In this document: positions 1 to 64,000 of the stretch, piece after piece
Layout: each line of letters starts with the position of its first letter
How positions within the stretch are numbered: the stretch's first letter is position 1
Source of the DNA: an uncultured Gammaproteobacteria bacterium
GTDB taxonomy: Bacteria; Pseudomonadota; Gammaproteobacteria; Enterobacterales; Psychrobiaceae
Assembly (NCBI GenBank): GCA_913060565.1
Contig: CAJXRU010000007.1
Location: 1-64,000 of the forward strand
Length of the DNA stretch: 64,000 nucleotides
Direction: 5' to 3'
Notes under the pieces: model-generated
What the model saw: only the letters and a program-made list of their open reading frames with translations
Databases searched by the model: none
What the model was told of the DNA's origin: nothing
Translations under genes and position numbers: made by a program

Positions 1-75
1 GCGGCGTTATTCGTCATTCACTGGGGTAAACCCAGCATCAATCCTCATGCCTTGCTCAAAACCCTTTTAGATTGA
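1..75 (+). CDS. C-terminal end of an unidentified protein (partial)
   Basis: Frame 1 is open from the first base and ends with TGA at 73-75, giving a 24-residue tail (…HWGKPSINPHALLKTLLD). A Rho-independent terminator on the same strand follows 43 bases later, which supports a real gene ending here. The fragment is too short for me to recognise the family, and its 5' part lies outside the window. Confidence 0.5.
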   Translation, partial: AALFVIHWGKPSINPHALLKTLLD

Positions 76-117
76 ACAAAATTTGAACTACAAAGTTCAA
101 CAGACCCTAATTATTTA

Positions 118-140
118 AAGCCGCATTAGCGGTTTTTTTT
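118..140 (+). terminator. Rho-independent terminator of the upstream gene
   Basis: AAGCCGC-ATTA-GCGGTTT forms a 7-bp stem (one G-T pair) with a 4-nt loop and runs into eight T residues. It lies just after the stop of the partial gene at the left edge. Confidence 0.85.
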
Positions 141-320
141 ATGTTTTAATTCTGCATTCAATGCGTTCGTAAGAATTTTTATTAATCATTTAACCCACCT
201 AAGCATCACAAAAACTGATGGTTCATGGAATTTTTATTCAGTTTAATACGACTACTTATTTAAACTATCGTTTAAATAAAATAAAAAAAAGACTTAACAG
301 GCAATTACATATATTTAACA

Positions 321-397
321 TTACGCCAGCGTAAGCCAAATTATGTAATTAAATTACAAAATTTAACTACATTAGACTTTAGTTTACGCTGGCGTAA
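321..397. promoter_or_regulatory. Pair of 14-bp palindromic operators upstream of gltB
   Basis: TTACGCCAGCGTAA (321-334) and TTACGCTGGCGTAA (384-397) are both self-complementary except for the central dinucleotide, and each is the reverse complement of the other. Their centres are 63 bp apart, close to six helical turns, which suggests same-face binding by two dimers, perhaps with looping. They sit about 240 bp upstream of gltB. I do not recognise the regulator. The T-N11-A core would suit a LysR-type protein, but a TetR- or GntR-type protein is equally possible. Confidence 0.55.
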
Positions 398-638
398 AGA
401 CGTACCAAATGATAATTAATATCATTTAACGAATCAATACTACCAATTAAAAACAATAACTTAAGTGTATAAACACGACTTATTATACGTTAGACTTTTC
501 GCAGATTGACTTTGGTAATATTTCACGATAGTTTACAAATCAATTGTAAATTTATTAGCTATCCTCAGCAGTATCCCAAAGACCCCTGCTTGCATAACAT
601 TTGCATAAACAGTTTTAAATTTTGTAGAGATGACAATT

Positions 639-6538
<5,900 letters not shown>

Positions 6539-6577
6539 TACATGCGTTGTAGCCAGTCTACGATAATCTAATTAACT

Positions 6578-6604
6578 AAAGGCTCTGAATAAGAGCCTTT
6601 TTTA
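6578..6604 (+). terminator. Rho-independent terminator of gltBD
   Basis: AAAGGCTCT-GAATA-AGAGCCTTT makes a perfect 9-bp stem with a 5-nt loop followed by a T run, 40 bases after the gltD stop. Confidence 0.92.
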
Positions 6605-6661
6605 TTTTACAACGCCGGCAATTACGTTAAGATCGCTGTTTTTAAAGACATAGAGAACACC

Positions 6662-7375
6662 ATGAAAATTGGAATTATTGGCGCAATGGAGCCAGAAGTA
6701 GCAGTACTTCGCAAACAAATTCAAGGCCTAGAAACACAAACAGTCGCCGGTATTGAGTTTTATACGGGTACTATTAATGATGTTGATGTTGTCGTTTCTA
6801 TGTCTGGTATCGGCAAAGTCGCCGCTGCGGTTTCTAGTACGCTACTTATCGAAAAGTATGCGCCGGATTGTATTATCAACACCGGTAGTGCCGGTGGTTT
6901 CGACCCAGCCCTCAATGTCGGAGACGTTGTTGTCGGCAGCGAAGTTCGTCATCACGACGCCGATTTAACAGTATTTGGCTATGAAATTGGCCAGCTTCCT
7001 AAAATGCCAGCAGCGTTTAAACCACACCCAGCATTAGCGCAAGCAGCTAATGACGCGATGAAAGCATCACAACAGAATGTACAAATTGTTGAAGGGCTTA
7101 TTGCTACTGGCGATACTTTTATGGCTGATCCAACGCGTGTTGAACAAGTACGCGCTAACTTTCCAAGCATGCAAGCGTGTGAAATGGAAGCTGCAGCCAT
7201 CGCGCAAACTTGCCATCTGTTTAATGTGCCCTTTGTTGTGATTCGTTCATTGTCAGACATCGCAGGTAAGCAAAGCGAACTAAGCTTTGACGAATACTTA
7301 GTAACAGCAGCGCAGAACTCTGCTGATATGGTCGTTGCTATGTTGCCGCTATGTAACAAGTCAGATTTAAATTAA
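6662..7375 (+). CDS. mtnN: 5'-methylthioadenosine/S-adenosylhomocysteine nucleosidase
   Basis: Cytoplasmic MTAN (Pfs) that irreversibly removes adenine from methylthioadenosine, S-adenosylhomocysteine and 5'-deoxyadenosine, the by-products of polyamine synthesis, methylation and radical SAM reactions. Seen: N-terminal [10 protein letters not shown] with the conserved catalytic Glu12, the SGIGKVAAA motif, and the C-terminal EMEAAAIAQ and RSLSDIA segments carrying the substrate-binding Glu and catalytic Asp. At 237 residues it has family length. It heads a tight operon with cbiB and a hydrolase. Its presence makes the MTA phosphorylase homologue at 42.4 kb look redundant for ordinary MTA salvage. 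Confidence 0.96.
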
Positions 7376-7392
7376 CCTGACTAGATACGGAT

Positions 7393-8355
7393 ATGGATTT
7401 TCTATCGCAACTATCTGCTAGTAATGTTGAATTGTCAGATTTAACATTACGCCTTCTAGTCGTGTTAATCGTTGTTCTCATTGAACGACGATTTGCGATA
7501 GATGCTTCCTATCATCCCGGCACGTTATGGCGCTTCATCGCGTTAAAGCTTGCTAAAAAAACCGCCAAAAACTCACCAAAACAACAACGCCTCTCTGGCG
7601 CTATTAGCACTGTTATGTTGTTGTTTATTGGAATCGTTATTGTTTACACCATTTTAGTGTTCGCTATCTACCCTTGGTTCTTCGATGCGATATTTTTACT
7701 GCTCGCCATTAATAGTTATTCAATACTGCGTCATTGTAAAAGTATCTACCAAAGCCTTAAGCATAATAAAAAGAACCTTGCTAAAGAGCAGCTGACAAGC
7801 CTTTGTGTTCGCGACACACAATCGTTATCTACAATGGGTATTGTTAAGGCAGCTATTGAAGGCGCAATACAACAGTTTTCATTAAATTATTTAATCCCTA
7901 TCACTCTTTACCTATTAACTGGCTCTATCGGACTAATTATTTACGGTTTGTTAAACGCCCTCGCCCGATATTGGAATCCTAAGCAGAAAGCTTGGCGTCA
8001 CTTTGGTAAGTTTCCACAATATTTAATGGGCTTAATAAGCTTGCCATTTCACTGTTTACAGGCGCTTTTCATCGCATTTTTATTTGGTTTTAAGCACCTA
8101 TCAATCAAGCGAAACTCTTGGCATAGATTCGGTACTGGTGCTCTACTGGCAACAACTGCCAATGCAATGAACCGTGAACTAGGCGGCGCCGTGATGTACG
8201 ATGGTATAAAAATAAGACGGCCCAAATTAGGGACTAGCTATCATCCAGATATTGCCGATTTACCTCATTTGTACCGTTTGTTAAAAAAGTTACGTCAATC
8301 GATTCTCATTGTTGTATTTATTACTTTCATTTTCTCAACACTACTCAGCCTTTAA
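7393..8355 (+). CDS. cbiB: CobD/CbiB-family membrane protein
   Basis: Polytopic inner-membrane protein resembling adenosylcobinamide-phosphate synthase (CobD/CbiB), which attaches the aminopropanol arm of cobalamin. Seen: hydrophobic segments near residues 15-32, 70-105, 165-195 and 215-235, plus the C-terminal ALLATTANAMNRELGG stretch and a final membrane helix. It starts 17 bases after mtnN, an arrangement common in Alteromonadales. No other cobalamin genes are in the window, so a role in full B12 synthesis or only in cobinamide salvage cannot be decided here. The family call is good; the exact function is less sure. Confidence 0.75.
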   Translation: MDFLSQLSASNVELSDLTLRLLVVLIVVLIERRFAIDASYHPGTLWRFIALKLAKKTAKNSPKQQRLSGAISTVMLLFIGIVIVYTILVFAIYPWFFDAIFLLLAINSYSILRHCKSIYQSLKHNKKNLAKEQLTSLCVRDTQSLSTMGIVKAAIEGAIQQFSLNYLIPITLYLLTGSIGLIIYGLLNALARYWNPKQKAWRHFGKFPQYLMGLISLPFHCLQALFIAFLFGFKHLSIKRNSWHRFGTGALLATTANAMNRELGGAVMYDGIKIRRPKLGTSYHPDIADLPHLYRLLKKLRQSILIVVFITFIFSTLLSL

Positions 8356-8370
8356 TTAATAGGAACACCT

Positions 8371-8991
8371 ATGGAATTCATTTTTGACGGCCCAAAAAAC
8401 GGCCCACTATTTCTATTCGCCCACGGCGCAGGTGCTGATGCAGAGTCAGAGTTCATGACAACTATCGCCCAAGGACTCGCCGAAAAAGGCGTGCGTGTCG
8501 CAAGGTTTAATTTCCCCTACATGCAACAACGTTTGATTGACGGAAAACGTCGGCCTCCGAATAGAGCACCGCAACTCGTCGAATTCTATGGCGAGTTAAT
8601 TAAAGAATTAAATCAACCTGTTTACATTGGCGGAAAATCCATGGGAGGACGTATTGCCTCTATGGTCGCCGCCCTAGACGATGAGCAACTAAATAAGCTT
8701 ATTAAAGGCGTTATCTGTTTGGGCTATCCTTTTCACCCTATCGGTAAGCCAGAAAAACTACGAATCGACCATATAAAAGATGTAAAAGCCCCACTTTTCA
8801 TCGCGCAAGGAACACGAGATAAACTAGGAAGTTACGAAGAAGTTAATAATTATGATTTGGATCAAAAAATTGAATTCCTATGGCTGGAAGATGGCGATCA
8901 TGATTTCAAACCGCGTGTTAGAAGTGGGTTAACTCAAAAACAGCTTATTAAAAAAGTTATGCGTTTGTTGTTATTAAGAATAAAAAGATGA
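8371..8991 (+). CDS. Alpha/beta hydrolase of the KANL3/Tex30-like family
   Basis: Small (206 aa) cytoplasmic alpha/beta-fold protein. FLFAHGAGADAESEF near the N-terminus forms the oxyanion-hole region and GGKSMGGRIAS near residue 93 is the nucleophile elbow (G-x-S-x-G with Ser as nucleophile). Late DGDHDFKPR supplies the catalytic His region, and an Asp in the preceding strand (QGTRDKLG) completes the triad. An AGGA Shine-Dalgarno precedes the ATG, and the gene is 15 bases from the cbiB-like gene, so it is the last member of that operon. The substrate is unknown, as for most of the family. Confidence 0.85.
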   Translation: MEFIFDGPKNGPLFLFAHGAGADAESEFMTTIAQGLAEKGVRVARFNFPYMQQRLIDGKRRPPNRAPQLVEFYGELIKELNQPVYIGGKSMGGRIASMVAALDDEQLNKLIKGVICLGYPFHPIGKPEKLRIDHIKDVKAPLFIAQGTRDKLGSYEEVNNYDLDQKIEFLWLEDGDHDFKPRVRSGLTQKQLIKKVMRLLLLRIKR

Positions 8992-9362
8992 GACACGTAG
9001 TAAATTTACGTTAATTCAATAGTTAATTTTTATCGATTTATCATTTCTTACAATCACATTCTATTTGTTGACAGTAAAACCATTTTCTTCTCGCGTTCCC
9101 AATACCTAAAATACATATAAAAAACAATAACTAAACCAAAACAAACCTTTAAATAAAACTATTTCTTATTTTAAAAAGCAATACCAAATAACTAGTTAAT
9201 CTAATTTAACATCTTTTAGTAACATAAATATAATCACTCATCTTGCGTTACAAACTATTTACAAACTATCAAAAAGTGTTATTTTATACGGCGTTCGCTA
9301 AATTGTATCCAATTAAGAGATTCAATTAGAAACAATAATAAACAAAGAGAGAGAGATAGCTA
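8992..9362. other. AT-rich gene-free leader upstream of the TonB-dependent receptor
   Basis: About 370 very AT-rich bases with no open frame worth reporting. A weak sigma-70-like candidate is TTTACA at 9258-9263 followed by TTTTAT/TTATAC at 9282-9289. A purine-rich AGAGAGAGAGA tract directly before the start probably serves as the ribosome binding site. I see no clear terminator for the hydrolase gene. Confidence 0.4.
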
Positions 9363-12293
9363 ATGAATAATATGACTAGCTTCAAACGCACCGTTGCAGC
9401 GGTAGCTGTTACAGCAGCGTTAAGCATTTCATCTACAGCTTTTGCTGGTAATAATGACGGTGTTTTAAAAGGAAACATTGTTGATGTTTCACAAACTCCT
9501 ATCGCTGGCGCGATTGTTACGGCTAAAGATCCAAAAACTGGTTTTTCACGTTCAACGACTGTAAAAGCAGACGGTAGTTACCGTTTTTCTGCATTACCAG
9601 TTGGCAACTATTTAGTGACTATTAGTAAAGACGGTTACAATAATGTTGTTCAAGAAAACATTCGTATCAAACTAGGTGGACAAACTCAATTCAATACTCC
9701 AATGGCTACAGTTGGTTCAAATGTAGAAACTATTGAGATATCTGGCAGTGCGATGGCTACTATTGACACATCGTCTTCAGAGTCAGCACTGAATATTGGT
9801 GCTGTTGAGTTATCTAGACTTCCCGTTGCTCGTGATATTACATCTGTTGCATTACTAGCACCTGGTACAACTCAAGGTGATTCAGCCTTTGGTAACTTGG
9901 CATCATTCGGTGGTTCTTCGGTTGCTGAGAATGCTTACTTTGTAAATGGTCTAAATGTATCAAACTTCCGTAACGGTCTAGGTGGTTCTACTATTCCTTT
10001 CGAATTCTACAAAGAATTCCAAGTTAAAACTGGTGGTTATTCAGCTGAGTTTGGCCGTTCAACTGGTGGTGTAATCAATGCTGTAACTAAGAGTGGTTCG
10101 AACGACTTTGAATATGGCGTTAATATTAATTACCGTCCTGATTCACTTCTTCAAGAACGTGGTACAGAACTTCGTACTGATGGTACAGTTAAATACTACG
10201 GTGATACTGCGACTTACGATAATGTAGATTTAAATCTATATGTTTCAGGTGCGTTAATTGAAGATAAGTTATTTTACTATGTTCTATATAACCCACGCAA
10301 TATCGATTCGTCTTCAACAAATGGTCCTGCTACTCGTTATTTTGAAAGCGAAACTAAAGATGCATTCTGGGGTACTAAAATTGATTGGCATATCACAGAT
10401 AATCACCTACTAGAACTTACTGCATTTTCTGATAAGCGTGAAATCAAACGCCAACAAGCTGATTACGATTATGCAACTAAAAAGCATGCAGAATTAGATC
10501 CACCTTCATATTCAGACCGTGGCGGTAAGAATATCTCTGTAAAATACACTGGCTATATTACAGATGATTTCACAATCTCTGCTCTTTGGGGTAAAAACGA
10601 GGCTGATTTAACGGACCGTAGTGAGTTCGATGCGACTTGTCCACGAATTTGGGATCGTCGTGGTGACAAAAATGATTGGCGTCCACTTGGTTGTGCTGTT
10701 AACTCAACAGTATCTATTGGTGATGACACTCGTGAAGCTCTACGTATCGATGGTGAATGGTCACTTGGCGATCACGTATTACGTTTTGGTTATGATAACG
10801 AAACAAATACTTCGAACGATCTAACTATGCGTTCTGGTGGTGATTACTATCAGCTATTAGATAGTAAAGTTGGAGATTATTTATCGGCTATCGACTATAC
10901 CTTTACAGAAGAGTTTGAATACGCATACCAAAGTTACTACACAAGTGGTGGTGAGTTTGATACGTTATCAACGGCATTTTATATTGAAGATACGTGGACA
11001 ATTACAGACGACATTACAGCAGTCATCGGTGTTCGTTCTGAATCATTTAATAACAAAAACAGTGCTGGTGAGTCATTCGTTAAGATTGACAATCAAATTG
11101 CTCCTCGTTTAGGTATTTCATGGGATATCAACGGTGACGGTGAATCAAAAGTTTTCGCTAACTTTGGTCGCTACCACTTACCAGTTGCAGCTAACACAAA
11201 CATTCGTATGGCTGGTGCAGAAGAGTTTTACCGTGCTTATTACAAGCTTGAAGGCGTTATGGATGACCAATTCCAACGTCCGATCTTAGGTGAGCAATTA
11301 GGTCGTAATACATATTCAGATGGCACGGTTCCAGATGTACGTGAAGTACTTGATACTAGCATCAAGCCAATGTATCAAGATGAATTGATCATTGGTTACC
11401 AATCAATGATTAATGACTCTTGGTCTTACGGTGTTAAGTTCACTCATCGTGACCTAAAAAGTATCATTGATGATGTTACATTTGCTAAAGCTGTTCGCGC
11501 AAATGGATGGGATGAAGGCCATATCGGTAACTATGTGCTGACTAATCCTGGTACAGACATTACTACATACTATGATACAGACGGTGATGGTTCATTAGAG
11601 CAAGTTAAGATTGCTGCAGAACTAATGGGTTACCCAGAACCTTCGCGTAAATATAACGCTCTTGACTTCAACATCCGTCGTGATTGGGATGATGTATGGT
11701 CAATAGACGCAACGTACACTTGGGCTCAATCTTACGGTAATGCTGAAGGTTATGTTAAGTCTGATAACGGTCAAGATGATGCTGGTCTAACTACTGACTG
11801 GGATTTCCCTTACCTAATGGATGGTGCATATGGCTTCCTACCAAACGATCGTCGCCATACGTTTAAAGTTTACGGTACCTACGCTATTACTGAAAACTTG
11901 AAAGCAGGCTTTAACTTATTAGTTCAATCTGGTCGTCCAATTAGTGCATTCGGTGATTCATTACCTGAAGACTACGATGTAAACGATAAATATAGCTACG
12001 GTTCTACGTACTATGTTAAAGATGCTGATGGTGAAGTAACTAAAGTTAATCGTGGTGCTATGGGTCGTACTCCATGGACAACCGACCTTAGCTTAAATAT
12101 CAAATACAATGTTGAAATCGCTGGCGCAGATGTAGAGCTAGGTGCAACTGTTTACAATGTATTCGGTGCTCAAGGTGTATTAGCTGTTGATGAATACACT
12201 CGTGACGGTGCAGAAGCTAACAAAGAGTTCTTACGTCCGACTGTTTACCAGTCGCCACGTTATGCACAGCTAAGTGCTTCGTTCCGCTTTTAA
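9363..12293 (+). CDS. Oar-like TonB-dependent outer membrane receptor with carboxypeptidase-regulatory-like N-terminal domain
   Basis: Outer-membrane beta-barrel transporter of 976 residues. Seen: a signal peptide (about residues 1-29, ending SSTAFA-G), then a CarboxypepD_reg-like beta-sandwich domain (about 30-110: GNIVDVSQTPIAGA, KADGSYRFSALPVGNY), a plug domain (about 130-250, FEFYKEFQVKTGGYSAEFGRSTGG) and a long barrel ending in the C-terminal aromatic signature ASFRF. This layout fits Oar-type receptors, which in marine gammaproteobacteria take up peptides or other large substrates; the substrate here cannot be read from sequence. The gene is monocistronic, with its own strong terminator. 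Its codon use is markedly uniform, suggesting high expression. Confidence 0.92.
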   Translation: MNNMTSFKRTVAAVAVTAALSISSTAFAGNNDGVLKGNIVDVSQTPIAGAIVTAKDPKTGFSRSTTVKADGSYRFSALPVGNYLVTISKDGYNNVVQENIRIKLGGQTQFNTPMATVGSNVETIEISGSAMATIDTSSSESALNIGAVELSRLPVARDITSVALLAPGTTQGDSAFGNLASFGGSSVAENAYFVNGLNVSNFRNGLGGSTIPFEFYKEFQVKTGGYSAEFGRSTGGVINAVTKSGSNDFEYGVNINYRPDSLLQERGTELRTDGTVKYYGDTATYDNVDLNLYVSGALIEDKLFYYVLYNPRNIDSSSTNGPATRYFESETKDAFWGTKIDWHITDNHLLELTAFSDKREIKRQQADYDYATKKHAELDPPSYSDRGGKNISVKYTGYITDDFTISALWGKNEADLTDRSEFDATCPRIWDRRGDKNDWRPLGCAVNSTVSIGDDTREALRIDGEWSLGDHVLRFGYDNETNTSNDLTMRSGGDYYQLLDSKVGDYLSAIDYTFTEEFEYAYQSYYTSGGEFDTLSTAFYIEDTWTITDDITAVIGVRSESFNNKNSAGESFVKIDNQIAPRLGISWDINGDGESKVFANFGRYHLPVAANTNIRMAGAEEFYRAYYKLEGVMDDQFQRPILGEQLGRNTYSDGTVPDVREVLDTSIKPMYQDELIIGYQSMINDSWSYGVKFTHRDLKSIIDDVTFAKAVRANGWDEGHIGNYVLTNPGTDITTYYDTDGDGSLEQVKIAAELMGYPEPSRKYNALDFNIRRDWDDVWSIDATYTWAQSYGNAEGYVKSDNGQDDAGLTTDWDFPYLMDGAYGFLPNDRRHTFKVYGTYAITENLKAGFNLLVQSGRPISAFGDSLPEDYDVNDKYSYGSTYYVKDADGEVTKVNRGAMGRTPWTTDLSLNIKYNVEIAGADVELGATVYNVFGAQGVLAVDEYTRDGAEANKEFLRPTVYQSPRYAQLSASFRF

Positions 12294-12315
12294 TTTTTAG
12301 GGCTTAATGAAGAAT

Positions 12316-12350
12316 AAAAGCGTACACAGGTAAGTGTACGCTTTTTTTTT
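12316..12350 (+). terminator. Rho-independent terminator of the TonB-dependent receptor gene
   Basis: AAAAGCGTACAC-AGGTAA-GTGTACGCTTTT forms a perfect 12-bp stem followed by a long T run. It is one of the strongest terminators in the window. Confidence 0.95.
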
Positions 12351-12458
12351 AGTTACATATAAAGTTACAATTGTTAAATAGATTCTTCGTATTAAACCCA
12401 TTATATTTAACAATACTAAAACATTTATATTTAAAATATTTTCAACAAGGATATATTT

Positions 12459-12962
12459 ATGAAAATTTTGAACACAGCCATTGTTTCTTTGGCAATTTTA
12501 TTTTCGTTTTCCGTAAGTGCCGCTGACGTAAAAGTTGACTGGGTAAAACCAGAGCAATATAAAGACATCGATGCTGGTGGAGAGGGTAAAAGCAATTTCA
12601 AGAAAAAGTTATTTAAAAACTTAGAAAGCGTTTTTGCCAAAGGCGCCAAAGATCTACCGAACGATTATCAACTAGAAGTCTCTATGCTGGACGTTGACCT
12701 TGCAGGTCACGTTGATCATTCAGCTGGTGTGATGGCAAGACGTATAATCACTGATAGTGATTTCCCACGTATTATTTTTTACATGATACTACGTGATGAT
12801 AAAGGAAATATTGTTTTTCAAGGCAAGCAAAATCTGCGCGAAAAGAAAATGAAACATAACAGTTTCCGTATGAAAGGAAGCCAAAGCGAATTCTTTATGG
12901 AGAAAGATCTTATTGAAAAGTGGTTCGAGGTTGCATTAGTTCCAGCGGTTGCAAAAGCCTAA
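12459..12962 (+). CDS. DUF3016 domain-containing exported protein
   Basis: 167-residue protein with a clear signal peptide (MKILNTAIVSLAILFSFSVSA, cleavage near residue 21) and a mature part matching the DUF3016 family: V-x-W-x-x-P-x-x-Y-x-D-I near the mature N-terminus and a hydrophobic beta-strand-rich body. The function of the family is unknown. The gene has its own ribosome binding site (AAGGA) and faces prpF, from which it is separated by a large inverted repeat. It is probably periplasmic. Confidence 0.85.
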   Translation: MKILNTAIVSLAILFSFSVSAADVKVDWVKPEQYKDIDAGGEGKSNFKKKLFKNLESVFAKGAKDLPNDYQLEVSMLDVDLAGHVDHSAGVMARRIITDSDFPRIIFYMILRDDKGNIVFQGKQNLREKKMKHNSFRMKGSQSEFFMEKDLIEKWFEVALVPAVAKA

Positions 12963-12973
12963 GAAACCAATTT

Positions 12974-13021
12974 GGTCATCTTCTAGCTAATATACGATTA
13001 AAATAATTAGCTAGAATGACC
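12974..13021. terminator. Inverted repeat between convergent genes (bidirectional terminator-like)
   Basis: GGTCAT-c-TTCTAGCTAAT and ATTAGCTAGAA-TGACC pair over 16 or more bases around a 14-nt AT-rich loop. It lies between the convergent DUF3016 gene and prpF and probably insulates both. It lacks a long T run, so the terminator role is inferred. Confidence 0.6.
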
Positions 13022-13031
13022 ATTCTTATAA

Positions 13032-14204
13032 CTATAAACTAGGAATTCTCACCCAACCTTCCATCAAAATACGAGCGCTACGGCTCATAATCGCTTTATC
13101 AACCTGCCACACCCCATCGACATGACTAGCTCTCGCGCCAACGCTCAAGGTGCCAGACGGATGGCCGAAACAAACAGATTCACGTTCACCGCCACCAGCA
13201 GCTAGATTCACTAGTGTGCCGGGAATCGCAGCAGATGTACCAATAGCCACAGCAGCAGTGCCCATCATTGCGTGATGGAGTTTACCCATTGAGAGTGCAC
13301 GTACGTTTAAATCGATAGCACCTTGCGCAATAGCCTTCCCACTTGATGATACGTAATCCATTGATTCACCAACAAAAGCCACTTTAGGTGTATGCTGACG
13401 CGCGGCGGCTTCTGAGATATCACTGATGAGGCCCATTTTTACAGCACCATAGGCACGGATTGTTTCAAACTTCGTTAAGGCTGTCTCATCGCTATTAATG
13501 GCTTCTTGTAGCTCACAACCTGTATAGCCGATTTCATTAGCATTCAAGAAGATGGTTGGGATTCCTGCGTTAATCATTGTAGCCTTGAACGTACCGATTC
13601 CCGGAACGTCTAAATCATCAACTAAATTTCCCGTTGGGAACATGGCACCGTCACCATCACTAGGATCAACAAACTCGACTGGTACTTCCGCCGCTGGGAA
13701 AGTCACGCCATCGAGCTCAAAATCACCGGTTTCTTGCACTTCACCGTTAGTAATAGGTACACGCGCTATAATGGTTTTCTTGATATTTGCCTGCCAAATA
13801 CGTATAACGCAAACGCCATTGTCAGGAACACGATCAGCGTCAACTAGACCTGAATAAATAGCGAATGAACCAACAGCTGCCGTTAAGTTTCCGCAGTTAC
13901 CGCTCCAGTCGACAAAAGCACGATCGATAGCCACTTGCCCGAATAGGTAATCAACATCGTGCTCTGGCACTGACGCTTTGGACAGAATGACTGTCTTGCT
14001 AGTACTAGATGTCGCCCCGCCCATACCATCAGTTTGCTTGCCATAAGGATCTGGACTACCAATTACCCGCAGCAACATAGCATCACGAGCTTCACCTGCA
14101 ACTTGAGCCGCTTGAGGTAGGTCAGTTAAGTTGAAAAAGACCCCTTTCGAGGTACCGCCACGCATATAAGTAGCGGGTATTTTAATTTGTGGTTTAAAAG
14201 TCAT
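13032..14204 (-). CDS. prpF: 2-methylaconitate cis-trans isomerase
   Basis: PrpF isomerises the 2-methylaconitate released by AcnD so that the product can be hydrated to 2-methylisocitrate; AcnD and PrpF together replace PrpD. Two-domain diaminopimelate-epimerase-like fold. Seen: N-terminal MRGGTSKGVFF, the conserved SGNCGNLTAAVG segment containing a key Cys, and the late GGGERESVCFGHPSG motif with the second Cys. At 390 residues it has typical length. AAGG precedes the ATG. It is the last gene of the leftward methylcitrate operon, separated from acnD by about 420 bases of repeat-like sequence. Confidence 0.95.
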   Translation of the reverse strand: MTFKPQIKIPATYMRGGTSKGVFFNLTDLPQAAQVAGEARDAMLLRVIGSPDPYGKQTDGMGGATSSTSKTVILSKASVPEHDVDYLFGQVAIDRAFVDWSGNCGNLTAAVGSFAIYSGLVDADRVPDNGVCVIRIWQANIKKTIIARVPITNGEVQETGDFELDGVTFPAAEVPVEFVDPSDGDGAMFPTGNLVDDLDVPGIGTFKATMINAGIPTIFLNANEIGYTGCELQEAINSDETALTKFETIRAYGAVKMGLISDISEAAARQHTPKVAFVGESMDYVSSSGKAIAQGAIDLNVRALSMGKLHHAMMGTAAVAIGTSAAIPGTLVNLAAGGGERESVCFGHPSGTLSVGARASHVDGVWQVDKAIMSRSARILMEGWVRIPSL

Positions 14205-14319
14205 AATTGAACCTTGTTTTAATTTCAGCAGCTAACGTTTAAGCCTTGATCTAAAATTATGAATTTTTCAAAGCTTTTTATGTGCAAATTGAAAGCACCT
14301 CTTGAATAAGGATGCGCAT

Positions 14320-14626
14320 ATGCACACCAGTCAATTTTCTTTGCTTCGCACACAAATTAGTCTGGAACTAATTTGAACAGCCGTAGGCTGGCCTGCAAGG
14401 TGAAATACACGGATGTATTTCATAAAGAAAAGTAACCAAAAGAAAGGCGACCCGCCGATTAATTGCTTATCTTTGTCCAAGAGCCTGTCTTAACGAAACC
14501 GATTTTTATCCGCGTCCTGCGGAAAAATCTAAAAAATCATCCCTGATTTTTTCTTCTAACAGACTCTTCGCTAAAGGCAACTAATGGCGGGAGCGATCTT
14601 CGCCTTATCCTTCAGCGATCGCTAAA
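14320..14626. repeat. Hairpin-rich intergenic repeat element between acnD and prpF
   Basis: A run of near-perfect hairpins fills this spacer: CAAATTAGT-CTGGA-ACTAATTTG (14353-14375), TGAAATACA-CGGA-TGTATTTCA (14401-14422), GATTTTT..CCGC/GCGG..AAAAATC (14501-14529) and AAAAAATCA-TCCC-TGATTTTTT (14531-14552). The last two are enclosed by an imperfect outer arm (AAGAGCCTGT near 14479, ACAGACTCTT near 14560). Between hairpins lies a purine-rich tract near 14425-14450. The composition resembles dispersed non-coding repeats of Alteromonadales, but a second copy cannot be shown inside this window. No coding potential is visible. Confidence 0.6.
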
Positions 14627-17221
14627 CTATACTGAGCCTTCCAAAAAATCCTGCGCAAAACGCTGCAATACACCACCAGCGCCATACACAGAAACTTCTT
14701 CCGCCGTATCTAAACGACACTTAGCATCGATAGTCACTTGCTCGCCATTTTTACGTGTCATTAACACTTGCAAGGCATTACCCGGTGCAGGACTGCCGAT
14801 AACATCAAAGGTTTCAGTGCCGTCGATGCTATACGTTTCACGCGTGTCACCGTTAGTAAACTCAAGTGGAAGCACACCCATACCAACTAAGTTAGTACGG
14901 TGAATACGCTCAAAGCCTTCGGCTAAAATCACTTCAACACCCGCTAAGCGAACGCCTTTAGCCGCCCAATCACGTGATGAGCCTTGGCCGTAATCAGCGC
15001 CAGCGACAATGATCAGTGGTTGTGCGCGATCCATATAGGTTTCAATCGCTTCCCACATACGTGATTCAACACCTTCAGGCTCAATACGCGCTAGTGAACC
15101 TTGCTTGATTTCGCCATTGTCATCACGGCACATTTCATTAAGCAATTTAGGATTTGCAAAGGTCGCACGTTGTGCGGTTAAGTGATCACCGCGATGCGTT
15201 GCATATGAGTTAAAATCAACCTCTGGTACGCCCATTTTATCTAGGTAAGCACCCGCGGCGCTCGCCAATTGGATAGCGTTTGATGGTGATAAATGATCGG
15301 TTGTAATGTTATCACCGAGTACCGCTAACGGACGCATTCCTTTCATGGTACGCTCGCCCGCTAATGCGCCTTCCCAATAAGGAGGACGGCGAATATAGGT
15401 GCTCATTTCACGCCAATCATATAGCGGTTTAATTTGCTCGCCCATTTCTACTTTAACGTTAAACATTGGCTCATAAATAGATTTAAACTGTTCCGGTTTA
15501 ACACTCGCAGTCACAATTGCATCTATTTCTTCATCCGTTGGCCAAATATCTTTAAGCGTAATTGAATTACCATCGCTATCGACGCCTAAAGCATCTTGTT
15601 CAATATCAAAACGCATGGTACCAGCGATTGCATAGGCAACAACAAGCGGCGGTGACGCTAAAAATGCTTGTTTCGCATGTGGATGGATACGACCATCAAA
15701 GTTACGATTACCTGATAATACGGCAGTTGAATACAGGTCACGATCGATAATTTCTTGCTGGATCTTAGGATCAAGCGCGCCGCTCATGCCATTACAGGTT
15801 GTACAAGCAAAACCAACAATGCCAAAGCCAAGCTGTTCAAGTTCTGGTAGTAGCCCTGAATCTTTTAGGTAAAGCTCTGCGACTTTTGAACCCGGAGCGA
15901 ATGACGACTTAACCCAAGGTTTACGGATAAGGCCTAACTCGTTTGCTTTGCGAGCTACTAGCCCTGCTGCAACCACGTTACGTGGATTAGACGTATTAGT
16001 ACAACTGGTTATCGCCGCGATGATAACAGCACCATCAGGCATTTCACCTTCGTTCTCCGTCCATTCTTTAGCGATGCCACGAGTGGCAAGATCGCTGGTT
16101 GGTAAGCGGCGATGTGGATTTGATGGACCAGCCATATTGCGACAAACAGACGAAAGGTCGAAAGTCAGTACACGTTCGTATTTTGCTTCTGTCAGGCTAT
16201 CTGCCCACAAACCTGTTTCTTTCGCGTATTGTTCAACTAAGGCAACTTGCTCTGGCTCACGGCCTGTTAGTTTTAAATAGTCGATTGTCTGCTCATCGAT
16301 ATAGAACATCCCTGCACTAGCGCCAAATTCTGGTGTCATGTTAGAGATTGTAGCGCGATCGCCAATTGTTAGACTCGCTGCACCTTCACCGTAGAACTCA
16401 AGGTATGATGAAACGACTTTTTGTTCACGTAAAAACTCAGTGATCGCTAACACGATATCAGTTGCCGTTATTCCTGGCTGGCGATTTCCAACAAGACGAA
16501 CGCCAATAATGTCTGGTAGGCGCATCATTGATGGACGCCCCAACATAACAGTTTCAGCTTCCAGACCACCAACACCCAATGCGATGACACCTAAAGCGTC
16601 TACGTGCGGGGTATGTGAATCGGTGCCAACACAGGTATCAGGGAAAGCAATGCCGTCACGGGCTTGAATCACTGGCGACATTTTCTCAAGGTTAATTTGA
16701 TGCATAATACCGTTGCCAGCTGGAATAACATCAATATTGTCAAAAGCGTCCTGACACCAGTTGATAAAATGGAATCTATCTTCGTTACGGCGATCTTCAA
16801 TAGCGCGGTTTTTATCAAACGCATCGCTTTCAAAGCCGCCATGCTCTACCGCCAAACTATGATCGATAATGAGTTGTGTCGGTACAATAGGATTAACTTT
16901 GGCAGGATCGCCGCCTTGTTCGCTGATAGCATCACGTAATCCGGCTAAATCAACTAGCGCCGTTTGACCTAAGATGTCATGACAAACCACACGTGCTGGA
17001 TACCATGGGAAATCAAGATCTTGTCTGCGATGTATAATTTGTTCCAGTGACGCCGTTAAATCGTCAGGATTACAACGACGAACAAGCTGCTCGGCTAAGA
17101 TGCGCGATGTGTATGGAAGTGTGGCATAAGCACCTGCTTGAATATCTTCGATAGCAGCGCGCGTGTCATAGTAATCTAACGATGTGCCAGATAATTTTTT
17201 ACGGTATTGAGTATTGTTCAT
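14627..17221 (-). CDS. acnD: Fe/S-dependent 2-methylisocitrate dehydratase (AcnD type)
   Basis: Aconitase-like enzyme that dehydrates 2-methylcitrate to 2-methylaconitate in propionate degradation and depends on PrpF for the following step. About 864 residues. Seen: the 4Fe-4S ligands in SCTNTSNP and GFACTTCNG, the substrate-binding GTDSHTPH segment, and the swivel domain near the C-terminus with GADYGQGSSRDWAAKG. I prefer the ATG at 17221 to the one at 17233 because GGAAACACTT stands directly before it and the protein then begins MNNTQYRK, as expected for the family. Third enzyme gene of the operon. Confidence 0.96.
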   Translation of the reverse strand: MNNTQYRKKLSGTSLDYYDTRAAIEDIQAGAYATLPYTSRILAEQLVRRCNPDDLTASLEQIIHRRQDLDFPWYPARVVCHDILGQTALVDLAGLRDAISEQGGDPAKVNPIVPTQLIIDHSLAVEHGGFESDAFDKNRAIEDRRNEDRFHFINWCQDAFDNIDVIPAGNGIMHQINLEKMSPVIQARDGIAFPDTCVGTDSHTPHVDALGVIALGVGGLEAETVMLGRPSMMRLPDIIGVRLVGNRQPGITATDIVLAITEFLREQKVVSSYLEFYGEGAASLTIGDRATISNMTPEFGASAGMFYIDEQTIDYLKLTGREPEQVALVEQYAKETGLWADSLTEAKYERVLTFDLSSVCRNMAGPSNPHRRLPTSDLATRGIAKEWTENEGEMPDGAVIIAAITSCTNTSNPRNVVAAGLVARKANELGLIRKPWVKSSFAPGSKVAELYLKDSGLLPELEQLGFGIVGFACTTCNGMSGALDPKIQQEIIDRDLYSTAVLSGNRNFDGRIHPHAKQAFLASPPLVVAYAIAGTMRFDIEQDALGVDSDGNSITLKDIWPTDEEIDAIVTASVKPEQFKSIYEPMFNVKVEMGEQIKPLYDWREMSTYIRRPPYWEGALAGERTMKGMRPLAVLGDNITTDHLSPSNAIQLASAAGAYLDKMGVPEVDFNSYATHRGDHLTAQRATFANPKLLNEMCRDDNGEIKQGSLARIEPEGVESRMWEAIETYMDRAQPLIIVAGADYGQGSSRDWAAKGVRLAGVEVILAEGFERIHRTNLVGMGVLPLEFTNGDTRETYSIDGTETFDVIGSPAPGNALQVLMTRKNGEQVTIDAKCRLDTAEEVSVYGAGGVLQRFAQDFLEGSV

Positions 17222-17302
17222 AAGTGTTTCCATGCATTTGCTTTGCGTTATTCCGAGGTTGTTTTCGATTAGCTCATAGCAAAAACGCTGTGAATATATC
17301 CC

Positions 17303-17371
17303 TCTTTTTCATCTTCGGCAACTGCTCCTGCGTTGCTCTACTGTAGCTATCCCTAGCTAAACTGAAAAAGA
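17303..17371. repeat. Palindromic intergenic element between prpC and acnD
   Basis: Outer arms TCTTTTTCA (17303-17311) and TGAAAAAGA (17363-17371) form a perfect 9-bp inverted repeat. Inside is a second palindrome, TAGCTA-TCCC-TAGCTA, next to a GC-richer tract. It looks like a short non-coding mobile or REP-type element inserted in the operon spacer; no second copy is present in the window to prove it. Confidence 0.45.
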
Positions 17372-17413
17372 CATTTTGCAATAAGCCAATCGCCACTACT
17401 CTTGATGACGCAA

Positions 17414-17443
17414 ATACCCTCAACACTTATTCACGGTGTTGAG
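17414..17443 (-). other. Strong hairpin just downstream of prpC
   Basis: CCCTCAACAC and GTGTTGAGGG form a perfect 10-bp stem around a 9-nt loop, starting 15 bases after the prpC stop on the transcribed strand. No T run follows it, so it is more likely an mRNA-stabilising or processing hairpin that separates prpBC from acnD-prpF than a terminator. Confidence 0.55.
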
Positions 17444-17457
17444 GGTGGGGGGTTGTT

Positions 17458-18582
17458 TTATCGCTCGCTAATCGGCTGAACTTTACGTGGTTCGCTGCCA
17501 GTGTAATCTGCGCTTGGGCGAATGATGCGGTTGTTTGAGCGTTGCTCAATCACATGCGCAGCCCAGCCAGTTAGGCGTGAACAAACGAAAATCGGCGTGA
17601 ATAGTTTTGTTGGAATACCCATGTAGTTGTACGTCGATGCATGGAAGAAATCGGCATTACAGAATAATTTCTTGGTGTCCCACATGAACTCTTCACAAGC
17701 AACAGAGATATCGTATAACGATGTATCGCCATTCTCTTGTGCTAGTTTTTCAGACCATTCTTTGATGATAACGTTACGTGGATCAGACGTGCGGTAAATC
17801 GCGTGTCCAAAGCCCATGATTTTTTCTTTACGCTCTAACATGCCAGCCATTTGCTCTTTGGCATCTTCAGGAGATGTAAAGCGCTCAATCATATCCATTG
17901 CCGCTTCGTTAGCACCACCGTGTAGTGGGCCACGTAATGTACCGATAGCGCCAGTAACACAAGAGAACATATCAGATAATGTTGATGCACAAACACGCGC
18001 GGTAAAGGTTGATGCGTTAAATTCATGCTCTGCGTATAAGATTAACGACACGTCCATTACACGGCGATGTTGCTCACTTGGCGTTGTACCATTTAATAAA
18101 CGTAAGAAGTGACCACCTAGTGAATCTTCATCTGTCACACAACTAATGTCTTCGCCGTCGTGGCTGAATTTGTACCAGTAACACATGATGGCAGGGAAGG
18201 CTGCAAGAAGGCGGTTCGCCGCACGATGTTGCTCGCTAAAGTCGTTTTCTGGCTCTAAGTTACCTAAGAATGAACAACCGGTGCGCATAACATCCATTGG
18301 ATGCGCATCTTGTGGGATGCGTTGAAGCACTTCTTTTAGCGCTTGTGGTAAATCACGCATTTCAAACAGTTCAGCTTTATAAGCTGCTAATTGCGCTGCA
18401 TTTGGCAACTCGCCATTAAACAGTAAGTAAGCAACTTCTTCAAAGGTTGCATTATCAGCAAGATCACTGACATCGTAACCACAGTAAGTTAACCCACTAC
18501 CGCTTTTACCAACAGTACATAACGCTGTTTCACCAGCACTTTGACCACGTAATCCTGCACCACTTAATTTCTTATCACTCAT
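17458..18582 (-). CDS. prpC: 2-methylcitrate synthase
   Basis: Condenses propionyl-CoA with oxaloacetate to 2-methylcitrate, the entry step of the methylcitrate cycle. Type I citrate synthase fold, 374 residues. Active-site residues are visible: His in RGPLHGGANEAAMD, His in MGFGHAIYRTSDPR, and the late Asp/Arg region. The length and the short N-terminus (MSDKKLSGAGLRGQ) match PrpC rather than GltA. AGGAG stands before the ATG. It follows prpB by 57 bases in the same operon. Confidence 0.96.
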   Translation of the reverse strand: MSDKKLSGAGLRGQSAGETALCTVGKSGSGLTYCGYDVSDLADNATFEEVAYLLFNGELPNAAQLAAYKAELFEMRDLPQALKEVLQRIPQDAHPMDVMRTGCSFLGNLEPENDFSEQHRAANRLLAAFPAIMCYWYKFSHDGEDISCVTDEDSLGGHFLRLLNGTTPSEQHRRVMDVSLILYAEHEFNASTFTARVCASTLSDMFSCVTGAIGTLRGPLHGGANEAAMDMIERFTSPEDAKEQMAGMLERKEKIMGFGHAIYRTSDPRNVIIKEWSEKLAQENGDTSLYDISVACEEFMWDTKKLFCNADFFHASTYNYMGIPTKLFTPIFVCSRLTGWAAHVIEQRSNNRIIRPSADYTGSEPRKVQPISER

Positions 18583-18639
18583 TGCCGTTCTCCTGACTTT
18601 CTTCCTAATTATTTAATATTGTTTTAATTCTCAAAATTG

Positions 18640-19521
18640 TTATTTGTTTTTGCCTTCAGCGAACAAGGAATCGAGTTTTTGCTCGTAATCGTGGTAACCA
18701 AGGTAATCATATAGATCCATACGTGTTTGCATCGTATCAACAACCGCTTTTTGATCCCCTTGCTCTAAAATGCTGGTGTACACCAACTCCGCCGCTTTGT
18801 TCATGGCGCGGAACGCTGATAATGGGTAAAGCACCATCGCAGCGCCCCACTCGCCTAGTTGCTCTTTATTCCACAGTTCTGTTTGACCAAACTCAGTAAT
18901 ATTCGCCAAAATTGGCACATCTAACGCTTCGCTAAACGCGCGGTAATGCTCTTCTGTTTTCACCGCCTCGGCGAAAATACCATCGGCACCAGCAGCAACA
19001 TAAGCTTTAGCACGTTCAATAGCTGCTTCTAACCCTTCTTGAGCAAATGAATCAGTACGCGCCATAATGAAGAAATCAGGATCAATGCGAGCATCAACAG
19101 CCGCTTTAATACGATCAACCATTTCTTCAGTCGACACGATTTCTTTGTTTGGACGATGACCACAACGCTTTTGTGCTACTTGGTCTTCCATATGAACGGC
19201 TGCTGCGCCTGCTTTTTCCATATCACGAACGGTTTTAGCAATGTTAAATGCACCGCCCCAACCCGTATCGATATCTACTAGCAATGGTAAATCACATGCC
19301 GAGGTAATACGTTGAACATCGACAATCACATCATTCAATGACGTCATCCCCAAATCAGGTAAACCATAAGAAGCGTTCGCAACACCGCCGCCTGATAAGT
19401 AAATGGCTTGATGACCAATTTGTTTTGCCATCATCGCCGAATACGCGTTAATAGTACCAACGATTTGTAATGGGCTATTTGCTGCTAATGCTTCTCTAAA
19501 TTTCTTGCCTGCGCTCATCAT
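18640..19521 (-). CDS. prpB: 2-methylisocitrate lyase
   Basis: Cleaves 2-methylisocitrate to pyruvate and succinate, completing propionyl-CoA oxidation. Isocitrate lyase superfamily TIM barrel, 293 residues. Seen: the active-site [11 protein letters not shown] motif (catalytic Cys and His) near residue 120, [12 protein letters not shown] with metal-binding Asp residues, and [15 protein letters not shown] lies five bases before the first of two adjacent ATG codons. First enzyme gene after the GntR regulator. Confidence 0.96.
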
Positions 19522-19583
19522 ATTTTCCTCTGCTTGTGGCTCATTTAATTTTGTTCAGTAACATCAAGTGTCACCATTAGTTA

Positions 19584-20237
19584 TTACAATTTAGTTTCAA
19601 TATTTTTCATTGAATAAGTGATGTGGCGGCGCATTAACATTTCAGCCAATTCTGCATCGCGATTAGCAATGGCGCGCACGACATGCTTGTGTTCATCAAA
19701 CGCTGTCGTTACACGAGGGCCAGCCATACCAAGTTGTACGCGATACATCCGTACCAGATGGTAAATGCCATCGATTAAAGTGCTAATTAGATGCTGATTT
19801 TTACTGCCAAGAATAATACGATAATGAAAATCCACATCCCCTGCTTCTTGATAATAAGACTCACCGCTTTCAACTTTTTTAGAATGGGAATCAAGTAATT
19901 GCTGTAAATCCGCAATTTCATCAGCTGACATATTCTTAGCCGCCAAACGTGCCCCCATGCCTTCAAGGGCTTCGCGTACTTGATACAACTCAATCAGTCC
20001 TTGCGGCGATAATGACACCACCCGCGCACCAACATTAGCTTTACGCTCAACTAAATTGGAAGCTTCAAGACGATTAATCGCTTCACGAATAACAGCACGG
20101 CTAACTTCGTACTTTGTCGACAATTGTGTTTCGCTAAGTTTAGAACCCGCCACAATATCCCCTTCAACGATGTCCTTTCGCAATTGAAAGAACGTTGTAT
20201 CGGCGGCGGTTACTGGCTGTTCGGTAAAAAATGTCAT
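19584..20237 (-). CDS. GntR-family (FCD) regulator of the methylcitrate operon
   Basis: About 217 residues. N-terminal winged helix-turn-helix (LSETQLSTKYEVSRAVIREAINRLEASNLV, residues about 37-65) and C-terminal all-helical FCD ligand domain with metal/ligand-binding Asp/His positions (DVDFHYRIILG, then FDEHKHVVRAI). As first gene of the operon it very likely represses it, relieved by a methylcitrate-pathway intermediate; this is the usual arrangement in Shewanella-like relatives, whereas enterobacteria use an NtrC-type PrpR. ATG 20237 is preferred to the upstream TTG. Paired TTGTCGACAA sites stand in its own promoter. Confidence 0.88.
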   Translation of the reverse strand: MTFFTEQPVTAADTTFFQLRKDIVEGDIVAGSKLSETQLSTKYEVSRAVIREAINRLEASNLVERKANVGARVVSLSPQGLIELYQVREALEGMGARLAAKNMSADEIADLQQLLDSHSKKVESGESYYQEAGDVDFHYRIILGSKNQHLISTLIDGIYHLVRMYRVQLGMAGPRVTTAFDEHKHVVRAIANRDAELAEMLMRRHITYSMKNIETKL

Positions 20238-20264
20238 GTTTAGCAAAAATGTCCATCACTTAAA

Positions 20265-20326
20265 GTGTCGACAATCTTGCTACTTTTTTTACATTTGGTC
20301 AACAAAAAAGCCTAGATTGTCGACAA
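20265..20326 (-). promoter_or_regulatory. Methylcitrate operon promoter with two GntR-type operators
   Basis: TTGTCGACAA, a perfect palindrome at 20317-20326, and GTGTCGACAA at 20265-20274 (one mismatch) lie 52 bp apart centre to centre, about five turns. Between them, on the minus strand, TTGACC (20297-20302) and CAAGAT (20274-20279) form a sigma-70-like -35/-10 pair with a 17-bp spacer. The right site is upstream of the -35 and the left overlaps the -10 and start region, a layout suited to repression by the adjacent GntR protein. Confidence 0.7.
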
Positions 20327-20404
20327 AAGGATAATAGAGAGTGGAAAGTTAGTGTTACGGATGAGGGAGTATTTAGAACAAACACTCCCTAAGGTGAAAG
20401 TGGA

Positions 20405-20737
20405 CTAAAAAATCAGAGAGCCTTTAATCTCATTATTTAGCTTTAGTAAACTCACAATAGGAGACGGCTCAAAAATATGTGCCTTAATTTGAGGTGGTGT
20501 TTTAACTTGGAATTTACTCCCTTCATATCGCTCTGGCCTCCATCTACATGTACACAGCACAATCCCCGTGAACTGCAAGCCAAAATCGAAAACATCATCA
20601 ACCGCAATAAAATTTTCAGCACGATACTGACCAACATGTTGCGCAGTCAGTTTAGAATCATCGACTAAAGCAGCCATGATGGCGATAGATAGAGCCGTAA
20701 TAACAACAGCCAACAATGAAGCAATTAATTTGTACAT
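20405..20737 (-). CDS. Small membrane-anchored hypothetical protein
   Basis: 110-residue frame with a strongly hydrophobic N-terminus (about residues 4-24, LIASLLAVVITALSIAIMAAL) that would act as a signal anchor, followed by a hydrophilic part containing a C-x-C pair (LCTCRWRPERYEG). No family is recognised. It sits alone between the GntR promoter and the zinc-ribbon protein cluster, on the same strand as both. It may be a genuine small exported protein or a decayed fragment. Confidence 0.45.
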   Translation of the reverse strand: MYKLIASLLAVVITALSIAIMAALVDDSKLTAQHVGQYRAENFIAVDDVFDFGLQFTGIVLCTCRWRPERYEGSKFQVKTPPQIKAHIFEPSPIVSLLKLNNEIKGSLIF

Positions 20738-20769
20738 AATAAACTTCCACCTAATTGATGTTACCTAGG

Positions 20770-20880
20770 CTAACTCAAGTCCTCGAAAAACGCTTGAGCA
20801 GTTTTGATTAGGGTAGAACGACGAAAATCATTGTGTATATCAACAAAGACATCTTTTGTAGTCATAATATCAATTCCCAT
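20770..20880 (-). CDS. Possible 36-residue small ORF or gene remnant
   Basis: ATG at 20880 to TAG at 20770. The frame stays open about 18 codons upstream of this ATG and the encoded stretch (MGIDIMTTKDVFVDIHNDF…) looks protein-like, with an alternating hydrophobic pattern. It could be the tail of a lost gene. No ribosome binding site, no recognised family; reported with low confidence. Confidence 0.2.
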   Translation of the reverse strand: MGIDIMTTKDVFVDIHNDFRRSTLIKTAQAFFEDLS

Positions 20881-20961
20881 CACTACATATAATGGTTTCT
20901 CTGCATGAAAACATATTACAGTTTTCACACTCTTTTAGATTTTCAATAATCTAGATAACAA

Positions 20962-21450
20962 TTAGAACAAAGGGACTTCTAAGTTTTTAATATTCAACTG
21001 CCAACTTGCTCCATTTACATCATTTAAGCTATCCACCATCAAGTATGACGCCGACTGAGGCTGAATAACCCAAGCTCTCTGATTTCCAGCTTCTACTTCT
21101 ACTATATTATTATCTTTGGTACTCACGAGTTCATAACTCAAGTTTTCCCATTTAACATCTGATGTATTTTCAATTTTGAATATTAATCGATTCCCTTGTA
21201 CATCAGGAATTTTAAGCATGTTTACTTGAGTCGTTTTAAAATCGTCTTGATAATTGCTAAATTCTGGCTCAAACCATCCCTTAAGGTAACCAACAAAAAG
21301 CACAAAAGGTAAAAAAGTGACCACCGTAGAAAATTGTATTTTTTTATACCACTTATGGTTTAAATCGCGTCGACAATAAGCACAAACCGTTGCTTTTTTA
21401 GGAACTTCACTTTGACAATGAGTACATAACTGTAAGTCCGACATTTTCAT
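20962..21450 (-). CDS. Zinc-ribbon membrane protein, paralogue C
   Basis: 162 residues: N-terminal zinc ribbon with two CxxC knuckles (CTHCQSEVPKKATVCAYC), a basic linker, one transmembrane helix (about residues 36-56), and a roughly 100-residue beta-rich domain outside the membrane. The C-terminal domain aligns by eye with the two upstream neighbours: F-x-N-Y-x-D-D-F, then F-K-I-E-N-T-S-D-V-K-W-x-x-L-S-Y-E-L, ending LNIKNL. Function unknown. Zinc ribbon in the cytoplasm and a sandwich domain in the periplasm suggest a membrane sensor or adaptor, but this is only inference. Confidence 0.7.
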   Translation of the reverse strand: MKMSDLQLCTHCQSEVPKKATVCAYCRRDLNHKWYKKIQFSTVVTFLPFVLFVGYLKGWFEPEFSNYQDDFKTTQVNMLKIPDVQGNRLIFKIENTSDVKWENLSYELVSTKDNNIVEVEAGNQRAWVIQPQSASYLMVDSLNDVNGASWQLNIKNLEVPLF

Positions 21451-21468
21451 ATAATTACGCCTATCATC

Positions 21469-21870
21469 TTAAATCCTAAATATTGATTTTTCTCTTAAAT
21501 TTCCGATCACTAACTCCGAATGAACATTGTCGCCAAGAACGGGGATTTCCACACTAATATTAGCTTCGCTATTGGCGTCAACTTTCCAACTCGGTTCAAC
21601 GCTATACTTCGAATAAATAACCTTACTGCCATCACGCACGATAATGGCAAAATGAAGGTAGTTCCAATCTAATTCGCTGGAATTCCTAATGCTATACACT
21701 TGCGTTTTTATTTGGCCAAAACTAGCCTTAGATTCTTGAATTAGCTGTGAACTAAACTGCGACTTATATTTTCGAAAATCTGTAGGAAACATACCTGCTA
21801 TATTCAGCATAGCGATCACTGTTACAGTTAAAAAAAACCACGCTATTGATTCTAATATCATTTTTTTCAT
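21469..21870 (-). CDS. Membrane protein, paralogue B (zinc ribbon missing)
   Basis: 133 residues: an N-terminal transmembrane helix (about residues 5-25) directly followed by the same roughly 100-residue beta-rich domain as in paralogues A and C (F-x-x-Y-x-x-Q-F, then Y-S-I-R-N-S-S-E-L-D-W-x-x-L, ending LVIGNL). It lacks the cytoplasmic zinc ribbon. ATG 21870 is chosen because AGGTGG lies eight bases upstream; the GTG at 21882 abuts the stop of the preceding gene. Same operon as A and C. Unknown function. Confidence 0.65.
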   Translation of the reverse strand: MKKMILESIAWFFLTVTVIAMLNIAGMFPTDFRKYKSQFSSQLIQESKASFGQIKTQVYSIRNSSELDWNYLHFAIIVRDGSKVIYSKYSVEPSWKVDANSEANISVEIPVLGDNVHSELVIGNLREKSIFRI

Positions 21871-21882
21871 TTCTGAATCCAC

Positions 21883-22371
21883 CTATCTCTTTTTAGACGT
21901 TAAATTCTTGATAGAAAGTTTCCAATCAGTAACCTGTGGTTTATTTTTGAGCCTGAGTGTTACATACCCTGTAGAATTCGCTGCTACTAGCCAACTATAA
22001 TATTCACCAGAACTAACAAATGAAACTTTGCCATCTTTCATACCGATAAGCTGATAACTCATATCTCGCCACATATACTCTGTGTCATTATCAACTTTAA
22101 AGACCACAATATAATCATTATTTGTCAGCGTTCTATCATTGACAAAAGAGGTTGTGAACTTGGATGTATACTCTTCAAAGTTTTCTTCAAAATTACCGAG
22201 TACATTTAACATGTAAAGAGCAATCATTCCTAAAGGAATTAGATATATCCACTCCCCAGATAATCGCCACCAAGATTTTTGCAATCTACAGCAATGCGAA
22301 CACCTCCAAGAGCTTTCTATAATTTCACTGCAACAATATTTACAATTTTTTTGGGGGTTTAGCGATGGCAT
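21883..22371 (-). CDS. Zinc-ribbon membrane protein, paralogue A
   Basis: About 162 residues: N-terminal zinc ribbon (CKYCCSEIIESSWRCSHCC, two CxxC knuckles), one transmembrane helix (about 43-62), and the shared beta-rich domain (F-E-E-Y-x-x-K-F-x-T, then F-K-V-D-N-D-T-E-Y-M-W-x-x-M-S-Y-Q-L, ending LSIKNL). First gene of the three-gene leftward set, divergent from the broken ECF sigma module. ATG 22371 is preferred to an upstream TTG. No family recognised beyond the generic zinc ribbon. Confidence 0.7.
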   Translation of the reverse strand: MPSLNPQKNCKYCCSEIIESSWRCSHCCRLQKSWWRLSGEWIYLIPLGMIALYMLNVLGNFEENFEEYTSKFTTSFVNDRTLTNNDYIVVFKVDNDTEYMWRDMSYQLIGMKDGKVSFVSSGEYYSWLVAANSTGYVTLRLKNKPQVTDWKLSIKNLTSKKR

Positions 22372-22746
22372 AACTAGATTCAATCTAATCAATAAATGCT
22401 AATGAACAAATATTCATGAGGGTTATAGGAGGGAGTCTTTTTTAGATGCATATCATGAATTCCTTTTATGATAATTAATATTGATTAGTGAGATTAAATG
22501 ATAGACGTCAGATTTACAAATAAAAATTATTTTCTATATGCTCAACTAACATTTACCGTGAATCACAAATCGACTTCAAACTCTCAGCAAATAACGTCGA
22601 TAAACTTCACTTTTTTTTGCTGTTACTTATTCGGCTCTCACTCTACTTCTTGAATAAAAATGTAATTTACGCAAAATTAAAAAAAAATGTAACCATTTAC
22701 GGCTCAAAGACGTCTAGCTATATAGTAATGAGAAAGGAATAAATAA
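22372..22746. other. Divergent regulatory region between the paralogue cluster and the ECF sigma module
   Basis: About 375 AT-rich bases without a gene. The only clear element is the ECF-type promoter reading right at 22688-22716. The promoter of the leftward cluster was not identified. Nothing else stands out. Confidence 0.5.
22688..22716 (+). promoter_or_regulatory. ECF-sigma-type promoter, probably autoregulatory
   Basis: TGTAACC (22688-22694), a 16-bp spacer, then CGTCTA from 22711. The AAC-containing -35 and CGTC-containing -10 with this spacing are typical of promoters read by ECF sigma factors, which usually control their own operon. It lies about 30 bp upstream of the sigma gene start. 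Confidence 0.6.
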
Positions 22747-23146
22747 GTGACATTGGATACGGAAATTATCAAAAGGATGCTAAATGGTGAAGATCAGGCA
22801 TTCGCACTTTTTGACATGGATAAAGCGAATAGCTTTCAATCAAACTATTTCTTGGATTAGAACGAATCATAAACCATTACTAGATACAGAAGAATTAACA
22901 CCAGAACAAACGTTGGAAAGTGAAAAAGAGTTGGCCGAGAAAATTGCTGTACACAATGATCTAACTAAATTATTAGGTGTACTCTCACCACATGCACGTT
23001 CAGTTTTATGGCTTTACGCTATTGAAGGTTATAGCCATCAAGAAATAGCAAAAATGCATGGAAAGTCAGTTAGCTATTCAAAAGTCATTGTCTCTCGGGC
23101 ACTCAATCTTATCAAAGCTAAAACAGAGAGCGTTAGTAATGCGTAA
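22747..23146 (+). pseudogene. ECF sigma-70 factor with internal deletion and frame change
   Basis: GTG 22747 has AAGGA nine bases upstream and begins a typical ECF N-terminus (MTLDTEIIKRMLNGEDQAFA). After LF near 22812 that frame becomes meaningless and stops at 22858. The +1 frame continues with a normal end of region 2 (TWIKRIAFNQTISWIR) and a full region 4 (LSPHARSVLWLYAIEGYSHQEIAKMHGKS). Roughly 45-60 residues of region 2, needed for core binding and -10 recognition, are absent at the junction near 22807-22816. A shortened product from ATG 22784 is possible but should not work as a sigma factor. Confidence 0.75.
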
Positions 23147-23552
23147 TACTGAAAAAAATACAATAAGTAACCTAAAACAAAACGCCGATGAATTACCTTT
23201 ATTAACGCCAGATGAAGCGTGTTGGCAGGCTATACAGCAAAATATTAGAAACGAGAATTCACCAATTAAGGCCTCTAAACAATACCTTGCATTCGCAGCA
23301 TCAATTATAGTTGCAACGGTTATGACTTTTGCGTTTAATCTTTCAGATTCAGAAGATTCGCCTGTTTTAGTGGCAATATCGCATCAAACAGAACAAGTGA
23401 TAAGCCAAGATATATACTGGCGCGTGAGGGAAATTGATCAGCAATTATCACAAACCTTGAACGTGAACTATCGAAAAAAACTATGGCTAGAAAGATCAAC
23501 ACTGCTTAAGCAGAATACTAAGCAAAAAAACACTAATTTGACGATTATTTAA
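23139..23552 (+). CDS. Putative anti-sigma factor (single-pass membrane protein)
   Basis: 137 residues, starting at the ATG that overlaps the sigma stop by eight bases, the usual coupling of sigma and anti-sigma genes. Seen: hydrophilic N-terminal part (LPLLTPDEACWQAIQQNI, typical of anti-sigma proteins), one transmembrane helix near residues 50-67 (YLAFAASIIVATVMTFAFNL), and a short periplasmic tail (VSQDIYWRVREIDQQLSQ). No zinc-binding HxxxCxxC motif, so it is not of the ZAS type. It appears intact although its partner sigma factor is broken. Confidence 0.65.
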   Translation: MRNTEKNTISNLKQNADELPLLTPDEACWQAIQQNIRNENSPIKASKQYLAFAASIIVATVMTFAFNLSDSEDSPVLVAISHQTEQVISQDIYWRVREIDQQLSQTLNVNYRKKLWLERSTLLKQNTKQKNTNLTII

Positions 23553-23565
23553 GCGAGGATTAATA

Positions 23566-24589
23566 ATGAACATTCATTTAATGAAGTCTACATTGGTAAT
23601 AATAGGAATTGTATTTTCGGCATCTTCATTCGCGAACTTACAAACGACAAGCTGTGGAAAAGTTAAAACGAGCTTATTTACCTACACTCCTAAAAAGGCG
23701 CCTCTGGTGATAATTTCTCATAACGGTCACGGTATTAAAAATATCTAAATTACTCTCGCAAGATTTCGCAATGTATAAAGGGAAAACTATACCTGCTATT
23801 AACACTTTCTATTTATCCCCCGGCTATCACGAATTTTCAGCTATTGCAGTGGAAACAGAGGCAACAATAACAGAACGTAACGGGGTGCGATTTGCGGAAA
23901 ATATGTCAACAATCAATAAACTTAGTGGCTCATCACTAAGTGATATAAAAGCATATCGTCCAATCGGCGGTAAATATTACATCATTAACTTTGCGTTAAA
24001 TGTAGAGTCCAACAAAATTTATCGGTTAATTGCACAAAAAAGTAGCTCATCAAAACTATTTGATTCAGTTGCAATAGCCTCTATCAAAAACAGTACCTGC
24101 GACAATAAACAACCTATCCCAGCAAAGTCTCAACAACAGCTAGTTAACTTCGAAAGCAATTTACCAACGGCATTACAATTACGAATTGATGCATTAACAA
24201 AAGATATAACTGACCATTACAGCAAGAGTGGCCGTGCAGCTAACTCCATTAACCTATTGTTACCAAAACGAAAAGAGAGTCACTTTGGATTGATTCTCGA
24301 TTTAAATAGTAACATTAACGAGGGGCTACTAATTCAAGCAATTACTCCTCGCACTTTTGCAGAAAAAATAGGATTAAAAACCAATGATAGAATTATTTCA
24401 TTCAACGGAACTTCAATTATCAATAATAAAGATAGTCATACTGCTGTAGCACAACTTCAACAGCTGTTGAAGGACATACAAAGCGAAAGTGAAGTCAATA
24501 TTGAAGTTGTTCGCGACAATAAAAAAAAGACACTCTCAACCACCTATCTTAAAACTATATTACCTGAAGTTCGCGCGACTATTGGTTAA
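23566..24589 (+). pseudogene. Exported PDZ-domain protein, split by a frameshift
   Basis: The first part (23566-23748) has a signal peptide (about 24 residues, ending SSFA-N) and a mature N-terminus with a Cys, then hits a TAA at 23746-23748. The +1 frame is open from 23714 to 24589 and continues naturally (SKLLSQDFAMYKGKTIPAIN) to a C-terminal PDZ domain (FGLILDL…EGLLIQAITPRTFAEKIGLKTNDRIISFNG). One surplus base, most simply in the A5 run at 23737-23741, explains the break. The joined protein would have about 340 residues. Third gene of the sigma/anti-sigma module, hence a probable target or sensor of it. Confidence 0.7.
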
Positions 24590-24605
24590 TAAACAGTCGG
24601 TTTTT

Positions 24606-25646
24606 TTATTTAAAAATCGCCACTTTCGCGGTTTCACCTTCGACACGTGAGCCGCGATACATGCCTTTGGTGTTAAATGTCAGTGCAATATTCCCTTTAG
24701 GATCAATCACAATCACACCGCCAGTTCCACCAGCTTTGAACATTGGGCCGAAGATAACTTCTTTACTTGCTTCTTCAACGCTTTTACCTTGATATTGCAC
24801 ACGAGCACAGATGTCTGATGCCACGCTGTAGCGAATGAAGTATTCGCCATGACCAGTTGCCGACACGGCACAGGAATTGTTATCAGCCCAAGTACCAGCG
24901 CCAATCACAGGTGAATCACCAATGCGGCCATAGCGTTTAGCTGTCATGCCGCCAGTACTTGTCGCAGCCGCAATATTACCTGCTTTATCGACGGCAACAG
25001 CGCCAACAGTGCCCATTTTATATTGACTGTCTAGCTGGCGATAATTTGCTTGATAATCTTTGTTGCGATCCGACTTATCTTTAATTGCTTTGAGTTTTTT
25101 CTTGGCTCTAAGCAGCGACTTATAACGGTTATCGGTGTCAAAATGACTGTTATTAATCAGCGGCATCCCTTGCTCAAGGGCAAACTCCTCTGCCCCTTCG
25201 CCAGACAGCATGACATGCACTGAATCAGTCATCACTAGACGCGCGAGATTGATTGGATTTTTGATGTGTTTAACACCAGAAACAGCGCCCGCTTGCTTAT
25301 CGCGCCCGTCCATAATTGAAGCGTCGAGCTCATGAGCGCCGTCATAAGTATAAACAGCGCCCTTACCTGCGTTAAACAGCGGCGAGTTTTCAAGAATATT
25401 TACCGCGCGATTAATGGCATCTAAGCTTGAGCCACCAGCGGCTAAAATTTCATAACCAGCATTAGTCGCTTCACTGAGTTTGGCTTTATACTGAGCTTCT
25501 TTTTCTGGCGTCATTTTTGACTTAGCGATAGCGCCAGCGCCGCCGTGGATAGCAATAGCGAATTTATGTTCACTCGCTTGAAGTGGTATAACAAAACCGG
25601 CAATCGCAAACACTGCCACCATTGATTGACTAAACTTAGCGAACAT
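24606..25646 (-). CDS. Isoaspartyl peptidase / L-asparaginase, exported
   Basis: Ntn-hydrolase of the plant-type asparaginase family (Asparaginase_2), 346 residues. It is made as a precursor that cleaves itself before the nucleophile Thr in KMGTVGAVAVD; the alpha part begins with AIHGGAGA and the beta part contains GNIAAATSTGG, GTWAD and ATGHGE. A signal peptide (about 24 residues, IPLQA) indicates a periplasmic location. It should hydrolyse beta-aspartyl dipeptides and asparagine. GAGG precedes the ATG. It follows the M28 peptidase gene by 21 bases, so the two probably form a peptide-degradation pair. Confidence 0.93.
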   Translation of the reverse strand: MFAKFSQSMVAVFAIAGFVIPLQASEHKFAIAIHGGAGAIAKSKMTPEKEAQYKAKLSEATNAGYEILAAGGSSLDAINRAVNILENSPLFNAGKGAVYTYDGAHELDASIMDGRDKQAGAVSGVKHIKNPINLARLVMTDSVHVMLSGEGAEEFALEQGMPLINNSHFDTDNRYKSLLRAKKKLKAIKDKSDRNKDYQANYRQLDSQYKMGTVGAVAVDKAGNIAAATSTGGMTAKRYGRIGDSPVIGAGTWADNNSCAVSATGHGEYFIRYSVASDICARVQYQGKSVEEASKEVIFGPMFKAGGTGGVIVIDPKGNIALTFNTKGMYRGSRVEGETAKVAIFK

Positions 25647-25667
25647 AAACAGCCTCTTATTTTATTA

Positions 25668-26738
25668 TTATTCTTTGATCCACTTATCAGCGGTTAAAAC
25701 GAACTTAGATAGCACGTTAACATTTTGATCTAACTGCATTTGTAATCGTTTAGAGAATCGTGGCAATAAGTAATCTGGATGGTCGAACTTAGTGTGCCAG
25801 ATAGAGCCCCAATATTTCTCTTCTTTGCGATCGCAGGCGCCAATTGTTTCTTTATCGAAACACGTCCAAAACTCTTTGTCAGCAATCTGAGAATAACCGT
25901 CGTTACCGCTCTTGCCATTAATTTCAAAGTTCGTTGCTTCTAAATAAGCGGTCTTAATACCGTTACATGCAAATGGCGCATGATCAGACCAACTACCCGT
26001 TTCACCTTCTGGATAACCAGAAAATGGTTGATGCAATAAGTGAGCGTCTTTACCATAAAGATCTTTTGATACACTGCGCAGTGCTTCACGGATTTGTGAT
26101 GAGCTTTCAAACTTAGGTGATTTTACATAATTACAGTTATAAGGTTTAGTCAGCGGGCTGTGTACATAAAGCTTATCACCGCCAATAATTGTATCTAAAT
26201 TGATCATAGTAACGACGTTTTTCAACGGATTGTCACTGCGATTGACGTATGCTTTAGATCCATTTAATCCATTTTCTTCCGCGCCAAACGCAATCAAACG
26301 AACACTATATGGTAGTTTCTTGCCTTTTAACTCATGCGCCAAAGCCATCAAAGCAACCATGCCAGAACCATTGTCTAAAATACCTAATGAACCGGCTTTC
26401 TCACCTGTCGAATCATAATGAGCGCCAACAACAATAATTTCAGGTGAACTTCCCTTAATATCAACGACTAGATTTTGTGATTCTACCTTGCCATTTTTAG
26501 CGCGATATTTGAAAGGCAATGATTTCACCTCATATCCCATCGCAGACATTTCTTTGCTCATCCACTGCGCCATTTCATTTTCTTGTTTAGTGCCTGCAAC
26601 ACGAGCGCCCATTTCCTTAGTAACGGTTAGCAATGACTGAAATTGCTGCCACGCGTAGCTTGACGGAGATTCTGTCGCTGACAATGTTTGGCTCGACGCC
26701 AATAAGCCTAATGCTAATACCAAGGCAGATTTTTTCAT
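25668..26738 (-). CDS. M28-family zinc aminopeptidase, exported
   Basis: About 356 residues starting with a standard signal peptide (MKKSALVLALGLLASSQTLSA). Zinc-ligand motifs of M28 peptidases are visible in order: VGAHYDSTGE (His), LGILDNGSG (bridging Asp), FGAEENGLNGS (catalytic and ligand Glu), VTMINLDTI (Asp) and a C-terminal IWHTKFDHPD (His). ATG 26738 is used rather than an upstream codon because it gives the clean signal peptide. Probably periplasmic or secreted, removing N-terminal residues from peptides. Same strand and close to the isoaspartyl peptidase. Confidence 0.93.
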   Translation of the reverse strand: MKKSALVLALGLLASSQTLSATESPSSYAWQQFQSLLTVTKEMGARVAGTKQENEMAQWMSKEMSAMGYEVKSLPFKYRAKNGKVESQNLVVDIKGSSPEIIVVGAHYDSTGEKAGSLGILDNGSGMVALMALAHELKGKKLPYSVRLIAFGAEENGLNGSKAYVNRSDNPLKNVVTMINLDTIIGGDKLYVHSPLTKPYNCNYVKSPKFESSSQIREALRSVSKDLYGKDAHLLHQPFSGYPEGETGSWSDHAPFACNGIKTAYLEATNFEINGKSGNDGYSQIADKEFWTCFDKETIGACDRKEEKYWGSIWHTKFDHPDYLLPRFSKRLQMQLDQNVNVLSKFVLTADKWIKE

Positions 26739-26842
26739 GGGGAAGGTTCCACTAAATAGATTAATGGCGGTGAATATACCTTTTTTTACCAATGGTGTTA
26801 ACCAAGTTAGCGATTACTTTGTAACTTACTTTTACAATCCGC

Positions 26843-27403
26843 TTATTTCGCGTTATTACCTTTGACGCCACATGATTTTCCTTTGCGGGCGAAATCGATA
26901 ACATTCCCCCGACTATCGACAGAAAAGCTGCAACAATTATCAAATTGCGCCATCAGAGACGCGCGTGCTTTTTTAACACGTGATTTTAAGGTTGAATATT
27001 TAATGTCGTGTTGCTCAGCGAAATCCTTTTGAGTTACTCCTTCTAATTCGATTGCCCGTAATAACTGGCGCTGCGCTGAAGGAAGCTGATCAATAAAAGG
27101 TTCAAGGCATGGCGTAAAGCTATCAATAAGATCTTTTGATGGTTCAACATACCATTGAACCTCTTCTTCATGGCGCTTTTTAGCATGACAACGGCGATAA
27201 AAATCGATAATGGTATTATTAGCAATTTGAAATAACCATGACTTAATACTTGTTTGATCGTGCACAGAGCTAAGGTTTTGGTGCGTTTTGAGCAATACTT
27301 CCTGCAAAATGTCTTCAACATCTTCATTGTTGGCGACCTTTGCATGTAGAAAACCTTTCAATGCCGTTTGATATTGTTGCCACAAGTTTTCTAACATCAT
27401 CAT
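26843..27403 (-). CDS. sigZ: RNA polymerase sigma factor, SigZ-like
   Basis: ECF-type sigma factor of about 186 residues. Region 2: YQTALKGFLHAKVANNEDVEDILQEVLLKTHQNL…SIKSWLFQIANNTIIDFYRR. Region 4: LPSAQRQLLRAIELEGVTQKDFAEQHDIKYSTLKSRVKKARASL. The tail carries a CC pair and a later Cys (FDNCCSFSVDSRGNVIDFARKGKSC), a feature of SigZ-group proteins. Unlike most ECF factors, no anti-sigma gene is adjacent. ATG 27403 is chosen among three adjacent ATGs; TTG 27412 is an alternative. The regulon is unknown. Confidence 0.88.
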   Translation of the reverse strand: MMMLENLWQQYQTALKGFLHAKVANNEDVEDILQEVLLKTHQNLSSVHDQTSIKSWLFQIANNTIIDFYRRCHAKKRHEEEVQWYVEPSKDLIDSFTPCLEPFIDQLPSAQRQLLRAIELEGVTQKDFAEQHDIKYSTLKSRVKKARASLMAQFDNCCSFSVDSRGNVIDFARKGKSCGVKGNNAK

Positions 27404-27463
27404 TAAACTCAATACAGTTAAGGTGGATTAAGACTAAACTATTTCCACCTTAACCGAAATAGT

Positions 27464-27982
27464 TTAGTAGGAAAATTCGCCACGCGTTATCGTTTCAAAA
27501 GATTGAATCGCAACCTTGCTGAGCGTCATCAAGTCATTATCAGCTTGGACTGACGCATAACCAATACCTTTAAATTCCATCTTTAAATATTCTGTTGCCA
27601 GCTCGATAGGCTTCACAAAACAATCAGGATAATTTTCATTATGACCCGTTGCCAACATTGATGCAGACTTTCCCTTAAACTCACGCCCCAAGTCTTTTTC
27701 AATTGTCAGCAAATCGGAGATGCGATCAAAAAAGACTTTTAGCTGCGCTGACATTGAGTACCAATAAAGCGGAGTTGCATAAACGATATGATCAAATGCC
27801 ACCAACTCTCGCATTAACGGTAAAAAATCGTCTCCCTTATTGTGATGTTCATAGTCATAAAATGACATATCGTAATCTGCTAAATCAAACACCTTAGCAT
27901 CACTAAATACCGAAAATTCATCAACTAGTTTACGGGTATTACCATCACCACGTGATGTCCCTAATATTACTGCGACTTTCAT
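27464..27982 (-). CDS. Flavodoxin-like NAD(P)H-dependent FMN oxidoreductase
   Basis: 172 residues with the flavodoxin-like fold. GTSRGDGNTRKLVDEF at the N-terminus is the FMN phosphate-binding loop, and ATPLYWYSMSAQLKVFFDRI is the family signature around the isoalloxazine site. Such enzymes reduce quinones, azo or nitro compounds. It begins 14 bases after the RND pump gene and is thus the third gene of the SoxR-controlled operon, fitting a role in handling redox-cycling compounds. Confidence 0.88.
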   Translation of the reverse strand: MKVAVILGTSRGDGNTRKLVDEFSVFSDAKVFDLADYDMSFYDYEHHNKGDDFLPLMRELVAFDHIVYATPLYWYSMSAQLKVFFDRISDLLTIEKDLGREFKGKSASMLATGHNENYPDCFVKPIELATEYLKMEFKGIGYASVQADNDLMTLSKVAIQSFETITRGEFSY

Positions 27983-27996
27983 TATTACTCCTTAAA

Positions 27997-30900
27997 TTAG
28001 GCGCTTTTAAGCACATCATCGTTTGTGGTTGAAACTTGTTCATTATTAGCAGCAATTTGCGTAGGGCGGTGATCACTGGCGAACCATAGGTAAAACACTG
28101 GCAAAATAAATAAGGTGAAAATGGTGCCAATAATCATGCCTGATACCAAGATAATACCGATACTATTGCGAGCTTCCGCACCGGCACCAGATACAAGCAC
28201 TAACGGGAAATGCCCCAAAACAGTGGCTAGTGTCGTCATTAAAATAGGACGTAAGCGAGTACTAGCTGACTCAATAACCGCATGGAGTTTATCCTGTCCT
28301 TGCTCCTGCAAGTGATTAGCAAACTCAACAATAAGAATGCCATTTTTAGCAATCAATCCAACCAAGGTAACTAAGCCAATCTGTGAGTAGATATTTACCG
28401 TTGTTAACGATAAAAATGGTAAGAATAAAGCGCCAGATAGTGCCAATGGCACACAGCCAAATAAAATAACTAATGGATCTCTAAAGCTATTAAACTGAAT
28501 AGCTAAAATCATAAACACAATGGCAAATGAAATAGCCATCACCGTCATCAAGCTATTACCCTCTTTGCGAATTTCACGTGACTCACCAGCGTAATCAACA
28601 AGATATGAACTGGGTAAAATACTCGCCGCCGCTTCTTCTAAGCTCGCTAATGCTTGCTCTTTAGTAACGCCCGGTAAAATACCGCCATAAATCTTAAACG
28701 AATTTTGTTGGCCGAAAGAGCCCAACGCTCGCGGAACGGTATTCCATGTCACGGTAACAAAATCACTGACACTGACTAGCTCACCTTGCGGCGTTTTAAT
28801 GGTTAGTGTTTTTAGTCGCTGTGGATCATTGGCAATCGCATTATCCAACATTGGGATCACGCGATAAGCTTTACCATTAGCATCAAAGCGATTCACAAAA
28901 TTAGCCGATAAATAGATATTAAGCTGACGACTCACATCTTGCACCGTCATACCTAAATCAGCAATTTTCTGACGGTTAAGTTTGAGAGACATTTGCGGTA
29001 AATCGATTTTTAAATCGGTATCAGCGTATAAGAATTTTCCGCTACCAAAGGCGGCGTACACTAACGAATCGGCATATTCTTTCATCTCTTCATAGCTAGC
29101 GCTCGATTTCACCACCATTTCAACATCAAACTGTCCTGCCGTTGGTAACGGAGACGGTAAGATTGGTAAATTATTTAAACTTGCGGATCCCGTCAAACGG
29201 CCATAAATCTCAGGCATTTTTTCGGCAGTCGTAAAATCGCGCTGATCGCTTTTTACAAACTCCAAACCACCAAAACCACCAGCACTAGTGATAACCTGCC
29301 ACATTTGTTGGCCGCCTTCGACGGTTAACAAATTCTCTACTACAGGTTTAATGTTGGTTTCATTGTATTTTAGTGATGATTCAGGTGGTGACTGCATCAC
29401 AACGTTAATGCTACTTTGATCTTCAATCGGCGCTAACTCTTTGGCAGACTGTTGATAAAAAGGAACAATGAGTAAGCCAATGACAAGCGCCACTAACATG
29501 GTTTGACCTTGATAACCCATCGAGCGCTTTAAGAGTTTGCTATAACGCACCACAAGCTTGGCAAATAATCCGTTAACTAGTCGAGTTAAGCGACCTTCTT
29601 TGCCTTTTGCATCTGCAACATAAGCACTCATGATAGGCGATAAAGTAATCGCGACTACACCTGAGAGCAACACAGCAATAGCTAGTGTAAAGGCGAACTC
29701 TTTAAACAATACTCCCGTCAATCCTGATAAAAAACCGATAGGTGCGTAAACCATGGCAAGCGTTAACGTCATTGAAATCACAGGCACTAACAATTGGCGA
29801 GAGCTCACCAATGCCGCCTGCATTCTTGGCATACCCTCGCGCATGTGACGCGCTACATTTTCAACAACCACAATCGCATCATCAACCACTAAACCGACCG
29901 ACAATACAATAGCTAACACAGTGAGAAGATTTAACGTAAAGCCCATTACCCAAATTGCGGCAATAGCCCCTAAAATTGAAATTGGAATAGTCACTAAAGG
30001 CACTAATGCTGTTTTGAACGATCCCATCATGAGTAATACAACAATGCCAACTAAAATAACGGTTTCAATCAGTGTAGAAACTATCTCTTGCAGTGCATCA
30101 CGCATATATAGCGTGCCATCGTAAGCAATGTTAATGTGCAGGCCATTCGGCGCTTTGGCGTTAATGTCATCAAGCACCTTGTACAGACGATCACCAATTT
30201 CAATTTCATTGGCTCCCGGCAGTGGGTAAACAGAAATATAAACAGTATCTTTTAAATTAAATCTCGCGGTACTGCTTGCTTGTTCGGCACCAAGTTTTAC
30301 ATCAGCGATATCCTTAACGTAGACGATACCTTCGTCGTCGCGTTTAACGATAAGTTGCTCGAATTCAGTGACTGTTGATAGCTGTGTGTTAGCCACAATA
30401 TCGATGCGCTGTGTGTCGTTCTGACCATACCCTAACGTTGAAATGCTGTTGTTATTGGCCAGCGCGTTATAAACCTCTTCACTACTCACATTAAGCATAT
30501 TCATGCGATTAGCGTCTAACCATATACGCATCGCTGGCGTTCTCGCGCCTTCAATACCCACTTTTTGCACGCCGCTAATGTTACTGATAATGGGATTAAC
30601 TTGACGAGTTAGATAATCGCTCAACTGCGATAAGCTCGCCCCTTTGGCTTCCACGTTTAGGTAAAAAACAGCATTGGGTCTATCGGTACGTGTTACCGAT
30701 ACCGCAGGATCTTCTGCGCCGGGTGGCAACTCAAATTTAATCTGGCTAAGACGCGTGTTTAGCTCAGCCAACGCCGCGGTGGTATCTTCATTAAGCTTTA
30801 GCCACGCAGTGACTGTGCTTTGACCTGAAGTCGTTGACGAGTCAACGTACTCAACACCAGGCACTGTTGCTGCGATACGCTCAATTGGATCGGTAACGAA

Positions 30901-31101
30901 CCCCTTCACAACATTGGCAGATGCGCCGGTATACACCGTACTAATGGTTAAGGATGCGCTTTTGATCATCGGAAATTGCAAGACGGAAATGTTCTTAACC
31001 GCCCACAACCCCGCTAAACAAATAAACAGTGAAATAACGATAGATAAAATAGGACGTTTTACAAAGGCGTCCATGACATTACCTTTTAACTGATTAATCA
31101 T
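27997..31101 (-). CDS. RND multidrug efflux permease (HAE1 family)
   Basis: 1,034-residue inner-membrane proton/drug antiporter. Twelve transmembrane segments with the two large periplasmic loops are apparent. TM4 holds the proton-relay pair in GLVVDDAIVVVENVARHM, and TM10-12 contain VTLVGLIAKNGILIVEFANH and the RPILMTTLATVLGHFPL block. GGAGG six bases before ATG 31101 and a 4-bp ATGA overlap with the adaptor gene support this start over ATG 31074. No outer-membrane channel is in the operon, so it must use a TolC encoded elsewhere. Confidence 0.95.
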   Translation of the reverse strand: MINQLKGNVMDAFVKRPILSIVISLFICLAGLWAVKNISVLQFPMIKSASLTISTVYTGASANVVKGFVTDPIERIAATVPGVEYVDSSTTSGQSTVTAWLKLNEDTTAALAELNTRLSQIKFELPPGAEDPAVSVTRTDRPNAVFYLNVEAKGASLSQLSDYLTRQVNPIISNISGVQKVGIEGARTPAMRIWLDANRMNMLNVSSEEVYNALANNNSISTLGYGQNDTQRIDIVANTQLSTVTEFEQLIVKRDDEGIVYVKDIADVKLGAEQASSTARFNLKDTVYISVYPLPGANEIEIGDRLYKVLDDINAKAPNGLHINIAYDGTLYMRDALQEIVSTLIETVILVGIVVLLMMGSFKTALVPLVTIPISILGAIAAIWVMGFTLNLLTVLAIVLSVGLVVDDAIVVVENVARHMREGMPRMQAALVSSRQLLVPVISMTLTLAMVYAPIGFLSGLTGVLFKEFAFTLAIAVLLSGVVAITLSPIMSAYVADAKGKEGRLTRLVNGLFAKLVVRYSKLLKRSMGYQGQTMLVALVIGLLIVPFYQQSAKELAPIEDQSSINVVMQSPPESSLKYNETNIKPVVENLLTVEGGQQMWQVITSAGGFGGLEFVKSDQRDFTTAEKMPEIYGRLTGSASLNNLPILPSPLPTAGQFDVEMVVKSSASYEEMKEYADSLVYAAFGSGKFLYADTDLKIDLPQMSLKLNRQKIADLGMTVQDVSRQLNIYLSANFVNRFDANGKAYRVIPMLDNAIANDPQRLKTLTIKTPQGELVSVSDFVTVTWNTVPRALGSFGQQNSFKIYGGILPGVTKEQALASLEEAAASILPSSYLVDYAGESREIRKEGNSLMTVMAISFAIVFMILAIQFNSFRDPLVILFGCVPLALSGALFLPFLSLTTVNIYSQIGLVTLVGLIAKNGILIVEFANHLQEQGQDKLHAVIESASTRLRPILMTTLATVLGHFPLVLVSGAGAEARNSIGIILVSGMIIGTIFTLFILPVFYLWFASDHRPTQIAANNEQVSTTNDDVLKSA

Positions 31102-32207
31102 CGAATGCCTCCATTTTCACTCAGTTCAACAATTTCATCCATTGGCGTTGGTTCAATAAATACTTTGAGTCCTTCACGCAATTTAAACGCCCCGACAGTG
31201 GCAATACGCTCCCCCTGCTCAAGACCAGCATTAACAACAACACCTTGGGTTAAACGATCACCTAATTGCACTTGTCGACGGGTTACTCGGAAACTATCAC
31301 TTGCTTCTTCGTTAACCACAAACACATACTCTCCAAGCTGGTCACGAGTGATGGCTAAATTTGGTACAATAATCGCCGATTCATTTTGAGCGATAGGCAA
31401 GGTCACATTGACTAAAAATTGTGGTTTGATGGCCAACTTATCCAAGCTCAACTCAGCGCGATAGTGAACTTGTCGGCTTTGACCCCGTAACGTCGGCGCG
31501 CTTGAAATAATTGTCGCTGTTACACCTTTGGCCTGTTGAGGTAATGACACATTCACTGTGCTGTTTTTATCTAACATTGGGTAAACTTGTGGCACGTTAA
31601 AATCAATCCAAATATTGTCATTAACCCCAATGAGTTGAGTGATATCATCATCTTGAGCAAGTGTTTGGCCAATGGCTAGATTATGCAATCCAACGTAAGC
31701 ATCAAAGGGCGCTTTAATGGTTTTCTTGGAAATGTTTGATTCAATAATACCCACATCAGCCTGAGCAATAGCAAGCTCTGCACTAGCAATGTCTAGTTTC
31801 TCTTGGCTAATACGCTTGTCTTTGTAAAGCGATTGAATACGGTTAAGTGTTTGTTGCTTTAAAATGGCTGTCGCTTTAGCCGACTTTAGCTGTGCTTGCT
31901 CTTGATTGTCATCGATTCGCACCAATATTTGACCTTGTTTTACGACGTTGCTTGGATCAAGATTCAAATAAACAATTTTTCCTGCTCGCTCATTCTTAAG
32001 CATGACTTGATCAACTGCGATACTTTCTCCTAGTACCGTGTGGCTAGGTTGAAAATCACTGACTTTGACATGTGTAGCCTGAATAGTTGCTGCTGGCTCA
32101 TGCTCATCTTGCGCCGGCTGCGCCGACACAGATTGCTTTAAATAAAATATCCCAGTTAAACTCAACATGATGAATATTAGGGTAAAAACCCAAGAAAAAT
32201 GCTTCAT
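31098..32207 (-). CDS. RND periplasmic adaptor (membrane fusion protein)
   Basis: 369 residues. An N-terminal membrane anchor or signal (FSWVFTLIFIMLSLTGIFYL) is followed by barrel-sandwich (lipoyl) halves (ERAGKIVYLNLDPSNVVKQGQILVRIDD and ISKKTIKAPFDAYVGLHNLAIGQTLAQ), an alpha-helical hairpin between them (about residues 100-150), and beta-barrel and membrane-proximal domains. It links the permease to an outer-membrane channel. First gene of the operon, divergent from soxR, with the SoxR box in its promoter. Confidence 0.94.
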   Translation of the reverse strand: MKHFSWVFTLIFIMLSLTGIFYLKQSVSAQPAQDEHEPAATIQATHVKVSDFQPSHTVLGESIAVDQVMLKNERAGKIVYLNLDPSNVVKQGQILVRIDDNQEQAQLKSAKATAILKQQTLNRIQSLYKDKRISQEKLDIASAELAIAQADVGIIESNISKKTIKAPFDAYVGLHNLAIGQTLAQDDDITQLIGVNDNIWIDFNVPQVYPMLDKNSTVNVSLPQQAKGVTATIISSAPTLRGQSRQVHYRAELSLDKLAIKPQFLVNVTLPIAQNESAIIVPNLAITRDQLGEYVFVVNEEASDSFRVTRRQVQLGDRLTQGVVVNAGLEQGERIATVGAFKLREGLKVFIEPTPMDEIVELSENGGIR

Positions 32208-32228
32208 AGTTACCTACCTTTCATAAAA

Positions 32229-32275
32229 ATTTGCAGGCATGCTAGACCCTCAACTACACTTGAGGTCAATAATAA
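32229..32275 (-). promoter_or_regulatory. SoxR box in the efflux-operon promoter
   Basis: CCTCAACTACACTTGAGG at 32248-32265 has perfect CCTCAA/TTGAGG half-sites, as in the enterobacterial soxS operator. On the minus strand it fills the 19-bp spacer between TTGACC (32264-32269) and TAGCAT (32239-32244). An overlong 19-bp spacer is the hallmark of promoters that MerR-family activators untwist. This predicts that oxidised SoxR switches on the efflux operon. Confidence 0.88.
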
Positions 32276-32293
32276 ATTTTAGGAAATTTGATC

Positions 32294-32734
32294 ATGCCAA
32301 TAAAAGAAGAGTTATCAGTCGGTGAAGTGGCTAAACGCGCTGGTGTTGCAGTATCGACTATCCACTTTTATGAAGCCAAAGAGCTCATTACATCATTTCG
32401 TGATAAAAGTAACCATCGACGTTTTAATCGTGATGTTTTGCGAATTATTTCTGTTATTAGAATCGCGCAAGAGTCAGGAATACAACTGCAAGAAATTAAA
32501 GCGGCACTTGCCACATTACCGAATAAAAAGCGCATTACGGTCTGTGACTGGAATCGTTTATCAAATGAATGGCGAGATCAATTACAACAAAGAATTGATC
32601 AATTAACTGACCTTAAGAATAACATTGATACCTGTATCGGCTGTGGCTGTTTATCAATGGAAAAATGTCGACTTGTAAACCCTAAGGATGTACTTGCGGC
32701 GCAAGGACCTGGCCCTCACTTATGTTCAGAGTGA
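32294..32734 (+). CDS. soxR: Redox-sensing transcriptional activator SoxR
   Basis: MerR-family dimeric activator of 146 residues. N-terminal winged helix (LSVGEVAKRAGVAVSTIHFYEAKELI), a long dimerisation helix, and the C-terminal 2Fe-2S cluster motif CIGCGCLSMEKC, whose oxidation by redox-active compounds or superoxide turns the protein on. ATG 32294 with AGGA nine bases upstream is chosen over TTG 32288. Divergent from the RND operon. No soxS is present, matching non-enteric bacteria where SoxR acts directly on efflux and redox genes. Confidence 0.95.
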   Translation: MPIKEELSVGEVAKRAGVAVSTIHFYEAKELITSFRDKSNHRRFNRDVLRIISVIRIAQESGIQLQEIKAALATLPNKKRITVCDWNRLSNEWRDQLQQRIDQLTDLKNNIDTCIGCGCLSMEKCRLVNPKDVLAAQGPGPHLCSE

Positions 32735-32869
32735 TATTCAATTAAGACTTAAAGTTTCATATGATGCAACTCTGTTGAATCCAATCAATGAAATCACTAC
32801 TAAACTATTAATTATTCGATTATTAGTTAATACTTAGCGTCACTGTTTTTAATTAACGGAAAGTTAAAT

Positions 32870-34747
32870 ATGTCATCGCAAGGTCAGTTTTCATTATTTT
32901 CACAGCGTCGGTTTCTACCTTATTTTGTCACCCAAGCCTTAGGTGCTTTTAACGATAACCTCTATAAAAACACCCTACTGTTATTTATTGCATTATTTGC
33001 TGTTGATGCTCAACAATCAGGCTTATTAACCAATATAGCTGCCGGATTATTTATTCTTCCGTTTTTCTTGTTTTCAGCCATTGGTGGCCAAATTGCCGAT
33101 AAATATGAAAAGTCCAAATTAATACGCATCATCAAACTCGCCGAAATTGCCATCATGGTCATTGGCGCCTTAGCACTAATGTGGCAGCAAACTAATTTGA
33201 TGTTAGTGGTACTGTTTTTAATGGGAACCCAATCCGCTTTCTTTGGTCCCGTTAAGTTTTCATTACTGCCGCAACACCTTGATAAAAGTGAGTTGGTGGG
33301 TGGTAATGGATTAATTGAAATGGGCACATTCTTAGCTATTCTTGGCGGTACTATTTTGGCGGGTGTTTTGTTTGAGTTTGAGCAAGCGCTAATTATTATT
33401 GCCGTCGCCGTTATAGGTTTTGCTTTTATCGGCTACGTCGCAAGTCGTTCAATTCCTAATGCACCAGCGAATAACCCTGAACTTAAAGTTAATTACAATC
33501 CATTTACCAGCATCAAGCAAACTATTGGCAACATAAAAAAAGAACGCCCACTATTTTTGTCAATTTTAGCCATTAGCTGGTTTTGGTTTTTAGGCGCTGG
33601 TTACCTCACTCAATTCCCGGCTTTTGCCATTAACAATCTTGGTGGAAATACGCAGTTAGTCACGCTTTTATTAGTGGTGTTCTCTTTTGGTGTTGGTTTA
33701 GGTTCTATTTTATGTGAGCGCTTATCTGGCCATACAATTGAGCTAGGAATTATCCCTATCGGGTCTATTGGTATGAGCATCTTTGGGATCGACATTTACT
33801 TTGCGGCGCAATCAGTCATGGTTATTGAGAATATGACGGCGATGGATTTTATTAGTCATCCGCAAAACTACCGTTTATTAGCCGACTTATTACTACTTGC
33901 CGTATTTAGTGGCATCTATGTTGTACCGTTAAATGCACTTATTCAAACCCGTGGTGACGACAAATGCCGTGCTCAAATTATTGCTGCAAACAATGTGCTA
34001 AATGCCTTGTTTATGGTGCTAAGTGCCGTATTAGCCATCGTCCTGTTATCGGTCCTCGAACTATCTATTGCGCAATACTTTCTTGTGTTAGGCATCGCAA
34101 ACTTAATCGTTGCTGGTTATATTTACTCACAAGTGACTGAATTTGTGCTGCGCTTCATCATTTGGATTATTAGTCACACCATGTATCGTGTTAAACATCA
34201 AGGCATTAACAACATTCCTGACGAAGGTGCCGCGGTGCTGGTATGTAATCACGTTAGCTTTGTCGATGCACTGTTGATCGCAGGTAGCTCTCGACGTCCT
34301 GTGCGTTTTGTCATGGACAAAAGCATTGCTAACATGCCAATCATGAAATACGTCTTTAAATGGGCAAAAACCATCCCTATTTGTTCGCCTAAACAAGATA
34401 TTGATACCTACAACAAAGCATTCGAGAAAATCCAACACGAGCTTAATGAAGGTGAACTTGTGTGTATCTTCCCAGAAGGAAAAATAACTAAAGATGGACA
34501 GTTAAATGAATTTAGAGGCGGCATCGAGAAAATATTAAAGAACAATCCAGTGCCTGTTGTTCCGATGGCATTAACAGGCTTATGGGGCTCTTTCTTTAGC
34601 CACAAAGATGGTCACGCGTTCACCACAAAGCCACGTCGCTTTTGGTCTCGAGTTGGCCTTGTCGTTGATGAGCCGATTGCCGCTCAAGATGCTAGTGCGA
34701 ATACTTTGCAAACCAAAGTACAAAGCATAATTACGACACATAGTTAA
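32870..34747 (+). CDS. LplT-like MFS transporter fused to a PlsC-type acyltransferase
   Basis: 625 residues. Residues about 10-425 are a 12-helix major facilitator resembling the lysophospholipid flippase LplT (FVTQALGAFNDNLYKNTLL at the start). Residues about 440-620 are a glycerolipid acyltransferase with the HX4D motif NHVSFVDALL and the FPEGKIT motif. In E. coli, LplT works with Aas, which joins an acyltransferase to an acyl-ACP synthetase. Here the transporter and acyltransferase are one chain and the synthetase domain is absent. Likely role: bringing lysophospholipids inward and reacylating them. Confidence 0.9.
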   Translation: MSSQGQFSLFSQRRFLPYFVTQALGAFNDNLYKNTLLLFIALFAVDAQQSGLLTNIAAGLFILPFFLFSAIGGQIADKYEKSKLIRIIKLAEIAIMVIGALALMWQQTNLMLVVLFLMGTQSAFFGPVKFSLLPQHLDKSELVGGNGLIEMGTFLAILGGTILAGVLFEFEQALIIIAVAVIGFAFIGYVASRSIPNAPANNPELKVNYNPFTSIKQTIGNIKKERPLFLSILAISWFWFLGAGYLTQFPAFAINNLGGNTQLVTLLLVVFSFGVGLGSILCERLSGHTIELGIIPIGSIGMSIFGIDIYFAAQSVMVIENMTAMDFISHPQNYRLLADLLLLAVFSGIYVVPLNALIQTRGDDKCRAQIIAANNVLNALFMVLSAVLAIVLLSVLELSIAQYFLVLGIANLIVAGYIYSQVTEFVLRFIIWIISHTMYRVKHQGINNIPDEGAAVLVCNHVSFVDALLIAGSSRRPVRFVMDKSIANMPIMKYVFKWAKTIPICSPKQDIDTYNKAFEKIQHELNEGELVCIFPEGKITKDGQLNEFRGGIEKILKNNPVPVVPMALTGLWGSFFSHKDGHAFTTKPRRFWSRVGLVVDEPIAAQDASANTLQTKVQSIITTHS

Positions 34748-34839
34748 TCGCGTAGTGAGTGTTTATTGTATTTTTGATTAGCACTCACTCAATAAATATG
34801 ATTTAGTAATCGCTACTCATTCTCACCGGATAAAGAAAA

Positions 34840-36381
34840 ATGTGGCGTACAATAAATATAATATCGCTAATAACTTTTGCATTAGTAACAAATGTTGTCG
34901 TTGCAAAGACTCAGTCAAAACAACTACATGAATTAACAATCCATCAAGCAAATAAGCTGTTAAACAAGGGCGAATTGACGAGTGTCGACCTCGTTAATCA
35001 CTACCTCAAACAAATAGAGAAATATGACCAAAACGGCCCTAAAATAAACTCTGTGCCGCAAATTAATAAACAAGCGTTAATTATTGCAAAACAACTCGAT
35101 GACGAACGCCGAAGCGGCAACATCCGAGGCCCATTGCATGGTATACCTGTTGTATTAAAAGATAATATCGATACTGCTGACGGCATGCCTAATACGGCTG
35201 GCTCTCTCGCCTTAAAAGATAATTTCCCGACTCAAGATGCTCATATTGTTAAAAAACTACGGGACGCTGGCGCTATAATTCTCGGTAAAGCGAACTTAAG
35301 TGAATGGGCAAACTTTCGAGGACTAAAATCGTCAAGTGGTTGGAGTGGACTATGGGGACAAACTAAAAACCCATACAATACGACTAAGTCTACCTGCGGC
35401 TCGAGCGCTGGCTCTGGTGCAGCGGTAAGCAGCAATTTTTCAATGTTAGCCGTTGGTACTGAAACTGATGGTTCAATTGTCTGCCCTTCAGCGTTGACCG
35501 GTATTGTGGGAATCAAACCTAGCCTTGGTACCGTTAGTCGCCATGGCATCATTCCTATTGCACACAGTCAAGATACAGCAGGGCCTATGGCTCGAACCGT
35601 AACCGATGCCGTGATTTTACTTAACGCCTTGCAAAGTTACGACAAAAAGGATCCTGCTCCCGTAAAGTACGATGATGACTTACTCAATCACCTAAAAACA
35701 AACGGCTTGAAAGGAAAGAGAATCGGCGTAGTGCGTAATTTAATGGGCTATGACAAAGCATTAGATACTAAATTTGAAGAAAATTTAACGATACTAAAAC
35801 AGCAAGGAGCAATTATTGTTGACAATATTGCCATTCCAAATTTAAAAAAAGCCGGAGAGCATGAATTCACTATATTATTGACTGAATTTAAAGATGAAAT
35901 TAATAAGTACTTACTCAATACAAAAACAAACCTTACATTAGAAAAATTAATAACCTTCAATAAAAAGCACAAGACCGAAGAAATGCCTCATTTTGGCCAA
36001 GAATTATTTGAGTATGCCCAAGACATGCCGCCAATTACAGATGAAAAGTACCTGACTGCGCTCAAGGAAGCTAAACGAATGATGGGACCTGATGGCATCG
36101 ATTATGTTTTAAATAAGCATCATTTAGATCTGCTCATTGCACCAACAAATCAACCAGCATGGGATATTGATTGGGAAAATGGGGACAACTACGCAGGGTC
36201 GGCAAGTAGTCCAGCGGCGATATCTGGCTATCCGCATATTACTGTTCCGATGGGACAAGTTAATGGTATGCCCGTTGGCATCTCATTCTTTGGTGCGTTT
36301 TTATCAGAAGGCACGCTAGTCGAGTCAGCCTATGCATTTGAACAAGCAACACGTCATCGCAAGGCACCATCATTTAAATAG
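34840..36381 (+). CDS. Amidase-signature family amidase, exported
   Basis: 513 residues with an N-terminal signal peptide (about 22 residues, ending VVVAK). The Ser-cisSer-Lys triad is visible: Lys in PVVLKDNIDTAD, the cis-Ser in the glycine/serine-rich CGSSAGSGAAVSSNF, and the nucleophile Ser in GTETDGSIVCPS. It lacks GatA context (no gatB or gatC nearby), and export argues against tRNA amidation. It probably hydrolyses amides or peptide amides in the periplasm. It is monocistronic, with a terminator right after the stop. Confidence 0.9.
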   Translation: MWRTINIISLITFALVTNVVVAKTQSKQLHELTIHQANKLLNKGELTSVDLVNHYLKQIEKYDQNGPKINSVPQINKQALIIAKQLDDERRSGNIRGPLHGIPVVLKDNIDTADGMPNTAGSLALKDNFPTQDAHIVKKLRDAGAIILGKANLSEWANFRGLKSSSGWSGLWGQTKNPYNTTKSTCGSSAGSGAAVSSNFSMLAVGTETDGSIVCPSALTGIVGIKPSLGTVSRHGIIPIAHSQDTAGPMARTVTDAVILLNALQSYDKKDPAPVKYDDDLLNHLKTNGLKGKRIGVVRNLMGYDKALDTKFEENLTILKQQGAIIVDNIAIPNLKKAGEHEFTILLTEFKDEINKYLLNTKTNLTLEKLITFNKKHKTEEMPHFGQELFEYAQDMPPITDEKYLTALKEAKRMMGPDGIDYVLNKHHLDLLIAPTNQPAWDIDWENGDNYAGSASSPAAISGYPHITVPMGQVNGMPVGISFFGAFLSEGTLVESAYAFEQATRHRKAPSFK

Positions 36382-36389
36382 TCCTAATG

Positions 36390-36425
36390 AAAACCGTGTT
36401 GTGATGATTCCTACACCACGGTTTT
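36390..36425 (+). terminator. Terminator of the amidase gene
   Basis: AAAACCGTG and CACGGTTTT form a 9-bp stem, extended inside by GTG/CAC pairs, a few bases after the stop codon. The T run is short, being part of the stem. Confidence 0.7.
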
Positions 36426-36840
36426 AACTCTGTTTTCCAACAATTAATTAGCGCAATATCTTATCGTAAGTTTTACATAACCTGAGCTCGGGCTAATGAA
36501 TATCATACGTAACTTATATTAATACGATGAATATTTGATGAGGCACAATAATGATAGTTTAGTGGTTATCAAGGCATTTTTATGTACCCAATAACGGGTT
36601 ATTGGTAATAAAAATAACGCAGAGAACGGCTAAAATAGCGTTGTTGTGTGATATTGCTTATGCGAGTTCAGGTTACCTATTGATAGTTTAAACACAACCC
36701 ATTAAGATCGCCCACCAAAATATAGTGCTGTTTATGTTTTAAACTAAAATAGGCACTTGAATTTACCCAATTGATTTTGCAAGTTGACTATTCAGCTTCA
36801 TAAACCCACAGCTTTATTAAAGCGTTTAATCGAGAACATC
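36426..36840. other. Gene-free region upstream of the aminotransferase gene
   Basis: About 415 AT-rich bases. It contains a perfect 8-bp-arm palindrome CCAATAAC-GG-GTTATTGG at 36588-36605, a plausible operator or structured leader, about 240 bp before the aminotransferase start. No convincing gene. A TTG-started extension of the aminotransferase frame into this region (from 36784) is not supported. Confidence 0.45.
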
Positions 36841-38172
36841 ATGACTAAACCACAAAAACCTAACAGCGCAGCCATGCTAACGCGTGCTCATCAAAATATG
36901 CCAATGGGCGTTGCCGATAGCTATCGTTACTGGGGCGAAGACAACACAGTCTTTTTAAGTAGCATGAAAGGCTGCACAATCACAGATTGTGATGAGCAAA
37001 CATTTACTGATTTTCGTTTAGCTTACGGCCCTATTATCTTGGGTTACCGTGACGAACGTATTGATAGTGAAGTGATTAATGCAATCACTAATGTTGGTAC
37101 GATTTCTGGTTTCTCAACAGGGTTAGACTCAGATGTTGTTGAATTGATCAAATCTATGTGTCCTAACATTGAAAAAATGCGCTTTGCCAATTCAGGTACA
37201 GAAGCGGTTATTGGCGCCGTGCGTACTGCACGTGGTTTTACTCAACGCAATAAAATTGTTGTTGTCGAAGGTGGATTCCACGGTTTACACGACGAAGTAA
37301 TGTGGAAATCAGATGTTGATAACTGGGATACGAAGAATGAGCAAGATCCAACCATTATCCCATTTGGCGCAGGTATTCCTAAGAGCACTAAAGATCACCA
37401 AGTAAGTGTTCCGTTAAACAACTTCGATGCATTAGACGCTGTTTTCGCTGCACATAGCGATGACATTGCAGCGATTCTTATCGAACCAATCATGGGTAAC
37501 TGTGGCTCTATCGCGTCGACTCAAGAGTACATGCAAAAACTTCGCGACATCTGTGACGCCAACGGCTCGCTACTTATTCTAGATGAAGTGAAAACAGGTT
37601 TCCGCGTTGCTAAGGGCGGTGCTCAAGAACTTTACGGTATTCATGCCGATCTAACGACTTATGCTAAAGCAATGGGTAATGGCTACCCAGTAGCTGCTTT
37701 TGGCGGCCGCAGCGATGTCATGGACACGATTTCATTTGCGGAAAACGGAGTTACTCATGGCGGTACTTACACGGCTAATATGGTTGCATTAAGCGCAGCC
37801 AAAGCAACGTTAACGGTGCTAAAAGAAACAGATGCATTAGCAAGTGTTGACAAAGTGGGCGCTGATATTCAAACGCTACTTTCTCGTGTATTTACCAAAC
37901 ACGGTGTTGAGCATCGCTTTGCTGGTCCTGATTCAATGTTTGGTGTTCATTTTGGTAGCGAAGTACCGCAAAACTACCGCGATTGGAAACAAACTAACAG
38001 TGATCTATACACAGAGTTCGCGATGAACTTAATTGATAATGGTGTGATGTTAGAACCTGATTCGCGTGAACCTTGGTTCATTTGTGAAGCTCATAAAGAT
38101 ATGGACTTAGCATGGCTTGAACAAGTCGCTGATAAATCAATGAGCGACGCTATTGCCAATCACAACGCGTAA
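36841..38172 (+). CDS. Class III PLP-dependent aminotransferase (glutamate-1-semialdehyde-aminomutase-like)
   Basis: 443 residues of the fold-type I, class III aminotransferase family. Seen: the GSEAV-type phosphate loop (FANSGTEAVIGAVRTAR), the PLP-ring Asp in LLILDEVKTGFR, and the Schiff-base Lys in TTYAKAMGNGYPVAAFGG. It resembles HemL but begins differently and stands alone, so it is unlikely to be the haem-pathway enzyme. The substrate is unknown. ATG 36841 is preferred since the TTG-started extension has no family match. It ends at a strong terminator, separate from manC. Confidence 0.82.
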   Translation: MTKPQKPNSAAMLTRAHQNMPMGVADSYRYWGEDNTVFLSSMKGCTITDCDEQTFTDFRLAYGPIILGYRDERIDSEVINAITNVGTISGFSTGLDSDVVELIKSMCPNIEKMRFANSGTEAVIGAVRTARGFTQRNKIVVVEGGFHGLHDEVMWKSDVDNWDTKNEQDPTIIPFGAGIPKSTKDHQVSVPLNNFDALDAVFAAHSDDIAAILIEPIMGNCGSIASTQEYMQKLRDICDANGSLLILDEVKTGFRVAKGGAQELYGIHADLTTYAKAMGNGYPVAAFGGRSDVMDTISFAENGVTHGGTYTANMVALSAAKATLTVLKETDALASVDKVGADIQTLLSRVFTKHGVEHRFAGPDSMFGVHFGSEVPQNYRDWKQTNSDLYTEFAMNLIDNGVMLEPDSREPWFICEAHKDMDLAWLEQVADKSMSDAIANHNA

Positions 38173-38191
38173 TTCTTAGCTGTTGTAAAAG

Positions 38192-38219
38192 AAAAGCTTG
38201 GCAACTGCCAAGCTTTTTT
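38192..38219 (+). terminator. Rho-independent terminator after the aminotransferase gene
   Basis: AAAAGCTTGGCA and TGCCAAGCTTTT form a 12-bp self-complementary stem and the transcript runs into further T residues, 20 bases after the stop. Confidence 0.93.
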
Positions 38220-38446
38220 CTTAAAGTTTTTCAGAATAAAATTCAAATCTTGCTAAATTATCTCCGCTAGAAACAGTGCGAAAAATACAGTGCTTGCCAC
38301 ATGTAAAAACTTTTTCATTGTATCTAAACAGATGACGAAACTTTACTATTCATTAAAGTCCACTGCACGTAAAACTAGATCAATGGTAAGATATTTCTAT
38401 TATCCACGGTCTGTTGCCATAACGAGTTTAATTTGAGAAAAATAAG

Positions 38447-39850
38447 ATGATTTTACCTGTGATTATGGCGGGCGGTAATGGTTCACGATTATGGCCTTTA
38501 TCACGCCAGTTGTTTCCGAAACAGTTTTTGAATTTGCATGGTGATAGCACCATGTTACAAAACACTGTTGCACGATTAGACGGTATAGACCATCAACCAT
38601 CACTCATAATCTGCAACGAAGAACATCGATTCGTCGTTGCAGAACAACTACGCAGCGCACAACTTGAACATGGCCAAATTTTACTAGAACCAGTTGGACG
38701 TAACACTGCGCCAGCAATTGCCTTAGCGGCATTTAATGCAATTAACCAAGGGCAAGACCCTCTGCTCTTAGTGCTTGCAGCTGATCATGTTATTCAAAAC
38801 ACGTCAGCGTTTATTGATGCAGTGCAACACGCGCAGGAGCTCGCTTCACACAATAAACTAGTTACCTTTGGCATAAAGCCGACAGCCCCTGAAACTGGCT
38901 ATGGTTATATCAAAGCTAGCGAATCTAATACGCTCTTTGCACAAGTAGAGCAATTTGTTGAAAAACCTGATTTGGCAACGGCACAAGATTATTTAATTCA
39001 AGGGAACTACTTTTGGAATAGTGGCATGTTTATATTCAAGGCGAGCGTATTCTTGGAACAATTAAGACAACACCGCCCGGACATTTACAATGCTTGTCAA
39101 AGTGCCATGAACAATACCACCAGCGATTTAGATTTTATTAGAATTGATAAAACAGCATTTGAGTTATGTCCAGACGACTCGATTGATTACGCGGTGATGG
39201 AAAAAACATCGCATGCGATGGTTGTCCCTATGGATGCCAATTGGAGCGACATTGGTAGCTGGTCAGCACTATGGGAAATAGAAGACAAAGACGATAATGG
39301 CAATGTCAGCCATGGCGATACAATAAGTGTTGGTACAACCAATAGTTACATCAATGCGCAAGACAAATTAGTGACAACAGTAGGTTTAGACAATGTTGTT
39401 ATTGTTGAAACTAAAGACGCCATTCTAGTTGCTGACAAATCAGAGGTTCAGCAAGTCAAAGACATCGTTAACGTCCTAAAAACCGAAAAGCGTAGCGAAG
39501 TGTCTGAGCATAGGGAAGTCTATCGACCGTGGGGGAAATACGATTCTCTTGATAATGGTCAACGCTTTAAGGTCAAACGCATCACAGTAAAGCCTGGTGC
39601 ACGTTTATCGACGCAAATGCATCATCATAGGGCTGAGCATTGGATAGTTGTTACTGGTACGGCAAAGGTGGTTAAAGATAAAGAAGAAGTCTTTTTAACC
39701 GAAAACCAGTCGACCTATATTCCTGTTGGCAGTGTTCACTCGTTAGAAAATCCCGGCATGGTAGATTTAGAACTGATTGAAGTGCAATCTGGTGGTTACT
39801 TAGGTGAAGACGACATTGTCCGTTTCGATGATAAATACGGGCGCGATTAA
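38447..39850 (+). CDS. manC: Mannose-1-phosphate guanylyltransferase / mannose-6-phosphate isomerase
   Basis: Bifunctional 467-residue enzyme of GDP-mannose synthesis. The N-terminal nucleotidyltransferase domain carries [20 protein letters not shown], the signature of GDP-mannose pyrophosphorylases, plus [14 protein letters not shown]. The C-terminal cupin domain ([36 protein letters not shown]) is the type II phosphomannose isomerase. It is two bases from manB, so both are translated from one message. GDP-mannose may feed the glycosyltransferases of the neighbouring leftward operon or a surface polysaccharide. Confidence 0.95.
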
Positions 39851-39852
39851 CA

Positions 39853-41247
39853 ATGGCGATGGCTTGTTTTAAGACCTATGATATTCGTGGCCGTTTAGGT
39901 GAAGAAATTAATGATGATATTGCGTATCGAATCGGCCGTGCATTTGGCTTGGTCACGGCCGCTAAATCAGTAGTTATTGGTGGTGACGCTCGTGCAACAA
40001 GTCCATCATTGACTGCAGCTCTCGCTAACGGGTTACAAGACAGCGGTGTTAATGTTTTTGATTTAGGACTTGCAGGTACTGAAGAAATTTACTTCGCGAC
40101 ATCTAATCTCAACATGGATGGCGGAATTGTTGTTACAGCCTCTCACAATCCCATTGATTACAATGGTATGAAGCTGGTGGGAAAAAATAGCAAACCAATA
40201 TCTCGCTCTAGTGGCCTTAATGACATTGAAAAGTTAGTAGAAACCCAGCCGTGGCTGTCAGATCCTTTGCCAGCTTCTCGAGGCGAATATCAACGCCAAT
40301 CTAATTTAAATGAATATATCGAACATTTAATGGGGTATATTACCCTTTCAAATATCAAACCATTAAAGATAGTTGTTAATGCTGGAAATGGCGCGGCAGG
40401 CCATGTCATTGACGCAATAGAAGCACACTTTCAAACATCAAATTTGCCCGTTACGTTTATTAAAATTCATCATCACCCTGATCCACAATTCCCACATGGC
40501 ATCCCAAACCCATTACTTGTTGAAAACCGAGAATCGACGCGAAATGCGGTGATAAAACATAAGGCTGACTTAGGCATTGCGTGGGACGGTGATTTTGATC
40601 GCTGTTTTCTATTTGACGAAAACGGCGAATTTATTGAAGGTTATTATATTGTGGGCTTGCTAGCTCAAGCGTTTCTTGAAAAAGAAAACGGTGCAAAAAT
40701 AATCCATGATCCTCGTTTAACTTGGAACACTATTGAACTCGTTAAAGAATCTGGTGGCCAAGCGATTCAATGCCAAACAGGCCACGCCTTCATCAAAGAA
40801 CGTATGCGCCAAGAAGATGCAGTTTATGGTGGCGAAATGTCTGCTCACCATTATTTTAGAAATTTCTTCTATTGTGACTCAGGCATGATTCCTTGGCTGT
40901 TAATCATCGAGTTATTATCAAAACAGAAACGCTCACTGTCACAAGTTGTTGCTGGTCGACAACAACGCTATCCAACATCTGGCGAAATAAATCTACGAAT
41001 AGCAAATCCTACTTTAGTGATTGATGCCGTAGAAAATCACTTTATCGCCACGTCAAAAACTGTGGATTACACCGACGGTTTATCGATGGAGTTTGATGAC
41101 AAAAATACACGTTGGCGATTCAATTTGCGATGTTCAAACACCGAAGCCTTGGTAAGGCTAAACGTTGAAGCTCAAGCAAATAAAGCGCTGATGCATGATA
41201 AAACCCTACTAATACTAAGCTTACTGCGCAGCTCTCCTAAACTATAA
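39853..41247 (+). CDS. manB: Phosphomannomutase
   Basis: 464-residue alpha-D-phosphohexomutase converting mannose-6-phosphate to mannose-1-phosphate, the substrate of ManC. Seen: phosphoserine loop [13 protein letters not shown], metal-binding [11 protein letters not shown], sugar-specificity [18 protein letters not shown], and a C-terminal phosphate-binding [14 protein letters not shown]. The AHH/FRNF pattern fits the phosphomannomutase (CpsG/ManB) branch. Directly follows manC, giving a two-gene GDP-mannose operon. Confidence 0.95.
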
Positions 41248-41395
41248 TAGGAAAAATTAACTAAAAAACACACAATTCAATACTAAAGTACCAAGAAGTA
41301 AACCTCGAATTGCTGTATTTTATTAGGAGATAATAATAATTAGTTTAGAGCTAGGATTGCTACCATAACCACTAGCAAGACACGGAAGGTTTAAC

Positions 41396-42448
41396 ATGAC
41401 ACCACAATTAGTTCAGAATATTCAACATCGGCGCGAGGTTATGCGCGCGTTGTTATTTATTATCTGCTTAGGTGGTATTAGTTTCTTTACTATCAATGTG
41501 TTTCGTGAAGTTTATTTCCTTGCCTTTCTAGAGTTAGCTTATAGTATTTACGCCATTGCGCTGTTGAGAATCATCTCTAAAACAGACAATTTTCAGCGCT
41601 GGGTTATTGCTTTTCTCATCCCCCTTTATACACTGATTTTGTACGCGCTATATTTGCCTGAAACCTCAAAATCAATGTTTGTTTGGATCCTTGCCTTCCC
41701 TATTGTTTCCTACTTATTGTTAGGTAAAACCGCCGGTTTTTTAGTATCCATTTTATTCCTTATTACCGCATTAATTATTTACCATGTTAAGTTTTTAACC
41801 ATTGGTGAATCGGTAAATATAGCCGAGTCACTTAACGTTATTTTTAGCTCTGCATTAATGATTTCATTTGCGCATGTTTACGAAAAAAATCGTGAAAGTA
41901 ATGAGGTGAGATTGCTCGAATTAGCAGGTACGGATAGTCTAACCGGCGTGCCAAATCGCTTGAAGCTTTACGAAAGTTATCGCCAGTGGCAGAGAAAAAA
42001 TCAGGACAAGCAAAGCACAATGTCGGTTGCTTTAATCGACCTTGATCATTTTAAAAAAATCAACGATCAATACGGCCATAGCGCTGGCGATGAAGCATTG
42101 CGGCATGTTGCAGGCTTTATTCAAAAGCAAATGCCTCAAGGTGCTTTATTAGCAAGAATAGGCGGTGAAGAGTTTACACTGCAACTTACTAGCGAGATAG
42201 ATCAGAGCTGTAGTTTTCTGGATAAGCTACGGCGTGAATTAAAAGAAACTCCATTAATGCATGAAGGCAAGGTAATTACCATTACTTTCAGCGCCGGAAT
42301 TGCAACCTATGGAGAAGATGGCACAAGCCTAGATGCTTTACTGGCTTGTGCTGACAAACGTTTATATATCGCTAAACGCCAAGGGCGTAATCAGGTGTGT
42401 TGCGACCGTAATCACGCTGAAAGTACGTTAAATAAAGAACTTTGCTGA
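41396..42448 (+). CDS. Membrane diguanylate cyclase (GGDEF)
   Basis: 350 residues: an N-terminal membrane region of about five to six helices (residues 20-165), then a GGDEF domain (about 175-340) starting at GTDSLTGVPNRLKL. The active-site motif is GGEEF (ARIGGEEFTLQL), compatible with activity, and DLDHFKKINDQYGHSAGD supplies the metal-binding Asp. It should make cyclic di-GMP. GGAAGG precedes the ATG. Its 3' end overlaps the 3' end of the oppositely oriented phosphorylase gene by 37 bases. Confidence 0.92.
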   Translation: MTPQLVQNIQHRREVMRALLFIICLGGISFFTINVFREVYFLAFLELAYSIYAIALLRIISKTDNFQRWVIAFLIPLYTLILYALYLPETSKSMFVWILAFPIVSYLLLGKTAGFLVSILFLITALIIYHVKFLTIGESVNIAESLNVIFSSALMISFAHVYEKNRESNEVRLLELAGTDSLTGVPNRLKLYESYRQWQRKNQDKQSTMSVALIDLDHFKKINDQYGHSAGDEALRHVAGFIQKQMPQGALLARIGGEEFTLQLTSEIDQSCSFLDKLRRELKETPLMHEGKVITITFSAGIATYGEDGTSLDALLACADKRLYIAKRQGRNQVCCDRNHAESTLNKELC

Positions 42449-43260
42449 GCATCCATCGCGTCAATTGGCGTCAGTACTGAGCTGGCAAGCAGATGATTAC
42501 AACCACTTTTGCATTGCGCGTCTTGCCCTTTAATATAAGCGGCTAATACTGCTTTTGCCTTTTCTAAGCTTTTTCCATAGCGGCTAATGACTTGATCTAC
42601 TGTCACATGCTCACTTGGATCATCTTGCCAACAATCATAATCCGTTGCGATACCTATGGTGCAATAACAAATTTGTGCTTCACGGGCTAAAAAGACTTCT
42701 GGTACATTAGTCATTCCCACCAAATCAGCCTGTACAGCGTTTTTAAGGAACAAACTCTCTGCTCTTGTACCAAGTCTTGGGCCATCGACACAGGCATAAG
42801 TTTTGTTGCGATGAACGTCGATATCAATAGTGCTAGCTGCATCGCTAATTTTATCGGCGAGTGCACGACAAGTTGGCTCTGCCGTTGAAACATGCGCAAC
42901 TAAGCCGTTGCCAAAGAATGTTTTTTCACGTGGTGATTTTACAAAGTCAAAATATTGATCAGCGATAGCGAGATCGCCGGGCTGTACTTCTTGTTGTAGG
43001 CTGCCTACCGCTGACAATCCGATAATTTGGTTTACGCCAAGTGACTTTAGTGCCCATATATTGGCGCGGTAATTTACCTCTGATGGCAATAATCCGTGAT
43101 TGTTGCCATGACGTGGTAAAAATAAGATTTCTTTACCTAAGTACTCACCACGTACAATCGCAGCAGATGGGCTGCCAAAAGGCGTTTCAACATCGTGCGC
43201 TTCAATAACCGTTAAACCATCGATACTGTAAATTCCTGTACCGCCAATAACCGCTAACAT
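42412..43260 (-). CDS. Methylthioadenosine-phosphorylase-family nucleoside phosphorylase of the arsenosugar operon
   Basis: 282-residue purine nucleoside phosphorylase of the MTAP branch. Seen: IGGTGIYS at the start, FLPRHGNNHGLLPSEVNYRAN (phosphate/ribose site), a middle block with a Met-Thr pair preceding VPEVFLAREA, and ATDYDCW, whose two Asp residues recognise the adenine base in MTAP. It would cleave 5'-substituted 5'-deoxyadenosines by phosphorolysis. The genome already has MtnN, and this gene overlaps arsC by seven bases at the end of an arsenic operon. I therefore infer that it acts on dimethylarsinoyl-deoxyadenosine, giving the arsenosugar ribose-1-phosphate; plain MTA or methylthioinosine phosphorolysis remains possible. 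Confidence 0.85.
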   Translation of the reverse strand: MLAVIGGTGIYSIDGLTVIEAHDVETPFGSPSAAIVRGEYLGKEILFLPRHGNNHGLLPSEVNYRANIWALKSLGVNQIIGLSAVGSLQQEVQPGDLAIADQYFDFVKSPREKTFFGNGLVAHVSTAEPTCRALADKISDAASTIDIDVHRNKTYACVDGPRLGTRAESLFLKNAVQADLVGMTNVPEVFLAREAQICYCTIGIATDYDCWQDDPSEHVTVDQVISRYGKSLEKAKAVLAAYIKGQDAQCKSGCNHLLASSVLTPIDAMDAQQSSLFNVLSA

Positions 43261-43691
43261 AAACTTTCCTTATTGATTTGTGCTGGAAGTGAGGTGATCC
43301 AATGCTTAATTTCATCACGAACACTACGGTAATAGCCTAACGCTTCTTCAGCGGACTTAGCCTCTTTTGCTAATTTAGGTGGATCATCAAACTGATGCAT
43401 AATGACACTCGTTTTCGCGGGAAATGTTGGACAATTACTGGCGGCATGCTCACACACAGCGACCACATAATCAAATTCTTGAGACTCAAATTCATTCAGT
43501 GTTTGTGATTGATGATTGCTGATATCAACACCGACTTCTTGCATGACTTGCACCGCCGATGGATTTAAACCGTGGGATTCAATGCCTGCGGAGTAACTCA
43601 TAAACTCTTCACTGAGCAATGACTCGGCAAAGCCATGAGCCATTTGGCTACGACATGAATTACCTGTACATAAAAATAGAATAGATTTCAT
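43254..43691 (-). CDS. arsC: Thioredoxin-type arsenate reductase
   Basis: 145 residues of the low-molecular-weight phosphatase fold. The P-loop FLCTGNSCRSQMA carries the nucleophile and second Cys, and VAVCEHAASNC supplies the redox pair with the six-residue spacing of the staphylococcal, thioredoxin-coupled ArsC. A conserved FDDP follows. It reduces arsenate to arsenite. ATG 43691, with GAGGAAACA directly before it, is chosen; the longer frame from 43730 has no ribosome binding site. It lies seven bases after the radical SAM gene and overlaps the phosphorylase gene, so arsenate reduction is built into this operon. Confidence 0.93.
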   Translation of the reverse strand: MKSILFLCTGNSCRSQMAHGFAESLLSEEFMSYSAGIESHGLNPSAVQVMQEVGVDISNHQSQTLNEFESQEFDYVVAVCEHAASNCPTFPAKTSVIMHQFDDPPKLAKEAKSAEEALGYYRSVRDEIKHWITSLPAQINKESLC

Positions 43692-43698
43692 TGTTTCC

Positions 43699-44631
43699 TC
43701 ACATTTCACTGCAACTAGCACCCATAGCAAAACAGCTATAGCATCGGTGATGTTTCAAATTGATTGTTTTTTTCATACTGTTCGCCAAGTTAGTTGCCAG
43801 AAAATAATCTTCGTCATCGTCAACTAAAGTGCAGGCGTACACTTGCATTTGATCATCTTTTTTAATGATCATCTTTGAATTAGCGCACATGTAATTTTCA
43901 CGCTGCTGCTGTGTTTGATATTTAGTCATACAGCCAGTAGTAATATGAGGAACATCAGCAATAGAGCCTGGCGCTAAAAAGTCTGGAAATGCCACCATGT
44001 TCATGTCACCCGGTAGCCCATTAAGAGAGAATAAATCACGATACTGTTGTTCGACTTGGTCGCGATCCTCGCCGTCAGCCATATGACGAGCGAGAGAAAT
44101 ATTAAAGCCATGATTGTGAAGCAATCGCATTCCAATAAACGCTTTGGCAAAGTTACCACTGCCGCGCCCAACATCGTGAACTTGCTCGTCAGGTGAATCG
44201 ATACTCACGCGAAATGCTACGGGATACTGGTTCTTAGCTTGTAGTTCAAGTAAAGAATCAAGGCGCTTTACTAACGGCTCGGTACCATTAGTTAATACCA
44301 AACAAGGTCTAAATTGTGATGCATAATCAAGAATTTTAACGATATCTTTGGCTAAAAAGGGTTCGCCGCCAGTAAACGAAAACTGTTCAACGCCCATCGT
44401 TAACGCTTCATCAATAAAGGGCTTAACCTCTTCAAATTTAGGCGTTAATAAACGCTTATCTGACGGGCTTGAACCTTCTAAGCAAAAATCACATTCAAGA
44501 TTGCATTTAGTTCCCGTGTGAAACCAAAGCTCTTTAAGTGAGTGAGCATCAATATAGCCACGAGGGTCACCTAAGGGCGTAAAGTCCCAATTATGTTGAC
44601 GTTCATCGGCTTTGGAGATCGCAGAATTCAT
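43699..44631 (-). CDS. Radical SAM enzyme with C-terminal Cys cluster, putative arsenosugar synthase
   Basis: 310 residues. The cluster motif is CNLECDFC (CxxxCxxC) near residue 38, followed by SFTGGEPFL and the radical SAM barrel. Six further Cys lie in the last 90 residues (GCMTKY, YMCANS, YACTL and RCYSCFAMGASC), a SPASM/twitch-like pattern suggesting one auxiliary 4Fe-4S cluster. It is coupled to arsM by a TAATG overlap. Position suggests the ArsS role, adding the 5'-deoxyadenosyl group of SAM to dimethylated arsenic, but the motif spacing differs from the Cys-rich ArsS family as I know it, so it may be an analogue. Function is inferred. Confidence 0.8.
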   Translation of the reverse strand: MNSAISKADERQHNWDFTPLGDPRGYIDAHSLKELWFHTGTKCNLECDFCLEGSSPSDKRLLTPKFEEVKPFIDEALTMGVEQFSFTGGEPFLAKDIVKILDYASQFRPCLVLTNGTEPLVKRLDSLLELQAKNQYPVAFRVSIDSPDEQVHDVGRGSGNFAKAFIGMRLLHNHGFNISLARHMADGEDRDQVEQQYRDLFSLNGLPGDMNMVAFPDFLAPGSIADVPHITTGCMTKYQTQQQRENYMCANSKMIIKKDDQMQVYACTLVDDDEDYFLATNLANSMKKTINLKHHRCYSCFAMGASCSEM

Positions 44632-45707
44632 TAGCAACAGCTCGATTTAGCCGCTGGTGCTGGTGCACAACAACCACTTGATTGTTCAGTCTTCGTTATT
44701 TTAAAGTCAAACTCATGTTGTTTAACTGAAAATATGCCTTGATGCTTGTCAAAATCGCCTGAGAATTCGAAATGTTTAGCAAAACGAGATTGCTTTAACG
44801 TGCGCCATGTATTGCCGCTCACAGGCACTGCTTTACCCTTGGAGAAGGTCGTGTTTTCATCAAAATTCCATTGGCATTCGTGCTCTTCAATAGTGCCAAG
44901 GTAGGTAACCTGTTGACCATAATCTTGGGCGCTTTTTTCTAAGTCTTGCGCCTTAAATAGACGATACGTTGCCGACGTGAAACGGATATCACCAAGCTTT
45001 TTAGCTAACTCATCGTTGTCGATAGTGATAACACGACTGCTCACTAAACGTGGCTCAATAAATCCAACTTCTTTAGCAAGATTTTCAAAGTCATTCCAAT
45101 ACAAGGCGCCACTTAAGCACTCGCCATAAAGTAACGGATCGTCTTTCAAATGAGCTGGCACACGTTTATCGGCATAAACGTCTGAGAAATAGATTTCGCC
45201 ACCTGCTTTTAGAATACGAAAAACTTCCTTTAATACCGCATGCTTGTCTGGGCTAAGATTGATAACACAGTTTGATATCACCACATCCATGCTGTTGTCG
45301 CTAATATTTAGCTCATCAAGCTTCTCAATATAGCCTTTTAAAAAGTGAGTATTAGGTTGATGATAGCCAAATGTTTCACGATGATATTCAACGTGTTTAT
45401 TAGCAACGGTCAGTTGCTCGTCGGTCATATCAACGCCAGTAACGCTGCCTTGCTCACCAACCATTTGAGCAATGGCGTAACAGTCACGACCAGCGCCGCA
45501 ACCTAAATCTAGTACATTACAATCGGTTAATAACTCAGGTGTCACTAACCCACAGCCGTAATAACGAGCCATCACTTCATCATGAATATTCGATAAAATG
45601 CCTTTAACACGTGGCGATAAATCATCGTCGGTGCAACACGCATTGGTTTGCAAATCTTCTGATCCTGTAAGTACATTACCGTAATAGTCTTTCACTACGT
45701 TATGCAT
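44631..45707 (-). CDS. arsM: Arsenite S-adenosylmethionine methyltransferase
   Basis: 358-residue class I methyltransferase. SAM motif VLDLGCGAGRDCYAIAQMVG near residue 65, then GVDMTDEQL and the ArsM signature VISNCVINLSPDK. Candidate As(III)-binding Cys residues occur at NACC near the start, in DLGCGAGRDC, in SNCVINL and in YGECLSGALY. The C-terminal tail is rich in Cys (SSGCCAPAPAAKSSCC), as often in ArsM. It converts arsenite stepwise to mono- and dimethyl-arsenicals. AGGAG precedes the ATG, which overlaps the upstream transferase gene by eight bases. Confidence 0.95.
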   Translation of the reverse strand: MHNVVKDYYGNVLTGSEDLQTNACCTDDDLSPRVKGILSNIHDEVMARYYGCGLVTPELLTDCNVLDLGCGAGRDCYAIAQMVGEQGSVTGVDMTDEQLTVANKHVEYHRETFGYHQPNTHFLKGYIEKLDELNISDNSMDVVISNCVINLSPDKHAVLKEVFRILKAGGEIYFSDVYADKRVPAHLKDDPLLYGECLSGALYWNDFENLAKEVGFIEPRLVSSRVITIDNDELAKKLGDIRFTSATYRLFKAQDLEKSAQDYGQQVTYLGTIEEHECQWNFDENTTFSKGKAVPVSGNTWRTLKQSRFAKHFEFSGDFDKHQGIFSVKQHEFDFKITKTEQSSGCCAPAPAAKSSCC

Positions 45708-46437
45708 GGTTGATAACTCCTGAAGAAATAAATAATTGGTTAAGGGTTGTTAATAGTTTTTTTCGTGCAGGGCGCTGATCATTTTTTAAATGGTTAAGCA
45801 GTTTTTTAATATCTGCAACATAATCGATATCATAGCCGGGAAGCATGTAATGAACATCCAGCTCGCTATTTTCACAAGCTTGCGCCAATGCTTGGGATAA
45901 GTTTTCCGTGCTCCAAGGTAAATCAATGATATTGGGCCACGGAGACTTATTTGCCATAATGACAACGCCGCCATCATCAGCGTGGCTCAAGACAATGTCG
46001 TATTTATTAAGAGCACGTGCAGCTTCAGAAAAATGCAAAGGCGTTAACATTGGGGCATCAGTACCTATGGTAATAATTTTTTCGTGGCCAAATACTCTCA
46101 ACACATGATCAACATAATTGAGTCGTTGCCCTAAATTTCCAGACATGCCTGAGGGAAGTTGCGTCATAATTTGCGCATTTTCGTTCAGTGATTGTGCCCA
46201 TTCAACATCACTTTCATCACTACAAGCAATAACGACTGGCCCGCGCCACGCATGACTGTCTTCAATAGCACAGTCTAGTAATGCCTGAGCAACAATTAGT
46301 GTTTTCTCCGCTGAAATCGCTTCTGCAATGCGTTGCTTGCCCTGATGTAATTTAGGTCGTTTACAAAACAACACTAATGTTGGCCACTGGTAAGGGTCAA
46401 TGATGTCATTAGCAGATGTTTGTAATTGATAAGGCAT
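45700..46437 (-). CDS. DUF2064 / TIGR04282-type glycosyltransferase linked to arsenosugar loci
   Basis: 245-residue nucleotide-sugar-transferase-like protein. TLVLFCKRPKLHQGKQRIAE matches the N-terminal signature of the DUF2064 family, and ITIGTDAPMLTPLHFSEAARAL carries its conserved T/S-D-x-P site; a late DIDYVADIKKLL is also typical. This family (TIGR04282, arsenosugar-associated transferase) is known to occur beside radical SAM enzymes and ArsM, though its reaction is not established. ATG 46437 with GAGAG upstream is preferred to a longer start at 46494. Confidence 0.85.
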   Translation of the reverse strand: MPYQLQTSANDIIDPYQWPTLVLFCKRPKLHQGKQRIAEAISAEKTLIVAQALLDCAIEDSHAWRGPVVIACSDESDVEWAQSLNENAQIMTQLPSGMSGNLGQRLNYVDHVLRVFGHEKIITIGTDAPMLTPLHFSEAARALNKYDIVLSHADDGGVVIMANKSPWPNIIDLPWSTENLSQALAQACENSELDVHYMLPGYDIDYVADIKKLLNHLKNDQRPARKKLLTTLNQLFISSGVINHA

Positions 46438-46515
46438 TAGCACTCTCGAATAGATAACAATTAAGTAAAACGCTGGCCATCTAATGATGACCAAAACAGC
46501 TTGGATATATAGACC

Positions 46516-47346
46516 CTAGTTCGGCTGATTTAATTTCCAGTTATAATCAAAATCTATATCGCCTTTGAAATTACGCAGCTTTTCTTGTTTTTTAGGTGTT
46601 GCGTATTGGCTCAAGTGACGTAATAATTCCAATTCATTTTCACCAAAATCTACTGAAAACCAATTGTAAATATTCGATAAAATCAGCTTGTTTTCATTAA
46701 AACGCATGCCTTTATCTTGATTAATAAAACGAAAGGCTCCTGACTCTAATTGTTGCTCAATATTCTTACCTGTTAAGGGAATAGCCGGTAAATCTGGGCA
46801 ACCAATACTGGCACAGTTGATGACATAATGAATGCGTTTGTCTTTAAAAATTCCTCGTAAAATCCCATGCTCAATTTGATTCAACGTAAGTGGCGTATTG
46901 GCAATTTCTATTAGCGTCATATTCCACGGCCCAGTGATCCCATCACCAATATTTTTAATGGAATTTAACGGGTAATGTTTCAATATCAAATCAATAGTAA
47001 GAGCGTTATATAAATTGCCCCAATAAGCGATTTGCTCTAGTTTGTTATAGTCTCGAGGATCTATTGTTTGAAGATTCGCTAAATAATTTTCAAGCTTAGA
47101 TTTATCAGTGTCAGACACTCCTGCATAATCGAATTCTCGCACACCAGAGCTTTGGTTTTCACTGAGATAATCACCGAGGATCTCTCCCCATAATCGATGG
47201 TCAATTACACGCTTATTATTCTCATTACTGACTTGCCAAGACACTATCGGGTTAGGGCTAATAGCCTGATAAAGAGAAAAAACTTTTACGGCTAGTGCAG
47301 CACTAACCAACACCGCGACAAAAATAACTACCTTTAACTTATTCAT
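46516..47346 (-). CDS. DUF547-domain protein, membrane-anchored
   Basis: 276 residues with an N-terminal hydrophobic signal anchor (about residues 5-25) and a DUF547 domain: LEQIAYWGNLYNALTIDLIL (conserved W-x-N-x-Y-N), the H-Y-V-I-N-C-A-S-x-G-C-P-D-L motif with two Cys, and a late Y-N-W-F-S-x-D-F. The family has a transglutaminase-like look, but its reaction is unknown; it recurs near rSAM/arsenosugar-type loci. ATGAATAA overlaps the stop of the upstream GT2 gene by eight bases, so the two are translationally coupled. Probably periplasmic. Confidence 0.85.
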   Translation of the reverse strand: MNKLKVVIFVAVLVSAALAVKVFSLYQAISPNPIVSWQVSNENNKRVIDHRLWGEILGDYLSENQSSGVREFDYAGVSDTDKSKLENYLANLQTIDPRDYNKLEQIAYWGNLYNALTIDLILKHYPLNSIKNIGDGITGPWNMTLIEIANTPLTLNQIEHGILRGIFKDKRIHYVINCASIGCPDLPAIPLTGKNIEQQLESGAFRFINQDKGMRFNENKLILSNIYNWFSVDFGENELELLRHLSQYATPKKQEKLRNFKGDIDFDYNWKLNQPN

Positions 47347-48091
47347 TGCCCATTCCGTAGCCTAAGTAATGTTTCACAATCCGGCGCTTTTGCAAATAGA
47401 GCTTACCAATCATCGACAAAATACCAATACCCGCCTTTACTGAACCTGATAGCGTTCCACTGATTTTTGATTCTCCAATTCGCACTTTGGAATCGACGCT
47501 ATATTCGTTAACCTGCATGCCACAAATGATGGCTTTCACTTGCATTTCTACTGTCCAGCCGAACGTTTTATCATTCATTTCAATCGCAGTAAGTGAGTTG
47601 CGACGCATGGCTCTAAAAGGCCCTAAATCAGTAATCTTTTGCCCCCAAAACAAGGTAATTAGATGACTAGATAACCAATTTCCAAACAGCTGTGGTCCTG
47701 TTAATGCGCCTTTTTCAATATGCCCTAACGTCCGTGAGCCAATGGCTAAATCAACGCCATTAACAACACCGTCTAGCATTGGCAATGCTTGCTCAATAAA
47801 GCATGAATCATCACCATCAACAAACAACACAATATCGCAGTTTGGTAGACGTTCCATCGCTGTTAGACAGGCAATGCCGTAACCGGGAATATCTTGGCGA
47901 ACAACAACGGCACCGGCCTCAGCCGCAACCTGTGCAGTGCTATCCGTCGAGCCGTTATCGCAAACAATAACTTCATCAACAACTTGTTTGTCATCAAACG
48001 ATAATGCCACCAACTGACTCACTACTTTCTTAATCGCAAGCTCTTCGTTAAGTGCTGGAATTATCGCGACAACAGACTGACCTTTATACAT
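47339..48091 (-). CDS. GT2 glycosyltransferase, DPM1-like (polyprenyl-phosphate sugar synthase)
   Basis: 250 residues. Classical GT-A start (VVAIIPALNEELAIKKVV), CDNGSTDSTAQVA, and the metal-binding DGDDS. The later KITDLGPFRAMRR and FGWTVEMQVKA blocks match the dolichyl/polyprenyl-phosphate mannose (or glucose) synthase-like branch. It has no obvious transmembrane pair, so it is DPM1-like rather than ArnC-like. It would load a sugar, possibly mannose from the nearby manC-manB genes, onto undecaprenyl phosphate for use by the polytopic transferase encoded just upstream. The donor is inferred. Confidence 0.85.
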   Translation of the reverse strand: MYKGQSVVAIIPALNEELAIKKVVSQLVALSFDDKQVVDEVIVCDNGSTDSTAQVAAEAGAVVVRQDIPGYGIACLTAMERLPNCDIVLFVDGDDSCFIEQALPMLDGVVNGVDLAIGSRTLGHIEKGALTGPQLFGNWLSSHLITLFWGQKITDLGPFRAMRRNSLTAIEMNDKTFGWTVEMQVKAIICGMQVNEYSVDSKVRIGESKISGTLSGSVKAGIGILSMIGKLYLQKRRIVKHYLGYGMGNE

Positions 48092-48116
48092 TTTCTACCT
48101 CAATAATTTCGACATA

Positions 48117-49505
48117 TTAAGCTTTTACATCACTAACGATGAGTGATTTATGTTGCTTATGTCGATAAACATAATGAACGAGTGCAATCGCCGCTAATAC
48201 TTGAACAATACCCACTAACCAAACAGGCCAAACCGCTGGCTGCCACAACCGTTCGCTTAAAAAGCCGTTAAGTACTTCGTAAGTCAATGGCATCAATAAC
48301 GTCCAAGCCACTAAATATCTATTTGGTGCTAACGCGAGTAAGGGAACGAGCGGCATTAGGTACCAAGGAAATATCACCGGGCTAATCAGCAGTGGAATCG
48401 CCAGTGCTAATTGAGCACAACTAAATACCAACGTTTGCTTTGTAAGTATTTCGCCGCGCTGTAGCCATAACCAACCAGCAATTGCTAAAGAGACAACGCT
48501 AGCGAAACAGAGCATCACAATGATTATTTGATAACCTGAAAAAACTTGATCCAAAGCGACAAATAACGGCGCCGCAAATCGCCATTTTTCAAAAAACACA
48601 CCGATACTACCCACTGGATGTAAGCCAAGACTTAAGGTTAATCCGTAAACGGTAACCACACTAATTAGCACACCAATCACTAATTTAATTGCCAGCTTTA
48701 TATTAGGCATCGTAAATAACAAAGGTAACACCAACATAATAGGCACAACTTTAATCACGGTACCTAAACCTATAACAATCCCCGTTAAAAATACCTGCTG
48801 TCGCTGCCATAAATAAATGGCCGAGACTACCGCCAAGCAAGAAATGGCGTCAATATGCAAACCAATATTTGCTTCAAGAATGAGTAGTGGTGAAAAAGCT
48901 ATTAGTGATAAATGTTGCAGCTTTCCAGCATGGGCTAATACTCTAGCGCCTATAAACAACGTACCTAAACTGGCGACTAGAATGATTAGCTTCCATACTA
49001 ATAATGCATGTTCATGACCAAAAGACGCCGCGGCAGAAAACAGCGCAAGCGCTAATGGCGGATACAAGGTTACATATTTCGCATGCTCGCTTGGTGGTTG
49101 CCACTGTTCTCGTAAACTTTGTAATTGCGGCGCATCATGACTCACTCGATAGGGGTCAAACCCTTCAATGGCGATCCGCCCATCAAACAAATAGCGATCG
49201 ACATCATTTGACGCATAAGACCCAGCATCGATTAGCAATATTCTTGCTAATACTGCTACTAACAACAGCCATTTAATATCTTTGAAACCTATCGCTTCTG
49301 GAGCACTTTTCCATGCAAGCAACATTGCAATGCCCATCAATGAGTATTGCACCATCGTGTAATAGCCAATATAGAGTGCTGGTTTTACTTGTGTAACAGC
49401 AGCTAAATAGTAACTGGCCAAGGCTAATAGCAAGACGCTAACGGCACAGCTATAAAACAATGCGCTGTTAGGCGTGCGCGCAAAAAGCCAAGACCAAGAA
49501 ATCAT
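48117..49505 (-). CDS. Polytopic GT-C glycosyltransferase, MptB/GT87-like
   Basis: 462 residues with about twelve hydrophobic helices. The first external loop holds the acidic GT-C signature NDVDRYLFDGRIAIEGFDPYR, recalling polyprenyl-phosphomannose-dependent mannosyltransferases, and a following YPPLALALF block is also typical. It should transfer a sugar from a polyprenyl-phosphate carrier on the outer face of the inner membrane. It starts two bases beyond the stop of the preceding gene in the operon, so coupling is certain. Donor and acceptor are inferred, not seen. Confidence 0.82.
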   Translation of the reverse strand: MISWSWLFARTPNSALFYSCAVSVLLLALASYYLAAVTQVKPALYIGYYTMVQYSLMGIAMLLAWKSAPEAIGFKDIKWLLLVAVLARILLIDAGSYASNDVDRYLFDGRIAIEGFDPYRVSHDAPQLQSLREQWQPPSEHAKYVTLYPPLALALFSAAASFGHEHALLVWKLIILVASLGTLFIGARVLAHAGKLQHLSLIAFSPLLILEANIGLHIDAISCLAVVSAIYLWQRQQVFLTGIVIGLGTVIKVVPIMLVLPLLFTMPNIKLAIKLVIGVLISVVTVYGLTLSLGLHPVGSIGVFFEKWRFAAPLFVALDQVFSGYQIIIVMLCFASVVSLAIAGWLWLQRGEILTKQTLVFSCAQLALAIPLLISPVIFPWYLMPLVPLLALAPNRYLVAWTLLMPLTYEVLNGFLSERLWQPAVWPVWLVGIVQVLAAIALVHYVYRHKQHKSLIVSDVKA

Positions 49506-49507
49506 CG

Positions 49508-51001
49508 CTATTTTGATAGCTGATAATGGTGATAAAAGCTATGTAACGCCGCCGTGACAAAACCAACGGTTAATAACAATAAAAATGGCAACATAAACCA
49601 ATGTTGATGATTAATGGCCCACACCAGTACCACTGCATAAACTCCAGCAATAACAAACTCGAAAATAGCGCCTTTCGGGGCAACCGCCTTGTAGCGTTTT
49701 ATTGACTCAGGCACAAGACTCGCTGCTTTTTCAGGTGTCACATTATCTTGTAACTCGCCAGTTTTAGGTGTGCGCACAAATTCGCTTTCTCGTCCTAATA
49801 ACGCTTCAAGACCAGCTTTTGAATTATTGATAGCAAGCTGAATACCAAGCATGACTAAATTCGGCACCTTAACAAGTGCACGACTTTTATTGCGCTTGAG
49901 GGCAATTTGTCCCCAATAGAGGTAAACAAGATGGCCACCCGAAGACAAAATAAGCAGTGGAATATCTACCCACCAAATATTTAAAAAGTCATATTTATCA
50001 CGTAACAATAAACTTGGCACCAAGAAGAATAATGTGTCTATTAACATGACGAAATAAGCGAGATTGTTCGATAGGTGAAACGTTGACTCAATTTTTTTAG
50101 TAAATGGTATTTTTGCCCGCCAAACGGTCGGCAACATCTTAAGCATGACCTGAACACCACCTTTTGCCCAACGATATTGTTGGGTTTTGAAAGCATTCAT
50201 ATCAGCAGGCAACTCACCGGGGCAAGGAATGTGATTCAAATAAATCATTTTCCAACCTTTAAGTTGAGCACGGTAACTCAAATCGAGATCTTCCGTCAGC
50301 GTATCAGCACTCCAATGTCCTGCATCGATAATAGCCGACGTTCGCCAAATACCAGCGGTGCCATTGAAGTTAAATAACATTCCGGTCGCGCTGCGCACTT
50401 GCTGCTCAAGACTAAAGTGCGCATCTAACATAATCGCCTGCGTTTTTGTCAGTAAACTACTTCGACGATTCAAATGTTCCCAGCGCAATTGCACCATCGC
50501 CACATCTTTTTGGGTGAAATAATGAATACTATCAAGCAAGGTATTAGGATGCGGAATAAAATCTGCGTCAAAAATAGCAATGAATTCCCCCGTTGCAGTA
50601 TCCATTGCGTCTTTAAGCGCACCAGCTTTAAACCCTTGTCGATTAACACGTTGTACATGCTCAATATCAATACCTTGCTGTTGGTAAAACTTAACTCGCT
50701 CAGCAATTAACTCACAGGTATCGTCATTAGAATCATCAACTATTTGAATTTGTAAACGGTCATGTGGATATTCCAATTTCACAATCGAATCAACAATCCG
50801 TTGCGCTACCATACGTTCGTTATACAGAGGAATTTGCACTGTTACTCGAGGTAACTGTTCAAATAATTTAGGCTGCTTCGGCTGAAATTTACGATAGCGA
50901 AACCAGCGAAATACCATCGATAAACGATGTAAACCAAACAAACATAAAATCAAAAGCAATACAAAATGTATTGCTATGATTGACATACTTAACACCGACA
51001 T
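49508..51001 (-). CDS. Cellulose-synthase-like membrane GT2 glycosyltransferase
   Basis: 497 residues. N-terminal membrane helix, cytoplasmic GT-A domain with VTVQIPLYNERMVAQRIVDS, DDSNDDT, FDADFIPHP, TEDLDLSYR and QQYRW (the D, DxD, TED and QxxRW motifs of processive-type GT2), then three to four C-terminal helices. The family includes glucosylceramide-synthase-like and beta-glucan/mannan enzymes, so a lipid or sugar acceptor at the membrane is likely. All catalytic motifs are present. Second gene of the arsenic operon, 17 bases after the outer-membrane-type protein. Confidence 0.9.
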   Translation of the reverse strand: MSVLSMSIIAIHFVLLLILCLFGLHRLSMVFRWFRYRKFQPKQPKLFEQLPRVTVQIPLYNERMVAQRIVDSIVKLEYPHDRLQIQIVDDSNDDTCELIAERVKFYQQQGIDIEHVQRVNRQGFKAGALKDAMDTATGEFIAIFDADFIPHPNTLLDSIHYFTQKDVAMVQLRWEHLNRRSSLLTKTQAIMLDAHFSLEQQVRSATGMLFNFNGTAGIWRTSAIIDAGHWSADTLTEDLDLSYRAQLKGWKMIYLNHIPCPGELPADMNAFKTQQYRWAKGGVQVMLKMLPTVWRAKIPFTKKIESTFHLSNNLAYFVMLIDTLFFLVPSLLLRDKYDFLNIWWVDIPLLILSSGGHLVYLYWGQIALKRNKSRALVKVPNLVMLGIQLAINNSKAGLEALLGRESEFVRTPKTGELQDNVTPEKAASLVPESIKRYKAVAPKGAIFEFVIAGVYAVVLVWAINHQHWFMLPFLLLLTVGFVTAALHSFYHHYQLSK

Positions 51002-51018
51002 TACGTTAACAACCTATT

Positions 51019-51870
51019 TTAAAAAACTTTGGTAAAACCAATCTCAAACCTATCACCTTTTAGAATATTGTCGCCATAGATTTCGTTGGTGTAAGTGAAT
51101 TCGACGCCATATCCCTTTAACGAACTGTTCTTATCAAAACTCCAGCCAGCAGTTAATTCTAATTTTCCAGAATCAAATTCAAATGGATTGGATAAATTTC
51201 CCGTGTTAACAGTCGTGGCATCAGAGTTTTCAGCACTTAAGATACCGTCTAATTTCGTTCTAAAATACAAATTTTCATTGGCACTAAAACCATATTCTAA
51301 AAGATAACGATACTCATCAGAAGGATCGCCTTGGCGCAATCGATAACCAAATTCAGCACCGAAATAACCATACTCATTGAGGCTCTTTCCTATTAATACT
51401 TTAGCTTCATAGTCCGTTTGATCGTTGCCCAAACCATCTTCAGCATCATATAAAAACGGAGATTTAATTAAAAATGAGGTTGAAACAACAAATGGATCCG
51501 CTTGCCATTGATACTTCAAGCCAATTTCGGCATCGCCAAAACCACTAGCACTAGTCTTGCCAAGTGCCGTATCATTTTGATCATATGATTGATTTAACAA
51601 TGAGCCATATAGAGAAAACTTTTTCCCTAATCCGTATTCTGCATACAACGACACACTATTGCTTTCAAAATCAACGAAGGTTGGATTCGAGCCATGGTAA
51701 TCTTCTGCTTTATAGGTGGCAAAACCTAATTTCGTATAACCAGATCCTTTCTTACCGACCCAGGCGCCAGCATTGGCATTAGCTGTTAATAACATTGCTG
51801 ACACAGCAATCGCTGATGCCGAAATCTTAACCATTGAACCTTGAATATTTCCTAACGTTGAATTTTTCAT
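51019..51870 (-). CDS. Predicted outer-membrane beta-barrel protein
   Basis: About 283 residues with a long N-terminal signal peptide (cleavage near TANANA-GAW) and a body of alternating amphipathic strands rich in aromatic and glycine residues (SVSLYAEYGLGKKFSLYGSLL, GYFGAEFGYRLRQGD, LKGYGVEFTYTNEIYG), ending in the aromatic GFTKVF typical of barrel C-termini. First gene of the arsenic/glycosyltransferase operon. It may be a channel or structural surface protein for the product; the role is unknown. ATG 51870 is preferred to GTG 51879. Confidence 0.75.
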   Translation of the reverse strand: MKNSTLGNIQGSMVKISASAIAVSAMLLTANANAGAWVGKKGSGYTKLGFATYKAEDYHGSNPTFVDFESNSVSLYAEYGLGKKFSLYGSLLNQSYDQNDTALGKTSASGFGDAEIGLKYQWQADPFVVSTSFLIKSPFLYDAEDGLGNDQTDYEAKVLIGKSLNEYGYFGAEFGYRLRQGDPSDEYRYLLEYGFSANENLYFRTKLDGILSAENSDATTVNTGNLSNPFEFDSGKLELTAGWSFDKNSSLKGYGVEFTYTNEIYGDNILKGDRFEIGFTKVF

Positions 51871-52077
51871 TGTGCTCACTCGAGTTTATTTTTAGTAGTT
51901 GAATTGTTTCAAACTAGATTTTTGGGATCAAAAACACAAGCGTATAAATGCGTCTTAACTGAAACGTTAATGTTTTGTGATAAATCTGTTAGAAATTACG
52001 TAACGCTCAATAAGACCTAAGTAACGTGAGATTTATTTCAGAAATTTCGGAGTTTTCTTAAAAATTTTAAAAATCAA
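51871..52077 (-). promoter_or_regulatory. Probable promoter region of the arsenosugar operon
   Basis: About 200 AT-rich bases between the start of the outer-membrane-type gene and the stop of the upstream EAL-protein gene. The operon promoter should lie here since no other gap of this size occurs before its last gene. I see no ArsR-type operator with confidence and no unambiguous -35/-10 pair; a terminator for the upstream gene is not evident either, so some read-through is possible. Confidence 0.4.
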
Positions 52078-54144
52078 TTAAGCAGGTGTAGTGCGGGGGG
52101 CTTTAATTTTTTGAAGTGGGCTTGGCTTGTCAAATAGGTACCCTTGAAAATATTCAACATTGAGTGAACACAGGGTTTTGTAAATTGTTTCACTGGCCAC
52201 ATACTCAGCCACAACTTTTACTTCAAGGGCATGGCATATTTCAACAATGGCTTTAACAGTAACAAAGTGACGCTGATTCGTATCAATATCTTGGATTAGT
52301 GAGCCATCAATTTTTACAATATCGACTGGAATTTGAGTAAGATAATTAAAATTTGAATAACCACTGCCAAAATCATCAATGGCTAACTGACAATTAAAGC
52401 GTTTAATTAACTCCAAAAAGTTTTTGAAATGCTCACTATCAATATCCAAACTGTCAGACTCAACCAGTTCAATAGTAACGCGATAACCACATTGATATTG
52501 CACTAATAACTGCGTCAATAATCCCATGGTAACGACATCACAAATGTCCATATACGTGACATTAAGTGAGAAGCGATCATCACTCTTGGAAAATATAGAG
52601 AATGCTTTTTCAAATACCAACTGAGTTAATTTGTTATAAAGCTTTGCTTTGCATGCGTAATCTAAAAAGAAATAAGGCGACGTAAATGTATCACTATCAT
52701 GATCGTGATGACGCATAAGCACTTCCGTCGAATATACCCCTTTATCTTTATCAAAGATTTTTTGACCAAATATCGTAAATCCATCACAGTGTAGTGCGTG
52801 CTTAATGCTTTGAGTCCAATCTACAGAATCTTCAATAGCTTTTAATAACTTACGTTGCGGCTTATACACATTAATTTTTTCGCAGCTTCCTTCCGCTAAC
52901 TTAATGGCGTGACTAGCGTTAATGTAGGGATCCAAGCCATCGAAATTCTCTGCAATCCCCATAAATAACGATAGGTTTCTTACTTTGTTTTGGCAAAAGA
53001 AACTTGTCTCTTCGAATCGATTAGCTATTTTTTTACAAAAATCAGCATAGCTGTCAATGCTATTATGCATACTCGATACTAGCGTAAATTGATATTCACC
53101 CGTGCGGTACAGGGTTAAGTCTCGGGTCACTAATGAACGTAAGTGACTCACAATCTCCCTGAGCAAATCAGTAAATTGTTGCTTAGTAGTAATCTGATTA
53201 ATTGCTTCGAGTTCATACACATCTAACACAGCAACTTTGACCGCCAATGCATTCTTTAGATCGCTATATAACTTAGTCTTATTTGGTAGTTTGGATTGAC
53301 GATCCGTATTTTGAAATACAATGACCTTTTCTTTTTCAATTAAGCTCGTAATATCGTTGCGAATGGCAATATATTCAATAATTTCGCCATCGGTATTAAA
53401 TATTGGGCTAATGGTGGAATCAACAAAATAACTCTCACCATTTTTCTTACGGTTTTGAATAACACCTTGCCAGATTTTTCCCGATTTAATGGTACGCCAT
53501 AGTTCATTAAACAACGTTTTTGGGACATCTGAATGACTAATGACACTATGATTTCGACCTAAAAGTTCATCCATCTCATAACCCGAGATATCGCAAAACT
53601 TCTTATTGGCATAAATAATTCGTCCAGCAGCATCAGTTTTTGAAACGATTGAGCTAAAGTCGATTACTTTTTTATGTTCATTAAGTAAATTATAATTCAC
53701 CGAATCAATAGCACGATTTGACTCAACGTCACGGCCTATTTCATCTTGAAGCGCCTTAATATCGATAATAGTCGCTAGTACCATGCTTTTACTTTGAATA
53801 GAGATGTCTAGCAATCGGACATATGACTCACTGAGTCCGTCGACTTTGTTGCTATGGGTCCAAAAGAATTCTGCATGACCGTTGGCGTAGCACTCTTCTC
53901 GATAGTGCGCCGCTTTAGCCACCGAACTTTGACCATCTGGTTGATATTCAGGGGCAAATTTAGCTGGATGAATCGAAATACATTGTGATTTTTGGGAAAG
54001 TCCCATATAAGAGACGGCAGCAGGGTTACAATCTAAAATTCTATCTTTAGCCAATACAAATATGGGGATAGCCGCGCGCTCATAAGCAGCGGACGCAATA
54101 TATTCGCTCAGGTTTGTAAATTTAATGTCTGACTTGCTACTCAA
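52078..54144 (-). CDS. PAS-PAS-GGDEF-EAL cyclic di-GMP phosphodiesterase
   Basis: 688-residue soluble protein. Two PAS domains (about 10-130 and 150-270; KTDAAGRIIYANKKFCDISGY and the PAC-like FNTDGEIIEYIAIRNDIT), a degenerate GGDEF domain (about 280-420, with RTGEYQF in place of GGDEF) and an EAL domain (about 430-680). EAL reads EVL (YSTEVLMRH); the DDFGSGYSN, VKIDGSLI, VAEYV and QGYLFDKP residues are all intact, so phosphodiesterase activity is likely while the cyclase half is probably regulatory. Sensor input through PAS is unknown. It stands alone next to the arsenic operon. Confidence 0.92.
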   Translation of the reverse strand: MSSKSDIKFTNLSEYIASAAYERAAIPIFVLAKDRILDCNPAAVSYMGLSQKSQCISIHPAKFAPEYQPDGQSSVAKAAHYREECYANGHAEFFWTHSNKVDGLSESYVRLLDISIQSKSMVLATIIDIKALQDEIGRDVESNRAIDSVNYNLLNEHKKVIDFSSIVSKTDAAGRIIYANKKFCDISGYEMDELLGRNHSVISHSDVPKTLFNELWRTIKSGKIWQGVIQNRKKNGESYFVDSTISPIFNTDGEIIEYIAIRNDITSLIEKEKVIVFQNTDRQSKLPNKTKLYSDLKNALAVKVAVLDVYELEAINQITTKQQFTDLLREIVSHLRSLVTRDLTLYRTGEYQFTLVSSMHNSIDSYADFCKKIANRFEETSFFCQNKVRNLSLFMGIAENFDGLDPYINASHAIKLAEGSCEKINVYKPQRKLLKAIEDSVDWTQSIKHALHCDGFTIFGQKIFDKDKGVYSTEVLMRHHDHDSDTFTSPYFFLDYACKAKLYNKLTQLVFEKAFSIFSKSDDRFSLNVTYMDICDVVTMGLLTQLLVQYQCGYRVTIELVESDSLDIDSEHFKNFLELIKRFNCQLAIDDFGSGYSNFNYLTQIPVDIVKIDGSLIQDIDTNQRHFVTVKAIVEICHALEVKVVAEYVASETIYKTLCSLNVEYFQGYLFDKPSPLQKIKAPRTTPA

Positions 54145-54389
54145 TGCTATACCTACGATAAATCAGCTAATGTCTGATACTAACTCTAAGAAAGTTTAGC
54201 ATCCTGCTGAAAAAACTCCGCAATGTATATTTTATAATTTCCAAACCTAAGTTGGAATTGATCGGAATCAATAACGACAGTACTTTACCGCTTTTCAAAG
54301 TACTAGAGAATATTTTTCTTATAGCACTTTAGATTAACAATACCTTGTCTTTAATATTTCAATTGGTTATTCATTGACAAGGAAATGAA
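54145..54389. other. AT-rich gene-free stretch beyond the rnpB repeats
   Basis: About 245 bases between the EAL gene start and the most diverged rnpB-tail copy. It should contain the EAL gene promoter, but none is clear. Nothing else is visible. Confidence 0.4.
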
Positions 54390-54604
54390 TAAGACTTATT
54401 CGATAAATCGCCTTTATATTGGCGTAGTGAGCTATTGATTTATAAGAAGATTTCTTGAGAACTCTTACAAGTTATCAAAAATTTAAAATATAGTGGGAGT
54501 GATTCGGTAAGCCGCCTGTTATGCTGGCGGAGTGAACCACTCTTTCACCGATTTTTCTTAAGATTTTTGAGTGCACTTACAAGTTCTCAAAAATTTAAAA
54601 TATA
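54390..54604 (-). repeat. Two tandem degenerate copies of the rnpB 3' end, downstream of rnpB
   Basis: A 37-nt block at 54464-54500 recurs at 54576-54612 with one mismatch, a 112-bp period; the second occurrence runs into the true rnpB 3' end. Beyond each block, the P1-strand-like sequence leads into a small hairpin. Near copy: CCGCC (54512-54516)/GGCGG (54526-54530) inside an outer GAGTGATTC (54497-54505)/GAACCACTC (54534-54542) stem. A third, diverged copy near 54395-54446 keeps CGCC/GGCG and an outer CTTAT/ATAAG stem. These look like mini-cassettes with the P1 end but without the RNase P core. E. coli has comparable tandem repeats after rnpB. Confidence 0.7.
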
Positions 54605-54989
54605 GTGGGAGTTGGTCGATAAGCCGGGTTTTGTCGTGGACAATCATTCGTCTAGGCCTGCAATTGCTCACAGGCTCAAGCAACCTACCCGGTTTCAACG
54701 CGAGCCGCGCCTTAACTTCGAAAAGTAGTGAAACCCTATTTGGTCTTGCTCCGGGTGGAGTTTACCCTGCAACGAACTGTTACCAGTCGTCCGGTGCGCT
54801 CTTACCGCACCCTTTCAGCCTTACCTGTGCTCATTCTATAAATAGAAAGCGCCATCGGCGGTCTTCTCTCTGCTGCACTTGTCGTGGGCTTGCGCCCCCC
54901 AGATGTTATCTGGCACCCTGCTCGTTGGAGCCCGGACTTTCCTCCCCGTTAAACTTAATGTTAACGCAGCGATTGCCTGACCAACTCCC
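54605..54989 (-). ncRNA. rnpB: RNase P RNA, bacterial class A
   Basis: About 385 nt on the minus strand. The 5' GGGAGTTGGTC pairs with the 3' GACCAACTCCC to form P1. The universally conserved GAGGAAAGTCCGGGCTCC lies near the 5' end (complement of about 54928-54945), followed by CAGGGTGCCAGATAACATC. The 3' half carries CCGGGTAGGTTGCTTGAGCC, GGCCTAGACGAATGATTG and CCACGACAAAACCCGGCTTATC, all diagnostic of the type A RNA. It is the catalytic RNA that matures tRNA 5' ends. A plus-strand open frame over it is a chance reading. Confidence 0.97.
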
Positions 54990-55113
54990 GGCGCGGATTA
55001 TACGGCAAGCATTTAAAAATTCATAGAATTTGATAAAATTAGATTTATTGGTGTGATCTTTGATCACATTATGGTTTGATAATACAAAATGCTACATGAC
55101 ATTGGGGTCTAAC

Positions 55114-55458
55114 ATGGTTATACAAAGTGAGGGATACTCATCACTAATCGAGTATCTATGTGAAAACATAGCAGTTTTTAGCCCAACAGAATCGGAAGGT
55201 CATCAACCGATGACGATTCGCCTATATGTTCGATATCAAATGGTAGAGCAAATGTCTCTGTTGTTTGAACAAAACAAAGGACTCATTCCACAAGAAAAAA
55301 TTTATATTGTCGAAGAGTTTGATAAGGCACTTGATGATTTATATGAAGTGTTAGGACAAAATATCCACAATAAGATCACCGAAAGCCAGCGCGCATTTAT
55401 CACTGACTTTGCGGGATTACTTAAAAACTTGTTTGACGCGCAATTAGAGCCAGTTTAA
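55114..55458 (+). CDS. Small conserved-looking hypothetical protein
   Basis: 114 residues, mostly helical and acidic ([42 protein letters not shown]), no signal peptide or membrane segment, so cytoplasmic. I do not recognise a family. ATG 55114 has GGGGTCT upstream; upstream alternatives at 55060 and 55096 are less likely as they run into the rnpB promoter zone. It is divergent from rnpB and its 3' end overlaps rsmI by four bases. Confidence 0.6.
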
Positions 55459-56297
55459 AGCCCTAGTTCAAGCCCTGTTTTATACAGGGCATTCTTCTTT
55501 CCGCCATATAGTTTAGCTACCATGGCTGCTGCTTTTTTTAATGGTAGTTCACTAGCTAGTAATTTTAAGGCATCAATAACTTCTGGTGCTATCGTATCTT
55601 CATCAGCTTTAAACCCAGTAACCATAACAACCATTTCACCGCGTTGATTATTATCATCACTCTTTAACCACTCTAGTAACTCTTGGGCTGGCGCACCATG
55701 AATGGTTTCAAATGTTTTGGTAATTTCTCGTGCCAATACAATTTTTCGATCGCTGCCGAAAACTTCAACAATGTCACTAACCGTATCCACCACTCGGCGC
55801 GGTGACTCGTAAAATACCATGGTACGAGGCTCGCTCTTTAGTTTATGCAGCTGAGCCTGTCGCCCTGCTGTTTTCGCCACTAAGAATCCCTCAAAACAAA
55901 AACGATCAGTGGCAACGCCTGCAGCGCTCAATGCTGTAATCGCCGCACACGCACCAGGCAGAGGCACAACTTTAAAGCCGGCGTCTCTAATGCCATTTAC
56001 CAGATGATATCCAGGATCACTAATTAATGGCGTTCCAGCGTCAGAGACTAAGGCGATTGATTGCCCTTTTTCTAGCTTTGTTACTAATGTCTGAACGCGT
56101 GCACGTTCATTATGATCGTGTACCGATAACGTTTGAGTGGAAATACTATGATGGGCAAGTAGTTTTCCAGTATGGCGAGTATCTTCAGCACAAATTAAAT
56201 CGACTTGTTCGAGAACCGTTAAGGCTCGTAGGGTAATATCGGCCATGTTCCCAATTGGGGTTGGCACGATATATAATGTAGCGCTGGATAATTCCAT
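55455..56297 (-). CDS. rsmI: 16S rRNA (cytidine-1402 2'-O)-methyltransferase
   Basis: Tetrapyrrole-methylase-fold enzyme of 280 residues that, with RsmH, modifies C1402 in the ribosomal P site. Seen: [32 protein letters not shown], the glycine-rich [15 protein letters not shown], and [12 protein letters not shown], all standard for RsmI. ATG 56297 with GAGGAAGTTC before it is chosen over ATG 56309, which has no ribosome binding site. Divergent from lpoA, the common gammaproteobacterial arrangement. Confidence 0.96.
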
Positions 56298-56434
56298 GAA
56301 CTTCCTCATTGATTGCTGTCATATACTCAGTAGAAACAATTAGCGTCTTCTTTATGATGTTAACTGGTATTAATTAAACTATTAGTGACAGTTTGTTATA
56401 CACTTAACCGACTATTGTAACAGAGAGAAATATT

Positions 56435-58285
56435 GTGTTTAAACTTTCCTTCGGCAAAGACTGCAAACAACTAATTTGTATTGCCGCAATTAGCCTTATC
56501 TTATGGGGATGTGGTTCTACTCCATCAACAAAGAATCCCAAAGTAACAAATGCAATTTCACTTGGCCAAGCAACACAAACTCATGACTATTACGCTGATA
56601 AGGCAATAAAGTCTTCAGGTATACAGCAGCAAGCTTATTATCTACTAGCACTGCGTTCAGCGCTTAATAATGGTCAATTAGATGCTGCGGATAACTACCT
56701 TGGTTTATTACCAAGTAATAGCATGCTAAATGACGATCACCGCTTAGAGCTGCAACTGTTACAAAGTTTACGTTTTGCCTATGCAGACGATTTATCATTA
56801 GCAATTGCAACATTATCCCCCTCAATGACTTGGCAAGTATCATCAAATCGCCTAATTGCTTTGTATCAACAGCGCGCTAATTTCCTTGCCCAAAATCAAC
56901 AACCATCTCTCGCCGCCAACGATTTAATTAATGCGTTGTCTTTAGCTCAAGATGAATCATTGAAAGCTACTCTGCGCCAAACAATTTGGCAAGAATATCA
57001 ACTGCTACCCATTGAAGAATTAGAATCCTTACTAACCACTGCGACATCAATTGAACAGTCAGGATGGTTAGCACTGGCAATTATCGGAAAAAATGCCCTC
57101 CAGTCGCCGGAGTCATTGCAACAACAACTCATGCAATGGGGTACTCAATATCCTAATCACGCCTTGAGTAATCACATCCCAGAGCGTTTAGTTGCTGCCG
57201 CTAATGTGATCCCTTATGCACCGCAAAAAATCAGTATTATTTTGCCATTATCTGGCCGCTTCGAGCGTATTGGACAGGCTGTTCAAAATGGTATTCTAAG
57301 TCACTTGATGGCGAAAAATAGTGAACAGGATATTCAACTAATCGATAGTAATGATATCAGCGCTGTTGCTGCTTACCAACAAGCTATAGACACTGAAAGT
57401 GAATTCATTATTGGGCCACTCTTAAAAAGTAATGTTGAGCAAGTCGTTGCTATTGAAAGCACGATACCGACGCTGTTTTTGAATACTCCAAGAGATACGA
57501 GGGCCGCACCAAATCAATTTTTCTTTTCCTTAGACAAAGAAAGTGAAGCATTACAAGGTGCTAAGTACATTTATCAATTAGGCAAAACTCATCCAGTTGT
57601 TGTTGCGCCTGACAATGTTCGCGGCCATCAAATTTCGGCGCTTTTCTCTCAACAATGGCAAGAGCTTCATGAAGATGAATTAGGAGCCGATGAGGTTGAA
57701 GTTATTTTATTCAAAAAAGATAACGAGCTTAAAGCCACAATCGAGCGTCTTTTCGAAACGGATAAATCACAAAAGCGTATAAATACAATGCGCTATCTCG
57801 TCGGTAATAAAATGGAAGCAGAGACTCATTCTCGTCGTGATATTGATGCTATTTATCTAGTTGCTAATCCAAAACAAACATCGATGTTAATGCCGTCAGT
57901 TGAAGTTACCGTCAGCGCTTATGCAAACCAAGTACCCGTTTTTGTAGGTTCAAGTGGTAACGCTTATCGTATGACTGATTCAGGATTAACTCACTTAAAT
58001 CAGCTCACTATTAGTGAAATTCCTTGGTTATTATCAACGAGTAACGAACTTTCTCCGTCAGCGATCAAACGTTTATGGCCTAAAATGAAGCAAAGTCAGT
58101 TACGATTATTTGCAATGGGTCATGATGCTTATGGTTTAATTGAGCGACTCGCTCAAATGAGACTTTTTCCTGAGTACCGTTTGCAAGGACTCAGTGGACA
58201 ACTAAATTTAGATGAGCAAAGTAAGATTCACCGCGAAATGTCTTGGGCACAATTTCAACGTGGACGACTCAAGAAAATTCAATAG
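56435..58285 (+). CDS. lpoA: Penicillin-binding-protein activator LpoA
   Basis: 616-residue outer-membrane lipoprotein that reaches through the periplasm and activates the peptidoglycan synthase PBP1A. Begins with GTG. Signal peptide with lipobox LWGC (lipidated Cys near residue 27), an N-terminal TPR-like helical half (about 30-250), and a C-terminal periplasmic-binding-protein-like half beginning at KISIILPLSGRFERIGQAVQNG. Fits LpoA in length and context: next to rsmI and first in the row lpoA-yraN-diaA-dolP. Confidence 0.94.
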   Translation: MFKLSFGKDCKQLICIAAISLILWGCGSTPSTKNPKVTNAISLGQATQTHDYYADKAIKSSGIQQQAYYLLALRSALNNGQLDAADNYLGLLPSNSMLNDDHRLELQLLQSLRFAYADDLSLAIATLSPSMTWQVSSNRLIALYQQRANFLAQNQQPSLAANDLINALSLAQDESLKATLRQTIWQEYQLLPIEELESLLTTATSIEQSGWLALAIIGKNALQSPESLQQQLMQWGTQYPNHALSNHIPERLVAAANVIPYAPQKISIILPLSGRFERIGQAVQNGILSHLMAKNSEQDIQLIDSNDISAVAAYQQAIDTESEFIIGPLLKSNVEQVVAIESTIPTLFLNTPRDTRAAPNQFFFSLDKESEALQGAKYIYQLGKTHPVVVAPDNVRGHQISALFSQQWQELHEDELGADEVEVILFKKDNELKATIERLFETDKSQKRINTMRYLVGNKMEAETHSRRDIDAIYLVANPKQTSMLMPSVEVTVSAYANQVPVFVGSSGNAYRMTDSGLTHLNQLTISEIPWLLSTSNELSPSAIKRLWPKMKQSQLRLFAMGHDAYGLIERLAQMRLFPEYRLQGLSGQLNLDEQSKIHREMSWAQFQRGRLKKIQ

Positions 58286-58294
58286 AGACTAAAA

Positions 58295-58651
58295 ATGCGC
58301 GAACAAGGTAACAAATTTGAGCAAATCGCAAAAACTCATTTACAAAACCATGGGTTAGTAGCGATTTGTGATAATTTTTCGTGTAGAGTCGGTGAAATTG
58401 ATTTAATAATGTCTGATAATAAGACGTTAGTTTTTGTTGAAGTAAAACAGCGTGCCAGCAATGCTTTTGGCGGTGGCTTAGCAGCCGTCTCAGCAGCGAA
58501 ACAAAGCCGCATTATTAAGTCGGCGATGATCTATTGTCAGCGCAACAACATAAACTTTGAACAACAAGCCAGCCGCTTTGATGTAGTGGCAATTACAGGC
58601 TCGGCTGAGCCATTAAAGATTGAGTGGATAAAGCACGCTTTTCCACAGTAA
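58295..58651 (+). CDS. yraN: UPF0102 family protein YraN
   Basis: 118-residue nuclease-fold protein of UPF0102. GNKFEQIAKTHLQNHGL and the restriction-endonuclease-like core VGEIDLIMSDNKTLVFVEVKQR (E…D…E-x-K) are clear. Function is not firmly known. Nine bases after lpoA and 18 before diaA, in one operon. Confidence 0.93.
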   Translation: MREQGNKFEQIAKTHLQNHGLVAICDNFSCRVGEIDLIMSDNKTLVFVEVKQRASNAFGGGLAAVSAAKQSRIIKSAMIYCQRNNINFEQQASRFDVVAITGSAEPLKIEWIKHAFPQ

Positions 58652-59266
<615 letters not shown>

Positions 59267-59273
59267 TTTGATC

Positions 59274-59852
59274 ATGCGCCATCACAAGTCACTCAAACTC
59301 GCCGTTTGCTTAACTGCTTTTATGTCTTTGCAAGGTTGTGTCTCAGGAATTGTGCTAGGCGCTCTGGGCGTGGCGAGTGTTGTTAACGATCGAAGAACAA
59401 CGGCAACACAATTGGAAGATGAATCCATTGAGATTAAAGCCAATAGCGCATTAGACGAAGATAAAGGCTTAAACGAGCATAGCCACATTAGCATTGTCAG
59501 TTATAACAGAACTGTTTTATTAGTGGGTCAGGTTCCTAATACCATGTTGCGGGATCGTGCAGCGAAAATTGCTGGTGATGTTGACAATGTCACCCGTGTT
59601 CACAATCAGTTGCGCATTGGCAATAAGACCGCACTAACCACTCGAACCAACGATACTTGGTTAACTTCTAAAGTAAAAGTTGCCTTAACAGGTGATGACA
59701 CGCTTAAAGGCAGCCAAATAAAAGTGATTACTGAACACGGTGAAGTTTTCTTAATGGGATTAGTGACTCAACAAGAAGGTAACTTAGCCGCAGAATTGGC
59801 GCGAAATGTCAGTGGTGTAAAACAAGTTATCAAGGCATTTGAATATCAATAG
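59274..59852 (+). CDS. dolP: BON-domain outer-membrane lipoprotein DolP
   Basis: 192 residues. Signal peptide with lipobox LQGC (lipidated Cys near residue 22), a glycine-rich linker, and two BON domains (about 50-115 and 125-190; LVGQVPNTMLRDRAAKIAGDV and FLMGLVTQQEGNLAAELARNVSGVK). DolP (formerly YraP) supports outer-membrane integrity and BAM function. ATG 59274 with AGGAG upstream is used; a longer frame from inside diaA is spurious. Last gene of the lpoA operon. Confidence 0.94.
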   Translation: MRHHKSLKLAVCLTAFMSLQGCVSGIVLGALGVASVVNDRRTTATQLEDESIEIKANSALDEDKGLNEHSHISIVSYNRTVLLVGQVPNTMLRDRAAKIAGDVDNVTRVHNQLRIGNKTALTTRTNDTWLTSKVKVALTGDDTLKGSQIKVITEHGEVFLMGLVTQQEGNLAAELARNVSGVKQVIKAFEYQ

Positions 59853-59873
59853 CAACAGCAACAGCTAAAAACG

Positions 59874-59901
59874 AAAAAGGAAGCATTAAGCTTCCTTTTT
59901 T
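59874..59901. terminator. Bidirectional terminator between dolP and sspB
   Basis: AAAAAGGAAGC-ATTAA-GCTTCCTTTTT is a perfect 11-bp stem with A and T tracts on both sides, located between the convergent dolP and sspB genes. It can serve both. Confidence 0.92.
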
Positions 59902-59918
59902 AAACACTGAAATAAGTG

Positions 59919-60362
59919 CTATTTAATGACTTTCAGAAAAGATCGATCCTTTTTAGGCGCACTCTTTTCTTCAGGCTCATCGCCTTGAGGCGTTGAAGAA
60001 TGTTCAAGTTGAATTTCATTAAGCATGTTATCAACCTGCTCAATATAAAAATCTTCTTCCTCAAACATCGTACCGGCGCCATTCTCTCTTGCATATATTG
60101 CAACAATAGCAGCCATAGGGATAATTAATTGAAAGGGTTTACCGCCAAAGCGCGCGCTAAATACAACACGCTCATTGCTCATTTCAATATCACCTATAGC
60201 ATGAGGTGCAATATTTAATACAATCTGTCCGTCTTGAACATGTTCACTTGGCACCTGAACACCGGGAATATCAGCATTCACAACAAGATGCGGCGTCATC
60301 TCATTATCAAGTAACCATTGATAAAAAGCGCGCAATAAATATGGACGATTCGGACCCATCAT
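59919..60362 (-). CDS. sspB: ClpXP protease specificity-enhancing factor SspB
   Basis: 147 residues. The folded substrate-binding domain (RPYLLRAFYQWLLDNEMTPHLVVNAD, VLNIAPHAIGDIEM, FSARFGGKPFQLIIPMAAIVAIYARENG) is followed by a flexible tail ending in a hydrophobic FLKVIK peptide, as used for docking on ClpX. SspB delivers ssrA-tagged proteins from stalled ribosomes to ClpXP. TAATG overlap with sspA gives tight coupling. Confidence 0.96.
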   Translation of the reverse strand: MMGPNRPYLLRAFYQWLLDNEMTPHLVVNADIPGVQVPSEHVQDGQIVLNIAPHAIGDIEMSNERVVFSARFGGKPFQLIIPMAAIVAIYARENGAGTMFEEEDFYIEQVDNMLNEIQLEHSSTPQGDEPEEKSAPKKDRSFLKVIK

Positions 60363-60991
60363 TATTTCAATCGAATTTCGCGTTCTGCATCAGTCAATGA
60401 TGCTTGGAACGATTCACGTTCGAATACGCGTTGCATGTATAAACGTAGTTCTTTACTTGCGTTGCCAGTTAACTCGATGCCTAGCTCAGGTAAACGCCAT
60501 AATAGCGGTGCTAAACAACAATCAACTAAACTAAAGTCTTCACTCATAAAGTAAGGCATTTCAGCAAAGATAGGAGCAATAGCGGTTAACTCTTCACTAA
60601 GTTGCTTACGAGCACCTTCGCTCTTAGAACCATCAAGTTCGATTAATTCAACAAGTGAATACCAATCTTGTTCAATGCGATGCATCATTAGACGGCTCTT
60701 AGCACGTGCAACTGGATAAACAGGCATCAATGGCGGATGTGGGAATCGCTCGTCCAAGTACTCCATCACGATGTCAGCCTTATAAAGCACTAGATCACGG
60801 TCAACTAACGTAGGCACGTTGTTATATGGATTAACTTCAATGAGTTCTTCAGGAAGGTTATCTGGGTCTACCTGCTTGATATCAACGTTAACGCCTTTTT
60901 CAGCTAATACGATACGTACTTGGTGACTCTTCATGTCTTTTGCGCCTGAATACAGCTGCATTACTGAACGCTTGTTGGCAGTTACGGCCAT
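60362..60991 (-). CDS. sspA: Stringent starvation protein A
   Basis: 209-residue glutathione-S-transferase-like protein that binds RNA polymerase and alters transcription under starvation or acid stress. Thioredoxin-like N-terminal domain ([58 protein letters not shown]) and a helical C-terminal domain ([30 protein letters not shown]). First gene of sspAB, which follows petABC in the common gammaproteobacterial order. Confidence 0.96.
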
Positions 60992-61152
60992 TGATACACT
61001 CCAATTTGTTTAATTTTCAATTTACTTAATTAACGTTGTAATCAAGTCCTCGATGATGGCGCCTAGTATAGCAGCATTTGCAAAATTGATGGAGTTTTAC
61101 GACTCAATCGCTTTGCTAGCTTAGCCTAGGTCGATGTCAATGCTTTGGAGAC

Positions 61153-61180
61153 AAAAAGGAGAGCCGAGGCTCTCCTTTTT
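61153..61180 (-). terminator. Rho-independent terminator of the petABC operon
   Basis: AAAAAGGAGAGCC-GA-GGCTCTCCTTTTT is a perfect 13-bp inverted repeat ending in a T run on the minus strand, 28 bases after the petC stop. Confidence 0.93.
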
Positions 61181-61208
61181 AATTAACTTAAATGCTTACT
61201 AATAATGA

Positions 61209-61955
61209 TTAGTGAACATCTCTCCAGTATTCTTTCTTAAGTAAGTAAGAAAGAATGAAGAAGATAGCTAGGAAACCTAGTACCCATTTACCAGTATTTT
61301 GGCGCTCAAGCTTTGATGGCTCACTTGCGTAAGTTAAGAAGTTAGTAATATCACGTACAGCAATATCAAACTCATCATCGCTCATCTCACCTGAACCGTC
61401 AGTGGTGATAATAGCTAGACCATGCTCATCTTTTACAAGGACACGATTACCATCAGCATCAGTTGTAAATTCAGCCGTTGGAACACCTTGTAAGCTCTGA
61501 AGAACATGCGGCATACCAACATCTTTAAAGAGGCTGTTATTTACACCAAATGGACGTTCAGGATCAGCATAAAAGCTCTTTAGGTACGTATAAACAAAAT
61601 CAGTACCACGAACGCGCGTAATCATCGTTAAATCAGGAGGTGTTTGACCGAACCATTTAGCGCCTTGCTCGTCATCTACTGAGTTATACATCAGATTACC
61701 CACTTTCACGCCTGTGAAAATCAAGTTATCAATCATTTGCTCATCAGTAATACCAATATCGCGAGCAACACGATTATAACGTTGATAGCGAGTATCATGA
61801 CAACCGAAACAGTAATTCATGAACAGTTTAGCACCGTTTTGTAATGACTCTTTATCAGTCAAATCAATTGGCGCTTTCATTGTTGGAGCGCCACCGCCTG
61901 CTGCCATTGCCAATGTCGGGAGCAATGCAACTAATGCAATAATTAACTTTTTCAT
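61209..61955 (-). CDS. petC: Ubiquinol-cytochrome c reductase, cytochrome c1
   Basis: 248-residue haem subunit of the bc1 complex. Signal peptide (about 18 residues, ending AMA), haem-binding CFGCH (CxxCH) near residue 50, an axial Met in the GMPHVLQ region, and one C-terminal transmembrane helix (about 225-243). It hands electrons to soluble cytochrome c. The start codon overlaps the petB stop (TAATG). Confidence 0.95.
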   Translation of the reverse strand: MKKLIIALVALLPTLAMAAGGGAPTMKAPIDLTDKESLQNGAKLFMNYCFGCHDTRYQRYNRVARDIGITDEQMIDNLIFTGVKVGNLMYNSVDDEQGAKWFGQTPPDLTMITRVRGTDFVYTYLKSFYADPERPFGVNNSLFKDVGMPHVLQSLQGVPTAEFTTDADGNRVLVKDEHGLAIITTDGSGEMSDDEFDIAVRDITNFLTYASEPSKLERQNTGKWVLGFLAIFFILSYLLKKEYWRDVH

Positions 61956-63220
61956 TAGTGTGAAATCCTCTCTGGTAATGGCTTCGTTTTCTCATTTTTA
62001 CTGTAGAACCACAGTGCAATGAAGAAACCAAAGTAACCAACACTCGTCACCATACCTAAGAAATTATTAAGTGGTGAAGCAGCTTTAGTACCTAAAATAC
62101 CTAGCACGACAAAACAAATACAAAACTGAATAAGGTTAACTTTATGTGCTGTCGAACGATAACGTACAGATTTAACTGTTCCGCGATCAAACCAAGGTAA
62201 TAAGAATAACATTACAATAGCGCCAAACATTAAACCGGCACCCATTAACTTATCAGGGATAACACGTAAGATTGTGTAGAACGGACCGAAATACCACACT
62301 GGCGCAATATGCTCAGGCGTCTTCAACGGATTTGCTGGTTCGAAGTTTGGTTTTTCTAAGAAATAACCACCGCCTTCTGGTGCAAAGAAAATTACCGCAC
62401 AGAAGAAGAATAAGAAACCAACAACACCCATAATATCTTTAACAGAATAATAAGGATGGAAAGGAACCGCATCAACAATGTCGTACTTCTCGCTGTATTG
62501 CTTGTGGTAAGTAAACTTGCTTAATTCTTCAGGAGCAACACTGCCCTTAGGCTTTTTAATCTCAATGCCTTCAGGATTGTTTGAACCGACTTCGTGCAAT
62601 GCAACGATGTGCAGGAATACTAAAATAACTAATACTAACGGCAATGCAATAACGTGTAACGCGAAGAAGCGATTTAACGTAGCACCAGAGATAACGTAAT
62701 CACCACGAATCCATAATGTTAAATCATCACCAATCACAGGGATTGCGCCAAATAGTGAGATAATTACCTGTGCGCCCCAGAACGACATATTACCCCAAGG
62801 TAATAAGTAACCCATAAAGCCTTCAGCCATTAAGACAAGATAAATGAACATACCGAACAACCACAATAATTCACGTGGTTTTTGGTATGAGCCATACATC
62901 ATGCCACGAAGCATATGTAGGTAAACAACAACGAAGAATGCAGATGCACCTGTTGAATGCATATAGCGCAGTAACCAACCGTATTCAACATCACGCATGA
63001 TGTATTCAACTGATGCAAAAGCTTCTGCACCTGATGGCGTGTAGTTCATTGTTAACCAAATACCCGTTAGGATCTGATTAACGAGTACTAGCATTGCTAA
63101 AGAACCAAAGAAATACCAAAAGTTAAAGTTAACAGGCGCAGGGTATTGACCCACGTGCTTGTTAAACGTTTCGGTCATTGGAATGCGTTTATCAATCCAA
63201 TTTACGATATTAGTCAGCAT
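61955..63220 (-). CDS. petB: Ubiquinol-cytochrome c reductase, cytochrome b
   Basis: 421-residue membrane subunit with eight or more helices. Haem-ligand His residues lie in RYMHSTGASAFFVVVYLHMLRG and ALHVIALPLVLVILVFLHIVALH, and the quinol-oxidation PEWY-type motif appears as PVWYFGPFYTILR. The length is that of the full mitochondrial-type protein. Middle gene of petABC, with TAATG junctions on both sides. Confidence 0.96.
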   Translation of the reverse strand: MLTNIVNWIDKRIPMTETFNKHVGQYPAPVNFNFWYFFGSLAMLVLVNQILTGIWLTMNYTPSGAEAFASVEYIMRDVEYGWLLRYMHSTGASAFFVVVYLHMLRGMMYGSYQKPRELLWLFGMFIYLVLMAEGFMGYLLPWGNMSFWGAQVIISLFGAIPVIGDDLTLWIRGDYVISGATLNRFFALHVIALPLVLVILVFLHIVALHEVGSNNPEGIEIKKPKGSVAPEELSKFTYHKQYSEKYDIVDAVPFHPYYSVKDIMGVVGFLFFFCAVIFFAPEGGGYFLEKPNFEPANPLKTPEHIAPVWYFGPFYTILRVIPDKLMGAGLMFGAIVMLFLLPWFDRGTVKSVRYRSTAHKVNLIQFCICFVVLGILGTKAASPLNNFLGMVTSVGYFGFFIALWFYSKNEKTKPLPERISH

Positions 63221-63813
63221 TATGCATCTCCCTTATCAACACCGATGAGTAACACGCCATTGTCTAAGTAACTATGAGGTGGAACAACAAGGTTTAATGG
63301 TGCAGGAACATTGTTAAATACACGTCCAGCCATATCAAATTTCGAACCGTGACATGGACAGAAGAAACCGTTTGCAACGCCTTCAACGATTTCGTTGAAG
63401 TCACCAGCACGGTACGTAGGAGCACAACCTAGATGAGTACAAACACCTAATGCCACTAAGAATTCTGGATTTGGTGAACGGTGGCTATTAACCGCGTATT
63501 CTGGTTGTTGGTCTTCAATTGAATCAGGATCTTTTAACTGATCATTGTGCCCTGATTTCAACTGCTCTAATACTTCATCAGTACGGCGAACAACATATAC
63601 CGGCTTACCACGCCATTTAACCCTAACTAACTGTCCAGGCGACATTTTGCTTACATCGTACTCCACTGGAGCACCTGCAGCTTTTGCCTTTTCACTTGGG
63701 TTCCACGATTTGATAAAAGGTACAGCAACACCTACGGTGCCAGCACCACCAACCACTGCCGTAGCAAGGGTTAGAAAGCGGCGACGACCATTGTTCTCTG
63801 GCGCACTACTCAT
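63220..63813 (-). CDS. petA: Ubiquinol-cytochrome c reductase, Rieske iron-sulfur subunit
   Basis: About 197 residues. N-terminal Tat-type signal/anchor (GRRRFLTLATAVVGGAG), then the Rieske domain with both cluster boxes: CTHLGC and CPCHGSKF (two Cys and two His holding the 2Fe-2S). It oxidises ubiquinol and passes electrons to cytochrome c1. ATG 63813 is chosen because AGGAG lies eight bases upstream; ATG 63819 would leave only two bases. First gene of petABC. Confidence 0.96.
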   Translation of the reverse strand: MSSAPENNGRRRFLTLATAVVGGAGTVGVAVPFIKSWNPSEKAKAAGAPVEYDVSKMSPGQLVRVKWRGKPVYVVRRTDEVLEQLKSGHNDQLKDPDSIEDQQPEYAVNSHRSPNPEFLVALGVCTHLGCAPTYRAGDFNEIVEGVANGFFCPCHGSKFDMAGRVFNNVPAPLNLVVPPHSYLDNGVLLIGVDKGDA

Positions 63814-64000
63814 CCACATATCTCCTGTTTAGATGCTTGGGGAAAGCATCACTATATTTACGGTTATTATTCTAATCGACAAAAATCAGCTTAAAAAAGC
63901 TAACTCACCTTAGTGTTTTAGTTTTTAAATTAATAACGACTAAAGCCAATTCTGCCTAGCAGACAGAAAATTTTACAAATTATAAGCGTTTTAAAACGAA
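63814..64000. other. Upstream region of petABC
   Basis: About 190 AT-rich bases up to the window edge; it should hold the petABC promoter. I see no clear -35/-10 pair and no gene. Confidence 0.35.

Follow-up and report, generated by a model that had tools for sequence, protein, structure and literature searches.

The window analysed here, the whole 64,000-nucleotide stretch of DNA, carries an arsenic-related operon that ends in a gene for a protein of the MTAP (MTA phosphorylase) family. This arrangement raises the question of which nucleoside such an enzyme would cleave in an arsenic pathway. Arsenosugars rank among the major arsenic compounds in marine organisms, and to our knowledge there is seemingly no enzyme assigned to adenine removal or sugar linkage after ArsM and ArsS have acted. 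Gene neighbourhoods, phylogeny and residue conservation together suggest that the MTAP homologue is probably a dedicated nucleoside phosphorylase of arsenosugar biosynthesis, which would convert 5'-deoxy-5'-dimethylarsinoyl-adenosine to adenine and an arsenosugar 1-phosphate.

Table 1. Features of the window considered in this study, with positions counted from its first nucleotide.
Feature	Coordinates	Strand	Basis
MtnN (MTA/SAH nucleosidase), far from the operon	6662..7375	+	PF01048, 183.1 bits
MTAP-family phosphorylase, 282 aa, final gene of the operon	42412..43260	-	TIGR01694, clade, synteny, residues, fold
ArsC-like arsenate reductase, thioredoxin type, 145 aa, ATG at 43691	43254..43691	-	TIGR02691, 143.2 bits (below cut-off of 174.3)
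Radical SAM protein 'rSAM2', proposed functional equivalent of ArsS	43699..44631	-	PF04055, 68 bits; MTAP and ArsM as conserved neighbours
ArsM-like arsenite methyltransferase, 358 aa	44631..45707	-	PRK11873, 181 bits (below cut-off of 263)
TIGR04282/DUF2064 protein, labelled arsenosugar glycosyltransferase	45700..46440	-	TIGR04282, 106 bits (below cut-off of 134)
DUF547 protein, recurrent in arsenosugar loci	46516..47346	-	PF04784, 75.6 bits; kept in the larger cluster and in L229
GT2 glycosyltransferase, AglJ/dolichyl-phosphate hexose transferase-like, weak TIGR04283	47339..48091	-	Conserved order
GT87-like membrane glycosyltransferase	48117..49505	-	PF09594, 23.6 bits (just under cut-off of 25); conserved order
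GT2 cellulose-synthase-like glycosyltransferase	49508..51001	-	Profile matches; conserved order
286-aa protein that looks by eye like an outer-membrane beta-barrel; opens the conserved block	51019..51879	-	Order kept in about nine loci

The initial annotation named an MTAP homologue at 42412-43260 without giving a strand, and family models and the predicted fold confirm that assignment. The 282-codon open reading frame occupies its interval exactly on the minus strand, and no open frame exists on the plus strand over 42412-43260. The encoded protein scores 282.3 bits against the TIGR01694 MTAP model (curated cut-off 274.85) and 136.5 bits against PF01048. Its nearest solved structures by sequence are all MTAPs, namely RsfP (4GLF, 240 bits) and the Sulfolobus, Aeropyrum and human enzymes, and only MTAPs are among the top Foldseek matches listed for its AlphaFold model. 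This model is a monomer of moderate confidence (pLDDT 81), from which no pocket geometry was drawn. Identity as an MTIP was ruled out by a score of 212.3 bits against the PRK09136 MTIP model (cut-off 223) and by an invariant pair of aspartates, D220 and D222 in human numbering.

Reading along the minus strand, the operon encodes a beta-barrel-like protein, GT2, GT87-like and GT2 glycosyltransferases, DUF547, TIGR04282-like/DUF2064, ArsM-like, rSAM and ArsC-like proteins, and lastly the MTAP. The neighbours that the initial annotation had implied are present: a thioredoxin-type ArsC-like protein, an rSAM, an ArsM-like methyltransferase and a TIGR04282-like protein. The MTAP start codon overlaps the end of the arsC-like gene, as had been claimed; the overlap measures 7 nt, with AAGGAA directly upstream. 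Inspection of the junctions indicates that the genes upstream of it are coupled in a similar manner; for example, the rSAM2 ATG overlaps the stop codon of the ArsM gene (ATGA-type coupling). The ArsM-like protein carries the cysteine motifs CC, SNCVINL and GECLSGAL, and a Pfam search with the 286-aa protein gave no match. On the opposite strand near this operon (38447-41247) lie genes that, judged by translated sequence only, resemble those for mannose-1-phosphate guanylyltransferase and phosphomannomutase.

A canonical arsenosugar operon can be recognized by matches to TIGR04167 (ArsS), TIGR04282 and TIGR04283, and the window genes fall below all three cut-offs. The initial annotation had expected an rSAM that yields an arsenical nucleoside; the operon does contain an rSAM gene, but its product is not a canonical ArsS (44 bits against TIGR04167, cut-off 300). 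Similarly, the GT2 protein reaches only 35 bits against TIGR04283 (cut-off 182). Because the rSAM, ArsM-like and TIGR04282-like proteins all score under the curated arsenosugar or ArsM cut-offs, we regard the operon as a divergent version that is assigned to arsenosugars through its relatives, and whose product is presumed.

In the pathway that we propose, ArsM would generate dimethylarsenic, and the rSAM would join this group to the 5'-deoxyadenosyl moiety of SAM to give 5'-deoxy-5'-dimethylarsinoyl-adenosine. Canonical ArsS is known to adenosylate arsenic (PMC12159101), and we infer the product of rSAM2 from its neighbouring genes and from its mutual exclusion with TIGR04167 proteins in 36 genomes. 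The MTAP homologue would then cleave off adenine with phosphate, yielding 5-deoxy-5-dimethylarsinoyl-ribose 1-phosphate. This compound would probably be activated as a nucleotide sugar by the TIGR04282 protein, and glycosyltransferases would attach the activated arsenosugar to an aglycone. We infer the substrate, the order of the steps and the NDP-sugar step alike. A precedent exists in hopanoid biosynthesis, where a deoxyadenosyl group is added by the rSAM HpnH and then loses its adenine to HpnG, a putative phosphorylase (PMC12583986).

The association between this type of MTAP and rSAM2 was evaluated by searches in both directions. MTAP-family matches were found in 15 of 149 genomes of the order. 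All nine genomes whose MTAP is at least 60% identical to that of the window have rSAM2 adjoining, and none of the six whose MTAP is at most 43% identical has rSAM2 within 1.5 kb. At the level of the class, all four matches above 50% identity are rSAM-linked. It is these searches starting from MTAP that constitute the unbiased evidence, as many rows of the trees described below were reached through rSAM. A reciprocal scan for rSAM2, using one genome per species, yielded 80 loci, 33 of which have an MTAP in the vicinity; several gene orders occur among them. Taxa of the MTAP-bearing loci include Alteromonadales, Oceanospirillales, Vibrionales, Alphaproteobacteria and Steroidobacteraceae, with carriers such as Colwellia, Shewanella-like bacteria, Paraglaciecola, Neptuniibacter, Motiliproteus, Enterovibrio, Endozoicomonas and Emcibacter; the Steroidobacteraceae genes are divergently oriented. 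These loci often continue into a TIGR04283-type glycosyltransferase, and TIGR04282-like and glycosyltransferase genes accompany rSAM2 in most loci. In terms of the arsenosugar operon components, linkage of the clade to an arsenosugar-type rSAM was thus found, and we consider the link between the MTAP clade and the arsenosugar pathway to be strong.

Several other features of these loci were observed. The rSAM2 family matches no NCBIfam model of its own above cut-off; it occurs with ArsM in Proteobacteria, and is found also in Verrucomicrobia/Kiritimatiellae and Hydrogenedentota (loci L019-L098). PHO4-type phosphate transporters recur near arsenosugar loci (L041, 14190-15380; L227, 1448-2587, from sequence only; L229, 6844-7956), and an ECF-like sigma factor lies near the arsenosugar locus L043 (3301-3954).

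The overlap with arsC, which the initial annotation had taken as informative, was not borne out as the conserved link. ArsC is present in some homologous loci and absent from others, which rules it out as the defining partner of MTAP, and in several loci without ArsC the rSAM gene is followed directly by MTAP. Because ArsC is missing from some linked loci, rSAM is the constant partner. This distinction bears on the idea that the enzyme uses inorganic arsenate, such that nucleoside arsenolysis would yield a sugar 1-arsenate that is then reduced to arsenite. The gene overlap would suit such a role, as would the ability of purine nucleoside phosphorylase to promote the reduction of arsenate in vitro (PMC12608789). 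However, the operon already holds a dedicated ArsC-like reductase, and MTAP remains with rSAM where ArsC is missing, so that we judge arsenolysis to be highly improbable.

No MTAP was found nearby in the other 47 of the 80 rSAM2 loci, some of which are incomplete. In 14 of the 35 genomes with MTAP-less rSAM2 loci that were searched, no MTAP-family gene was detected at E<=1e-20, and because of this the adenine step would appear to be done otherwise or not always to be needed. Where MTAP is missing, another enzyme, perhaps MtnN, must act, or the pathway ends differently. A phmmer search of the MTAP-less loci with an MtnN query, in effect covering MtnN-like proteins, revealed no such PF01048 nucleosidase nearby. 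Many Amphritea and Marinobacterium loci (such as L061, L050, L053 and L056) have the arrangement DUF2064-rSAM-GT without MTAP, and those of their genomes that were searched likewise gave no MTAP-family gene at the same threshold.

Members of the same MTAP clade are also found beside canonical ArsS. In two loci (L154 and L155), clade MTAPs lie 21 and 31 bp from TIGR04167 ArsS genes (446 and 426 bits). A Cupriavidus plasmid (L227) carries consecutive genes for ArsM, ArsS (465.7 bits), TIGR04283 (277.7), TIGR04282 (201.5) and a clade MTAP (276.8), all of which exceed curated cut-offs except that for ArsM. MTAPs of a second type, resembling RsfP, adjoin ArsS in L181 and L182; others are plasmid-borne in Burkholderia and Acinetobacter, next to arsenosugar genes (L228 and L229). 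The Acinetobacter portensis plasmid (L229; NZ_CP096121.1, pJNE5-X3_NDM-1), whose name indicates NDM-1, holds a cluster of MTAP, ArsM, TIGR04282, TIGR04283 and DUF547 genes. A genome placed in the genus of the window (G111) lacks the window-type MTAP-rSAM pair; its ArsS gene lies at a distance of 6.6 kb from an MTAP of the RsfP type. Linkage of MTAP to canonical ArsS is nevertheless occasional: an MTAP-family gene occurs in 66 of 79 genomes with canonical ArsS but adjoins ArsS in only two, though this is above the approximately 0.1 expected from a rough chance estimate (66 MTAP genes, a ~4-kb window and ~3-Mb genomes). Among the 36 genomes tested, rSAM2 and canonical ArsS never occur together; the two are mutually exclusive, as if interchangeable.

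Aminocarboxypropyl transfer to arsenic by an rSAM frees MTA. The MTAP might therefore be an MTA phosphorylase that serves an aminocarboxypropyl-transferring rSAM2, with the operon leading to an arsinothricin-like compound. An rSAM that moves 3-amino-3-carboxypropyl to arsenic is known (PMC12159101), and the low score of the window rSAM against the ArsS model would be compatible with such a function. However, the same MTAP clade stands beside adenosylating canonical ArsS, including in a full TIGR04282/TIGR04283 operon, and the two rSAM families exclude each other as interchangeable enzymes would. TIGR04282-like and glycosyltransferase genes, moreover, keep company with rSAM2 in most loci and in one case a TIGR04282-like domain is fused to it (L077). 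We therefore view an arsinothricin-type product as improbable, and favour adenosylation followed by adenine removal.

Phylogeny had been named in the initial annotation as a check on this assignment, and the ars-linked MTAPs do form a strongly supported clade. In a first IQ-TREE analysis of 80 MTAPs, which includes four pairs of identical rows (apparently one genome reached twice in each case), 37 rSAM2-linked and two ArsS-linked MTAPs constitute one clade with support of 100/100. A second tree, with rows added, duplicates removed, and without the fragmentary L079 and L172, whose branch is very long, recovers the same clade with 37 rows and support of 100/98. Nearly all members of this window-type clade, which spans several proteobacterial groups, are beside an arsenosugar-type rSAM. 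One member (L221, genome G782) has no rSAM nearby on its 13.9-kb contig, and rSAM2 is present in its genome. The ArsS-linked RsfP-type MTAPs form a separate clade (100/95), and the MTAP of a Kiritimatiellae locus (L084) is placed elsewhere than either. Because both of these lie outside the window clade, MTAP was recruited beside arsenosugar-type rSAMs at least three times.

Residues in the active site were compared with the 15 listed for human MTAP (PMC5738077), using a human sequence whose numbering was checked against 1CB0. In the clade, 13 of these 15 are kept or conservatively changed. R60, H61, A94, H137, M196, T197, T219, D220 and D222 are invariant in 39 of 39 members; T93 is replaced by Ser, the residue that most bacterial MTAPs have at this position, while V233, V236 and L237 are conservative. 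The initial annotation had stated that the adenine-recognizing site is kept. This holds for the aspartate pair and for the ATDYDCW motif (residues 205-211 of the window protein), but all 39 members have Leu and Gly in place of F177 and S178 in that site. Further clade-specific changes are M140T, F113Y, T239R and L240Y/F. Presumed MTIP rows of the tree have N/A at the aspartate pair and Glu at S178, whereas the window clade has D/D. These comparisons suggest that adenine selectivity conferred by the Asp pair is kept, while the clade departs from housekeeping MTAPs in and around the base site. The changes agree with an altered substrate but do not identify it, and no single change in the 5' pocket proves arsenic specificity.

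The initial annotation had also argued that a second enzyme for MTA would be surplus, given that MtnN is encoded in the window, and MtnN was indeed found there, supplying the usual pathway for MTA. Use of the 1-phosphate formed from MTA or 5'-deoxyadenosine requires the isomerase MtnA (PMC10986504, PMC8102628). No MtnA was found in the window genome, and it is missing from 33 of 34 genomes with an rSAM-linked MTAP. All five genomes of the order with an ordinary MTAP have an MtnA match, four of them over cut-off. A methionine-salvage MtnP role was rejected on the absence of MtnA from those 33 genomes. The window genome encodes three PF01048 members, namely MtnN, the window MTAP and a third that is DeoD-like by sequence, and MtnN is likewise present in most genomes with a linked MTAP.

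It could still be supposed that an ordinary MTA phosphorylase, acting in generic adenine salvage, came to lie in the operon by chance, or that the enzyme has a dual use. Its TIGR01694 score exceeds the cut-off, and six genomes (G372, G256, G569, G532, G740 and G748), several of them small, have no PF01048 protein besides the linked MTAP. Because of these cases, MTA may also be a substrate, and dual use is possible in a few small genomes. As a general account, however, this explanation is improbable: the linkage holds across the clade and survives rearrangements, MtnN accompanies the linked MTAP in most genomes while MtnA is absent, and the changes to the base site and pocket are specific to the clade.

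Alternatively, the MTAP could clear 5'-deoxyadenosine released by the rSAM and so relieve product inhibition, acting as a helper with no biosynthetic step. MtnP/MTAP does cleave 5'-deoxyadenosine, which inhibits radical SAM enzymes (PMC8102628), and the tight adjacency of MTAP and rSAM also fits this role. We nonetheless consider it unlikely. The window genome and typical relatives encode MtnN, which acts on 5'-deoxyadenosine too (PMC10986504). The isomerase MtnA, through which 5-deoxyribose 1-phosphate would have to be used, is absent. In addition, the deoxyadenosyl group stays on the product of an adenosylation, little free 5'-deoxyadenosine is therefore expected, and the adjoining predicted nucleotidyltransferase suggests that the 1-phosphate is retained.

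This last point derives from the structure predicted for the TIGR04282 protein (pLDDT 90), for which the best Foldseek match is 3CGX, with CofC-like guanylyl/cytidylyltransferases, KdsB and IspD also matched. The protein is thus predicted to have a CofC-like nucleotidyltransferase fold, and the family name 'glycosyltransferase' may be wrong. If this enzyme couples a nucleotide to a phosphate, a 1-phosphate product would be fitting, and the recruitment of a phosphorylase despite the presence of the hydrolase MtnN would be explained. DUF2064 is fused to rSAM in L077 (9323-10927) and to ArsM in L021 (8154-9989) and L041 (8193-9977), and these fusions suggest that the proteins belong to one pathway. 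In L081 (3-1097), DUF2064 is fused to a TIGR04283-type glycosyltransferase. The full combination, in which the MTAP clade is dedicated to an arsenical nucleoside, the TIGR04282 protein is a nucleotidyltransferase, an NDP-arsenosugar is the donor and a further rSAM family stands in for ArsS among many marine proteobacteria, is advanced tentatively, as slightly less apt to hold than to fail.

A literature search, for which subscription papers on ArsS were beyond reach, found no paper that joins a phosphorylase to the arsenosugar pathway. Our analysis names candidates for two steps after ArsM and ArsS, together with a wide set of operons, and predicts that many ars-linked genes annotated as mtnP are misnamed.

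A known system close to the window operon is the ArsM/ArsS pathway (TIGR04167, TIGR04282 and TIGR04283), with which it shares ArsM, rSAM and TIGR04282-like genes in one operon, and some of whose canonical operons include the same MTAP clade. The window rSAM differs in belonging to another family, and we know of no enzyme in the published ArsM/ArsS set that is assigned to adenine removal. The MTIPs (PRK09136) are homologous phosphorylases common in the class, but they are set apart by the model score and by the identity of the Asp pair. MTAP/MtnP itself (TIGR01694; human 1CB0/1CG6, archaeal 2A8Y/1WTA and metagenomic RsfP 4GLF) resembles the window protein in family score, fold, phosphate site, catalytic Asp pair and adenine specificity determinants. 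Unlike these enzymes, the window clade has invariant F177L and S178G replacements along with M140T, F113Y, T239R and L240Y/F, and it resides in arsenosugar operons of genomes that nearly all lack MtnA. HpnG, with its partner HpnH, is comparable in logic, since there too an rSAM adds a deoxyadenosyl group and a phosphorylase-type enzyme strips adenine, albeit from a triterpenoid rather than an arsenical. If our proposal is correct, the arsenosugar pathway would be the second case, after HpnH/HpnG, in which radical adenosylation is followed by adenine removal to attach a ribose unit.
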